Source: Polytrichum commune (taxonomy: Eukaryota; Streptophyta; Polytrichopsida; Polytrichales; Polytrichaceae). Taken from it: a DNA stretch of 64,000 nucleotides. The translations under genes were made by a program, and so were the position numbers. The notes below the pieces were generated by a model. It had not been told where the DNA came from. It saw only the letters and a program-made list of their open reading frames with translations, and ran no database searches. Every line of letters begins with the position of its first letter. Positions within the stretch are counted from its first letter, which is position 1. Below, one piece after another: positions 1 through 64,000 of the stretch. Location of the stretch: assembly GCA_950295325.1 (NCBI GenBank), contig OX485803.1, positions 30,628,001-30,692,000 of the forward strand. Reading direction: 5' to 3'.

Positions 1-268
1 GTAAACAACACTCGGTACATGTCATGTAATTACAACTTGGATGATAATGCACATGTGCAAAAATCAGGTCTGAAGTGGCAATTCACCTCCAGATTTGCCA
101 GGCCAATAATCTACGGGTCATATGTTGCAGTTGTCTTTAAAGACAAACAGGATGATGCTCTTTGTTTCAAGCAGCTTCTTTCTTCGATGCAAACCCTAAA
201 CTGTCCATAAGAATGCAATTTGGTCAAGAGAAAGATAAAATTATGTCATGGTAGCATGAATGAGGTAC
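1..268 (-). other. Intron of the deaminase gene (partial)
   Basis: This stretch lies downstream of a clear splice donor on the minus strand (AAG followed by GTACC at 268-264). I looked for the next deaminase exon, which should carry the zinc-binding PCxxC motif, and did not find it here, so the rest of the gene lies beyond the left edge. A small plus-strand reading frame at 19-210 has no recognisable features. Confidence 0.6.
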
Positions 269-559
269 CTTTTGGATAGCAAGAATCTCCGCATGTGCTG
301 TTGGATCCTTCTGTTTTAACACCTCGTTGTGTGCTTGTGCAACTATCTCACCATTGCGCACTATCACAGCACCGAAAGGTCCTCCTTCCTCTTTATGGAT
401 GGCCGTCTCAGCCTCCTTGGCCGCCACAGTTAAAAACTTGTAGTCCACTTCATCTTCGTCGTCGTCGGAAGTGGCCCTCCTCTTCTTAATGTTCAGGATT
501 ACTTCCCTTGCTACAAGAAGTGCCGCAATTACTCCAACCACGGCCGGTTTCCACGCCAT
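269..559 (-). CDS. Guanosine/guanine deaminase-like protein, first coding exon (partial)
   Basis: The exon encodes 97 residues of a cytidine-deaminase-fold enzyme. Residues 40-97 hold the family core GGPFGAVIV, the segment HNEVLKQKDPTAHAEILAIQ and the first half of the zinc site, HAE, with His89 as zinc ligand and Glu91 as proton shuttle. The pattern is closest to the plant guanosine deaminase family, which hydrolyses guanosine to xanthosine in purine breakdown; guanine deaminase is the alternative. The second half of the zinc site (PCxxC) must lie in an exon outside the window. I chose the Met at 559-557 because a possible splice acceptor (pyrimidine-rich tract, then TAAG) lies just upstream; an upstream Met at 625 is in frame but probably intronic. 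Residues 5-24 form a hydrophobic stretch followed by KKRR and an acidic run, which looks like a membrane anchor. As I recall it, the Arabidopsis enzyme lacks this. Confidence 0.8.
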
Positions 560-1346
560 CTCTTCTTCTGGTTCTACACTTACAAAAGAACCAATTCTTT
601 TAAGACTCCTATTATTTAAGGTCAATAAACGCTCTCAAAGACCACAGAGACATCCCAGATTACTTACTGCATTTCTTCCAATGTCCTCAATATTGGTCAG
701 CTAGCTATGGTCCAGACCCTTTCAATACTTGCGGTTTCTTGGAGACATACAAAATGGATAATAAGAATAACAACTAAGAATGACGATATTTAGGTCTAAC
801 TCGTTCAATTCGTCAGATTGAAAACTCAAGGGCACAGGCTTTCTAATGCAATCTGTGGATATCGGAACACCGACTAAATTGCCTCTCACCTTCTTTTGTA
901 CAGCTTTACCGCCTCCTGCATCAACTTTTTTTTTCTTTATTTACTCTTTACAGTTACTTACACCGAACTTAATAATATGTTTTACATCGATGGAGAAGCC
1001 TCCGAGTCCTCACCTTGATGCAAGTTTCCAATTGCGAGATCTCGCGGACATGTGAACTTATCAAATTCCTACTTCGAGGGAACATTCAAGCAATACTCAT
1101 AGGTACAGGTATCTATCCTTGCCATTTAGAATTCTAAACACTTCATTGAGCACAAAACAGAGTGAAAATGGAGAAACCTGCCTCAAGAAAGAATCGCCAG
1201 ACAAAATTCCTCAGCCGGATCTGCGCACAAAAATCTTGGTAATTTCAACGCTCTGAGGCTCCTCCCATTGCAAACCAAGAAAAAACAAAACAAAAATCTT
1301 TCACAAAATGCAAGCAACAATCGCACACAATCACAGAGAAGCTCAC

Positions 1347-1490
1347 CGTCCCTTTCGACGATCGTTCTTCGCAATGCTAGCATCCTCCGAACAGGGGATT
1401 CTATCCACCGGTCGGAACAGAACTCCCACATGTAACCGGAGGGTTTCTCTTGGACCCAGCGGTCGGGGGAGCTCCGGTGGTAGCGTCTGA
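1347..1490 (-). other. Candidate 5' non-coding exon of the deaminase gene
   Basis: The minus strand here is richer in GC and CpG than its surroundings and ends in a good splice donor (GACG followed by GTGAGC, exon end at 1347). No long conserved reading frame crosses it. The simplest reading is a 5' UTR exon spliced to the coding exon at 559, with the promoter further right. The upstream boundary is a guess; transcript data would settle it. Confidence 0.4.
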
Positions 1491-1808
1491 GAGCATTGGA
1501 TGGTGACTCACAGAGTGGTCAGAGGTCTAACTAATTTCATCCATTCCAGTGCACGAGGTTGATGGAAAGCCTTTGGATTTTGGATGATTCACGGATGATA
1601 GTGGACGACGCTCATCTCAATAGGGCACATAGGCCCAAATGGATTTAACTAGTACTTAACCGCTTAACTTTTGTCATATTCCATAGGAACCATAGCTTGC
1701 TTGCTAATAAATGCACTTCCATTGAGAAGCGGAAACAAAACATTACAATGATGTCATCAAGAATCTATGGCACAAATGCATATTTTCTTTATGAATAGGT
1801 AGCCATTT

Positions 1809-1964
1809 CATAACATTACTCAACGTTCAGCTTTCATTTCGTGGACCCTCTTAATATGATAGTGAGATGGTTGAAAAGTTATGCCGGGAGACTCAGGTTC
1901 AACCTCAACTATCAGCATCTCATTATTACATTCTGAGGGTCCACATCAATGAGTAAATGTTATG
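1809..1964. repeat. Small inverted-repeat (foldback) element
   Basis: The left side reads CATAACATTACTCA, then GTGGACCCTC, then ATAGTGAGATG. The right side repeats these blocks in reverse complement and reverse order: CATCTCATTATTAC, then GAGGGTCCAC, then TGAGTAAATGTTATG. The arms are imperfect and the loop is about 40 bases. This is consistent with a decayed MITE; I found no target-site duplication. Confidence 0.5.
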
Positions 1965-3456
1965 TTTGGATAGACATAACATTCACTATATTATTAAGCG
2001 ACCAAGTGATGGTCTCTTTCCAAAGAAAGAGGTAGCGAGTAAAAAAACTTTGATAAATCATAGATGCTTGTCAAAAACAACTCTAACAGTTACAGCATGA
2101 GTGCACCTCGCATATGGGGAATCTTGGACTTGAAGGAGAATTATGCTCACCCGATACATAATCCCATGGAACATAGCCAAAGAGTTGAGTAATGTTATGA
2201 ACTCTCCATCTCTGCCACGTTGGTCGATACAGGCTTTACATAGTGGAGAGTCGAAGTTTCAAATATGAAGCCCATTAAAATGTTTGTTTTGGTCCCCTAT
2301 CGAAACAAAATTTAAAATAAGGAATTCCACGTCTTGACATAATAGTATAGTAATCCCTAGTCACGTGGCTCAAGTGGAAATTTGTGAATGTGAACTACAC
2401 TAACACATTGATTTAGTGTGGAACACAATATACATCATTGTTGACTCACATTAATAAATAAAATTTCTTGCAATTGTTGGGTGGCAATGTAAGAGGGTGC
2501 CATATGACACGTGGTGTTACGTGACAAGTCACAAAGACCACTTCCAATCAACATGGCACACCAATATTAATGTCACACTAAATAAGATGTTTAGTGTGGT
2601 GCAAAGGAGAAGTCTTTGTGAAGAAGGTTGCTCTCTTCTTATATGTACGCACAAAACCGCCTTCCATTCCTCAAGCATCTAAGTGTTGTAAGGACTATCC
2701 TGCTTGGGATTCGATTTTCCTACTCATTGCAAACAACTATTCACATCTATGTTCCTTCATGTGTTGTATATGGTTAAATGTATAGACAATTGATATGATT
2801 TTTTTCTTCTCTATTCATTTAAGATTATTTCATTAAAAACATCGTCGTCGTCAAACATTGGGCACCTATACACTATTTGTATGGAGGTAATACAAGGTGA
2901 CATCGTCATTTTGTTCCCGTTTGAGACATTTTTTCAAGAAGAGGGGGGGGGGAGGGGGGGGGGGGGCAATGGCTTTAGAGTCGAGTCGAGCCATTTATCT
3001 TGAACTATCTCACATGCGAAAAAGGCTCGGTCATGTAAGATTAGTAAATTGTGCATCATATTGATGATGTTAATATCCTAGACAATAAGTCTTGTAAGAT
3101 CAATGTATTTCACTATCTAGTTAGGGTTAACAATGCAAAACATGACCCACATTGTGGATCTCATTACACTATACATATGAGTTAGTGCAGCCCTCATTAT
3201 TCATCATCGACCCATATAAATGAACATGCAATCACTTGGTGACATCTAGAGAAAGTGGTATCGGATATTTAGTACTACATGGCAAGTCATGGAGACCACT
3301 CTAATTAGCATGACCCATCAGATAAGCTTGTTAGTTATGAGTTGGCTCCAAATTCCCACTCTAGATCAAGCTCTAGGACTAGTTATGATATGCAATTTTA
3401 TGTCAAGCTAAATCTAGTATATAATATAATAGTTACTACACTAAAGATCGTATTTA

Positions 3457-3645
3457 GTGTCACTTACTACTTGGTATTATGCAGTGCTATAATTGTTTAT
3501 CGTATATCTCATTTATTTTTTGTTAACAAAAGTGATATTGGTCATTTGGAAATTAGAGAACATGACCATCTGTATTTGGAAAGAAATTTACATTAACAAC
3601 AAAGAAGATTATTGCATTGTACAACTCCAAAATAGTAAGTGACAC
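3457..3645. mobile_element. MITE, family 1, copy 1
   Basis: A 189-bp unit runs from GTGTCACTTACTACTTGG to the inverted counterpart CCAAAATAGTAAGTGACAC. The inner ends GCAGTGCTATAA and TTATTGCATTGTAC also pair approximately. Similar units lie at 18609-18795 and 46394-46575, so this is a family rather than a chance palindrome. It has no coding capacity. Confidence 0.6.
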
Positions 3646-4899
3646 AACAGTCTAACCTCGTTAATACGACACTCATACATAGGACACCCTCAATATTACA
3701 ACACATTTTTGCGCGACCTGACTTTTTAGTTCAAAACTCCCTCTTTTACACAACTACGACACTTGATAATGTGACATTTAGAATCTTTGTTTTGTCATAT
3801 TAAAAAGGTAGTTAATGCTATAACTCCTTTCATAGATGTTATGTATGTCTAAAATAAATCCATTTTCACTTGGGAACTTTACTTATCATTGGGAACTTAA
3901 CGATAATTGGGGTTACTAGTGTAAAATGGACATGGTTAGGATTAGAGTGGCCTCCTACCTAGTATGTTGTCTTGTACATGGGTGATATAGTATCACCAAT
4001 ATCTTGATGCTAAACGTCATGCATCATTGTTGTCTAGTTTCTTATTAGAAAACTCTTTATATTTTGGTGTTAATGAAATTATCAATTTTCAAAAGTTAGT
4101 AGAGAATTTAGATAAGATGACATTTACTGGACTCCTATTTCAAGAGTTCTTGAGAATATTTGTATTTTTTTGGAGTTATAAGTTATTATTTCATACCATC
4201 TATATTGCTTAAACTCATTGTACATATTTTTAAGCTCATATTCCTTATGTTTCTGTATTCCCTCAATATCACGACAATTTTATGCCATTTCTCATATTAA
4301 TGAGAAGACGACGCCTCGATCATACGACTTTTTTTTGTGTTTCCCAAACATGTCACACTTAAGAAGGAGAACAATAGATACAACATTTAGTGTAGCGATT
4401 GGCATGGAATCTATCAAAATAACTAAATAAAAGTAAGACCAATATGATGATTACCGACATTGAATCGGACATTAAACCTCGAACCATGCAACATGATTGG
4501 ACCATTACCTCTCGTGGCCGTGTTTTGTGCAATGACATATATATGTTTTGAACTTTACGTCCATGTCCATGATGATGATGATGATGATGGGATGATGATG
4601 GGATGTAGATTTATGTGGTGGGGCATGTGGCATATCGCTCACTACGTACGTATCTTACATAAAGCACATTAATAAGTAGTAGGATAGCTTGGAATAAAAG
4701 GTTTGACCATTTGGGGCCACTTCCGGAATCCGGTATCAAGGGATTTCTTAGCAACGATTCTACCCCATCCTCATCTTATTCGTATATTTAGGGACACTTG
4801 GATAGAGCCTTGGAGGCCAATGACTTATCAAGAAGTCGGGCTCTCACTCGTCCGTTATTATGTCTATCATCCACATCAGACTCGATACCGCTGAACTAA

Positions 4900-5398
4900 G
4901 GGCCACTTCACACACGAACCAAGAGCCGTGACCATGAAATTGTGAGAGCCCAAAAGAAAGTGTCCAAAGGCCGTCCCAACACACCTCCAACATCATGTAG
5001 GGTGGTCACGGACCTTCAAGTGTAGTGTGAAGCCATATGTGACCGGGCCCTCAATCAAATGCGATTTCATTGATTTTTTATTCATGTGGGTCCTCACACA
5101 TGATAAAATAAAATAAGTCAACAGTTGTGAGCATTCGGAGTGTCATGGTCTCCTGGTTTTGTGTTAGGCCTACCTCCAAGAGGTGGTTTTTGAAAATAAT
5201 CTGAGTGACTATGAAACATGATCCATTTGATGCCATGTAGGAATCCATGTAGACTTTACGTCCATCTTGCATTCACATACTGCGTTGGTCCCTCAAGTGT
5301 AGTGTGAAGCGAACTTGGACCAGCTCCACCTTTTCCACCAATGAGAGTGCTTGAAGTGTAATGGTCATGGGCTCTCAATCTCGTGTGTGAAGTGGCCC
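4900..5398. mobile_element. PIF/Harbinger-like (Tourist-type) MITE
   Basis: The unit starts GGGCCACTTCACACACGA and ends TCGTGTGTGAAGTGGCCC, a perfect 18-bp terminal inverted repeat that continues imperfectly to about 44 bp. TAA flanks both sides (4897-4899 and 5399-5401). A 3-bp TAA/TTA duplication with GGG-starting ends is the PIF/Harbinger signature. An internal motif, TCAAGTGTAGTGTGAAGC, occurs twice in direct orientation (near 5018 and 5294). It has no transposase and must be non-autonomous. Confidence 0.75.
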
Positions 5399-5401
5399 TA
5401 A

Positions 5402-6589
5402 GTTACATCCTAAGTATTTCAATGTTGTGACTATTGTCATACGTGTAATTGGGTAATTTGGAATATAGGGTACGTGGGTGTTATTTGGTTTTCATTTTCA
5501 TATTCTCCAACTTCTACCGGTTAGATTTACACAACCAAACTCATGTTACATTAGCAAATCTACAATGAAAACATATGCAAAAATCATATTGAAAATCAAA
5601 CTAAAGACAATGCACCATCAAAATGTCAACTAGGAAAAGGAAAAAAAGAAAAGAAAAAAAGGAATCATGTTAAAGTCTTTCATGCCCGTTCATTACCTCC
5701 CTTTCACGTCCGCTTGAGCATGAGAGTGGGGGCAACTTACTGCTTGTTTTCATAAGTGGACCGTGTGATTAGTGTCAAGGTTATGTGTTCTATGTTAGTT
5801 TTGAGTCTTAATGTTAGTAAGTGTGTTTAGTCAAGTGGGACCGGGGCTTATTTCTTCTTTTTTAATTTCTTTTTGTTTAGGATTATGTGTGTTGGGTACC
5901 TTACAACAACTTGGTAGAAGGATTTCATGAGTTTATAGATTTTGGAGTTGAGGATTTGTAGGTCCAATTAGAAACAACATAAGCTTATTGCATGTATAAC
6001 GAAGGGACAATGAATCAATTCTAATAGTCTGCAAACTACTACACTAAGTCATACATTTGAATTCCTCTTCATGCACTAGGACAAAAATTCTAGCCTATCA
6101 TCAATGAAACCATTAGGTAGATCATCACGAATATAACACCTTCTTGCAATGAGCACTTACAAATTCTAGGAACTATGAGGATGACTTCTAAAATGATGGA
6201 AACCCTACGAATAGAAGGTGTTCTTGGTATTTGATCCATGAGAAGAAACATTTCATTTCAAGTAATGCATATCAAATAATAATAAACACTAAAACATTTA
6301 TTCTCTTTAAATGTAGGGATGCCATGTGTAGGTGTGAGACAACCACATAACATGATCATGGTAAAAATGGTGGATAGATATATAACACATTTTATCATGT
6401 GCAACTATCTTTTGTGATCCATTATTATTGGAGATCCTAATGGGAAATAGTGTGACCTAAACTAATGGCGTAATCTACTATTATATTGAGTTTATATAAT
6501 CACTTGAATATGCAATATGATTCAGTATAATTTATGACCTATTTGTTCATAAATATGTAATAAACGATATTTCCAACACTAGACCGTCC
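5402..6589. other. Gene-free stretch
   Basis: I find no gene. Bases about 5460-5610 resemble part of the arms of the long-inverted-repeat elements at 61585-62772 (shared words such as GTGGGTGTTATTTGGTT and GCAAATCTACAATGAAA). The rest is unremarkable AT-rich DNA. Confidence 0.5.
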
Positions 6590-8290
6590 CCCCTCCTTTT
6601 TTGGGAAAGTAGTAGGTTGGCTACATGTTGGTTCTGAAGCAGCCAAGGTGGCAAGCTTGAGGATTTTAGTGGATTTTAGTGTAGCTACATTTAAATGAAT
6701 TAAATGGAGTATTTGGAGATTACACAAAACCTATGTGTCAATTTGGGTGGCGATTTCTAGTTATACATGGAAAATATTCAAGGCCACATGTATGCTTTGA
6801 TAGGTGTACAATGTCCCCACATATAAAACAATAAGAAAATAAGTGGCCCAAATGTATATTTGACTCTAGATGTGGCCACACACACCACAAAGTGAGGGGG
6901 AAGTTGGCTACATAGAAAAAACGCTCTAGCACCTTAAACCTCTAGAGGCTTTCAAGTTCAACCAGTTTGCAAATGTATGAGTGGATCAACATGCACGTAT
7001 CATACGTTTCAAGCACTTAGCAATATCTCAGGCCACCAACCCTTTAAAACATCAATGTGCACCCAAATTGAATCAATATGCACGCATAAGATGATCAATG
7101 TTAAAACATCATGCATTTCTACACCCAAAAAAGATTTGACCAACCTCTTAAATAAGAGAATACACTAAAAATGAACATCATTACTTAAAAAAACCACTCA
7201 TACAATCATACATACAAGTACAAATAAGTAGGTAGGTAGGGAGGTTCGCCTTCACATTAACATAATTAGATCAAAGGTGGAATTATGGTTCGAAAATATT
7301 ATGCTACTACCATAGCTCTCTAGCAACTTGGCTAGAAAATAATTAATTTCGAAGGTGCTAGATTTTTTGGGAAATTAATTTTGTTGAGTGTCCCCCCCCC
7401 CCCCCCAAAAAAATAATAATTCAAAGAGTGCCTAAAATCATAATAATGCAAGTGACATAGTCTCTCAAGAAGACCACTCTGTATAACTCTTACACAAAGC
7501 AAAACCCTAGCATACAAGTAAAAGACAAACTTTAGGGTAAGGAATGTTGGTTAAGGGAAGTGTTTAGGTTAATCGTAGCCGCCATAGATGAAATTAGGAA
7601 AACCATCCATGAATTATAGGAATGACTTGGATGTCTAACTCATATGTCTAACTTATTTAAAATTACTTTCTGAATATGCCCAAAGGTGCCCAAGCTGCTA
7701 GAGAGCTACGGTAGTAGGTATCAAAATCTCCTATTGTTCAAATTCAACTCTCAATTCCACACCGTCGGAATTCCATGAATCAAAACTCTCATCATAAGGG
7801 GAACCAACAAGGTTGAATTGTCTTTGGAAATATGTATCCATTACAAGCCCCAGATGAGAATCTTTGCAAGCCACCTTTAAGCATCACTAATGCGCTCCAC
7901 TTTGGAACTTGATATTTAATCCCCGAAATTCTTAAACTTCACTACGATCAAAAGGTGGCGCTGTTAATCAGCACTACATGACCAAAGAGGCTACAAGGTA
8001 CAAGCTAAGAGAGCAAAAGGTTGGCAACACAAGCCCTTGGATGGGAGGATGGGTTCAATACATGGCTCATAATGGAGCTCATTAGCTACTCCCATTAATG
8101 AAGCTTAATGGCGGGCCCCAATTTTTAAGCGACTCCACTTTTGCCCAAGAGAAGCTAGTTGGCATCACCTCTACCCCACAAAGAGTGGATGTGGCACCTT
8201 ACAAAGCAAAAACCTTTTTTTTTTTTTGTTTTGTTTTTTTTTTTGTAACATGTGTGTGTAAATCAATTCCCTTCGCCGTAACCGGTTGGC
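6590..8290. repeat. Dispersed repeat, copy 1 (interrupted)
   Basis: This region and 56930-58050 are clearly related along their length in the same orientation. Shared words include GTATGCTTTGATA, GAGGCTACAAGGTACAAGCT and CATGTGTGTGTAAATCAATT. Copy 1 is longer because of an insertion at about 7254-7876. No reading frame is conserved between the copies, so the identity of the repeat is unknown. Confidence 0.6.
7254..7876. mobile_element. Insertion inside dispersed repeat, with inverted internal arms
   Basis: Comparison with the uninterrupted copy near 57620 shows that about 620 bp are extra here. The insert contains the inverted pair CTACTACCATAGCTCTCTAG (near 7304) and CTAGAGAGCTACGGTAGTAG (near 7698). 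A C-run lies at 7391-7407. Ends and target-site duplication are not sharply defined. It looks like a non-autonomous DNA transposon of unknown family. Confidence 0.45.
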
Positions 8291-8457
8291 CGCTTTGTTT
8301 CGCCGAGGTGGCACTACACGATTGGCTCTGAGCACATAGGTTTGCAGACGATAACCTCGACATCCCAGCCGGTTATGATCATCTAAATTGGTTATGGTGA
8401 CAGGTGACCCACTGTTTAGGTCACCTACGCGGCTCAACAAAGCGGCCAACCGGTTAC
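8278..8457. repeat. Foldback element with 22-bp perfect arms
   Basis: The arm at 8278-8299 (containing ACCGGTTGGCCGCTTTGTT) is the exact reverse complement of 8436-8457. The sequence between them contains further ACCGGTT-like words. It lies four bases before a perfect hairpin at 8462-8528 that also carries ACCGGTT, so the two may be parts of one element. Confidence 0.65.
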
Positions 8458-8461
8458 GTCC

Positions 8462-8528
8462 GGTAATCGTTTTATTGGAACCGGTTATTGGTTCTGCACC
8501 AATAACCGGTTCCAATAAAACGATTACC
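8462..8528. repeat. Perfect 31-bp hairpin
   Basis: Bases 8462-8492 and 8498-8528 are exact reverse complements around the 5-base loop TCTGC. A 31-bp stem without a mismatch is unlikely by chance, and unlikely to persist unless it is young or selected. No gene is adjacent. It could be a foldback transposon end or a small-RNA source. Confidence 0.85.
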
Positions 8529-9170
8529 TAATACATAGCAAAGTGGCTAATACTGTACTACCTTTACCACTTTGGCACAAATTAAACTATTTTAGGAAAA
8601 TGAAATATTTGGAAAAATGATTTCTAAATCCCAAAAATCAATAAGGGGAAAAACGGAATTCCTTTAAATCCGGGACAGTTATTCTAAAAATAGGAACCCA
8701 ATAATCAATCGCCTTTAAATAGATGAAGTGGTAAATGAACTATGGTAGTAGCCGGAAAATGGGCTGCATTGGACATTTAGTGTGGTTCACAATATTGATC
8801 CAAAATGCCAAATAAATGAGTTCAAATAATTAATGTGAACTATCAATTACGGCCCCATAAAATTTAGGGTAGAATAAAGCTCAATTTGTTTGCTTACAAT
8901 ATTTATCACAACTATGTGTTTATTTAACACCACACAATGGCCGACTACTTCAAAATTCCCTTTAAGTGTGATTATGAACTGGATAACCAACGAGAGGGGA
9001 GCAATGAGTCATCCACCTACTCGAATCTTTTAACAGACCTAACTGATCAGTTCATGGACAAAACTTGGAAATTATGGATGATCTCACGTCTCCATAGATG
9101 AAGAATTGTGAAAATCCTTCTGCTCTTGGATGAGCGGTCGGCTATGGAAAATAAGAAAAGCAAACGAGGC
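8529..9170. other. Gene-free stretch upstream of SHMT
   Basis: AT-rich, with no recognisable gene, transposon end or tandem repeat. Base composition changes towards the GC-richer SHMT promoter region at about 9280. Confidence 0.5.
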
Positions 9171-9177
9171 TGAAGTA

Positions 9178-9705
9178 GAAAACGCACGAGAACATGTGGA
9201 ACAAGTGAACAACATAAAGCAATGTATTAGAATATTAAATAATTAAAATAAATTAAGATTCTCTCTCAGCTTTAATAAGGCACCTAAGCTAACAAGGAGG
9301 GGTCCAGCGTCCGTTGGATCTGGGGACGGACGGCTGAGATGGTGTCAATCCAAAGAGACCCTCGATGGGAGTCGAAGATGGACATGGGACCGTCGGATCT
9401 TGAGAGGAACGGTTCCGATTCGTCCACTCAATTATAGGTGTCCATTTAAGACGAGTAACCGAATTACTAGGCCGGCTGAATCTTTTTCAAAGGTGATTAT
9501 GGAAAGTACGGGAAAGGAAGAGAGGAGGGCATGGGGAACGCACGAGAACATAAGCGAACGAGGGAGGCAACCGGCATCCGTTGGATATGGGGACGGACGG
9601 CTGAGATGGTGTCAATCCAGAGTACCGAAGAGCAACAAGAGCCTGGAGGGAGACGACACGAGGCCATCGGATCTCGAGAGGAACGGTTTCGATTCGTCCA
9701 CCGAG
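9178..9705 (+). promoter_or_regulatory. SHMT upstream region with a diverged direct duplication
   Basis: Two blocks repeat in order: ACGCACGAGAACAT (near 9182 and 9539), GGGGACGGACGGCTGAGATG (near 9322 and 9590) and GATTCGTCCAC (near 9416 and 9692). The first block spans roughly 9178-9438 and the second roughly 9533-9705, so the copies differ by internal indels. The second copy lies about 120 bp before the likely SHMT start codon and so in the promoter or 5' UTR. No clear TATA box was found. Confidence 0.6.
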
Positions 9706-9825
9706 GCAAGTGGGGGTTCAAGGGTTTAAGGCTCCTCGCGGGCTCCCATGACAGTGTTGACGGGGGAGCATTCGTGTCCCAGGGAGCTCACTTCTCCTCT
9801 GTTTGGTCGTGGATTTGCTGTGGCC

Positions 9826-12800
9826 ATGGCAGCGGCGATGATGTCCTCCACCGCGGCGCCGTGTGCGCCTACTTGCAAGCTTTCCTGCGACGTCTTGGCG
9901 GGCGCGAGAGGCGCAGGAACGAGGGTTTCCGGTGCGGCGTTTCCTGCGAATGGCGATGTTGCGGTCGGCTTGCGAGCTGCCAACAACAAGGCGCCCTTGG
10001 GAGGCCTCTTGCGCAATTCAGAAGTGCAGGCTCTCGGTTTCGTTAATGTCTCGCAGCAGCCGGCCGCGCGTGGACCAGGCCTTGTGGTGCGCGCGAGCGC
10101 GGCCGCTCAAGTCTCGGTTCCCGATGGTGCGTTTCTAGTTTTCTCGGATGCTTTGAGCTTGTTTGCTCTTCCTTCTTGGTCTCTTGATATTCATAACGTG
10201 CTTCACTTTGTTACTTTTATGAATTGGACCGAATTTTTCTGCCGTTACCATTTATCATATGAAGGACGTGATGAACTGAGGGAGCATTGAGGAGCGCTAT
10301 TCGTTCACTGAATTGGAACGAACGTCAGTGCCATTTCTCATCTTCCATGTGAAGAATAGAATGTAACCAAGGGAGCATCACGGAGTATTTTGTTGTGTCT
10401 GCTTCACCTCGAATTGCCGTATCTACGCGTTAGAATGAAGTTGTAGGTCCTCACAGTTGTGACTTCAAATACGAATCTTTCCGCCGTTACCATTTTCCAT
10501 TTGGGGTGTATTGCGGTGCACTTTGTGGTGTGTGCTTGACCTCGAATTCTCGTATTTAAGCTGGACAAGATACGGTAGGATGAAGTTGCAACTCCTCCTC
10601 CTTGCTGTCTTACTCTTCCTCCTGTACTCCACTTTATTTGAATCGGATGGAATCTCTCTGCCATTTCCAATTTTCACATGAAGATTGGACGTGCTTCACT
10701 TTTCTGAATTGGACCGAATCTTTCTGCCGTGTCCATTTTTCCGTATGGAGAATGGAACAGAGGGAGCAATACAGAGTGCTTCTGTGGTGTCTGTTCGATT
10801 TCGAATTCTCGCATTCAAGGTGGACGAGACATGGTAGAGATTAGTTTGGACCTCCTCCTCCTTTGTCTCTTGCTGTTCCTCCCGGGCTTCACCTTTTCTG
10901 AAATGGACCAAATTTTTCAGCCGTTTCTATATCCCATACGAAGAATGGAATGGAACAGAGTGCTTTGTGTGAATTGGACCGATTTTTCTGCCGCTTCCAT
11001 TCTTCCATATGAAGAAAGGAACAGAGGGAGCATTATAGAGTACTTTGGTGTGTCTGCTTGACCTCGAATTCTTGCATTCAAGCTGGACGAGACACGCTAG
11101 GATGAAGTTGGGTCTCCTCCTCCTCCTTTGTCTCGTCCTGTTCCTCCCGTCCTTTACTTTTTTCTGAATTGGACCTAATCTCGCCGCCCTTTTCAATTTC
11201 CATGTGAAAATGGAGCAGACGGGGCATTACAGTGTACTTTGTGTGCTTCACTTTTCCTGGATTGGACCAAATATTGCTGCCGTTCCCCATTTTCCATATG
11301 AAGAATGGAACGGAATAGAGGGAGAGCATTACAGAGTACTCTGTGGTGTCTGCTTCATCTCGAATCCTCACATTCAAGCCGGATGAAACATGGTAGAATG
11401 AAGTTGTATGTGTTCACTGTTGTGTTCACTGCTAATACAATTCGGTTCTGCCCAGACTCATAGATTTCTGTGGTCGGTAATTCAGAGGCTCAGGATGGTG
11501 CAGTCTTGTAATGCCATTTTAAAAGGCACCATAGAACAAGATACTTTGCTTCTCAGTTGGCAATTATTCAGTCTTCATGTTCCACCTGAACATTGGAGAC
11601 AGATTGTCCTTGGAGCAAGAGAGGTTCATTTGTACTGAATGCAACTCTGTGCTCGTTTCTGGGGAAGTAAATATGTTAGGTTCTATGAGGAGGATTGGGC
11701 TGAAAGATGGTAGCTGTGGCCAAACAACTGGGGCTCTCACTTATTACTAATTGTTCAGCTGATTGGAACGTAATCACAGACTTGCAGGGCTTGCTTTTAT
11801 TGAAAGAAAAGTTCTTGATGTTTTGCAAGCTTTGAGCAAATGAATGTGGAATGAGGAAGTGGTCAGGGGTTACAGTTGTGCTGAGAATGAGTTTTAGGTC
11901 CATCAATTTATTGGAAGAAAGGAGTGAGAAACCAATGAATATGTGTTTTAACAAAACGCACAGCCTTTTGGATGCTTATTTGCTTTGTGGCTTTTCCTGC
12001 GTTCTGTTGGGGACATTCTGAGTGGTGTCTCCATATTTGCTCAATAGATTTGATAGCGAGGAAAACTCACTTCTCAAGTCATCTTTGTGTCTGCAGTTGG
12101 TTGAGGTCATTTATGGTGAGGTCTTTACTAGCATGTAGGCTTGGAGCTGCAGGATAGTTTCAGAATTTGGGTTTAGGGTGGAGGTAATTCTTTCTCTTAT
12201 CTGGAGAACTTGACTTTAGAATAAAGAAGGTATGTATTGTTCATAGTAAAAAAAAAAAAAAAAAAAACTCTATTAGAAAAGACATGGGCAGGTTAAGATT
12301 CCATTATGTGAATTCTTCTTTCTGCATTCCAAGGAAGTTGTGACTTGACCTGAATAAGCATTGTGCTGGTAATGTTTTCTGTCCAGAAGCAGCGCTGAAA
12401 TTCACTGATCCTTCCCTACAAGATCTAGACCCAGATGTACATGCCATCATTGAATGTGAGAAGCGACGGCAATTCCGGGGTTTGGAGCTTATTGCCTCAG
12501 AAAATTTCACATCTCGAGCAGTGATGGAGGCAGTCGGTTCATGCCTCACCAACAAGTACTCTGAGGGGTTGCCTGGAAAGAGGTGACGTGCTATTCTCTC
12601 TTAATATTTCGTGAAAGTAATTTTGTTGCTGATATATGTTCTTTTTTAACATAACTACAACTAAGGAGACTTGTACACACATTATTGCCACTTGAAGACT
12701 ACCTGCCCATCCTCTGTGGAATGTCATAAAGTTTAGCCAAGTTTTTGGAATTGGAATTTTTCCGTTTTTAATCAAAGTACACTAGTAGTCAATGAGAGCC

Positions 12801-15800
12801 TTTGTAGATTTTAGATCACAGCATCTTGGTGAAAGGATTTTCTTTGTGAAAGGACTCCATCGTACTCTACATTGGCGTTAGTTGTGTTCTACATTGGAAA
12901 GACTATTACCTTTAGATGAAGCATGTCAGATTTTTGTGAGTAATGCTGGAATTTTTTGATTGAATTTGGGGGTGCATACGATCACTCAATGGATATGGCT
13001 CACTTGTTAAGTAGCCTATGCTTCTGATGTTAGAAAGGGATGTCTTTGGCGTATGCATTGATTCTTTCATTGCGATTGTAAATCTAGGTGATTATGCTGG
13101 GGTTACTCCTGCCAGAGTTGCTCACCTATTGTCTCAAGCTTCTGATGGAAACCATATGCTGCAGGTATTATGGAGGAAATGAATACATTGACCAAAGCGA
13201 AAGATTATGTCAGAAAAGAGCATTGGCTGCTTTCCATGTTGACCCAAGTGAGTGGGGTGTGAATGTCCAGCCACTCTCTGGCTCACCTGCGAACTTCGCT
13301 GTCTACACTGCACTCCTTCAACCTCATGATCGCATCATGGTAAGCATGTTTCCTTATCAGGATACATTAAGGTCAAGTTAACAATTCCCATGTGCATGCG
13401 CAGAGCATTGCTGAAAAGTACAATACACACATATTGTCACCTACTGCATGATTACAGTTAAAGAAGTCTTATTCTCAAAACTTGGAAGCAGTCATTTTCA
13501 TTGAATGATGATGAGGATTATTTTTGTTTTTGTTATCAAGGGCCTTGTGCTTTTTCAAAGTGTTATCCACCCTCCCTAATATATTACTATCTAAGTAAGT
13601 GTTTAGAGGCTATGAGCTGAATGATTACCTTGAATTGAATGTTTAGAAGTTTTTTTGCAAGTAACTTAGCCAGAGAAATGCTGTCATGAATCAACAGTTT
13701 TTGTAGTAAGGAATGCACTCCTTGTCATAAGGTATTAAATCTGGACATAGAAGATTGTTCCTTCTATACATCTGTGAATGCTGATTTTGAGAAGTACATT
13801 TAATGCTTTTGCAGGGGCTTGATCTGCCACATGGTGGGCATCTGTCACATGGATTCATGACACCCAAAAGGCGTGTCTCAGCAACCTCGGTCTACTTTGA
13901 GTCAATGCCTTATCGTCTTGATGAGACAACAGGTCATTCCCAAATTCATTATCATGAACCTCCTCTCTGTAAATGAAGTATATAGCACCACATGTGTTTC
14001 CTGTTATTGCATGTTCTATCGTAGTTTCTTGTGATTTTAACCAATGCACTTGTTCTTCCAGTCTCTAGAAGAATGTTGGGTGCATAAGCAAGAACTTTTT
14101 GTGTTGTAGAAATGGAATCTTCCACTTGTTGATGTTCAACTCTGACTACTTGAAGGCTTGTTTGTGCAGTTTTTAGATTCTTATGAGCTTATGGCTGTTT
14201 AATGGGGAATGAACAGGACTAGTGGATTATGACACTTTGCAACAGACTGCAACTTTGTTCCGGCCAAAGCTCATCATAGCTGGAGCAAGTGCTTATCCTC
14301 GGGACTTTGACTACCCAAGGATGCGCAAGGTTTACACGATTCTTTCTTGAGTTTGAAGAACAGAGTACTTCCATTGTAATGTCTATGAGGATAGTGACAA
14401 AGTGTTGTATAATTTACTTTTGAGTCCTCTGACTGCTGATGTGGCTGGGCATAGTTATGGTAGCTGGGTGAATGAATACTCGTGATAGATATCAATTATA
14501 TACGAATTCTCAGCAGGCTTTTGAGTTTGTTTTCTTTCATGGCAAATTGCCAATTTTTGGTCCTGGTTTTTGCCGTAACAAAGTCCTACAGTGTGTTGAT
14601 CTCTTTGTAGCTGATAAGTTGCTTATGTTTGTGTAGATTGCAGACAGCGTAGGAGCATTTCTTATGATGGACATGGCGCACATTAGTGGCCTTGTTTCAG
14701 CTGGTGTTCTCAGTAACCCATTTGAGTACTGTGATGTTGTCACTACCACTACTCATAAAGTAAGTTTTGAACTCCTTATTTCTGCTGTACAGGTCCTAGA
14801 GATTGGTTGTACAAATTGCACTTAACTCACTTTTTTGTTATTCCTGTGCTCATCCAGTCTTTGAGAGGCCCAAGAGGAGGCATGATCTTCTTCAGAAAGG
14901 GTGAGGTGCTGGGAGTTGATCTGGAGAATGCTATCAACAATGCTGTATTCCCTGGTCTTCAGGTCTGCAAAAACATACACACTATAGTTGTCCTTGTTGA
15001 TTAAGGTGCGAGCATTTGTTTGGGTGGTTCTACATCCAACCGATTGCTTTCAACATCTTTTTGTATATTGACATGTTAAACTTTAGTTAGTGTTAACCCA
15101 TGTGTCAGGTCTGAGGAGTGGGGTTGGGGGTGGTCTTTGGGTAGATTGTGCTTTATTTTTGGTCATGGATCTGTTTGCTGATGTTTTATTTTCACACTCC
15201 TTCAGAGGACTACATTGCTTGTCGCTAATGTTCATGATGTTAGGTAATATTTATCAATGCTCTATGTAAATGATTACCAAGGCTGAAATTTGGAGAGGTT
15301 GCATTCAGTATATAGTGTGGAGAGTTGTTCCTTATGCTACATTGTGTTATCCTCATGATGGAGTCTTTGTGATTTTTTTTATGTGCAGGGAGGTCCACAC
15401 AATCACACTATTGGAGGCCTTGCTGTTTGCCTGAAACTAGCAGCAGCTCCAGAATTCAAAGTCTATCAGCAACAGGTATGAAAAAAATTAAATGCAAACC
15501 AAGGGACTATCATCCATTATTTACAAGATTTTTAGATGCTTCCAGTCATCTCATGTATGATGAGGTTGTATCACAGAATATTCTGGTGTTCTTGCGTTTC
15601 ACAACCAGTTTGACACATAACCCTTGCCTTTTTGTTGAGTTTACTCTTTGTATCTTGTGTCTTACAGCAAGTACATTGCAATGTTTGTGTTTGTGAGCAG
15701 CTTTGAGACATTCTAATTTGGATTTCCCATGCAGGTGATAAAAAATTGTCGTGCGTTGGCAGGCAGGTTGATGGAGTTGGGGTACAAGCTCGTTTCAGGA

Positions 15801-16588
15801 GGAACTGATAATCACCTTGTGCTTGTTGATTTGCGATCCACAGTAAGTGCTCTTTGTGTGACTTGGGAAGTTGTGATTGTTGCCAGCTGTAGTTAAAATT
15901 TCATTGCAAGACAAAGTGGATATCCACACTACGGTATCTTCCAGTGACTGTTTGCATTCCAAATCTTATCATTAACTAGAGAAGTGCCTAATACACTACA
16001 GTCAACTTGTCTCAATAGCTACTTCACACTGATGGTGTCATTGATTTGGCAGGGGACAGATGGCGCTCGGTCAGAAAAGGTCTTGGACTTGGTATCCATC
16101 ACCCTTAACAAGAACTCTGTGCCTGGTAAGTTCAAAGTTAACATCTGTAAACTTTGCTATGTTGCATACCATGTGGCCATATATATCTGAGGTCATAAAC
16201 ATGGTTGTGTCAGCGAGTAATCTGAAGTTGAAAACCACTCGTCTGCTTGGCATGGTGTAACATAACACATGTTCCTATGTACATTGCAGGAGATAAGAGT
16301 GCCATAACTCCAGGTGGAATTCGTATTGGATCACCTGCTCTTACAACACGTGGGCTTCGTGAGACCGATTTTGTCAAAGTGGCAGACTTCATCCATGAGG
16401 GTATTGAGATTGCTAGAAAGGCAAAGGAGACCTGTCCAGGTACAAAGGTGAAGGACTTTTTGGAGTACGTCGAGTCTGATAGCTGCCAACAACATGGTGA
16501 CATGGTTGATCTGCGTAAACGGGTGGAAGCTTTTGCAACCCAGTTCCCCATACCCGGTGTTGGAACTGAGAACCTTCTCCAACACTGA
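9826..16588 (+). CDS. SHMT: Serine hydroxymethyltransferase, plastid type
   Basis: This PLP enzyme interconverts serine plus tetrahydrofolate and glycine plus 5,10-methylene-tetrahydrofolate. Eleven exons join in frame: 9826-10126, 12387-12582, 13165-13339, 13815-13932, 14217-14329, 14637-14759, 14858-14962, 15389-15475, 15735-15842, 16053-16125 and 16290-16588. All introns are GT-AG. The product is 565 residues. The PLP lysine is Lys342 in TTTTHK, at the exon 6/7 boundary. Other family blocks seen are [40 protein letters not shown] and [16 protein letters not shown]. The Ala/Ser-rich N-terminus ends in VVRASAA, a typical stromal-peptidase site, so plastid targeting is likely. I chose the ATG at 9826 for its GGCCATGGC context; an in-frame ATG at 9748 would add 26 residues. 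No frameshift or missing catalytic residue was seen, so the gene looks functional. Confidence 0.95.
10211..11400. repeat. Decayed tandem array filling SHMT intron 1
   Basis: A motif like GAATTGGACCGAATTTTTCT, then a CCATTTTCCATATGAAGAATGG-like block, recurs about nine times (near 10220, 10311, 10470, 10635, 10706, 10900, 10971, 11167 and 11260). A second motif, CTCGAATTCTCGCATTCAAG, then GGACGAGACA and CTCCTCCTCC, recurs about five times between them. Spacing is irregular (about 70-260 bp), so the array is old or built from two interleaved units. The first copies begin about 90 bp after the intron 1 donor. Confidence 0.75.
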
Positions 16589-18335
16589 GCTGATATTCCT
16601 GTGGAAGGAACCTACACCCTTCTATACTTGGTGCATACTCAGTGCAGGATGCAGTTTTTGATTTAGCATCCTTTTAAGCTGACTGGTGTGTGCACTTTTT
16701 GTTGTCATCATCCTTCACGCATTTGTCACCATCCATGACACAGCAAATGGTGCTGTCACCACAAATGGTAGTGTGGAATGGGACAATGCGACCGAGGAAC
16801 AAATGGTGTATAATTGAGTTGTGGACACTTTGTTTAGATTGGAAGTATTAGATGATAGCAACTCGGCCATAATTGTGAGTTTACTTCCAATGGAAGTTAG
16901 TAGTCACCAATTAATCATGGGTTAGCTAGGCATGTGCTTGTGCATCAGCCTCTTCACTTTAGTTCAGAAGATGGTGTTGCCTGCCTGCCTGCCTGCACAA
17001 GATTGTCAAGTGTCAGATGATCTCAATCCCTGTGAACAATTTTTGCTTTGGAAGGAACTCCTACATCTGGTTTGACGTTGCCCACCTTTGTTATTATGGT
17101 CCATTGTTTGCAATGTAAGAATGCAAATTGCAATACTCTTCAAGTGACCAAATAGAAAACCAATAAATCCATCTCTGTTCTACTTCTATTTTCTTGTTTA
17201 CTTGTTACTTATTGGCTTCACTCTACTCATCAATGGAAATCTTCACCAGGATTATCTGAAAAGTGTATGAAATACTCAGCAACACCTTTCACTTTTTCAG
17301 AAGCTGGAGTGGCCTACTATTTTGAATTGTTTAGTATGTCACAGTGAGTTCTGTAGTCAAGACTTCTGAATCTACCCATGTTGCAAACTGTTTAAAGCAA
17401 ATTGAGCTCAAGAACCTACATATGGTTACATACCGAGTGAATAAAATACTTTTCCTGGATAGTCATCTACTAGAGTTTCTCACAACTAATTAGAAACATG
17501 CTTGAGAATTTTTGTTTCACATTCTCCATGACTGATAGTTCCTAATCCATGGGTGTTGTAATTGGATCCTCAATCATGTTCATGGGTCCCTGGTCCACAG
17601 CATTTCCATAACGAGATTTTGAGCGCTGGAGCAGGTGTTATGGGAGATGAGCTTGAGGGATGCAGTAAGTTAGTGAGAAATGTTTCTAGGTCTTCATCAA
17701 CTGAATGTATGTTGATGGAAATAAATGTTTGTAAAACGATACACTTAAGAGTACACGTATTGAGTAAAGCTTCCATTCTGGTGACATGTCCCATCTCATG
17801 CAATTTCTTTCATAAAATGTTTTCAAGGGGTGCTCATAGCATTATTAAGCAATGTGGGTTCATGTGGGCCCTGAGAATACAACCATGGGATGTCCTAGCT
17901 AGTGCAGATTTGGTCTTTACAAATAATTTATGATCTCAATATTTATGGAACCATGTATTTGGTATTCTAAAATTACGAACTACATTGAATAAAATGGTAA
18001 ATAGTGTGGGCATTTGTATAGTGTGACTTACCAAGGGAACATATCAATCAAGAAATCGCTGCAACATGTACACGATTAGTTTGAGAACTCACGATTTGAC
18101 ACAAATTGACTCAGAATTCATCCTCAACATGAAACCGTCAATATTGAATTTATAACTTGTAAGTAAAACATTTAAAAAAGTTACCCATAAGCAATGAGGT
18201 GACGTTTACTGTGACTAACAATTTGAAGTGACTTTTAGTGTGGGAAATAGCGTGCAGTTTTTCAAATTTTTAGCACTTGAAATGATTTGACTCAAACATG
18301 CTTAAGTTGGCAATAAGTAAACTTTGATTTCAATG
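16589..18335. other. SHMT 3' UTR and intergenic DNA
   Basis: The SHMT 3' UTR starts here. AATAAA-type signals occur near 17162 and 17439, but the cleavage site cannot be fixed from sequence. Three CCTG units sit near 16980. The frames around 17562-17933 match no family I know. Confidence 0.5.
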
Positions 18336-18449
18336 TGTTGAGCAAAACATACATTTTGATTATACATTCGTGATAACATTTCAGATTAAAACGTCATAAT
18401 CTGAAATGTTATCACGAATGTATAATCAGAATGTATATTTTGCTCAACA
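18336..18449. repeat. 53-bp near-perfect hairpin
   Basis: Bases 18336-18388 and 18397-18449 are reverse complements with two mismatches and an 8-base loop. The stem includes ATTATACATTCGTGATAACA. It has no associated gene or terminal duplication. It could be a MITE without internal sequence or a hairpin small-RNA precursor. Confidence 0.8.
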
Positions 18450-18608
18450 AATACTTTTTGGAGAAAAATACTGTAAGTCAAAGTCAAGAGTATGTTGAAA
18501 TTTAAATTCTCCGTCCAAGCGAAGAGGATGAAAATCTCAAACATGTGTGGGTTGCAAAGACACTCACTAAGTCTAATTTCATTTTAGGTGCATTGATTAT
18601 CCCAATTA

Positions 18609-18795
18609 GTGCGTGTTACTATTCGGGGTTACACAATGCAATATGTAACGACTTAGGAGTTCAATTTTTACTAACGAAAGTTCAATAGTGTGTTTGGACG
18701 TTATAGAACATAACTGACTTCTTCTTTTTTCTATAAAATATTACATTCTCATTAAATAGTTATTGCACCACGTAACTCCGAATAATAACACGCAC
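18609..18795. mobile_element. MITE, family 1, copy 2
   Basis: A 187-bp unit with ends GTGCGTGTTACTATTCGG and CCGAATAATAACACGCAC. The inner ends TTACACAATGCAATA and TATTGCACCACGTAA pair as well. The pairing continues outside these ends (CCCAATTA and CCAATTGGGG), so the true borders may lie 10-15 bp further out. Confidence 0.65.
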
Positions 18796-19054
18796 CAATT
18801 GGGGCAATCGGTGCAGTGAACATTTTTATCCAATACATATTCAATATTACACACCAACCTCCGAAAACGGAGGTTTGGCAACATACCTTGGATGAATACA
18901 TTTAAAAAAAATAAAAAATAAAAAAACCCTTCAAGTGGATAGTTGAAACAAAGTGGGAACCTTGTTGCATTGACGCAAAACAATATATTGACTGCATCGA
19001 AGCCACATTCAACTACAATTAATATTGTATGTAGTGTCGCTCCGAGATGACCCC

Positions 19055-19283
19055 AAACTACTGGGTAATAGTGGAGAGGTACCCATTTCCGAATGGAGTG
19101 GTTGGCGGTTTGATTCCCGCTGTGAAACATTCTCTCTACTTGACAAAAAAAACTAGTTAGGTAAGTAGGAAGCCAAGAACTCACCCTCTGCAAGGTAGGC
19201 AATAAACCCCACACTGCACCAAGAGGATTCTTGAGCAGGGTAGAGCCAACGAGCTCAAAATCACGTCGGATTGCCCGACGTTG

Positions 19284-19316
<33 letters not shown>

Positions 19317-19317
19317 A
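19055..19317 (+). mobile_element. tRNA-derived SINE, family B, copy 1
   Basis: The unit matches 49223-49440. It has an A-box-like segment near TAGTGGAGAGGT and a B-box-like GGTTTGATTCCCG, with a conserved body (CAAGGTAGGCAATAAACCCC) and a (TTG)n tail at about 19284-19315. A tRNA-like polymerase III promoter plus a simple-repeat tail defines a SINE. The target-site duplication is unclear. The minus-strand frame across it is not a gene. Confidence 0.65.
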
Positions 19318-20067
19318 TTTTTGTTATTGTAGTATTTAGTGTCACCAAATTTATTTGTCTTGCTTGATACTTATCGGAAACAACCCATGTAGTGTCACCA
19401 ACACTGAATGTATTTCTACCATTATCTCATTCCTTGGAAAAAAATGTCAAGCATTATAGATTGAAAATGTTGCAAAAACGGTCACTTACTAAATTTGTTT
19501 TTTCATCCAAAATTCAATCATCCATGACAATACTTCATTACAGAAATGTTAGGATGTAGAATATACCCAACTCAAAGTGGATGAAATAAATGTAAGTTGA
19601 GATGACAATACTTGTAAACTTATTCATAAGAAGTGTCACTAGAAAAGTTACCACAGTGACATGAAATACCATTTGACACTAAATGCAATTATTTAGTGTA
19701 GTAGTGCATCCCTCAAGTACAAATTGCCATCCAATGACAAGCTTATGTGAATCGCGGTGCAAGAAAACGAAGAGGAGCAAGAGAAAAACCTCCGTAGAAG
19801 AAACACAAAAGTAGTAGTCAAGAGTTAGTAATGAAGTCGTGCTACATATTTCTTCACTTCGTACAGAGAGAGAGAATCTTCACTTTGACCTCTTATAACA
19901 CTGGACCTCAAACTTGAAATGACAATCTTTGTGGTTGCAATTGCTTAACTATGTAGAGGAGCCAACAATTCATGCTCCAATCCAATGGCCAAAATTATCG
20001 ATGGAGTTGGAAGTGCCCACAAATAGGGCCACATCCTTTACTTAGAACTTAATTAACCCATACAACA
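19318..20067. other. Gene-free stretch upstream of the TRIAP1-like gene
   Basis: AT-rich DNA with no recognisable gene. TATTTAGTGT words at 19336 and 19691 resemble MITE ends found elsewhere in the window, but I could not define a complete element. Confidence 0.5.
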
Positions 20068-20166
20068 ATATGGATGAGAGTTGTGTCCAAAGATGGATGA
20101 ATATGGATGAGAGTTGTGTCCGGGGATGGATGAATGTGGATGAGAGTTGTGTCCGGGGATGGATGA
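20068..20166. repeat. 33-bp minisatellite, three copies
   Basis: Three units of about 33 bp share TGGATGAGAGTTGTGTCC followed by a GATGGATGA block. They lie some 320 bp upstream of the TRIAP1-like start codon, followed by a short GA run (about 20225-20243). Confidence 0.8.
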
Positions 20167-20485
20167 TTTAGTTGAGGTGGGCCCGAGCTGAGTCAGCCGA
20201 TGATATGGATTGAAGCAAAGATGACGAGAGAGAGAGAGAGAGACTCGCATCGAAGCAATCGCCGTCTTCAATGCGGACTCAGCAGCACCATCTGCCAATT
20301 AGGGTTTTCCATTGCCATTGTCATTGCATCTTCTTCATCGATATCGTCAGCGGCTGATCCACAACCACAAGCGAGGGTGGGATTGGAGATTGGAGATTGG
20401 AGATTGGCATGCGAGTGGCGAAATGACACAGGAGAAGGAGAAGGAGGTTCGGCGGGAGCTTTGATCGGCGAGGAGCGGGAGGGAA

Positions 20486-21934
20486 ATGGCATCCTCGTCA
20501 TCGACGTCAATTCGGATGAGATGGACTGCGTCAGTTCGGGGCGACGATGGGGCTAGCGCAACGCGAAGCTGCGACAGTACCAAGAGCCCCGTCACCACTT
20601 GTACTAATCTCAAGACAGCCTTCCACGACTGCTTCAACAGGTCTGTTTGCCTTGTCACGTCATGTCATTTCGTTCTCCTGCTATTGCCAGAGGTGGAAGA
20701 TTGAGTTTCCTTTTTGATGGTGAATGATATTGATGGTGTCTTTTTTTTTGCATTTGAAATTCACAAATACGAGGTGGCCGTCAGTGGAGAATGTGTCCTA
20801 GCATATTTTTGGAAGTGGGAGGGGTTTTGTATCAGGGCACTAAAACTAGAATTTGCTAGCCACTGATTCATGTTGAATATGTGCTACTAGAATTTGTCTC
20901 CGTAATGTCCATTGGGATTATGCCCTCCACTTCAAGTTTTGTAGATTAAACCACATATTCAAACACATCTACCTGTTTCAGAATATGTCATATAGGACCA
21001 GCAGATTGTTTACAAAGTTCTTTAATAATGTGCACAAGCTCTTCGCGATGGAGAGTATGTTAGATGATAGCCATTGCCATTGGCTCGGCCGGCTTGGGGC
21101 CACCCGCCGCTTGGCCAAGTCCACCTGATGGTCATTATCTAGTACTAAATGTAGCCCTCATGATTAGGTCACCAGATCAACATTCTCCTTAGAAAGAAAG
21201 ATGACTCCGATGTTGCCACGAGCGTGACTTATGGCGTTTGCCTCATCTTCGATTTGGTCTTATTCTATATGTAATTCTGAAACGAATATGACAGAAATTA
21301 GAGGGCCCTCCGATCATGAGTACTAAACGTAGCCCTCAGGTCAATATCCTCCCTACCTGTGGAATTTTGTAGCGGAGTATTTTGGAGAAGTTTTAGAGCT
21401 GAATTCCCTCTGGTGTAATGTTCACTCTGCCTTCTTGCGGTGTTACAGCTGCAGTGACTTTTGTCACAAGCTGGGAGTAAGCTTCAATATACGGATGGAT
21501 TTGTGAGGGTTGCATTCTCCTTTTGGTTGAAAGCCTGAACACTATTTAATTACAAAATCTGCTTAAACCTTACTCAAATTATTGTTACATTAGCTTGGAC
21601 CTGTGCCATCCTGGCCCGTTGCACGTGTGCATATGAATAATGAATCACTTTAATGCTTGCCAGCTTGTCAATTCTGTCCACCGTGTACGGAATGGTTGGG
21701 AACGGTGGGGTGGCAATCACCACCACATTGTTTGTTGTATAGTAGATCAACACATTGGCTTTGATGTTCACAATTTAGAAGGAAATTTATCTCGAATGTT
21801 GAGAATCATGCTGTGTCTTCATTTTTGTGGTGGCATTGTATTGGTGCAGATGGTATTCAGAGAAGTTTGTGAAGGGTCAATGGGAACAGGAGGATTGCAT
21901 GGCAGAATGGGAAGCTTATCGGGCGTGCACTTCG
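20486..21934 (+). CDS. TRIAP1/Mdm35-like twin CX9C protein (3' end uncertain)
   Basis: Exon 1 (20486-20640) and exon 2 (21850-21934) join in frame across a GT-AG intron. The joined product holds two CX9C motifs, CTNLKTAFHDC and CMAEWEAYRAC, separated by FNRWYSEKFVKGQWEQED. This is the signature of the TRIAP1/Mdm35 (UPF0203) family. In yeast and animals these small intermembrane-space proteins chaperone PRELI/Ups lipid-transfer proteins for cardiolipin synthesis. The four Cys should form two disulfides after Mia40-dependent import. The N-terminus is Ser/Thr-rich, as in plant homologues. A third exon may start at 23826, where LEDKVGLLIQTL resembles the LEDK segment that follows in plant relatives; its end is unclear. 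The ATG at 20486 sits in a GC-rich CpG stretch (GGAAATGGC). Confidence 0.75.
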
Positions 21935-23825
21935 GTATGAGTTACTCTTTACTCTTGCTAAATCTCTTCACTGTCATGATTATTGGTTGGACGTTCTGGT
22001 AGCAAGAATTTAAAGGAGTTCCTGAACTTTGTGGACACAGGATGGTATTGCATTCAATGACAGAAAAAGACGCAGTGCCTAGACTGTTATTAATTGTGTA
22101 TTTTAATTAAGGACCTTAAAAAAAGCAGAGACCAGTGTAGTTTGAAAATCCCTTTTATAATGTTTGTCAATTTGTCCATCAAGACATAAAATTTCCATCC
22201 TCTAAAGTCTTGTCCTCTATTGATAATCACAAGGTCATCATTGATCTCTACATCTGTAGTTTGTGATATAGGATAGGTCTTACCTGTACATCTCATAATA
22301 ATTCAATGCTTGTGTAGGAATTAAAACACATATGCGTGGATGTTAACTTACCTGGAATTTGAATCCTTTTGGAATCCAGAAAAGGTACGAGGACAGAAAT
22401 TTGAGTTATCTGCTCAAGCAAGAGCCACGTAACCGTTCCTCTGAAGACAAGGACCGGTAGTCTTAACTTCCAGACAAAGGTACTTTTTTTGGGGGTCAAG
22501 GATGGGACCTTTTTCAAACTAGATATCAGGTACTCTGGTTGAGAGTACATAGAATGCACAATCCCTCTTGAATCTTGCATGAATTTGTGTATCTGCCGAT
22601 CATATCAGATTGTCTGCCATACTTTGATGGTCCTTCACAGTTCATCCAAAGCTAACTGAAACTCATGCTCATACATTTGATTAGAGTTTTGTGTGTGATC
22701 AAATTCTTCAGCAGATTGATACATACAAGTCTTTTTTTACCCTTTCTAGAGTCTTGAAGTCGTTTCCGACCCACTTTCTTAGTTCTTAAGGATTCCTAGC
22801 ATTTTGTCTCTGCGTGTGTCCTGAAGAAGGAGAGTTTTGATTTGTTTAGCACATGGTTTATTGTCTGTTTTGAAGTAGAAAGAAAAGGGCTTCTAATTTA
22901 TAATTATGGGTTGTTCTTTTTATTGTGCGGACTGTTGGTTTTATTGAATGTTTCATGTCTGTCAGCAACATCTATCATTCATACTGCTGGGTTAATGACC
23001 AACCTGGGCATGTTCGAGGCACTTGGTGCAGCTCTTCAGTATGTTTCGACTTGTATTTGCCCCCATGCTTGTTATTATCTTGAACAAGGAACTCTGCTAT
23101 TGAGATATTCATCACTGTGTTCATATACAAGAAGCAATTTTTATGTGTAGTAGGGATTCTGACAATGGTGTCCATTTCCAGGAGTGCTGAATATACATGG
23201 TGTAAAATCCAGCCTGCTATCCAATTTCAAAGCGGTGATAGTCAAAGTGGTATTCTTCATTGCTCCATTTGACCCTGACTGAAGGCCAAATAGGTGAAAT
23301 ATTACTGGGAGGAAGTACTCCAGAACTGTTTGCTTTGTACAGTATATGGCCTGCATCCACTGGTAATCTGCCTGAAGACAATATCTGCAGAGATTGTCTG
23401 GAGTGCTTTTATTTGCAATATGCGCTTCCAGGTTCCCCTGCTCTGAAACTGCAAGAGAGTGGCAGTCTGTAAGTTTCAGCCTGTTCATCTGTGAAAGAGT
23501 CATCTTGCCAAGTGTGGAATAGCACTGCCCGAAAGTCAGTTTCATTTTTAGTCTGGAGAAACACTTCGACTAGGAACAGATGTGCATGTGTGCCCTCTTA
23601 CTCAGCAGGCACCTCCTGCCTTTTGTGAAAGCAACAACCATGACTTCCATGTCATATCTTAACTTTGTCTGATTGAGGGGCTAAATGCTGAAAGATTTGC
23701 TGTACATACCATAAATATCGTAGAATGGTGTAGTAGTTTTATGGTCACAATGACAGTAAATCTAATTTGTAATATAGCTGTAGTTTAATTAATTTAGCTC
23801 CTCCCTTGGTTCGTTAATTAGAGAG
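21935..23825 (+). other. Putative intron 2 of the TRIAP1-like gene
   Basis: The stretch follows the donor after RACTS (GTATGA at 21935) and ends at a pyrimidine-rich acceptor before 23826. Short frames inside it are not conserved in any way I can recognise. If the 23826 exon is wrong, part of this would be 3' UTR. Confidence 0.4.
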
Positions 23826-24044
23826 CTTGAAGACAAGGTCGGTTTGCTGATCCAAACTCTAGTTAAGTTCGGTATGTTTAAGTCAAAACATGCTTCATGT
23901 AATTCATGTACATCAAATTTGATGATTTTCATTTATCCATGTAGTATCAAACTCACTCTAAATCAACATGATTGGTTTAGGTTTAGGCTTTCAATATTAC
24001 ATGAGGTGGATAGCCAAATCAATGACAAACTTGCAAGCCATTAA

Positions 24045-24475
24045 CCTAATAGACACAAAGCAAACCATGTACGTAGTCATAGATAGTGTTATATTCATTT
24101 ACCTCCTCTTCCAAGTACAAAAGCTTACCACAACATATTTACATTACCGAATATGTCCTTCTCCAACCGATTCTCACCCTCTTTCATTCATGCTATTTTC
24201 AAAACAACTCAAGGGCAGGTAAGGGCAATAAATGAAATGAAGTTGATTTCAAAATCCAGAAGACAGAAGACATGTATTGGACTAAAAGTACATCAAGATG
24301 TTATCAAAATGTCTAATTCCCTAGAATAATGGAGTGCAGTGGCCTCAGTAACATGTTAATATCAACTTTGATGGTCCAGTTGAAAGAAAGACTTGAGATT
24401 ACCTAGTGCTACATTTTGACATAGGGAAGGAACCTACTTCTAGTGAAGTTGTAGAGAACCCTCTAACATGAAAGA
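24045..24475. other. Gene-free stretch
   Basis: I see no gene, repeat or transposon end that I can support here. Confidence 0.4.
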
Positions 24476-24760
24476 GTTATTCGTAAAGTGTAGGAGATGA
24501 AACCCTGGGTTGAGTTCTAAACCTTGAGTTTATGAGAATTAACACAAAGTCACCCAAGCTTGCTTAAATTATCATACACAAAGAGTGGTGTTGGGCTATT
24601 AAAAATTAGGTTTCTAGTTTGTCCTACTAGGATGGGTGGGCCAAGCTTGCCTTGCATGGGTCAATCTAGGATTCAGGATGGCAAGTCCCATGTGCACACC
24701 CTATTTTAGGTCCTTAAATTCTAAAGTTTGTCTTAAAATTCTTTGAAAGCCCCAAAATCT
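24476..24760. repeat. Dispersed repeat related to 56340-56655 (inverted)
   Basis: Words such as TTTATGAGAATTAACACAAA and AATTATCATACACAA recur in reverse complement at 56540-56610, and flanking matches extend the relation over about 280 bp. The segment lies at the 3' side of the LINE remnant, so it may be the 3' part of that LINE family. Confidence 0.55.
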
Positions 24761-26960
24761 TTGCACAATATGAAGAAGTTGGAAGCATCGAGGCTTTCAA
24801 TAGATGGACTTTGAGTTCCCAACATGTGACTCCAACTACCGCTTTTTCCCTCAATGTGGCCATCAAAGCTTTCAAACTTGCAATTCATCGTCTCTTGGTT
24901 GAAGGCTCAAAGTAGCCATGAGAGTAGAAATTAACCCCAAGGTATTTCTATTCGTGAGTTGTCTCAATTTGGTCATCACCTACGTAAAATCCCTATTGGT
25001 TTATTTTGTAATGTTTGTGTTCTAGCCAAAGATCATGATTTTGGTCTTAGATTAATTGATATCAAGACTTCAAGAAATGCAAATTCAGACATCTTGTTGA
25101 GTCTTTGTAAATGTGCTCATGATTTTGGAAAACATGACAACATTGTTAGCGTAAAGGAGATTGGAGATCATTGTGTTAAATAAACATGGAAAATCCCATC
25201 AATTTTGTCCAAATATGCCTCAAGTTCATCAATGCATAGTCCAAATACATTGGGAGAAAGGGAGAGAAAGGGGGCATCCTTGATTGACACCATTATTGGA
25301 CATGACTTTGCCATATGTGTCACCATTGATTCATACTTTTGCACAAAGTGTGGTATACATGGCCTTCACAACTTGTTGTAAATAAAGTGGTACACCTAAG
25401 CGTTGGAGGCATTCCCAAAGTCTTGTCATGCGGAACCATGTCAAAGGCTATTTTGAAATCAACAATGCAAGAATATAGGCATTGACTAGCACAGATTTCT
25501 TGTTCAATTAAAGTTGCATAATGTAACGATGTGATCCAAAGTAGTGATCCTATAGTTCCCTAGGGAATTTCTTTCTCCAGATTTGAAGATCACTTTAATG
25601 ATGTTGGTGGTCCATGAGGATGGTAACCCTCTCTTGCTACAAAGTTGAATAACCTTTCGATGGGTTCACATAGGTCATTTATTGCCCAGTTTTAGAAACT
25701 CACGTTTAACCCATGACTACTTACTTCATGACTTGCTACATCTTTCATAGTGGCCCATACTCCTCTTGCAAAAATATTCGGAAGTTGAGTGTTCAGGACA
25801 AAAATTCACTAATGTTTTGTCTAGAAGTGTACAATTTTGTGCAAGATTCCACGGCTTCTTGTGGCATAAATCAAAGGGTTGAGTTGTCATTTTCTTCAAA
25901 ACTTGTCCAAATACAAGCTAATGTTTAAAAACAAAATAAGAGATGCAACGCCTTTTGTTTGTGCCTCAAATAATAGTGTTTCTTACATCTTATCATTACG
26001 CGGTATTCTTTGAAAGTTGTTCTTGAGGATTGATTGAGTGACTAGAGTTTAGCACATTATGATAGTTTTGTTGAGCCTCTCGACATTATTGGAATCAATA
26101 AGAGATAAGATTGCACAAGCATAGACACTTATACAAAGGCATATGAACAATGCTTGGAGTGAGATGATCTCATGCTCTCCTTGCTTTGCTTTTTATTGCT
26201 TCTCTTCTCTTCATTGGTTCACACAAACAATAAGGGATAACTCGTATCCCTCTTCGGACTAGCATGGTAGCCTTATTCTAACCTTATTCTTTCTCATGCT
26301 TCTTCTTTTATATTTCTATTAACTATGAGCAATCTAATTCTCTACCTTCTACAGACATTCCCCATCAAGCCATGTGTTGGTTAGTTTGCCTCTTTGTTTG
26401 CCCCTTGTTTTTAACAGAAACATGTTTGAGCCACAAGTAGTATCGGATGTAGCCAAACTTGGGCATGTTTCTCTAATGAAGTGTAGGTCTTGCTTTGCAT
26501 GAAAGTGAGTTCATGTTCTACATTGAGGACATAGTTTACCTTCAAAAAAGGTTGAGATGGAGAACATGACACTTATTAAGGCAAGTTGGGAGCATGGATC
26601 CTACATTCTGACATAATTTGAAGAAGAAAGGATGATGGCTCGAGTCGGACATAAAATTATGAAGGGAGTTGGGATCACCTATGAGATAATCAACTACACT
26701 AGCCACACTTGTGACCAGAGAAACATGTCAAGTTTTGACATAGCCTATTTAACTCATTGAGAATCACATAGTTAGAGCATGACAAATATCCTATCAAAAA
26801 TTGGCCGAAAGCATTGTAATGGCCATTGTCTTTGGCCCCTCTTATTCATTGTGGTCTAGGAACCTCTAGGAGGTTGATACCATTTGTATCAAGGTGGAAG
26901 TCTTGTCCTTCATTGAACTAGTTTGAGCATTAAAACCACCTACTACAAAAACCTCTCCTA
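24760..26960 (-). pseudogene. Degenerate non-LTR retrotransposon (LINE), endonuclease and reverse transcriptase
   Basis: Conceptual translation of the minus strand in shifting frames shows an ordered LINE. Endonuclease remnants are GGFNAQTSS (near 26930) and ASVVDYLIGDP (near 26690). Reverse transcriptase remnants are SWTTNIIKVIFKSG then GNYRITTLDH (near 25560), VDFKIAFDMVPHDK (near 25450), NQW with a C-PLSPSL-type block (near 25260) and LLYANNVVMFS (near 25150). The last is the polymerase box, with YADD changed to YANN. A downstream segment ASLKALMATLREKAVVGVT follows near 24860. Stops and frameshifts are frequent and both catalytic Asp are lost, so the element is dead. LINEs of this type move by target-primed reverse transcription. 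Confidence 0.8.
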
Positions 26961-27047
26961 CTAATAGGGTACAAACTTAGTGAAAAAAAGAGTGTAAGGG
27001 TCTATGGATGTAGATTTGTAACTTTTGGCACCAAAGGGTGGGAAGTA

Positions 27048-27284
27048 CACTACATAGTCCTATTATTGTGGGCCACATTTATAGTTTACTATAAAATCAA
27101 TGTAGGTGAATACCTTATTTGTGCTACTTTTCTCCTAAAACCAATGTTCAATGTGTTGCTCGGAAGTCTTCATGGAGAATCAGGGGAAAATCCAAGGTCT
27201 TGGGCCCACATTATTTCCATCTTGACTAAAAAATTAGTGTGGCCCACGCTGAAGTTTGACCCACGCTAATACGACTATTTAGTG
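27048..27284. mobile_element. MITE with CACTA-like ends
   Basis: Ends are CACTACATAGTCCTATTA and, inverted, TAATACGACTATTTAGTG, followed inward by GTGGGCCAC and GTGGCCCAC. The length is 237 bp. The same end type occurs at 55156-55488. No matching 3-bp target duplication was found, so the superfamily call is tentative. Confidence 0.5.
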
Positions 27285-30200
27285 TAACATAACCCAATAT
27301 AGATAGCTATGGAGAAGCCTATATCCTTGTGTATTCTAATCCACATGTGTGTGTTTGTGTGAGTGGAAAGGAGATGTGTGATCCAAGTACATATAGATTT
27401 CTTTTTAATTACAACTATGCCTCCACATCCCCAGGTGGTGGTGGTTGATTCAATGTTGCCAAAGCCACATCACAGAGTGGAAAAATGACTATATCCAAGA
27501 ATATTGTTTATTTTTTATGAGCAATGAGGTGGTGGATAAGGTTTAGTTGGAACCTTGACCTTGCATTGGGTAACATATAGTCACCCTTCCATATCACACC
27601 TTACCCCACATAATGTATAACAAACACATTAAGAGAAGGCCCCACCATAAACCATGACTGCACGCTTACCACTATACAATTGTGACTTCCTCCCCTAAAA
27701 AATAAATCTTCATACACATTGTCCTCAACACATAAACTCATATCCAATTTCTAACAACAACAAAAATAATCTCGTGTATTTTTTTGGATTGATTTGAGAA
27801 GGGGTGATATCAATGTTCCAAAAAATGAACCTTGATATCACCCCTCCTCAAATCACTCAAACCCTACTATTTTGTGATAGTAAATTCATGAGTGACTACC
27901 ACAAACACCTCTCTAGCAAAACAATGCCCATATACTTTTCTACTTTCTATGTCACTTCACCACCCCCAAAATGAATACTGGCCCCATTGCTTGGCAACAT
28001 GACACCACCAAATCCTACCTAATTGTACAAAACCTACATGTACATAAACGCAACAAACAACCTTAAAACTTGTTGTGTAATGTTTTTCCCCCATCATGCT
28101 ACACTACTATAGATGTTAATCCTCTCCATATTGCACATAACATTACATAGCTTCTTGGCTAGGTTTCATGAGACCAAGTATCACATGAGCATAATTCTCC
28201 TCTAGTTCCCAAGGTGTCCCATTTATGGGGAGCACTCATGTTGTGTGCTATAAACTTTTCGACAAGCAACTGGAAATTATGCTATTTTTATAATCGCAAC
28301 CTCGTTCTTTGGACAAAGTCCATCATGTAGTTGCTTAGTAATGCTATGCAACATACTATGTAAAACTAAATTCTACTTGGCACTTGCTCCTCTAAACTAT
28401 ACCATTGAAGCCTTGCTCAACTTTATCTTGAGTATCTAGTAGAGGGACTCCATGACTTACTTTATGAACATAAGAATAAACTATGTTGAATCTACTTATA
28501 GCCACAATCAATTCCCAACACATTGATACAAAGAATATTAGAACTGAATGCTAATGTAATAATTTGGTGGTAGATACATGCAAATATTAGAGTAATCCGT
28601 CAATCGTACCACAACTTCAGTCAAGAGTTGGTTGTTTTACATCTAATTATTTTCATGTTTGGTAAATTTTTGATGCATGTTTGAAGTTGGTATGGAGGTT
28701 TGAATGAAGAGCAACTTTCTATATTGGTTTAATGAGGGTCACACTCATTTTGACACGTATAGTGGAGTAGGGCAAGAAAATAAAAATAAAAATAGGGCTG
28801 CTATGAGGGCTTACAACTTGCCATCCTTCACTTGTGATGGCTTTGACAAGGTTATCATATTGGAAATTCTTCTTTGGTGGATTTTGGTGAAAAGGAGCCA
28901 TGAGGCATGCTCATAATATGTGCGTTAAGAAATGTGATTTGATGTCGTGTTATGTGAATCACCACGAGGGTTTTGTTGGGAAGGGTATGCATTGTAAATA
29001 TCTTCAAGGAGAAGGATGAGAAGAACAACACCTTTCACTCCTATTAATGAGATTTATCATTTGGAGATACATGATGCTTTAAAGGTTCACCAATTATATC
29101 ATTGTATACTTGGATAATTAAAATAGATAGTATCCACATCAATGAACATTACATAACTTGTTTGGTAAAAAAAAAAAAGACTCTCCTAGTAAGAAGTTAT
29201 AGCAACACAAAACTTCAAATGGTAAACCACTGTAATAGGTGTAAACAATGATGTTCATTGTATTTAAAAATTTCATATGAATATCCGTTTAGATATTGTA
29301 TATGCAAGGAATTGGCCTCGGATACTCCTCATTTTTGAGTGAATCATCTAATGAGAGAAAACTCCAATGTTGATATCAACCCAATTTATATTGGGTCTCA
29401 TTCTATTTGCATTCCCAAAACGAGCATTGCAAGAGATAAATGGACATCAAAGAGCGTGGAAGAGCTTGACCTTGAGTGTTGACAAGTCAACCCATACATA
29501 TATCTCCTCTAGGGGCATACGTTCATGTGCCGACCAAGTCGGCGATAAGTAATAAATGACAAAAACTTGATTCCTTATCCACATCATGAAAACATGCTTG
29601 CTCTTTGCCCCGAGAACACGAAACATGGGCCATCACGATTGTTGGGAACTTAAATTTTGAAGTTTGAGGAGGGGGAGTTGACTGCCTCTCTGTTCCACGT
29701 TCTTGACTTTTGATTCGAGCAAAACTAAATTTTCATAAGTCTGTTTGTGTGAATATGAGACTGTCGTATTTTATGATAATTTTTTAAAAAAAATTCCATC
29801 CCTATACTTCTAAAAACATTTGTTTTGGGATATTAGATATTTTAAGAAAACTAAGAGGTAAAGTTTAATGAATCCACTCATGCAATAGCCAAAAAGGGAT
29901 AAATGTATGACGATTATTTTCAACATGGTAGTGCCAACAAAATGTCTAGAAGTTACCATTCAAAGCTTCACCAATGTCAACAAAGTATAATCACTTTCGT
30001 CATTACGGCTGACACATGAAAGTCTACCCAAATAGTGAGGGCAAGGCCCTAACTTCCACATTATTGCTCAATACACTCCTACTATGATTGGGTGGATAAG
30101 AGGCACCGACAATCAAGTGCCAAGAAGATTATTCATCATGATACTATTGCAATGTATGATGGGACCTTGGGTGAAGGGAGATAGGCCAACAAAGTTCATG

Positions 30201-31956
30201 ACCGATGTGAAGAGAGATGGGGACTATGTAAATTATTAGGTGTTTGACAAGTGACTTTCTCTACTTAAAATCAAACAAATGCCTAGTAAGGTTGTGCCTA
30301 TCACCAAAACTTATCTTCAAGAAACACCTAAAATTGTTTCAATGATGACATTTGTTTTTCATATATATATATATATATATAACACTTTCACACAAGGAAA
30401 CCTCCATCTTGTAGAGCTTTTCAATAACTCTATGTGGACACAAATTTTGCCTCCTACCCCTTAGTCATTTGGGCACATTAACCATTTAGAGATCAATTGC
30501 TCCCTCATACCAATTTGTGATGTTCCTTCCTCCATTCTTGGATGTAGCAGGTGAGACTAGGCTCTTTGGATTTGCCTTCTCAAAAGCTGCATTTGGTATT
30601 TTGCCTAGAACCCTTTGTTGTGAGGTTAGAGGCTTGCAAGTGGCAAAAAGGTTCATAGAACATGCAATACCATGTTTGTAAAAAGGTACACAAAATCACC
30701 TATAAGTTATGTTCGAGGAGACTTTCTCTAATGGTCAATCATAGTAGAATGCATCATGTTCCCAAGCATCAAAGTTGAATCAATCTTTCCAGGTGAGATA
30801 TTTATTCATATGTTGACAATTTATAGAAAGTGTGGCATGGTTGTAATCTTCTGTAGCGTTCCATTCCAATGATATTGTTGGAATCAATCACTATGCCCTT
30901 GAATTCTATTTTAGGTTGTTTTCATGCTATTGAAATAACTACTATTCATATTAAATTGCGACTATGAAGAAATTTCATGTGATTATTTAAACCGGATATT
31001 GATTACAGCTACGCAGATCAAAAGAAAGAAGTTCAAAAAATCACAAGGTTTTTCAAGATGTTTGTGATAGTTTTGGCATGAATATCACCTTTTTTTTAAA
31101 CATTTAAAAAAAAGTTTGAACGCATGTCAATAGGGTGTGGCTTTCATTTAACTTTGCAGGATGAAGTGGAAAATCAAGAACTCTCATGCTTTTTAATAAG
31201 AGTGGCAAAATTTGTGTATTTGGGAGAAAAGAGCAACCTTAGCACAACATTTGCCCCAAATCAACATCCACAAAATCAAAAATTACATTAGAAGATAGCA
31301 ACTACCTTGAACACTACCACTTTACCACATGGAATTAAGCAAGCTACCTAAGAACTTTACGTATGAAGGGGACCCAACATGGAGAGGAACAAAAATTAGA
31401 AACTCCTAATCTGTGCTCTAAAGAGCTATCCCCATCTCCAAAAAATATGACACAAGTGACTACAACCTCAATTTGGATATGCTATGCATCTCGTGCTAAT
31501 CGTGTGTTCCATATCTTAGAAGAAGGGACTACTTGGGAAAAGTTAACCACTTAAGACTCATCTACGTTAGATGCGTTGTGGAAAACACACACTACGTAAT
31601 AAACGGTTACATTTGTCCAAGTTAGATGAGGTGTTCATTACTAACGGTGGGTGATTTGACTTGTTGCACACTACCTTAACTTATCTCACACCACGCCAAT
31701 GTAGACTCAATGATAGAATGCTAGATGTCACAAGAATTGAAGGCCAAGTAATGAGTCAAAGTTCATCACATCTCAACCTTATCCCTCCATCGACAATCGT
31801 TTTGAAGACAAGCCCCGAAGGCCCACAAAGTCGAGATAGAAGACAAAACTTTCACCAACCACACACAAGCCGGCTACTTAATGGCTTCCTAGCATTTGTC
31901 CGGGGAGATTTTTGGCCATGATTGGTGGCGATCCTAGTGTTTCCAAGTCCAACCGG
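27285..31956. other. Gene-free stretch with one hairpin
   Basis: AT-rich DNA without a gene I can support. It contains a 28-bp hairpin at 27791-27854, an (AT)n run at 30361-30380, and small unrecognised frames (for example 28704-28916 and 31661-31921) that look like chance. Confidence 0.5.
27791..27854. repeat. 28-bp hairpin with two mismatches
   Basis: GATTTGAGAAGGGGTGATAT (from 27791) pairs with ATATCACCCCTCCTCAAATC (to 27854) around an 8-base loop. No gene or transposon feature flanks it. Confidence 0.7.
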
Positions 31957-32080
31957 CACTAGTAGAAATGTGGTAGTTTCACGACACAACGATTCTACAC
32001 GAAGTGACCATAATAACACGAGGCCAGCTTGACTCGGGCCGAATCGTTGTGTCATGAAAACTACCACGTTTCTAGTAGTG
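31957..32080. mobile_element. 124-bp CACTA-type mini element
   Basis: The unit starts CACTAGTAGAAATGTGGTAG and ends CTACCACGTTTCTAGTAGTG. CACTACTAGAAA-type ends are characteristic of plant CACTA (En/Spm) transposons. Pairing continues inward through ACACAACGATTC. The 3-bp flanks (CGG and CAG) match imperfectly. It is far too short to encode transposase. Confidence 0.6.
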
Positions 32081-32509
32081 CAGTTACTTGTTGTGAGATT
32101 TTGGTTTTTATTTATTATTATGAATTGGAAGTATATTCCATAAGTCCTTCTAAATAATGGATACTTTTTCGGAAGTCTTGAACTTCAATCAACTGTTCTT
32201 CAAACTCAGCCGGTTCATCTATAATTAGCGGTCAGTTCTTCCCATTCATTGCCTCCTAGTTGCCATCAGTCAAATGAGAACTACACTCTAAACTTCGTAA
32301 TATCATGCATGTGGCAATCGAAGTGCACGTGATATTAAGGAGTTTTGTAGTGTTAATGTGGATGCGTGATAAAAATAAAAATAAAAATTGGTTTAGCCTA
32401 TCACATTATGAAATAACACAAAGTCAACATTGCATTAATGACAAAATTGACAATGATGTCAACATGATGTGTGCAAGCGTGTGGTTTGAATCTTTTGGTG
32501 GTTGATTTT
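32081..32509. other. Gene-free stretch
   Basis: Nothing recognisable apart from its right edge, where the satellite array begins. Confidence 0.4.
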
Positions 32510-33224
32510 ATTGACAAAACCCATGATATATGGGAGGGGAACATGACAACATGGAGTGGGAAATAAACTGAGAACATCCGTTCCCTAAGGTTTCAGGATG
32601 CAAGAGAAGGAATGCAATTAAGGAGGTTGGTATTACAAAGTTTAGAGTATACATGCACAAAGTCAAAATTCGAGCTTGAAGATCAAGCGGCAGGCAACAA
32701 GTAGCAAGCAACTTGATGTCAACGTAATGTGTGCAAGCGTGTGGTTCGAATCTTTTGGTGGTTGATTTTAATGTCAATACCCGTGATACATGGGAGGGAA
32801 GCATGACAACAAGGAATGAAATGTAAACTGAGAACATCCGGTCACTAAGTTTTCAAGATACAAGAGAAGGAATGACATTAAGGGGGTTGATATTACGGAG
32901 TTTAGAGTGTACATGCAGAGAGTCAAAATTTGAGCTTGATGGCTGATTGTAATGTCGAAACCCATGATACATGGGAGGGAAACATGATAACAAGGAGTGA
33001 AATGTAAACTGAGAACATCCGGTCGCTAAGGTTTCTGGATACAAGAGAAGGAATGACATTGGGGGGGTTGATATTACAAAGTTTAGAGTGTACATGCACG
33101 GAGTCGAAATCTGAGCTTGATGGTTGATTGTAATGTCAAAACCCATGATATATGAGAGGGAAACATGACAACATGGAGTGAGATGTAAACTGAGAACATC
33201 CGGTCGCTAAGGTTTTAGGATACA
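32510..33224. repeat. Satellite array, left part (about 181-bp units)
   Basis: Units begin at GGATACAAGAGAAGGAATGA-like sequence near 32597, 32857 and 33038. The last two are 181 bp apart; the first is longer because of an insertion. The array resumes at 43145 after the LTR retrotransposon. Overlapping minus-strand frames through the units are by-products of the repeat. Confidence 0.85.
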
Positions 33225-33557
33225 TGTCACGGTATACGGCGTCGAAGGCCGCACCTTATCCGTTGGGTTTCATCCATCTAGATTTGGATGGATGAATCTA
33301 GATGTGGAGAGGAAGGCTCCTAAGTGAGGAGCCTCCTCCTTGGCTTGGCATTCTTGCCAAGTCAAGTCTTGTGAGTTAGTGTGTGGAGAGAGCTTGTGTG
33401 AGGTGTAGATTGCATGATTTTGCAATAAATCTTGAGTTCTTCTTCCCCTACTTACACTCTTGGATTCTCCCTTGGTGGAGTGAGAGATAGCTTGATTAAT
33501 TTGTGTACATTTGAAGAGATTTAGAGCTATTGTGAGTGTTCTACTCTCTTCCTTCTC
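33225..33557 (+). repeat. 5' LTR core (333 bp)
   Basis: This segment appears identical, base for base, to 42706-43038. It includes an AATAAA signal near 33424, as expected for an LTR R region. After 33557 the left copy continues ACTTGGCAAGAATGC, whereas the right copy continues TGTCGAGGTG. The left LTR may continue to about 33666, where ACGACA again occurs, which would make it about the same length as the right core plus its 106-bp block (439 bp). No U3-like 106-bp block precedes the core here. Confidence 0.85.
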
Positions 33558-35089
33558 ACTTGGCAAGAATGCTTGATTCCTTCTCTTTTCTTCAAATCTT
33601 GAGCTACAACATTCAAGCAAGAGTGTGAGGACAAGTGGTGGCGGGATTGTGGAGTGGAGAACGACAAACATCGCGGATTAGCGGAGCAACAAGAAGAAAA
33701 ATGTGTGCTTGTGGAGTTTACACATCATTGTGAATTGTGGTGAGAAATCTCTAAATACTACACGGAATTTCTTGCCATGAGTTGCCCACAAGCATGAATT
33801 TGTGAAGTGAAAGTTGTGGGGACATTCTTGATCCTCAAAAAGGGATCAAGTTTTGAAAAATAAAAATAAAATAAAAACAAATACTTGTTGTCGTTGCTGC
33901 TGCTGTCCCTGCTACTGCTGTTGTCCCTGGTATAGTTGCTGCTGGCAAACCTGCTGCCGTGCCCAGCGGCTGCCTGCGGCTCGCGGCGGCTGTCTGCGGC
34001 TCGCGGCGACTGTCTGCGGCTCGCGGCGGCTGGCTGCGGCTCGCGGCGGCAGTAGGCCAGAGCGGCAGACTGCAGGCCAGGGCAAGCAGACAGCAAGCCA
34101 GACCATCCAGGCTGCAGGCTAGAAGAGGGAGCCCGAGGAATGATTCCGGAGATAGAGCCTCAGCGGCTGCCACATCCAAGGAAGGTAGCAGGCGCACACA
34201 TTACCCGATTCCGTTGCTAACGGAGGTAGATTTTTATTTTGTTTTATTTTGTTTTAATTAATTAATACATTAATGAATTAAAACCGGATTTTATTTATTT
34301 ATTTATTTAAATAATTAAAAACCGGACTTTTTATTATTAATTAATTAATTAATTAATTTCATGTTACCTTTCAACTTCTCATCTTTCCTTCTCTCTCTAA
34401 GAAGTCAATTTCTAGGGGATTAAGAAATATACTTGAGATTTCGTTTGGGGGTTGTGTTGCACGAAATTTCTGAGGAGGATGTCATTGGAGATTGGATGGC
34501 ATATGGGATTTCCGTTCGGCTTAGAATAAATTATTATTAGGGCCGAATTGTGTTTGTCAACACATATTCCCGACATTGTTGTGAAGAGGGATTTCTAGGT
34601 AGTAGTGGGGAGATGAGAGATGTGCATTGGTGCCAATTTCTTTTCTTAAGCAACAGGGGCTCTTCATTTTGACCACCAACTGCAGGCGGATGCCAGTTGG
34701 TTGCGGTCGTTTTCAATTTTTGCTTGAATGTTGTTTTGGGGAAGAGGATCCAGTGCTGTACTTGCATTGTTTCTTGTATTTTGTTTTGGTACCTTCCCCT
34801 GTGGCGGGCTGTAGTGCTGGAGTGTTCTAGCACTGCCCCATTTTGTGTAGTCCTAGATTGTGATAGGGTACTGTGGAGGTGAGGTCGGATTAATGACCGA
34901 CGGGACCTTTGTTTGTGCACCAAGTGGGCGGTGCTTGTTTTCACTTGTGGTGAGGCTGGGTTAATGACCAGCAGACCATAAGTTTTGGTGGTGATTGCAG
35001 GTGCAGGTTGCCTTTGACCATTTTTCTCTTTGTAACTGGATACTAATTCATTTGGGTTGTTGATTCGGTGACCATCCCATTGTGGGTTT
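33558..35089 (+). other. Long untranslated leader of the retrotransposon
   Basis: About 1.5 kb separates the LTR core from the Gag start. It holds four 20-bp GC-rich tandem units at 33968-34047 (core TGCGGCTCGCGGC), a strongly AT-rich TTAATTAA block near 34250-34360, and many short upstream ATGs. The primer-binding site, dimerisation signal and packaging signal should lie here, but none could be identified with confidence. Confidence 0.6.
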
Positions 35090-38000
35090 ATGGTTACAAC
35101 TCGTACTCAACATTATCGTTCTCCGTCCCCAGGAGCATCGGAAGGTCATCCCTCGGACCTCTCGGACGTTGAACCAGTGGTAGCACCCAACGAGGCTTTT
35201 CAGCCTACTTCGGCGTGGGGGACTATCACTCGGTCGCACGTCCTGTGGGTGGGAACCTTTGACGATATGGAGGAGGAGACTAGGGGAGGGATACGGGACC
35301 GGTTTTCCGGTCGAGCAGGGACCATTTCTCTGCAAGACTGGAAAATCCGGTTTCGTACGTGGATGCGAGAGAAACGCCAACGCAATACTAATTTTAACGA
35401 TTGGTATGCGTTCGAGCTTCTGCCTCAGCATTTGGAGCATGAAGCTCTCCAAACTTATGAGCAGTGGACGGACACTCATTGGATGGAGCTGCGCCAGGTG
35501 GAGCGGTACTGGGAGACTCGGGTTGAGTTGGTATCCGCATTGAAGGAAGGCGCAGCTTCCAGTTTCATGGCCGTCCCTGAGGTTAAATCGGAGGTGCCGG
35601 ATGGAGTATTTGTGGTGGATGTGGAGGGAGCTTTTCCTATCAATCCCACGGCTCAGGGCCAAGCTCCCGCAGCAGCGAGTACCTCGAGCCCCATTCTTCC
35701 ACTGTCACGTTATGCCCAGGCTACCCATGCGGCATTAGCTTCTTTAGGAGTTCCGCCGGGTTTTGATCCTCTACATGAATTCCAACTCCATTTGGAGAAG
35801 GAATATGGAGGCTTCCGCCGCGATCAAATGCAGCGTATACAGGACTTTCGACGGGAGAAAGATGACACACCTCGTACCATGTACACGAGGTTGGCGAGGG
35901 AATCTGGAGGTGTTTTCGCCGAAAGCCAGTTGGTAAAGGTGTTTTTGTCCAAGATTGACAAACGCCTCCTTGACTTGGCACTGCCCAAGATCATCATGGA
36001 TTATGGTGGTCGGGCGACACTCGCAGAGGCATTCGCCATTGTGGAGCAGTGTGATCGTGCGTTGTGTCAACACGATGCCACTGATTTGGTGTCTCTGCTA
36101 GTAGATTCTAGCAAATCCCGAAGAGTTCCGGTTGCGGCTGCAGGATTGGCGGAGGCCGAGGTAGACAAGACCATGTATTGTTGGTCTTGTGGGCAGGCCG
36201 GCCATGCTAAGAAGGACTGCCCTTCGAAGCAAAGGCAAGCCCAGACCGTCACTACTCCGAAGCGGAAACCATTTGTTCCCGCTAAGGGCTCGGCGAAGGG
36301 GACGACAGGTAATCAGTTACCCAAGCAGTTGAAATGTTCTCATTGCGGGCGGAACAATCACGCAGTAGAGAACTGCTTTGTTCTCCATCCTGAGAAACGT
36401 CCTTCTTCCGACCGGGAGAAGACGTTGGAGGCGAAGATTGGAGCCATGGAGGAGAGGTTCAAAAGCTTGGCGTCATCCGGCCAAATCTTGGCCTCACCGT
36501 CTTCCTCCGGAGCTCAGGCTAGTTCTTCCACTCCGGATTACTATATGTTTGGAGCCTTGGGCGAGGTGGTGAGTTCCGCGGCCGTGACACGTGCTCAAGC
36601 CGTGTCACAATCCATACCTTCGACCACAAATGAATATGTGGCAAGCTCGCGAGCTCGAGACAATGCGCCCGCGGACCAAATTGGTCAGGCACGACTACCA
36701 TTATCTTTTGGATTGGCCGATGCCGTCCAATCTGTCAGTGGTCGTCATCCGAACGATGAGGTTTCACATTCAACGACCGATGTGGCGCACACGTTGGCAT
36801 CCAAGGTGTTGCACACACCTTTGTTCACGGCCATGGAGTGGTCATCGCCAGAGTTCCAACCTGCTAAGATTTTTCACTTAGCAGGTAGGATTTTGGAAGG
36901 GAAGGCATCCTTACCTTCTCTGACCGTGGCTCAAGCCACTACGGACATTCCTGCTTCCGAAGATCCTGAGGATGTGGCCAAATGGCGAGCGAGACTTGCG
37001 GCAGAGACCATTGCGTCTTTTGACGCACACGCCTCAGATGACAAGGCACCGACCACGTCTTATGACTACCCAGTATCCGCGGGTGCAGCCTATCTGTCTG
37101 ATGTCGCTGCTAGACCTGTCTGCGAACGCCGCGGCATTCGACCCGGCGTTGTGCGTATGGTGAATGATACCGGAATTTTGGTGGTCAGTCGTACTGGGAG
37201 CAACGCTACTCGGGTTGCTCCCCGTTGTGTGATGATGGATTCAGGGGCACAGCCAGTTATGATCGGCAAGAGGCTTGCCCAAGAGTTGAGGTTGACGGCC
37301 GAGGATTTGGCTCCCTGTCCATTCACCATTGTCACATCCATTGGTCACGTGGAGCAAGCCATGGGTTATACTCGAGAGCCATTACAGCTTAGCTTCCGAG
37401 TGAAGCCTGGAGATTCACCCGCACCTCTTCTTCTTAGGTGTGCGGTGACGGATGCGACCAACTATGACATTTTAGTTGGTCAGCAAGCACTTTACCCTCT
37501 TGGTTTTGGTTTGGACAACTGGACTGAAGAGGCGTGGATCCGACCAGGTTGGTCGGCTGGGGATGGCCGCAGGGAACTTATTCCCGTTGCTTTCGCGGCG
37601 GCCGCGACCATAGCACCATTATCTATGGTTTTTGGATGTGGTGCTATGGTGGACACATTGCCTTATGGTTCCGCATTGTTGGAGGAGTCATTGGCATTCA
37701 TGGGGAGTACAGACGATCAACGGGATATAACACCTAAGAATGCATTGGTGCGCCATCCCAAGGATTCCCTTCGTCCTTGGCGTGATTCCGCCGAGCTATT
37801 TCGGAGGTGCGAGGATATTGTTCACTCTCTCACTCCTAGAACACCGGTTATGCCGGGTGTCCTCTCGGCATTGGCACATCCCATTTTATGGCAGCCGCCA
37901 GACGCGGGAATTACTTTGGTGGAACTGTTTGGGGGCATCGGCACAGGCTTAGCGGCCGTATTGGAGGCTGGCCTCACGGTTAGACGGTATGTCTATGTGG

Positions 38001-39166
38001 ACAACTCTCAAGTGTCCACCTGTGTGGCTCGTCACCATCTTCACCAATTGATGGTATTGTACCCCCAGCAGTTATCTCCAACTGCCATTCGTGGGTGTTT
38101 TTCACGTCTCCCTCGTGATGTGACACTCATCAGTGAGGCCGATTTACGACACTTAGGTCCGGTGGATATGGTGATTGCGGGATGGCCATGCCAGGGCCAT
38201 TCACGTGCTGGAGCCGGCCGAGGTCTAGAGGATCCCAGGTCTAATTTATTTTGGGACCTCATCCGCCTCATGCAGTGGTGGTTTTCCCACCAACATACCC
38301 TGCCAGGGTATATCTTCGAGAATGTACCATTGTTGGGAGACTCTCGGGACAAGGTGTTGAAAGGCGATTATTATGTTCGTCAACACCTTGGAGATCCCAT
38401 TTTTGTGGATGCCGCGAGCATTGGTTCTTATGCCCACCGGCCTCGGTGGATTTGGACCAACCTCGCACCGTCATCTATTTTAGCTGCAGCATTTTCTGCA
38501 GTGTCTCCACCTTTGGATCAAAAGGTGGATGACATCTTGGAGCCAAACCGGACTTCTTTGCCGGTTGTTCGAGATGATTTACCCCCGTTGGCATTGGTCA
38601 ACAAAATCGGGGCACCGCGGCGGGCATTTCCCACATTTATGACGTTTCCACAGTCATTCGCTTTTCGCGATAGGGGGCCGGGTATGGTGTGGGATGTTCA
38701 CACCAAAACCCACACCGAACCATTGGCTGATGAACGGGAGCGTGCCATGGGATTCCGCACTGGCACCACCGCAGCTCCCGGCCTTTCTGAGGGCCAACGA
38801 CGCTTCGTGTTGGGCCAAGCTATGGATCTTCATACCATGGTGTGGACTGTTGCTTTATGCCTTTCATTGCAAAGGCATCGTGGTGACCAGTGGTTGTCTC
38901 TGGGGGCAGAGGACTCTGGTCAGGGGGCACAGCGGTCCACACCCATGGAGGAGGGAATTCACGCCATGGTTGGAGAAGTCGAACGAATTTTTCAATTCAA
39001 GCAGCATGTGATGGAGGAGCTTCGAGCTCAACATGTTTACACCGCTTCGGTTTCTTCGCCTCCGGTGGTGGCTTCATCATCACATATTGGTGGTGATGAA
39101 GAACTGTCAGACTCTAGTGCTAGCACCGATACTGGGGGCATAGTTAATGCCCCCTCCTCTCATTAG
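35090..39166 (+). CDS. Gag-protease-C5 cytosine methyltransferase polyprotein
   Basis: This is a 1358-residue ORF. Residues 1-360 are Gag-like; two CCHC zinc knuckles follow, CWSCGQAGHAKKDC (364-377) and CSHCGRNNHAVENC (416-429). An aspartic protease lies around 700-800, with active site MDSGAQ (Asp717) and a later YDILVGQQAL. A C5-MTase fills 938-1265 in the conventional motif order: motif I ELFGGIGTGLAAVLEAGL (945-962), motif IV GWPCQGHSRAG with catalytic Cys1034, motif VI ENV (Glu1077), motif VIII RPR (1117-1119), and motif X GQAMDLHTMVW (from 1242). All catalytic motifs are present. Motif IV is PCQ, as in DNMT1/CMT and bacterial enzymes, not SPCN as in DNMT3/DRM. The order excludes the rearranged DRM type, and no chromodomain lies between motifs I and IV. 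The ORF ends in UAG, directly followed in frame by pol. The enzyme probably methylates element DNA or target chromatin; that role is inference. Confidence 0.93.
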   Translation: MVTTRTQHYRSPSPGASEGHPSDLSDVEPVVAPNEAFQPTSAWGTITRSHVLWVGTFDDMEEETRGGIRDRFSGRAGTISLQDWKIRFRTWMREKRQRNTNFNDWYAFELLPQHLEHEALQTYEQWTDTHWMELRQVERYWETRVELVSALKEGAASSFMAVPEVKSEVPDGVFVVDVEGAFPINPTAQGQAPAAASTSSPILPLSRYAQATHAALASLGVPPGFDPLHEFQLHLEKEYGGFRRDQMQRIQDFRREKDDTPRTMYTRLARESGGVFAESQLVKVFLSKIDKRLLDLALPKIIMDYGGRATLAEAFAIVEQCDRALCQHDATDLVSLLVDSSKSRRVPVAAAGLAEAEVDKTMYCWSCGQAGHAKKDCPSKQRQAQTVTTPKRKPFVPAKGSAKGTTGNQLPKQLKCSHCGRNNHAVENCFVLHPEKRPSSDREKTLEAKIGAMEERFKSLASSGQILASPSSSGAQASSSTPDYYMFGALGEVVSSAAVTRAQAVSQSIPSTTNEYVASSRARDNAPADQIGQARLPLSFGLADAVQSVSGRHPNDEVSHSTTDVAHTLASKVLHTPLFTAMEWSSPEFQPAKIFHLAGRILEGKASLPSLTVAQATTDIPASEDPEDVAKWRARLAAETIASFDAHASDDKAPTTSYDYPVSAGAAYLSDVAARPVCERRGIRPGVVRMVNDTGILVVSRTGSNATRVAPRCVMMDSGAQPVMIGKRLAQELRLTAEDLAPCPFTIVTSIGHVEQAMGYTREPLQLSFRVKPGDSPAPLLLRCAVTDATNYDILVGQQALYPLGFGLDNWTEEAWIRPGWSAGDGRRELIPVAFAAAATIAPLSMVFGCGAMVDTLPYGSALLEESLAFMGSTDDQRDITPKNALVRHPKDSLRPWRDSAELFRRCEDIVHSLTPRTPVMPGVLSALAHPILWQPPDAGITLVELFGGIGTGLAAVLEAGLTVRRYVYVDNSQVSTCVARHHLHQLMVLYPQQLSPTAIRGCFSRLPRDVTLISEADLRHLGPVDMVIAGWPCQGHSRAGAGRGLEDPRSNLFWDLIRLMQWWFSHQHTLPGYIFENVPLLGDSRDKVLKGDYYVRQHLGDPIFVDAASIGSYAHRPRWIWTNLAPSSILAAAFSAVSPPLDQKVDDILEPNRTSLPVVRDDLPPLALVNKIGAPRRAFPTFMTFPQSFAFRDRGPGMVWDVHTKTHTEPLADERERAMGFRTGTTAAPGLSEGQRRFVLGQAMDLHTMVWTVALCLSLQRHRGDQWLSLGAEDSGQGAQRSTPMEEGIHAMVGEVERIFQFKQHVMEELRAQHVYTASVSSPPVVASSSHIGGDEELSDSSASTDTGGIVNAPSSH

Positions 39167-39172
39167 CAATTA
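39164..39172 (+). promoter_or_regulatory. Leaky stop codon, UAG CAA UUA
   Basis: The stop that ends the Gag-protease-methyltransferase ORF is UAG followed by CAA UUA. This fits the CARYYA readthrough context first defined in tobacco mosaic virus. The pol frame is the same frame, and its first in-frame ATG (39515) lies inside the RT domain, so separate initiation would truncate RT. Readthrough is therefore the simplest way to make pol, and it would keep pol at a few percent of Gag. Confidence 0.8.
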
Positions 39173-42100
39173 GAGTCCGTGCCAGCACCAGGTGGCTCTC
39201 TTCTAGTGGAAAGGGAGACCACAGAGTTTGATGATTGGCCACTTGAATTAGGCCCTCGTCTCACTGGTGCTGAGGCACGGAAGGTACGGGCATTTATTCG
39301 CTCGTACCGTAGATGTTTTGCTTTTAGCCTTCAAGATCTTGAAGGTTATAAAGGAAAACCCATCCACATTCAGTTGGAGGACGACCATCCCATTTTTCGG
39401 AGACCTTACAGGCTCAGTGTTTCCGAGCGGATTGGCGTTCAGGCTCGTTGCCGAGAGCTCTTGGCAGCAGGGCTAATCGAACTTTCCAACGGGGAGTATG
39501 CTTGTGCTACGGTTATGCCATCGAAGAAGGATATCTTTGGCAATTGGACGGAGAAGCGGATGTGTGGGGATTACCGTCCAGTTAATCGGAAGACCAAGTC
39601 GGATCGGTATCCCATGCCGATCCCGGAGGAGTTGTTCGATGCCATCGGATTTTCTCGGGTCTTTAGCACATTGGACTTGAGATCCGGATATCACCAACTT
39701 CCATTACTTACGGGAGATCGGGTGAAAACCGCATTTTGGGGAGTTGATCAAGATGGGAAAGATCAACTTTATTATTGGAAGTTTCTTCCATTTGGCCTAA
39801 AGAATGCACCAGCTGAGTTTCAACGGGTGATGGATCAGGTTCTCTCTGGCTTGCCCTTTGCTCGGTGTTACATAGACGATGTGATCATCTTCAGTACAAC
39901 ACCACAGGAGCATGTGAGGCATTTGCAAGCCGTTTTTGAACGGTTGCAGCGGTGGGGACTGCGCTTGCACCACGGCAAGTGCAAGTTTTTCCATGACCGG
40001 TTGGCATATCTGGGGCATATGATTGTTCCAGGAGGTCTTGGGGTACAACAAGCTAAGGTGGACGCCTTGCAGAAGATTCCGGCACCGGTTGATGTGCCGA
40101 GACTTCGTGCTTTCTTGGGCTTGGCGAATTACTATCGGCGATTCGTCAAGAACTTTAGCTTGATCGCCAAGCCTCTCACCATTCTCACGAGCAAGGACCA
40201 ACCGTGGACTTGGGGTCGTGAGCAACAACAGGCGTTTGAGACATTGAAGCAGAAACTGGGTACGGCTCCAGTGCTTCGACGTCCAAATGTCTCCAAATCT
40301 TTCCAGTTGCATACAGATTGGAGTTCATTGGGTTTGGGAGCAGTTCTTACTCAGAAAGATGACGTTGGCCGGGAGTATGTTGTTGCTTACGCGTCGCGAA
40401 GCAACAACACGGCGGAGGCCAATTATTCGTCCTATGAGGGAGAAGCATTGGCGGCGGTGTGGGCTATTGCCCATTTCCGGCCATATCTTTATGGTCAAAA
40501 CTTTACTTTGGTGACTGACCATCAGCCGTTACGGTGGCTCATGGAGTCGGATAAGCTTACTGGCAAGCTTGCCAGGTGGGCTTTGTTGCTCCAGGAGTAT
40601 GACTTTGAGGTGGTACACCGTGCTGGGATTACCAACATGGATGCAGATGGACTCTCACGCAATCCAAGTCCTTCGGATGAGGACTTGACCGGGGCCAGGT
40701 GGCATGGAGATTGTGATCGAGAGGCGGTTCCAGGTTGGCACGCGGCTGCCTACCTCACTTTATTTTCTGGTGCATCTGTTGAGATTCCGATACAGGGCTC
40801 GGATGATGAGACTGAGCGGCCTCAAGCTATTGCGGATATATGGGAGGATCTTCCCGTATTGCATAAGCTTCAACAGGGTACCTTTCCTTTGTCTATTTCG
40901 GCAATGGAAAGGGATAGGATTGGACATCGAATAACAAGGTTCCGTTGGGAGAACGGTTTGTTATTTCGATTGTGGCCGGATGGGACAAGGCGTATTGTTC
41001 CTAGGCCGGATCAGAGGGCCTCCTTGGTGCGACAAGTGCACGAGGAACTTGGCCATTTTGGCATACGCAGGACACATTCGATGTTGCGTGGCCAATATTG
41101 GTGGACTGGCATGTATCAGCAGGTGGCTGCATATGTCGGGAGGTGTGAAGTTTGTGACCGGGTCAGGTCTAGCTTTAACACCTTATCGCCTCAGTTACAG
41201 CCCTTACCTATCATGGGATTAGGCTACCGTTGGTCGCTGGACTTTGCAGGGCCGTTGGTGGTTACACCACGTGGAGCAAAGTACGTTTTGGTGATGGTGG
41301 AGCATTTTAGCAAGTGGATTGAGCTTGTTGCTCTACCCCAGAACTCTGCAGAGTTGGCCGCGGCCGCCTTTTTGGATCGTGTGTTAGCACGTTTTGGAGC
41401 ACCAGCTGAGGTGTTGACGGACCAAGGGAGGGAGTTCCTTGGTGCTTTTGAGGAGTTGTGCACTAAGGCTCTCATAGATCACCGCACCACCTCTCGGGAT
41501 CATCCGGAGGCAGATGGCTTGGCTGAACGGGTTGTTCAGACAACCAAGCGTGGCTTGAGGAAGTATGGATTACTTCGGGGAAGCCACCGGGATTGGGACC
41601 TTATGTTGCCATGGATTGCTATGGGCTATCGATTTAGTAGGCAGGCCTCTTTGGCATCCTACAGCCCGTATCAATTATTGTATGGACGTGAGCCTATACT
41701 CCCGAGTTCTATTCGGGAAAAACTAGCTCCTGTTGTGAACTTGGATGACCCAGACCTTTGGGCAGAGTGTTTGCAGGAGCGGGCTCAATTCTTCCAGAGG
41801 GCCATGCCTATGGCCATGGAGAATTTGTCCATTGCTCAGCACCGTGACACATTGCGTTATGCACGCATTCGTAGTAGTGCTTACCGGCCTCAGTTGCGGA
41901 GATTTCGGCAAGGGGATTATGTTTATCTTCAACGTGAGGCGCCTACGACATTGGATGTCAGGGCGGGGCGCACTATCCTTCGGGTGAAGGAGGTGTTGCC
42001 AAGTGGTTTGTTGTTGTTGGAAGGCAAGGATGGCAGGGAATGTCGCGAGCATTCCAAAAATTGTGCCCCATGTCATCTACCTATTGAGGGTACAGTTCAT

Positions 42101-42313
42101 CCTGAATTGGCCGTCGTACCAGAGGGTCTTCCATATTTTGTGTGTGGAGAGAAGAAGGGAGCGGCTACTATGCTCTTGTGTGATCAGTGTCAACGCGGTT
42201 GGCACATGGCATGCTTGCGGCCACCCTTGACTTCTCTACCATCTGGACAGTGGAGTTGTCCTCGCTGTCGAGGATCTTCGGGAGTTGGTGCTTCCACCAA
42301 TCGTACTCAATGA
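39167..42313 (+). CDS. Pol: reverse transcriptase, RNase H, integrase and C-terminal PHD finger
   Basis: Residues are counted from the GTG codon at 39179. RT lies at about 60-300, with Asp166 in STLDLRSGYHQ and the catalytic YIDD at 231-234. RNase H is at about 375-500, with Asp380 in HTDWSS, then TDHQPLRW and MDADGLSR. Integrase has an HHCC zinc site (His621, His626, Cys656, Cys659) and the acidic triad Asp688, Asp748 and Glu783, with 34 residues between the last two. The C-terminus (989-1030) reads like a PHD finger: Cys989, CDQC (1001-1004), GWHMAC (1007-1012) and WSCPRC (1025-1030). Only one Cys of the usual first pair is evident. No chromodomain was found. Pol has no usable start of its own and should be a readthrough product, cut by the element's protease. 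Confidence 0.93.
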   Translation, partial: QLESVPAPGGSLLVERETTEFDDWPLELGPRLTGAEARKVRAFIRSYRRCFAFSLQDLEGYKGKPIHIQLEDDHPIFRRPYRLSVSERIGVQARCRELLAAGLIELSNGEYACATVMPSKKDIFGNWTEKRMCGDYRPVNRKTKSDRYPMPIPEELFDAIGFSRVFSTLDLRSGYHQLPLLTGDRVKTAFWGVDQDGKDQLYYWKFLPFGLKNAPAEFQRVMDQVLSGLPFARCYIDDVIIFSTTPQEHVRHLQAVFERLQRWGLRLHHGKCKFFHDRLAYLGHMIVPGGLGVQQAKVDALQKIPAPVDVPRLRAFLGLANYYRRFVKNFSLIAKPLTILTSKDQPWTWGREQQQAFETLKQKLGTAPVLRRPNVSKSFQLHTDWSSLGLGAVLTQKDDVGREYVVAYASRSNNTAEANYSSYEGEALAAVWAIAHFRPYLYGQNFTLVTDHQPLRWLMESDKLTGKLARWALLLQEYDFEVVHRAGITNMDADGLSRNPSPSDEDLTGARWHGDCDREAVPGWHAAAYLTLFSGASVEIPIQGSDDETERPQAIADIWEDLPVLHKLQQGTFPLSISAMERDRIGHRITRFRWENGLLFRLWPDGTRRIVPRPDQRASLVRQVHEELGHFGIRRTHSMLRGQYWWTGMYQQVAAYVGRCEVCDRVRSSFNTLSPQLQPLPIMGLGYRWSLDFAGPLVVTPRGAKYVLVMVEHFSKWIELVALPQNSAELAAAAFLDRVLARFGAPAEVLTDQGREFLGAFEELCTKALIDHRTTSRDHPEADGLAERVVQTTKRGLRKYGLLRGSHRDWDLMLPWIAMGYRFSRQASLASYSPYQLLYGREPILPSSIREKLAPVVNLDDPDLWAECLQERAQFFQRAMPMAMENLSIAQHRDTLRYARIRSSAYRPQLRRFRQGDYVYLQREAPTTLDVRAGRTILRVKEVLPSGLLLLEGKDGRECREHSKNCAPCHLPIEGTVHPELAVVPEGLPYFVCGEKKGAATMLLCDQCQRGWHMACLRPPLTSLPSGQWSCPRCRGSSGVGASTNRTQ

Positions 42314-42597
42314 TCCTGTGTGATTTTCATCATCTTGTGCCTGCCCAAATGGGAAATGAGGAGTTATGGCTTAGAGACGCAATTATCATGAGGCGGTGGA
42401 TTTAATTCTTTGGGATCTGATGGCCAAACATCAGAGGCGATTAAGGATGGGGCTCACCTTGCACCCAGCCTACAGTTCCTTGGAATAACGTTTACCACAC
42501 TAGTTAGTTGCGGAGCAATCTTTCATGATCCATGCCCTTTAGATTGGCATTGGTCCTAGCTGCTTGGCGGGACTCCATAGTCAGCTGAGGGGGGGCA
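42314..42597 (+). other. Retrotransposon 3' untranslated region and polypurine tract
   Basis: There is no reading frame of note. It ends in GCTGAGGGGGGGCA (42584-42597), a typical polypurine tract that primes plus-strand synthesis. The next bases are TGTCGAGG, so by the usual rule the 3' LTR should start at 42598. Confidence 0.75.
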
Positions 42598-42703
42598 TGT
42601 CGAGGTGTGTTGTTTATGTGTGACTTTGCTATGTTTTAGTGTTGTTTGTTAGTGGTGGTTGGTACTCGAGCTGCAGTGACACACGATCGCTATTTACACG
42701 ACA
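42598..42703 (+). repeat. 106-bp block, copy 1 (before the 3' LTR core)
   Basis: The block starts TGTCGAGGTGTG and ends TTTACACGACA, so TGTCG and CGACA form a short inverted repeat like LTR termini. It lies directly after the polypurine tract. The two bases GC separate it from the LTR core at 42706. An apparently identical copy ends the element at 43039-43144. No copy is found at the 5' end. Confidence 0.85.
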
Positions 42704-42705
42704 GC

Positions 42706-43144
42706 TGTCACGGTATACGGCGTCGAAGGCCGCACCTTATCCGTTGGGTTTCATCCATCTAGATTTGGATGGATGAATCTAGATGTGGAGAGGAAGGCTC
42801 CTAAGTGAGGAGCCTCCTCCTTGGCTTGGCATTCTTGCCAAGTCAAGTCTTGTGAGTTAGTGTGTGGAGAGAGCTTGTGTGAGGTGTAGATTGCATGATT
42901 TTGCAATAAATCTTGAGTTCTTCTTCCCCTACTTACACTCTTGGATTCTCCCTTGGTGGAGTGAGAGATAGCTTGATTAATTTGTGTACATTTGAAGAGA
43001 TTTAGAGCTATTGTGAGTGTTCTACTCTCTTCCTTCTCTGTCGAGGTGTGTTGTTTATGTGTGACTTTGCTATGTTTTAGTGTTGTTTGTTAGTGGTGGT
43101 TGGTACTCGAGCTGCAGTGACACACGATCGCTATTTACACGACA
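42706..43144 (+). repeat. 3' LTR core plus 106-bp block, copy 2
   Basis: Bases 42706-43038 match the 5' LTR core without visible differences. Bases 43039-43144 repeat the 106-bp block and end in CACGACA next to the target-site duplication. Counting from the polypurine tract, the whole 3' LTR would be 42598-43144 (547 bp); counting from the left end of the element, it would be 42706-43144 (439 bp). Confidence 0.85.
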
Positions 43145-44475
43145 TACAAGAGAAGGAATGACTTTAAGGAGGTTGATATTATGGAGTGTAGAGTGTGCAT
43201 GCACGGAGTTGAAATATGAGCTTGATGGTTGATTGTAATGTCGAAACCCATGATACATGGGAGGGAAACATGACAACAAGGAGTGAAATGTAAACCGATA
43301 ACATCATGCCCCTAAGGTTTTGGGATACAAGAGAAGGAATGACTTTAAGGAGGTTGATATTATGGAGTGTAGAGTGTGCATACACGGAGTTGAAATATGA
43401 GCTTGATGGTTGATTGTAATGTCGAAACCCATGATACATGGGAGGGAAACATGACAACAAGGAGTGAAATGTAAACCGATAACATCATGCCCCTAAGGTT
43501 TTGGGATACAAGAGAAGGAATGACTTTAAGGAGGTTGATATTATGGAGTGTAGAGTGTGCATGCACGGAGTTGAAATATGAGCTTGATGGTTGATTGTAA
43601 TGTCGAAACCCGTGATACATGGGAGGGAAACATGACAACAAGGAGTGAGATATGTCGAAACCCGTTATACATGGGAGGGAAACATGACAACAAGGAGTGA
43701 GATATAAATTGAGAACATCATGTCCCTAAGGTTTCGGGATACAAGAGAAGGAATGACATTAAGGAGGTTAATATTACAAAGTTTAGAATGTACATGCACA
43801 AAGTCAAAATCTGAACTTGATGGTTGATTGTAATAGGAGGGAAACATGACAACAAGGAGTGAAATGTAAACCGAGAACATCATGTCCCTACGGTTTTGGG
43901 ATACAAGAGAAGGAATGACTTTAAGGGGGTTGATATTACGGAGTGTAGAGTGTACATGCACGGAGTTGAAATCTGAGCTTGATGGTTGATTGTAATGTCG
44001 AAACCCGTGATACATGGGAGGGAAACATAACAACAAGGAGTGAGATATAAACCGAGAACATCATGTCCCTAAGGTTTCGGGATACAAGAGAAGGTATGAC
44101 ATTAAGGAGGTTGATATTACAAAGTTTAGAGTGTACATGCACAAAGTCGAAATCTGAGCTTGATGGTTGATTGTAATAGGAGGAAAACATGACAACAAGG
44201 AGTGAAATGTAAACCGAGAACATCCGATCACCAACATTTTGGGATACAAGAGAAGGAATGACATTAAGGAGGTTGATATTACAAAGTTTAGAATGTACAT
44301 GCACAAAGTCGAAATCTAAACTTGATGGTTGATTGTAATAGGAGGGAAACATGACAACAAGGAGTGAAATGTAAACTGAGAACATCCGGTCGCCAAGGTT
44401 TTGGGTCACAAGAGAAAAAATGACATGAAGGAGGGTGATATTACGGAGTGTAGAGTGTACATGCATGCACGGAGT
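43145..44475. repeat. Satellite array, right part (162-181-bp units)
   Basis: Unit starts (TACAAGAGAAGG) lie at 43145, 43326, 43507, 43740, 43902, 44083, 44245 and, altered, about 44407. The first three units are 181 bp apart and nearly identical, suggesting recent local duplication. Later spacings are 233, 162, 181, 162 and 162 bp. The 162-bp units lack part of the TGTCGAAACCC-CATGATACATGG segment. No gene is encoded. Confidence 0.9.
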
Positions 44476-45130
44476 CGAAATCCGAGCTTGAAGATCGATT
44501 GAGCAGCAGGCAGGCAGGCAGTGAAAGCGCAGCCACCATGCCCATGGGGGGCCACATTCATTTCATGTAATTGAATTGAATAAGCACTTGTAGCCGGGGC
44601 CGGCCCATGATGCCCCACCACATCTCCGACCCCGTCATCAATGAATGAATGAGGAGGAAACCGCAACGCTCTTTTTCCCATAATAAGTGCCCAGTTACTT
44701 ACAACACTGTGCGGCCATTGTGACTCCCAAGCTGCCATTAAATCCCCACCCCTTCCCTCGATTCAAGCACCCTGGGGATCCCCTCAGGCACAGGCCATGC
44801 TACGCCTAACTCTTTAGTATATCTTATACGATATGCCAAGACGGGCCAAGTGGATTGTTTATTTATGGGCTTAGACTTGGTCTTTCGACCCACCCACCTC
44901 CTTAAAGCCACCGGGTGGAGGAGCTCCTTAGATCCATCCATCCGTCCTTATTAGAAGAAGTTATTAGTTAGGGGTAGTAAGTTGTAACCAGTGCAAAATG
45001 CTCGACCCAAACTTCCGTCGAGAGGCCGAACTTTTTTTTCATTAAAATATCAATCATTGACAAGTTCTTGACCATTAGATTGGAGGGGTTATTTTGAGCA
45101 AGGAATAAAGTGGGATGCTCCTTTGGGTAT
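44476..45130. other. Gene-free stretch
   Basis: Contains short GGCA and ATGA microsatellites near 44502 and 44640. No gene, promoter or transposon could be supported. Confidence 0.4.
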
Positions 45131-45376
45131 GGACTTTGGGCTTGGCCTTTGGAGGCTTCACACTATGGCCGTCCAAGTCGAGAGGCCGTGGGAGTTCATG
45201 GCCAAAGGTTAGGACTTTGGGCTTAGCCTTTGGAGGCTTCACACTATGCCCGGCCAAAGGCTCCACTTACTATATTTTATTGACTATTTTCAGCTCATTT
45301 CTTTGGACTCTCAACAAAGTTTGGCCACTCAATCCCATGGCCTCTCGACTTGGACGGCCATAGTGTGAACCGGCCC
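45131..45376. mobile_element. Truncated MITE with GGCCC end
   Basis: A motif ending in GGAGGCTTCACACTATG occurs twice in direct orientation (near 45153 and 45226). The first copy continues into GGCCGTCCAAGTCGAGAGGC, which recurs in reverse complement near 45339-45358. The right end GTGTGAACCGGCCC followed by TGA resembles the Harbinger-like ends at 52449. A matching left terminus is missing. Confidence 0.45.
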
Positions 45377-45584
45377 TGAGAAATAACTGGTTTGAAGTTC
45401 GAGACTTCAGGAAAATCGCCGATCATTTTTAGAGGGATGTATAGAACATAACTCAAATCAGTGAAGAAAAACCGGAAGGTGTCAACATGTAACCGGTTGG
45501 ACTTGGAATCACTAGAATCTTGAATGATTGTGCCCAAAACTCTCTCCGGATAGAGATTAGCCACCAGCTACCTGCAGGCTTCGT

Positions 45585-45893
45585 GACAAAAAACCATACA
45601 TCTACGATAATGACAAAAGACCGTGGATCCACGAAAATGACAAAAGACCGTAGATCTATGAAAATGACAAAAGACCGTAGATCTATGAAAATGACAAAAG
45701 ACCGTAGATCTATGAGAATGTCAATAGACCGTGGATCTATGAGAATGACAATAGACCGTGGATCTATGAGAATGACAAAGATGGTAGATCTATGAAAATG
45801 ACAAAAGACCGTGGATCTATGAGAATGACAAAAGACCGTGGATCTATGAAAGTGAAGCCACCAGCACAACAACAACAACAACAACAACAACAA
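45585..45893. repeat. 27-bp minisatellite and (CAA)n tract
   Basis: About ten units of 27 bp (core AAAGACCGTAGATCTATG) run from 45585 to about 45857. Because 27 is divisible by three, they read open in a frame on each strand without being a gene. An (AAC)n tract follows at about 45865-45893. Confidence 0.85.
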
Positions 45894-45914
45894 CTGTTGG
45901 TTGTCGTCCACTGC

Positions 45915-46090
45915 GCCGTTTAGGGTACACCCTAAACTCTGTAATATCAACCCCCATAATGTCACTCACTCTCTAATATCCCGAAACCCTAGCGAACGGA
46001 CGTTTGTAGTTCAAATCTCACTCCTTATTGTCACATTTCTCTCCCTTATATCATGAATTTTGTCATTAATGCAAAACCACCAAAGAAGTC
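45915..46090 (-). repeat. Inverted, diverged unit of the satellite
   Basis: The reverse complement contains TTTGGTGGTTTTGCATTAAT, then CATGATATAAGGGAG, AACGTCCGTTCGCTAGGGTTTC and TTGATATTACAGAGTTTAG in the same order as the satellite units at 32.5-33.2 kb. The repeat is therefore not confined to the main array. Confidence 0.6.
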
Positions 46091-46393
46091 AGCCCACACC
46101 CTCGCATTCCGCCATGTGTCAATATGTGGAGTGTCATGTTCTTCTTCTTCTTCTTCTTCTTCTTATGTCACTTGTTGAATTTTGGTGCATGCATATGTCA
46201 CATCGTCCGGGAAGGCTAAGTGGAGTGGACCACACCACACCATTAAAATGTTGCACTTTGTGTTATTCCATAGTGTCAGAGGCTACACTAGTTCTATAGT
46301 ATCACGCGGCCATGTTAACATGAAAAAACTTTGTAATATCACGTGCACTTTGGTTGCCACAGGTGTGATACTACAGAGTTTAGAGTGTATTGA

Positions 46394-46575
46394 GTGTCAC
46401 TTACTATTCGGGGTTAACGCGGTGCTATGACTCTTTATCGAGAACGTAAAATTTTCACGAAGCAAAGTTGTTTATGTTCTACAATGTCCAAACAACATAT
46501 TCAACTTTCATGCATAAAAAATTGAAGTCATGAGTAAGAAGTTATTGCATTGTGTAATTCCAAATAGTAGTACCG
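46394..46575. mobile_element. MITE, family 1, copy 3
   Basis: The left end GTGTCACTTACTATTCGGGG and the right end region TGTGTAATTCCAAATAGTAG match the other two family members. The right terminus is altered (GTACCG instead of a GTGACAC-like end). Confidence 0.55.
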
Positions 46576-47762
46576 TCAACGGTGTAGATAGCTAAGTGAT
46601 CGACTCACAAGGTAGATTTTAAAACCACATTCATAGAATCATAGCATCTAATCGTAAGCGGGCATGACTCGGTTACTCATCGTAGATTTTAGGGTGGCAC
46701 TCGTCCATAGCATTCGCAAGGGTCATTGTCTTTAGAGCTTGGGTGATTTAATACTACTAAACTTGAATCCTAAAATCAACACGGATCTTGTGGTATTACA
46801 ACTTATCACCGGTTGTGTTCTACTAGATGGCTACGTATTCTACTAACATGGTAGATTAAATACCATAAGCCCTAAACCCTAAACCCCTTAAACCCTAAGG
46901 TGGCAACTTTATGTGGCACTTGCAGGGATCATTGCCTTTAGAGCTTGGTGATTTGGAGTTGCTAAACTTGATTCCTAAAACGTATCATGTGGGAGCTATT
47001 TTCACACTATAAACACTTCAAAACCATAAATTCTTACATTTTTATAAAAATTTCTTAGAAGTGAAATTGAACACCTAGGGGGTCTTGATGGAGATCCTTG
47101 TTCTAGAAAAAAATGCTTTTAAATAATATGAAAAATGACATTTGATAGTGCGAACCTTTTCTAAGTTAGACACAAATCATGTCAATGGATTCTTAACAAT
47201 GTCCTTTTCCTAATTAGTTCTCTCCTCTATTTGAAAGAACAAATCATCAAGCCGGTACTAAAAGTATTAGAAGTGTTTTAAAACCAATTCATCTGAAAGG
47301 AAGAGTTGCCACCCGGGTGTTCAATGGACACCTATACTTGAATGGTGGGTGGTTAGGTCCGAACCTAAGGGGGGGGGGGGGGGGGTTGCACTAAACTAAA
47401 CAAGTGCGTGCATAAAAAGGGGTAGTATTATTTTGAACTTTGCCACACTATTTATACATATGCCATACAAAGGATAATTCTTAATTATGTACTTGTATGG
47501 AGGACCTTTTTAAAATATACAATATATGTATTTGTATGATAATGTCCATCCCTAGGGGTGGGACTCTCCATTGGGAAACCCAAAAGATGTGCATGGGTCA
47601 CTATGAAATTACCCCCCTTATATATGTTAAGTTTATAAAGAAAAAAAATGTATACGTACTAGTGTAATTGCACACTAGAAAATGGAATCATTCATTTATA
47701 CTAAGTTTTTCACTTTAATATGATAATTGCCTCCACTACGTATACAAGGTGTTACTTATTTT
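46576..47762. other. Gene-free stretch with telomere-like repeats
   Basis: CCCTAAA-type units (CCCTAAACCCTAAACCCC and a further CCCTAA) occur at about 46869-46899, and a G-run lies at about 47370-47386. No gene was found. Confidence 0.5.
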
Positions 47763-47775
47763 TGCAAATACACTT

Positions 47776-48138
47776 GGCACCACGGGCCTTGGCTTGGTGG
47801 TTAGGGCTCATGGCCCCCAATGAGGAGATAGTGGGTTCTATTCCCCACGCCTGCGTGGTGCTCACCACCTTAGTCCACCCAACTATGGTGGGGGGTCCTT
47901 GGACCTTGTTGTATGGGTACCTCAAAGCCCTTTGGGGGGATACCATGTCCGGTATCTTCAAGGCACTAGTGGCTAGCTAGGAACTAGTATAGTGTGTCAC
48001 TATAATGCCCATCTTCGAAAGGGGAGAGTAGTATTGCCCCAATGTCCCCTTGTCCGGTGGGCATCGGGTCATTGACATTACGAACGGACACTTTATTCAC
48101 GCCGCCCCCTTGCTAAAAAAGGGACCGGAGTTTCTATC
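47776..48138 (+). mobile_element. tRNA-derived SINE, family A
   Basis: The 363-bp body starts GGCACCACGGGCCTTGGC. It has an A-box-like TGGCTTGGTGGTTAGGGC and a B-box-like GGGTTCTATTCCCC, and ends after TTGCTAAAAAAGGG. A perfect 13-bp duplication, TGCAAATACACTT, flanks it (47763-47775 and 48139-48151), which is direct evidence of LINE-type retroposition. The perfect duplication suggests a fairly recent insertion. Confidence 0.85.
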
Positions 48139-48151
48139 TGCAAATACACTT

Positions 48152-49210
48152 TAATTACATATGAAATGCACTGAATATTTTTTTCATCCATGGTATGTAA
48201 CTCAATGATTGCATCAAACAAACAGAGACAAAAGCATAATAATTTAGCCACAATATGGAGAGCAAAACTCAAGGGGAACCCATGACCACTCCAAGTGCCT
48301 CCAGTTTGTAAACACCTAGAACCCAAAATGCAAACCCTAACAAGAATGAACATGGTAGTCATTGAGGACTACTACCATATGACAACAATGAATGAAAACA
48401 TGAAGTGGATGAAACTAAAACATCTATTAAAATTTGTCATGTGTATTTTGTAAACCTCAGGAGCCCCTATTGTACATCCACCTTTATTGTAGATTTCTTA
48501 ATAGCCTTTCCGTTTGTACACACTAAGGAAAAGTAATACCTCTCCCTTACAATCAAATAATGCCCCTTCTTACACTCACGTTAGTTCATATGTGGCATGA
48601 GAGCCTACCCCTTGGGTGTCCATTTAACATGAAGATTGGCTTATGTTGGTTTCAAAAGGAACCACCAACAAGCCGACATACAATCTGGCTAATCATTCGA
48701 TGGTAGACTTATAAAGAATATTTACATTAGCATTTATGAGTTACATCCGGGGGATGGAAAAAGTCTTCAATGACTTTAATGACGAGTGCTAGGGTTTTGC
48801 ATTATATATGTGATAGGGGTTGATTGTATAGTTGTATACTTATGTTTTAATGACATATGAATGTAATGTTTTTGATATACATTCATATTGTCACTTTTAT
48901 TTTTATCGTTGAAGTTGTACATGTATTGCTTAACTTTACAAAACAAACTTGTATATGAGAGGTTTTTAGAGTATGTTAAGAACGCACATGATTTTTGGTT
49001 TTAATGAAAGGTGCACCCCCGGGGACGCAAATCCAGGAATCGAGACCATAGAGACACATTGTCGGTGGACTTTGATGATTCATATCGATTTGAGGATTGA
49101 TCCTAGCTTCTTCATATACATTCACAAACGCATGGAAATTCAACCCCACGAGTCCAAGTAGTATAAGGTAGCAAAGAACAAAAAGACGTAACTGAGTAAG
49201 GCCCATCTAC
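48152..49210. other. Gene-free stretch
   Basis: AT-rich DNA with no recognisable gene or element. Confidence 0.45.
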
Positions 49211-49222
49211 ATTAGGGACCCT

Positions 49223-49440
49223 AAACCTCCGGATGGCAGTGGAGAGGTACCCAAATCTGAACGGAGGGGTTGGCGGTTCGATTCCCGATAGTGAAATCTT
49301 CTCTCTACTTGACGGAAAAACCAAGAGCCCACCCACCGCAAGGTAGGCAGTAAACCCCACCTTGCACCAAGAAGATCCTTGAGCAGAGTAAGACCAACGT
49401 ACTCAAATTCACGTCAGATTGCCCAACATTATATATTATT
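49223..49440 (+). mobile_element. tRNA-derived SINE, family B, copy 2
   Basis: It matches 19055-19317 (AGTGGAGAGGTACCC, the B-box GGTTCGATTCCCG, and GCAAGGTAGGCAGTAAACCC). A 12-bp duplication with one mismatch flanks it: ATTAGGGACCCT at 49211-49222 and ATTAGGGTCCCT at 49441-49452. The tail is (TAT)n-like. Confidence 0.75.
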
Positions 49441-49548
49441 ATTAGGGTCCCTCACCCACTCAGTAAACGAGGTGGACTAAAGACTACAACCAACAGTGAA
49501 AGTTTGTTCAGTTGGGATGGGAGAGAAATGTTGGGTGGTACACTAGAT

Positions 49549-49720
49549 AACAACAACAACAACAAGTATGCTCGGCCTCAGTCGAGGGTGGGGTTTGGGC
49601 TCGAACCTCGAAGCAGAGCAGACTGTCTTTCCAGTGGCCAGGAACCACATGGCAAGGCATGTGGTGGTGGTGGGCTACTAGCACCCACCGGATGTGCTTT
49701 AAATGCTCGTGCCTTGAAAA
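49549..49720 (-). mobile_element. Probable SINE on the minus strand
   Basis: The reverse complement carries a B-box-like GAGGTTCGAGCCC and ends in a (TTG)n tail, seen on the plus strand as AACAACAACAAC at 49550-49564. The A box and target duplication are not clear. Confidence 0.4.
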
Positions 49721-50591
49721 CAATAATAATACTCAATCACAAGCTTGGCCGCACCGGATCATCTCCATCCTCCATATCTCGCCACATGTAGGTAATGTGC
49801 ACACACTCACACACACACACGCAGCGCCCACATGTGTGCAGCAAGTTGTTATTCAGCACCATCTAATAAGTAAAGTGCATGCTCCAATATTCCTGACTCG
49901 TCAAGATCCACTGTCTGTTCCCGCGTCTCGTTCGAAGCGACTGCTCGGGACCCCACTGGCATGGATAATTTTTTTTTGCGTTTCAGGGAACTTTCGTCGC
50001 ACATTGGCTCCATGCCGGCTGCTACATCATGTTGTCGCCGTTCCGTGGACTCGCAGTTCCACTAACTTGGCGGTGTGTGCCAGGTGTTATTCGGTTCCAT
50101 TTTACTTGTTCTCTATCTTCCATTGATCGGATCATTTACGTCTTCAAAGTTGTGTTGCACGAGCAAATCCATGTCGAAACATGATTCAGCAAGTTTGAGA
50201 TCAAAACTTGGACTAAGAACCGTCATTAGTTTCGTATAATACCACGACAACGGGTAACTGCAATTTGACGAAGCTGGAAGCTCATGAGGAGTGACAGAAA
50301 GTCTCCGATACACGACGTGGGCAACACGCTGAAAATGGTTGGAGCTGAGTCCCTGACAGTTTGCAAAGCTTGTCGATGAGATGTCAGAGAGGTGGGGGTC
50401 GAATGCAACAGCCGCCTCATAACCACCATGTCTGTGTGGAATTTGGATATATTCGTCGCAGTAACTCAAGTCATGCGGGGATAGATAGACAGACCAACCG
50501 ACCAAATACTCAGCTGCAAGTAGGGATGGTAAGTCATATTCATAATCCAAGTGTCCTCCTTCCGGGAAGCACAGCACAACTTTTACCCTGT
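49721..50591. other. Non-repetitive stretch, no gene supported
   Basis: A 166-codon minus-strand frame at 50113-50613 matches nothing I recognise. It overlaps the end of the adjacent MITE and has no visible splice or start context. Composition is somewhat GC-richer than the surroundings, so an unannotated RNA cannot be excluded. Confidence 0.35.
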
Positions 50592-51009
50592 TTAGAGCAA
50601 CTCCTATGCTCACTGGAAATTGATTCTCCCAATAAACTCAGTATCGGCTTTCTAGGTGTTTTGGAGGGCAAGGCCACATGCACATTCCCTGCTCATTCCA
50701 CCCACAAAAGCCTCTTATATTCTCAAATCTGCATCGCTCACCGATTATAAGAGAGAGAGAGAAGGGTAACCCTCTCTTCTCACCCACACGAATCAAGAGC
50801 AGAAAAGTTTAAGAGGGCTGTCTCTCTCTCTCTCCCTCTCTCAATAATTGGTGGTCAATGAGAAATTACGATCGATGTATATATATATACAAACAATTTT
50901 TTTGAAACTTTGCGTGTGAGATGAGCAAGCGGCATTGGCCCCAGAAGCTTGGAACGCCAACTATTGAGAGAATCATTCTGCAACAGGGAGCACAGGATAG
51001 GAGTTGTTA
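50592..51009. mobile_element. MITE, family 2, copy 1
   Basis: The left end TTAGAGCAACTCCTATGC and the right end GATAGGAGTTGTTA are inverted. The interior (CTGTCTCTCTCTC, then TGTGAGATGAGCAAGCGGCA) is shared in order with 60890-61194. It contains GA/CT and TA microsatellites. Confidence 0.6.
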
Positions 51010-52224
51010 GGGTTCCATCATGGCAAATTAATCAGCCTGATCTCCAGAAGTGCAATGGTAGGCGTGGAGAATCGCACTCGATCATTCACGTACTCCATCA
51101 TCACTTACTCAGTTTGTTGTTCCCGTGCAATCAAATCGCTGCAGTGCCACCCCCACAATCCCAAGAAAGGAAATAGCACTGCTTGCTTAATGAGCATGCG
51201 CACCAAGTAGCTAGGAGGAGTCCAGACATATCCCTTGACTTCAGAAGAGGCACGGGGTTGCACATGCAGCAGAATATTGTAGATTTAATCGGCCCTTCTG
51301 CTACTTAAGTCGCACCAGGTAATTTACCTCTCTGCATCGACCACACGCACAGAGGGAATTATCGCACATGATGAGCGTACCTCTTGAGCACTCATGCAAC
51401 ATTAAAACCCTGAAATAGCATGCAGCCCAAAGGGTTAATAAGTTGTAGTTTATTTGACACCAAAATCAGTTTTTACAGGCCTTGACTTAGATCATTCCAA
51501 CTCATTTGAGATGAATCGGCCACACGCATAGAAGGGGTCAAGTTTTCCTATGTTGGATGGATGAGAGGTATGTTCGTACGCGATGGTTTCCTCTCTTCCA
51601 CGTTCTTCGGTCATAGCTTGTTAGTGCAGAGTTGTTATAGGCCATTATGAACAATTGCTGGAAACATCAAAAACAATGTACCCTAACAGAGGTAAGAGCA
51701 TCATATCATATCATTAGTTGTTGAAAATCACTTTTGTTGGTTTGACCCCTAAAGGTTTTTAGCATGTTCATGCTGAATTTTGTGTATTCTCTCTCTTTAC
51801 CCTAGATGATATGAAATCTTCATTTAAAAACTTCAAGTTACTTTTATGTTCAAGTGTCAGGAGGAATAACCTTGCAAATAACCATATATCATCATTTACC
51901 AAAAAATCATATCAGCATCCATATTCACATGTATGATAGGCCCGAATTGGACTCCAAAAGCATTTACAAGAGGTTAACATAGATGAAGGGGTCTGTTAGT
52001 ACCATAATCTACAAGTTTGAGATCTTATTCTTTAAAAATATGATGCTTAGTTTAACTCCTAGTAAATCCACTACAAGCACATGAGTCATGGAGAGTGGAC
52101 CTACCTTCACCGCTTTCCAAAGCGTGATGCATTGCACGATTATCACGTTAAAACTAGACATAGTGGTGTGTAATGTAATTATCTTATGACAATGGTAGAT
52201 TTGAACACAAAGGCTATTGTGGTG
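51010..52224. other. Gene-free stretch
   Basis: No gene or element that I can support. Confidence 0.4.
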
Positions 52225-52440
52225 TATTGTTATTATTGTTGTTGTTGTTACAAACAAGTTCCATAAAGTATTGAAATTGGCTGTCTGGGGACAAAAACAT
52301 GGCCACTTAGCTGACCCCCCACCTACCAGAGCCCATGGGCCCGAATCACACACTCTCTTTATGTCGGCCCCCCTTCTCCAACCTAGTGCCCTACCCACAA
52401 CCATCAAACAATGTGAACCATGCAACTCTCTAAAGTAGGG
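52225..52440 (-). mobile_element. Possible SINE on the minus strand
   Basis: The reverse complement starts with an A-box-like GGTTGTGGGTAGGGCAC, continues with GTGATTCGGGCCC, which is loosely B-box-like, and ends in an (AAC)n(AAT)n tail. No target duplication was found. Confidence 0.35.
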
Positions 52441-52448
52441 AGAAGTGA

Positions 52449-52855
52449 GGGCCACTTTAGACTATGGTGAAAATGTGCACCGGTCGATCAAGAATTTCAG
52501 TCCAAGATAAGGTTATTTGAGGCACTGGTTGGTGTGGCAAATGAGTTGAAAAAATAGAAAAGAATAATAATAATAATAATAAACTTGTGTTGGAATTCTC
52601 CAGAGATCAAGTTTCTTGTCTGAGGGGTTAGAGGTTGCCCAAGAAACTTGACTTTTAAAGAGCTCCCCTAACAAAAAGTGTTGTCATGTTGGCAGCCATG
52701 TCATTCTTTCATCCATGCTTGTAGTTGTCTACCAAATAAGTCTTGGCCGTAGTGTAAACCCCGCTGGTGACAAACTTATTTTGTAGCCAATCAGATTGCT
52801 CCATTCCCCTAAAAGTCTTGACCGGTGGACTTTTCACTATGGTCTAAACCAACCC
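52449..52855. mobile_element. PIF/Harbinger-like MITE
   Basis: The left end GGGCCACTTTAGACTATGG and the right end CTATGGTCTAAACCAACCC are imperfect inverted repeats, extended inward by CACCGGTC and GACCGGTG. Flanks are TGA and TAA, an imperfect 3-bp duplication. The end type resembles the element at 4900-5398. Confidence 0.6.
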
Positions 52856-55155
52856 TAAGATACAAATTTCAATTTTGTCCAACTTTGAAACAAGTGAACA
52901 AGCACTCTTTACCCCCTAGAAGTTGATGTGAACGTTTTTTTGTTGGGGCAATCACTATTGCCCAACAATACCAACATACATTTTAACGTTATAATCTTCT
53001 AATATTGGACACATGGACGGTTAGGATCTTGTGTAAACAATCTTAACCCTACAAAACTCTAATTTGCATGGTCAAGTCTATCATATGAGGTGCCCATTGT
53101 CTTCCATGAGCTTCTGAATTGGAGTGAAATGTCATAATTGACTTTGGGGTGTTTTTGCTTTGGCCTTGAGGAGTTCGAATGGGACTAGACAACGTCCCCT
53201 TAACTCCTCCTAACATAAATCCTTAAATATACAAATAGTGTTACAAGATGGATACGTGTTGATTAGTAGGGTCTTAATGGTAGCAATAGTTGGGCTAAGA
53301 CTATAGATTGAGATCCTTGTAGACCCGAGTAGGACAAATCAATGGTTATGCATGTTCTCAAACCTACACCATATTGAGGCCATTTCCATGCCGTATTGAA
53401 TGTTTACGGTGCATCCAATCAAATCATGATACGCAATTAGGGGTTAACAAGTGGCATAGGTCACCCATGAAGCACATGGGTGGTCCATCAATTCTTGTGC
53501 AATGCTTAGGAGTCTAATATCTAAGTGAATAAGGAGTCCAATTTGGGTCTATCTACTCAAATGACTTTGCATGTTTGCTCAAATCAATGATTAGTGATAC
53601 ACATTAGGGAATCCTTCTCAATTGTGTGTCAAAGGTACCTACATTTTACCGCTACAAAAAGTTAATTGAACGCGGTTTTTTTTTGTGGGGTTCCAAACAC
53701 TTGCGTAATGGTCACCCAACTAGAAAAAGCTTTAGGCTTGCCTAACAATCACTACCTACATTGTCATCTCAAAATAACCCTTCAGTATTCATGAACATAA
53801 TCTTTCAAGAACCGAGCAACACTCAAATGGTCTTGACATCCTTATAATACGCTCTCATGGCCTACAATAACCTCACATATTGATATTTGAATGTTCTAAA
53901 GAGACGATCTCATGTAAATTCCATCGCTCATTATGATGAGAGTCTTTAGTCATGAATGCATCCATTGCATAAAGAGTTCTCCATTAAAGGAATCCCACAT
54001 GTTCTACAAATCTCTCTCCCGTATTTTTATTCGGCCCACATGACTTTTGCCAAAAGTCAAGCAAGGTTGTGAAAGAGGACAATTTTAATAGTTTTTTTTT
54101 AGAATAGGCAAGAACCTCCGTGGTCTATAGATACATTCATCTTCCTTATAATTTTTCTTTTGTTTCCAAATTGAAAAACCCACCTTCCAAATTTTATATA
54201 TCCAAGCTAACAATATATGATAGAAATATGAGATTAATAGTGACCATATCCTCCATTTTTTTAAGGTACATGTACACACAGCTCGGGGGGTTCACTGGCG
54301 AAAATCGTAGAACAACGTGCGATAAAAATAGGGTCCAATATATTCATTGTAGATAAATTTTATAAAAAATGTACATGTAAAATAGGGGATTTTAAAATAG
54401 TGAAACATGTTTACATGTAAAATACCATCACATATGATATTTTCAGGCTTTTTACATGTAAAATACCATCACCTTATAATCTTTTCTGCAAGGTAAATAC
54501 CCCCCCCCCCCCCCAATAAATAGGTCCCGAACACACGTGTATGCAAAATATAAGAGGGAGTGAACCCCCCAAGACACACAGCCTTGACAACTCACACCAA
54601 TTCCATTTTTTTTCAATAATTTTTTAAATACCCAATTTTAGAGTTTCTTTTTCTTTTTTCTTTCTTATGAATGGTTTTGCGATCTATATACATGACAACT
54701 CATGGTGGTGGGAGTCTACAAAAAATGGACACATGTCTAACTAGTTTTCCAAAGAAAACGGACCACATGCCCAAAAATTTCTCTTAAAACAAACATCTGA
54801 TAAAGAAGGAGGAAACAAATGTGGAAAGGTGGGGAATACTAGAGGAGGGGGGGGGGGGGCGAGCATGGGGCTAAAGATGGCAACATCACATGGGCAATAA
54901 GACAAAGTAGGACACTTTAATAAATAAATAAGTAATTTCATTTGCATTTTCTCTTAAAGAGCTCCATGATGCTACCATGATGGCAGGTCATCAAGGGCTT
55001 ATGAGCATGGGGCATGGACATACATGTATATGGCGTGTGAGCACGGGCATGGGCATATGGTTGCATGTGTCCATGAGTGTATAGGGTTGGGTTCATGCAG
55101 AATATTCACTTATATGCACAAGTGCATTGGGTTGAGACGGCATGGGTCCAAGCTA
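52856..55155. other. Gene-free stretch
   Basis: AT-rich DNA with C- and G-runs near 54501 and 54848 and no supported gene. Confidence 0.45.
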
Positions 55156-55488
55156 CACTAAATCGTCCTACTAGTGTGGGTGAGAAATTAGTATGGGCCA
55201 CATTATTTTTTGGTCAAGGTGGAATTAACGTGGGTCCAAGACCCCAAGTCTTCCCCTAAGTCTTCATGAAAATTTCCGACCAACATATTAAACATGAGTT
55301 ATAGGAAAAAAATACCATAAAATCAATGATCACTCACATTGATATATAAAAAAAACAATCATTGTGACCCATGCTATTTTATACTAAAATTTAATAAAAA
55401 GTAATGTAACCCACATTAATTTTCATTATGAGAATTAGCATGGGCTCTAGAAAACTATTGTGGCCCAAAGTAATGAGACTATTTAGTG
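55156..55488. mobile_element. MITE with CACTA-like ends
   Basis: CACTAAATCGTCCTACTAGT at the left and GTAATGAGACTATTTAGTG at the right are inverted, with GGGCCACA-type blocks inside both ends, as in 27048-27284. The interior is unrelated to any gene. Confidence 0.5.
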
Positions 55489-55900
55489 CAGTTTTCTACA
55501 ATTACACATAGTTTGATTGGAGAGAGGGGAAATAAATAAATAAATAAAACTCACTCACTTGAAAATCATCACTCTATGCGGATGAGGATTTGTTGTAAAG
55601 GACATACCTAGTTGATTGAATGATACAGAGTTTTTTTTTTTCACAAATTGAAAATTCAATTACAAGAAAGGAATTGATTGATACATAGTTGACATGATGT
55701 CAATGGGAAAAAGGACAAGTTATTTTGTAACTTACTTATGTAACTTACAATTGGGTTGGTGGTTTGTTTTCATAGTACTTTGTACATGGTAAGCTAACAT
55801 AACCACCATTGCACCAACATCCTCCGTGAAGGAGGAGCGTGAAGGTGTGTTCTATTTAATTACTTAGCATTTCAGTATGTAAAAGGTAAACATAACATTA

Positions 55901-56047
55901 TTCAGATCCATAATAGTGTTTTATGGGACTGACAGTATTCCACATAGTATTCTTAGATATTCCCCACATACAGTCTAAATGTGGGGAATATCTGGAAATA
56001 CTACGTGGAATACTGTCAGTCCCACAAAACATTGTTATGGATCTGAA
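55901..56047. repeat. 69-bp hairpin
   Basis: Bases 55901-55969 pair with 55979-56047 around a 9-base spacer, with seven mismatches, all transitions. The stem includes TGGAATACTGTCAGTCCCA. It has no gene or target duplication, so it could be a small MITE or a small-RNA precursor. Confidence 0.8.
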
Positions 56048-56339
56048 AAATGTCATGAATAAATAAGACTTCAAATATATGTATCATATTATGAAACTTT
56101 TAAGAACATGCATGAGTGTAGTGATTTTTTCGGGGCTATGTATCACTCATACCACTAAATATTTTTTGGGTGAGGAAATGTTTGGTTATATATCCCATGT
56201 TTTGGGCAGATGATATTGCTAAAATCTTTCCAATCTTGAAAGGTATCGTTAGAGTTATCCGTAAAGTTCCCTCAAAGAGCAATAAAATTGTGGGTTTGAA
56301 ACTTCTATCAAGAACTCATCAGCTCGTCGTACATTAGAG
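56048..56339. other. Gene-free stretch
   Basis: Nothing recognisable. Confidence 0.4.
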
Positions 56340-56655
56340 CCTAATTTGAAAGTTGGGTGCAGATTTTGGGACCTCCTCTTCCCACCTCTTTAACTTTGAG
56401 AGATTTTAAGATCTAAATTAGGGTATGCGCATGGTATCCACCATCCTAAATCCCATATTGACCTATCCAAGGCTAATTTGGCCCAACCATCTTAGTAGAA
56501 CAAGCTAGAAAGCCAATTTCTAATAGCCCGACACCACTCCTTGTGTATGATAATTTAAGCATTAAGAAAACTTGAGTGACTTTGTGTTAATTCTCATAAA
56601 CTCAAGGTTTGGGACTAAACCCATAGTTTCATCTCCTTTACTTTACAAATAGCTC
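56340..56655. repeat. Dispersed repeat related to 24476-24760 (inverted)
   Basis: The reverse complement shares TTTATGAGAATTAACACAAA, CATACACAAGGAGTGGTGTC and CTAGCTTGTTCTACTA-type blocks with the segment beside the LINE remnant. Confidence 0.55.
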
Positions 56656-56929
56656 TATTGTTTTATGAATGCCAAAAAATTTCTCTTTTTAAAACTAGCT
56701 AAACAAATGAGACAAATGAGTCTACCGATTGGCAACCGATTGGCACTCATCACCCATTGCAATACGGCCTCCATCAACCTTCCACCTTTATTTGAACCTA
56801 GGTACGAAAACTAGATCGGGTGCATCCCATCACAAGCTCTACACTCTAGACATGTGCCCAATTTCCCTTTGCTTGGACATGTAGAAATTCAATATTGAAT
56901 CCTTGTTGTACGTTGGGAGCAACCTTATT

Positions 56930-58050
56930 ATTTGTTTTTGAAAAGTAGTAGGTTTGGCTACATATTGAGTTCAGAAGTAATTAAGGTAGTGAGCATAATT
57001 TCTTTTATGGAGATTAGGGTGGCTACATTTAACTGAATCAAAGGGAGTATTTGGCAAATGCACGGAACTTATGTGTCAAATTGGATGGCAGCTTCTAATT
57101 ATGCATGGAAGAAATCCAAAGCTATATGTATGCTTTGATAAGGTGAACAACAACCCCATTTATAAAATAATAAGTAGCCCCATATTTACATTCACATTCT
57201 ACAATTGGCCACACGCACCACAACTTAGGGTGAAGTTGGCTATGTATTGAAATTGGCTACACAAAAAACAAATTGCACTAGCCCCTTAAACCTCTAGAAG
57301 CTTTTAAGTTCAACTAGTTTGGAATGGGTCAACATGCATACATCATATAGTTCAAGCACTTAGCAACATCTTAGGCCAACAAATGTTGCACCAACTCTCT
57401 TAAATATCAATGTGCACCCAAATGGTACCATTTTGCACACATATAAGATGATTGGCATTAAAACGTGTCCTACTCTTGAAGTACCTAATGCATTTCTACA
57501 CCCAAAAAGATTGGACCAACCCACTCAAATAAGACAGTACACCCAAAATGAACATCCTTGCCTAAAAAACACTCATGTAATCACACTTACAAGTACAAAT
57601 AGGTAGGGAGGGAGGTTGGCTCCTTCAAGCACCACCAAGGCGTTCCACTCCAAAACTTGAAATTTTGCACCCAAAATTCTTCAACCCCACTACAATTGAA
57701 ATGTGGTATCACTATTTGCCACTACATAAATAAAGAGGCTACAAGGTACAAGCTAAAAGAGCAAGAGGGTGGCAACCATAGGGGTGGAGAATGGAGGAGA
57801 AAATGGCGACACCACTCACCCCATCCAACTAAACCCTAGGCAACAAAAGACCTTGGATGGGAGGATGGGCTCCATCTATGTCTCACAGTGGAGCTCATTG
57901 GCTACTCCCAAGAATGGAGCTTAAAGGCAGGTCCCAATTTTTAGGTGACTCCACTCCACCCATGTGAAGCTAGTTGGCGCCACCTCTTACCCACGAAGAG
58001 TGGAGGTGACACACATTGTTTAAACATGTGTGTGTAAATCAATTCACTTC
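56930..58050. repeat. Dispersed repeat, copy 2 (uninterrupted)
   Basis: Homologous in order to 6590-8290 but without the 620-bp insert, which defines that insertion in copy 1. It has no intact frame and its class is unknown. Confidence 0.6.
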
Positions 58051-59580
58051 AATGTAGCAAAATCCTACTAGTAGCCAAACAAGAAAGGTTTGCTTAGGAG
58101 CACTACACCATTTATGGTGTTTAGTGTCCCATAAACTATTTGCGAAGGGCCTAAACTAGATGCCTAGAGGTCTTAAAGAGTCACGTCCGCTACTAGCCAA
58201 AATGATACTATTTGTCAACATAAGTAACTTTTTTAGGTGAAATAATATTTACACTATAATGTTTCGTGCAGCAAATTGGGATGCTTGAGACGATAATTTT
58301 GCGTTCTAGTATGCAAGGGGATTATATTATTCAGCATGTTAAGGGCAAGTGTCATGTGTTTACATTTTAGTCTACAAGAGGAAGATATTCTTGAGCATTC
58401 TAATGCCAAGTGTCAATTGTGCATACTTTAATCAACTTGTAGACCATTGTGTAAAATAGGCATACACCTCGTAACACTATTGGACATATCCATGCCAAAT
58501 ATTCGGGCATGTTTGCACAAAAGCCACTAGGCCATGGCTCTTGAGAAACCTTAAATTCTCATTGGTTGAGAGTGTCACGTGCCCATGCTTTAGGTTTTCA
58601 TGAGGGTAGTAATGGACTACAACTCTCAACATTTTTAATAGATGAAAAATATGCCTGGAATCCCACATGGCAAGTACGTATAATGATGACCGGGATTATA
58701 GGGGAGTTTTTTTTGTCTAGACGGATTTTGAAGGTGGGCCAGGCAGAATGTGTGGCGGGCCCTGAGGGACAACCCATCAGTGGCAAGCTCACACTGATTG
58801 TGGGAAAAGTGTGGCTTACCTTGGGCAACCCTATAGCTCGAGGTACCTATATGTACTTTGTTCACACCACGTATGGCGAATGAGTATTTTCAAGGGGTTA
58901 TAAATGAAACTCCACATGAATGATGGATCTCCTACATATACTCTTCAAATGCATATACTAAATCTTACTTTCTATTAATATTTCTATTTTTAGGTTCAAT
59001 GCTTCAATTGACTCTATTAATTACATCCCCGAGCCCTATAGTTCAGTCCACAATATACATGATCATGCATGAAACAATATTCAGCCAAACTTACCCTTGT
59101 CACGTCATTGTGATATATGTACCTCCTTCCCCTAGGTTGGAAGTCTTTCAAATGCACATTATTTTCAACAGATTAAGAACTTTATAACCTACAATGTGCA
59201 CGTTCGATGTTAAATGCTATCGGTGGATAAGTAATGTACACCCACTATAGTATCCTCGATATCTCTTGAGCACAAATACACTCAATACTATGGACCACAA
59301 TATTCACCATAATCAATTCAATTGGTTTTTTAAAAATGAAATCAAACTTGAAAAATCCATTTAAAAAAAGTATTAATTGAAAACTCTTCAACTGATAACT
59401 CATTGAAGGTCCACCCAAAATCAAAAGTTCTACAATCATGTGCATAGGCATAATTAGTGATACTGCCTAATCCCCTTACATTCTCATATGGACACCACCT
59501 AAGCAACCCATAAGCTGTCATCCATGCCAACTTTCATTTGTAAAATAGTGTGAATAGGGATGGGAAAATTGGAAGCAATG
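58051..59580. other. Gene-free stretch
   Basis: No supported gene. Small overlapping frames at 58566-58883 on both strands are unrecognised and probably chance. Confidence 0.4.
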
Positions 59581-60377
59581 GAGACTTTTCTCTTTGCACA
59601 TACTTTTCGTAGGATATGAATGAAACACGTAACTAGTGCGAGATGATTAGCAATTCCAAGTTGTGCCCATAGTGACTTTCCTCGAGATTTTTTTAATATT
59701 ATATGAATATCTTATTTTGTTGTCGAAGTGAGGATTTTCTAAGTTATAGAATGGTCCAATAGACCCCCTCAATTATGTTGATTATTTTTTCTATAATGGT
59801 TGATAAATTCTGGCCACATAGTCCAATCTCTTTTCAACACATATCTTTTTGGTGTCCGTTCTCAGATCCACATCCAACCATTCACCACTCAAATATCAAT
59901 GTATGTTCAAATGAGACCCTGAATTGGGCACATCCACCCTATATTCAACAATAAAAGGCTCACAATCAATTGAATAGGACGCACTAAAGGACATGTGCCT
60001 AATTTGGCACGTATGATCTTAAATGGACACCTATATTATGAGTGGTGTATCATTGGGTGTGAGTATGAGAAGGGACAACAAAACAAAAACAAAAACAAAA
60101 AGTGTCGAAAGGAGATTGGACTATGTGCTCAAAATTCTTTAAGCATTTTGGACGCAATAATCAACGTAATAAGAAACACCTATATGATCACTTAGTAAGT
60201 CAAAGAAGCTTCACTTTGACATTGAATAAGATATCCATACGAGCTCTAGAAATCGTGAGGAAAGTGGTTGCGGGAATGGTTTGGATTTACTAATCATCTC
60301 GCACACCTTCCATGTTTCATTCATATCTTAAGAGAAGTGAGTGCAAAGAAAATAGTGTCCGTTTAAGACCCGCTTAC
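59581..60377. mobile_element. Long-inverted-repeat element, copy 1
   Basis: The arms are about 350 bp, roughly 59581-59945 and 60015-60360. Matching blocks include ATATGAATGAAACA, TGCGAGATGATTAG, CACATAGTCCAATCTC and ATGTTGATTAT, with their reverse complements in mirror order. The right end AAGACCCGCTTAC resembles the terminus of the element at 61585-62772. The arms have diverged considerably. Confidence 0.65.
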
Positions 60378-60889
60378 CTTATGTACTCCATTCCTATGGA
60401 TCGCCGCAAATGGTGGAGTTGGCAAAGAAATGTCCGAGTCACACGTGAATGTGCATAGCCAACTTCCAATGCCAGACTCACAGCTGGTCTTCTCAATCCG
60501 TACCATGAACAAAACATAAAACCACATACCAAACCAAACAAAAATTAAAACAAAAATTAAATTAAAATTAAAATAAATAAATAAAAGAGGAGAAGAAGAA
60601 GAAGAAGAAACTCAAAGCTGGCAGTGAGTTCAACTTGGCTGCAAATTTCCATATCATGTCCACCTCCAATCTTTATCAATAAATTCAAATCTACTTCCAA
60701 AGCATTACAAGGATCATGGATTGTTGTCCTTGTTTTTTTTTTTTTGGTCACTACAAGCCACATTTTAAGTGTCCAAATCTTATACATCAAGAAATGTGGA
60801 TACCTAAAATCTACTTTGTATTGGCAAAGAACCAGTGGCAATGACATGTGATCGATCTTTGTATGAAAGTAAATTTCTCACTTCTAGGG
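60378..60889. other. Gene-free stretch
   Basis: A/T-rich with AAAT and AAG microsatellites near 60560-60610 and a T-run at about 60735. No gene. Confidence 0.45.
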
Positions 60890-60965
60890 TTAGAGCGCCT
60901 CCAATAGTCATTATAAAGTGATTCTCTTAATAATCAACTTGCTAGAGGTTTTAGAGCAGAGTTGC

Positions 60966-61031
<66 letters not shown>

Positions 61032-61194
61032 AATCCCCTATCCACCTTCAAATATCAAGTGACTGAGGACTTTAGAGGGTTGTCTCTCTCTCCATGATTG
61101 GTGCCCAATGTAGATTTATGATATACCTATGTGGACTTTGTGTGAGATATGAGAATGCGACATTAGCCCAACAATACCATATGAGTTGCTCTTA
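60890..61194. mobile_element. MITE, family 2, copy 2, with a long (GA)n
   Basis: The left end TTAGAGCGCCTCCAATAGTC and the right end GAGTTGCTCTTA are inverted and match 50592-51009. A 59-bp (GA)n run (60968-61026) lies inside; copy 1 has only short GA/CT runs at comparable positions. Confidence 0.65.
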
Positions 61195-61451
61195 CAAGGA
61201 TAAAGGGAGCAACATCACTACCCAATAAGATATTGATAAGTTGTTGTCAAAAATCATGAAATCTAGCTCAATCCCACTTCAATGTACACAATGTTTCATT
61301 TATCGATTTCATTATTGAGGTTAACTTCCCTTCCATGTCATGAGAAAACATTTCTTTAAGGTAGCTTGTTCCATGGGTCGACCCTATTTTAGATCCACAC
61401 TTAATCACATACCACTCAAACATATGTGTCCTAAAAAGAAAAATTAATTGA

Positions 61452-61584
61452 CCAAGGGTTGTCTACGTTAAGTAATTGAATAAGGGTTGTCTACGTTAAG
61501 TAACTGAATAAGGGTTGTCTACATCAAGTAGTTGAATAAGGGTTGTCTACCTTAAGTAACTAAATAAGGATTGTATATCTTAAT
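61452..61584. repeat. 28-bp tandem repeat, about five copies
   Basis: The unit TAAGGGTTGTCTACGTTAAG plus eight bases repeats, with the last copies diverged. It abuts the left end of the long-inverted-repeat element. Confidence 0.75.
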
Positions 61585-62772
61585 GTAGATGGGTCTTAAG
61601 TGGCTCGTTTCCTTAATCGGAATCCTATATTTGAGTGGTATGTGGTTCATTGAAGTTCATCATAAAGAGCAACTCAAGACACATGTTTAAAAGAGATTAG
61701 ACAACGTCTCTAAATATTCAATTACTACTCTACACTCAATAGTGAACACAATTGGGAGGACCTATGTATCTAGTCAAAAAATCAACAAAACATGAACTTC
61801 CAATAACCGTAACTAAACCAGGGGAGGTCCGATTTCCAATCCGATTTTTGCATATATTTCATCGTAGATTTTCTAACAAACACAAGTTTTGTCATATAAA
61901 TCTAATTGATAGGAGTTGGAGAACATGAAAAACGAACCAAATAACACCCAAATACCTTACAACGGGCGAAATGGTGGTCGGTTGGCCCATAGTTTACAAG
62001 TGCTTGCATTCAAAGGCGAGGAAGTTAGGGCTGTCAAGAAGGCTCCAAGGCCGGTCATGAGTGGGTGTACCCGTGAAGAATTGAAGTGAATAAGAAGCGG
62101 GGGATCCGACGGTCACGAGATGCTTCCACCGTTCCATCAACGGTTACAAATGGATTCAGAAGGGGGGCGGGCAGGCCGGGCACTTTGTACTCACTCATGA
62201 GCCCAATTGCTTTGCCCATCATGAGGGATATATGAGAGTGATGAGCGGAATGAACACCCCCGACGCCACTCAATAGGTAGGGCCAATCATTTATGCCGCG
62301 TGCCCATAGTGTAGTGGTTGTGGAAAAAAAAGGGAAAAAAAAACACAAAAAACAATTTAAACAAATGTATGCCAATGCACGATTCTACTCGAATACATAA
62401 GGTATGTGGGTGTTATTTGGTTCATGTTTCATGTTCTTCGACTTATGTCTATTAGACTACACACCAAAACTTATGTTGCATTAGCAAATCTACAATGAAA
62501 CATACGCAAAAATCGGACTGAAAGTCGGGACCTCCCTTGATGTAGTTATGGTTATCAGAAGTGCATGTTTGTTGATTTCTTAACTAGATACATAGGTCCC
62601 CCAATTGTGTTCACTATTGAGTGTTGAGTAGTTATTAATATTTGAGGATGTAGCCCGATGTCCTTATAAACATGTGTCATTTAGATGTTTGCTCTTTTGA
62701 GCCTCATCGAACCATATACCACTCAAATGTAGGGGTCTAGTTTAGAAATCGAGCCACTTAAGACCCATCTAC
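61585..62772. mobile_element. Long-inverted-repeat element, copy 2
   Basis: The ends are GTAGATGGGTCTTAAGTGGC and its reverse complement near 62753-62772. The arms are about 370 bp (61585-61960 and about 62400-62772), with CACTCAATAGTGAACACAAT and ATTGTGTTCACTATTGAGTG as matching blocks. About 430 bp lie between them. No transposase was found. Long arms suggest a foldback or MULE-like non-autonomous element. Confidence 0.7.
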
Positions 62773-64000
62773 CTTAGGCAAAGTACTCTAAGATATGTTG
62801 GTGGTGTGGGGTTTGTTTGTTATGTTCTCCAACTTTGTCCACTGATTTTATGTACACAACAAAACTTGTATGATAAAAACACCAACAAAGTTCGGATTGG
62901 ACACCAAATCTCCCTTGTTTAGTTATGGTTATTGGAAAAGCATGTTTGGTGATTCCCTTAATTGAACACACAAACCTTTCCAAGTGTGTCCACTATTGAA
63001 TGTGGAGTAATTGATAGAAGATGTAATCCAATTTCTTGTAAACATGTGCCCTTATGGTGTTTGTTTCTTCGATGTTCACCTAAGCACACACCAATCAAAT
63101 ATGGGTGACGTGTTAATCAAATCTAAAGACGTAATCCAATCTATTTTAAACATGTTTTCTTGATCCTCACCAAACCATACACCAATCAAATATAGGCGTC
63201 TGATTAAGAAAAGCGATGGAATAAACACCCATATATACCTTGTGTGAAGTGGAGGTCCCACTATTAGCCTTGTGTGGTTGGATAACCAAATAAACAAATG
63301 TAACATCGGGGTTTGTTTATACACCGACGTGAATGGGAGCCCGTTCCCCTATACCGTGTTCATTGTATGGTTGGATAGATAGTTGTGTGGATAAGTTAGA
63401 AGCTCTTTGGAGTTCCCACAAAAACCTTGGCAATTGGGATGTTTAGGGTAGAATCCACACGAGCAGTGCAAAGTTGGTCCTTGTGAAGATTTTGAGTGGC
63501 CCAACACACCCGGAGGACCATTCCAAGGTTCTCAACCTCTTCCAACGTCAATAATGCGCTTCTTAACCCGTAAAAGGTCATGGGTGTTTTTTGGAAATTG
63601 GGATAACTTTGAACCAAACAAAAGACTCCCAACGCTCAAATGTCGTTTACATTAAAAACGAAGAAGAAGTAGTTGTTACAAATCACTTGAAGATGACATG
63701 GATCCATGATGCCATTGGAAGCTACATTCAACATTTTGACATGTCAAAAATCCACTCCATCGTATTAAGAAATTGCGTCTCAAGGCTCAAACTAACTTAT
63801 GCACAACATAGTTGACACATATCATACACCAAAACAACATTTATGTGTAGGGATGGTAGCTCAAAATACTAGGATTGTTAGAGAGAGTTGTGTGTTGGAT
63901 TCTTTCATGTACTTGATCTTGATTTCAATTGATGTGTTCGATTCAAGAACGTCAACTACTTAAGGAATGATCACTTTTCTAAGAACCAATTAGAGCCTAG
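62773..64000. other. Arm-related repeats, then unrecognised DNA
   Basis: Bases 62786-63118 resemble another arm of the long-inverted-repeat family in plus orientation (TTAGTTATGGTTATTGGAAA, then TCCACTATTGA), and 63119-63200 resembles a further fragment. From 63300 to the right edge I see no gene that I can support. Confidence 0.5.

Follow-up and report, generated by a model that had tools for sequence, protein, structure and literature searches.

The stretch of 64,000 nucleotides of Polytrichum commune DNA analysed here ("the window") holds a young Ty3/Gypsy element whose Gag-protease frame is closed by a cytosine methyltransferase (MTase) domain of the DNMT3 class. The element (33225-43144) sits in a 181-bp satellite and its bounds, read in the window, are exact: it starts with TGTCAC and ends with CGACA. 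It probably represents a self-primed Ty3/Gypsy family that has long carried its MTase, would integrate after a cut at a palindrome in its left repeat, would make Pol by readthrough and would deliver the MTase at the level of Gag. More tentatively, and here we lean slightly against, this may be a lineage with its cDNA ends abandoned, the integrase always cutting the left internal palindrome, each insertion in consequence bearing a permuted repeat, the A-end and B-start being joined later, and a packaged DNMT3, coupled to this obligatory detour, marking the cDNA.

Table 1. Features of the element, in positions of the window.
Feature	Positions	Strand	Remarks
Target duplication TACA, left copy	33221..33224	+	
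Repeat A1, 333 bp, starts TGTCACGG	33225..33557	+	identical to A2 at 333/333
Self-primer GCATTCTTGCCAAGT inside A1, positions 124-138 of A	33348..33362	+	perfect complement of primer-binding site
Primer-binding site ACTTGGCAAGAATGC, from first base past A1	33558..33572	+	15-nt perfect complement to A
ORF1: Gag, CCHC knuckle, protease, MTase; TAG at end	35090..39166	+	
CCHC zinc knuckle, residues 363-379	36176..36226	+	E 0.003, under Pfam cut-off
Aspartic protease motif region, residues 714-742, DSGAQP	37229..37315	+	E 0.058, under cut-off
DNMT3-class cytosine-5 MTase domain (predicted), residues 940-1290	37907..38959	+	
Leaky-stop context (predicted) TAG-CAA-TTA, links ORF1 and Pol in one frame	39164..39172	+	
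Pol frame: reverse transcriptase, RNase H, integrase, PHD finger	39167..42313	+	
Reverse transcriptase, YIDD	39548..40024	+	PF00078, E 6e-30
RNase H-like domain	40289..40600	+	PF17917, E 5e-37
Integrase zinc-binding domain and DDE core	41006..41506	+	PF17921, E 5e-17; PF00665, E 4e-14
PHD finger	42140..42268	+	first zinc-ligand Cys replaced by Tyr in window copy
Polypurine tract GAGGGGGGGCA, immediately 5' of B1	42587..42597	+	
Repeat B1, 106 bp	42598..42703	+	identical to B2 at 106/106
Palindrome GACAGCTGTC, B1-gc-A2 junction	42700..42709	.	putative internal integrase site
Repeat A2, 333 bp	42706..43038	+	
Repeat B2, 106 bp, terminal CGACA	43039..43144	+	
Target duplication TACA, right copy	43145..43148	+	

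That the element belongs to Ty3/Gypsy is apparent from the order of reverse transcriptase, RNase H and DDE integrase and from target duplications of 4 bp (4-5 bp are characteristic of the group), which abut TGTCAC and CGACA exactly in 22 of 24 copies; two identical full LTRs around the coding region are not found, the layout being A-coding-B-gc-A-B. The sequence-only reading correctly recognized a Gypsy element bearing a C5-MTase, and the MTase is indeed retained in many copies and relatives. It missed the anatomy, which is not that of a plain LTR element: the repeats are permuted, the reading frame contains a predicted leaky stop, and the element has a self-primer and a PHD finger.

All of the MTase motifs that had been noted are in place (I, FGGIGTG; IV, GWPCQGHS; VI, FENV; VIII, HRPRW; X, GQAMD), in one open frame with Gag and protease (35090-39166), just as claimed. 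In that frame the CCHC motif is plain despite its low Pfam score, and two relatives (P0013, P0014) carry an annotated Pfam protease. The C5-MTase match (PF00145, E 1e-10) is over the Pfam cut-off. In an alignment of 56 trimmed MTases (that of the window and 55 database matches), the motif-IV cysteine is present in all 55 that cover the site and the motif-VI glutamate in 56 of 56. A profile search against solved structures ranks DNMT3A first (2e-22), ahead of DRM2 (2e-11), HhaI (1e-8) and DNMT2 (1e-6); two phage MTase pieces, searched as controls, had bacterial enzymes as their top matches and did not hit any chain of DNMT3. With its catalytic Cys and Glu and with DNMT3 enzymes as its nearest solved relatives, the domain can be placed, by sequence, in the DNMT3 class, and the likeness to DNMT3A speaks against a missing SAM-binding fold. 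One result counts against: the phage MTase profile phrog_116 likewise matches (residues 2-306, E 5e-21). The ratio dN/dS for the MTase is 0.18 and 0.23 in the two comparisons with the window copy that are not saturated; a pair from subfamily 1, at very low divergence, counts against with 0.42.

ORF1 and Pol are a single frame broken by one TAG. Throughout the family the sequence between MTase and reverse transcriptase is an in-frame TAG-CAA-TTA/TCA: a search that left the codon free returned TAG at 54 of 54 sites, and direct reading (12 copies tried) found it in 10 of 10. The CAR-YYA rule of the TMV type marks leaky UAG stops, and UAG-CAA-UUA, to judge by its letters, is such a context. Gag-protease-MTase would then be the main product, with reverse transcriptase, integrase and PHD finger reached by occasional readthrough. 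The pol that lies downstream had been called intact, which is right as far as the presence of reverse transcriptase, RNase H, integrase and PHD finger goes, but calls for a caveat at the first zinc ligand of the PHD finger: Tyr in the window copy versus Cys in seven other aligned copies and relatives.

How is such an element copied? The primer-binding site lies directly 3' of the 5' repeat and is complementary to the element's own 5' region, which would make priming of the Tf1 type. A complement of at least 12 nt starting at the first base past A is found in 17 of 21 rows, and its letters covary in three lineages; in subfamily 1 and in L069 they differ from those of the window copy while complementarity to A is retained. 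Together with the polypurine tract, a primer site complementary to A implies a cDNA repeat of B-gc-A, and the cDNA deduced in this way would carry ordinary repeats.

The integrated copies are another matter, for they terminate at the internal palindrome, GACA-GC-TGTC. The palindrome at the B/A junction is constant across subfamilies, though the cDNA termini vary: A ends CTTCTC or CCTCAT, and B begins TGTCGAGG or CTTGAAGA. Nine of 11 MTase-bearing copies (the window copy and ten picked for long frames) have the permuted layout A-coding-B-gc-A-B; a search for the repeats shows it in all 40 rows that were scored, a biased sample since these rows were ranked by similarity to the query. The other two of the 11 are A-coding-B, also with target duplications. 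Searching for junctions gives the same answer. A conventional left end, whether of a conventional, tandem or type II repeat, would place a palindrome 250-400 bases upstream of the junction between A and the primer-binding site (A/PBS), and none of 82 such sites has one, while 25 of the 82 have a palindrome 7-13 kb downstream. B is found in none of 24 left stretches that bear A.

Could the window copy be an ordinary LTR element with rearranged ends, or an assembly join? Nothing was found in support of this, and we give it practically no chance: the same layout recurs at many unrelated sites, each with its own target duplication, and this, with the absence of B from left stretches, already refutes it. 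A plain LTR element with damaged ends is excluded by the missing conventional left ends, the missing left B and the shared permuted topology. Nor is the MTase a one-off capture, which the sequence-only reading had raised against itself: at least 123 MTase stretches are found across the 408-Mb genome (a lower bound from which the window copy itself is absent, and which may include some host genes), and that number and the topology common to the copies rule out a single capture or a misassembly.

We suggest the following sequence of events. Transcription would start in A1, which by inference contains the promoter region; the RNA would prime itself, and reverse transcription would yield a linear cDNA with B-gc-A at each end. 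These termini would go unrecognised. The integrase would instead cut the linear cDNA at the palindrome of its left repeat, with loss of two bases, GC, and both halves of the cut would be joined to the target; the host would then ligate the free A-end to the B-start, giving A-coding-B-gc-A/B.

The choice of the left repeat is suggested by one thing solely, the absence of a mirror form, and the main competitor is best judged on the same point. If the cDNA ends were first joined to one another in a two-LTR circle (A/B) and the integrase opened the circle at either palindrome, the A/B junction, the missing GC and the target duplications would all be accounted for; a precedent is reported for retroviral integrases, which cut palindromic junctions between two LTRs (PMC1905944, PMC1180852), and one-LTR circles would yield the two A-coding-B copies. 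Both palindromes of such a circle are flanked by 106 bp (B) and 333 bp (A), and one would expect to meet the mirror form, A-B-gc-A-coding-B, roughly as often. It is not seen: none of 49 A/B sites has an A/PBS site inside 2 kb, as against 23 of the 49 with one 7-13 kb upstream. This one-sidedness disfavours a randomly opened circle, which takes second place and which we regard as unlikely. The A-coding-B copies are to be expected if both palindromes are cut, as well as from a one-LTR circle, and they may equally be deletions by B1 x B2 recombination.

A third route is that of DIRS elements: a full-length RNA from A1 to B2, the internal B-gc-A serving as a splint for the circle, and B2 inherited through RNA. 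The order A-coding-B-A-B is the same as in DIRS (PMC5890265). The Pfam scan, however, finds integrase core and zinc-binding domains and no tyrosine recombinase, target duplications accompany nearly all copies, a primer site exactly after A1 has no place in the scheme, and some of the A/B junctions that were read contain indels; we consider this route improbable. Those indels (4 of 40 read copies; by pattern 46 of 49 A/B junctions are exact) are unconvincing as proof of end joining in the preferred mechanism: A/B is hardly more variable than the A/PBS control, where 80 of 82 sites are exact, which falls short of proof that ends were joined. Nor do the two B repeats decide. In the window subfamily (n=30), B1 has its own B2 as unique best match in 3 copies, as tied best in 14 and not as best in 13, the divergence there being too small to judge concerted evolution; B1-B1 identity is 0.65 between subfamilies, and B1/B2 identity within copies is 0.98-1.00.

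What is the MTase for? Placed at Gag level, it would most plausibly methylate new element DNA inside the particle or at its exit: the element's own cDNA, that is. The alternative to such protection is restraint: the element would silence its own copies and profit from doing less damage to its host. This option has been put forward before (PMC5890265), and the leaky stop, which would place the MTase on the abundant Gag product, suits it too; the compared copies show no CpG decay, though they are young. We think restraint rather unlikely, if less so than either rival route of integration. CpG observed/expected is 0.75 in the element versus 0.49 and 0.48 in its flanks, and the transitions that separate paired repeats show no enrichment at CG (13 of 93, while 680 of 5838 cytosines are in CG); neither reveals the CpG decay that self-methylation might have left behind. 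For the suggestion of the sequence-only reading, self-methylation to escape the host or restrain copy number, these data are neutral to negative.

The 2018 paper of de Mendoza and colleagues to which the sequence-only reading pointed does exist and agrees with what was said of it (PMC5890265): it describes Klebsormidium Gypsy elements with DNMT, and the paradox of carrying a silencing enzyme is consequently not new. That the present copy extends the phenomenon is borne out. Among the matches listed, MTase-related proteins come from Marchantia, Sphagnum, Closterium and green algae, the closest named relatives (a FastTree tree included) are bryophyte and charophyte proteins, and no Klebsormidium protein name appears. 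Over 31 proteins the distances of the MTase correlate with those of the reverse transcriptase (Mantel rho 0.60; 0 of 999 permutations), as would fit a long common history. The combination of Gypsy and DNMT3 is no oddity of Klebsormidium, such proteins spanning chlorophytes to bryophytes.

Of known systems, KnitGypsy-Dnmt3 of Klebsormidium nitens shares the Gypsy pol, a DNMT3-class MTase, purifying selection and, by the legend of Fig. 4c, a DIRS-like arrangement of repeats (PMC5890265); the window element likewise joins Gypsy pol, DNMT3 and DIRS-like repeats. KnitGypsy-Dnmt3 differs in that its DNMT is said to be in the Pol polyprotein ORF, rather than at the end of a Gag-protease frame followed by TAG, and the parts of that account available to us mention no self-priming, target duplications, palindrome or leaky stop ("phd" has 0 occurrences there). 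SymbioDIRS-Dnmt3 of Symbiodinium has A-coding-B-A-B repeats and a DNMT3 domain, but a tyrosine recombinase in place of the DDE integrase (PMC5890265); the window element has the split direct repeats of DIRS, and lacks both the tyrosine recombinase and the absence of target duplications that go with them. DNMT3 in "LTR Copia and DIRS" elements is mentioned elsewhere (PMC12344493). Tf1/Sushi and the plant Tcn1 elements are self-primed Gypsy elements with a primer-binding site complementary to their own RNA; they have a chromodomain where this element has a PHD finger, and in the part available of the plant survey that treats them permuted repeats are not mentioned and "methyltransferase" occurs 0 times (PMC6317226). 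Within a limited literature search we found no earlier report of a palindrome-opened Gypsy element with permuted repeats. In Gypsy polyproteins of Closterium, Chromochloris and Chlamydomonas eustigma (P0177, P0034, P0055) a homologous MTase adjoins reverse transcriptase and integrase, with a PHD finger in many; compared as proteins, MTase and Pol are often one unbroken frame (P0022, P0029, P0177 and others). Against this background a testable mechanism of integration is offered for the DIRS-like repeats, hitherto unexplained, of Gypsy elements that bear a DNMT, and with the MTase encoded ahead of a leaky stop, together with Gag, a high dose of the enzyme in the particle is predicted.

The sequence-only reading described a Ty3/Gypsy retrotransposon with its own C5-cytosine DNA methyltransferase (MTase) in one frame with Gag and protease, and an intact pol downstream. 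Its account of extent and content is borne out: both boundaries are exact, and ORF1 encodes Gag, a protease motif and the MTase, followed by reverse transcriptase (RT), RNase H, integrase and a PHD finger. The element is inserted into a 181-bp satellite array. In the PHD finger of this copy Tyr replaces the first zinc-ligand Cys, which 7/7 other copies or relatives compared retain.

Features of the window and their positions
Feature	Position	Strand
Ty3/Gypsy element	33225-43144	
MTase segment compared	37907-38959	
Pol segment compared	39167-42313	
PHD finger	42140-42268	
181-bp satellite array, on both sides of the element	32495-33224 and 43145-44465	
Tandem array, 27-bp period, about ten overlapping copies	45562-45882	
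Host gene piece: cytidine/deoxycytidylate-deaminase-type exon	227-634	-
Host gene piece: last part of serine hydroxymethyltransferase	16232-16585	+

The terminal repeats are ordered A1-coding-B1-gc-A2-B2 (gc being two bases); A1 and A2 are identical over all 333 bp, and B1 and B2 over all 106 bp, so this copy is young. Nor is the MTase a one-off: a Pfam search of the whole genome (407.8 Mb, 64 contigs; the window is on a 77.9-Mb contig) scored at least 123 MTase stretches of 352 candidates, a lower bound because the window's own copy is absent from the list; 18 of the 123, counted from the table, sit in frames that run 1,300 aa or more before a stop. Ten further MTase-bearing copies were picked from that table for long ORF1 frames and their ends read as separate stretches: eight have the order A-coding-B-gc-A-B, and two are A-coding-B, lacking a second A or B. 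A B-gc-A-B query was covered end to end in 40/40 scored rows (the best 40 of 1064 candidates, ranked by likeness), and B-gc-A-B is present in four of five further stretches, the fifth lying off any element end. There are two subfamilies, with an A of 333 bp in the window's and of about 432 bp in the other (subfamily 1). Between them identity is 65% for B and 57% for A, against 98-100% between B1 and B2 of a single copy. Four-bp target duplications lie directly outside TGTCAC and CGACA in 9/9 A-coding-B-A-B copies of the MTase-chosen set; they also flank both A-coding-B copies and 11 of 13 further copies with a readable left end (20 left stretches examined, 7 without A), 22 of 24 copies overall. 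Integration at those ends is therefore of the integrase type.

Where, then, would cDNA synthesis begin and end? Complementarity to a site inside A begins at the first base after A1: 15 nt in the window copy, 13 nt in six subfamily-1 copies and 13 nt in an outside relative, L069. Primer stretch and A site differ in letters between lineages, with complementarity kept in each; it spans at least 12 nt in 17 of 21 rows (the remaining four: 9, 8, none, none). The putative self-priming would require such a stretch. Given this stretch after A1, and GAGGGGGGGCA immediately preceding B1, the cDNA repeat should be B-gc-A, with termini varying between subfamilies. The internal junction ACACGACA-GC-TGTCACG is invariant among readable copies of the MTase-chosen set, nearly constant in the further set (one change in 3/30) and kept in L069, whose MTase is 64% identical.

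The permutation runs one way. An exact-pattern search of the whole genome found 49 A|B junctions, 82 A|PBS junctions (A1 meeting the primer-binding site) and 51 palindromes (GACA-GC-TGTC at B1-gc-A2). A|PBS lies 7-13 kb upstream of 23 of the 49 A|B sites, and for 23 of the 51 palindromes an A|B site falls at 301-305. By the same genome-wide exact patterns, A|PBS occurs within 2 kb downstream of A|B at 0/49 sites and the palindrome 250-400 bases upstream of A|PBS at 0/82, and no conventional left ends, head-to-tail tandems or mirror copies (A-B-gc-A-coding-B) were seen. A two-repeat circle opened at random is an unlikely source, since it should yield those mirror copies in equal number. We propose instead that linear cDNA would be cut in its left repeat, 106 bp from the terminus, and that A-end and B-start would be joined later, generating the observed form only; cutting both repeats would generate A-coding-B copies. 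(A one-repeat circle also gives the latter, and they could be recombination deletions.) The A|B junction at which cut linear cDNA would be joined is precise in 46/49 pattern matches (exceptions: two +A, one deletion inside A); the control junction, A|PBS, is precise in 80/82. Four of 40 copies read carry A|B indels (one each of +A, +T and +TAT, and one deletion of 22 bases with CTTG microhomology), which are compatible with end joining and fall short of proof.

ORF1 and Pol share a reading frame, and the stop between them is TAG followed by CAATTA in the window's subfamily and by CAATCA in subfamily 1 and L069. The TAG context recurs in 10/10 copies read (12 tried). With the stop codon left free, 54 genomic sites are found, the same 54 as with TAG fixed; this is supporting, not decisive, because exact flanks favour little-diverged copies. 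Both contexts agree with the plant leaky-stop rule. With a putative leaky stop following it, the MTase thus sits on the Gag product.

The nearest solved relatives of the MTase are DNMT3A/B; as a control, two phage MTase pieces (127-128 aa, N-terminal and shorter than the query) retrieved bacterial enzymes first and zero DNMT3 chains. A phage profile, phrog_116, likewise aligns with the domain over its full length (E 5e-21). Named relatives among the matches listed are Marchantia, Closterium, Chromochloris, Chlamydomonas eustigma and Sphagnum; in a midpoint-rooted FastTree of 110 MTases the nearest named group is Marchantia (support 0.99), and the next one out is Closterium (0.90). Across 31 proteins, MTase distances are correlated with RT distances (rho 0.60, 0/999 permutations). 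In Closterium strains, MTase-RT polyproteins of this kind are numerous and diverged (P0177, P0180, P0184, P0185 and others). L069 (CADCWO010000201.1) is a 9,285-bp contig under a cyanobacterial MAG, closing to a circle by a 127-bp end overlap: either contaminating eukaryotic DNA in a bacterial bin or an assembly cycle that collapsed. P0056, labelled a Candidatus Obscuribacterales MTase, shares 69% identity with the window's, which suggests a misbinned plant element.

Two pairings of the window copy are unsaturated, and in them dN/dS is 0.18 and 0.23 for MTase versus 0.145 and 0.15 for Pol. One pair from subfamily 1, almost identical in sequence, gives 0.42 for MTase, and silent sites are saturated in the other comparisons. 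Silent divergence between the window copy and two same-subfamily copies is 0.17-0.24 in MTase and about 0.06 in Pol, a gap that could stem from inter-element recombination or from exchange of MTase segments.

A DNMT that is produced at the level of Gag and retained under selection would most plausibly methylate element DNA before or at integration. CpG observed/expected is 0.75 in the element and 0.48-0.49 in the flanks, and the 93 transitions between paired repeats show no CG excess; as indirect evidence on methylation by the MTase these figures are neutral to negative. In de Mendoza et al. (PMC5890265), SymbioDIRS enzymes are shown to have de novo CG activity, and the Klebsormidium Gypsy enzyme in yeast is negative, inconclusively so. 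The element is not a new kind, because Gypsy elements with DNMT and DIRS-like repeats are already published (Fig. 4c legend, PMC5890265). That it extends the DNMT-retrotransposon phenomenon, which the sequence-only reading had raised as one possibility, is supported. What is new, as far as literature searches show, is 1) the spread to bryophyte relatives and 2) an anatomy that suggests an integration mechanism, combining a self-primer and one-sided permutation with a constant palindrome at the internal junction, target duplications of 4 bp, a leaky stop and a PHD finger.
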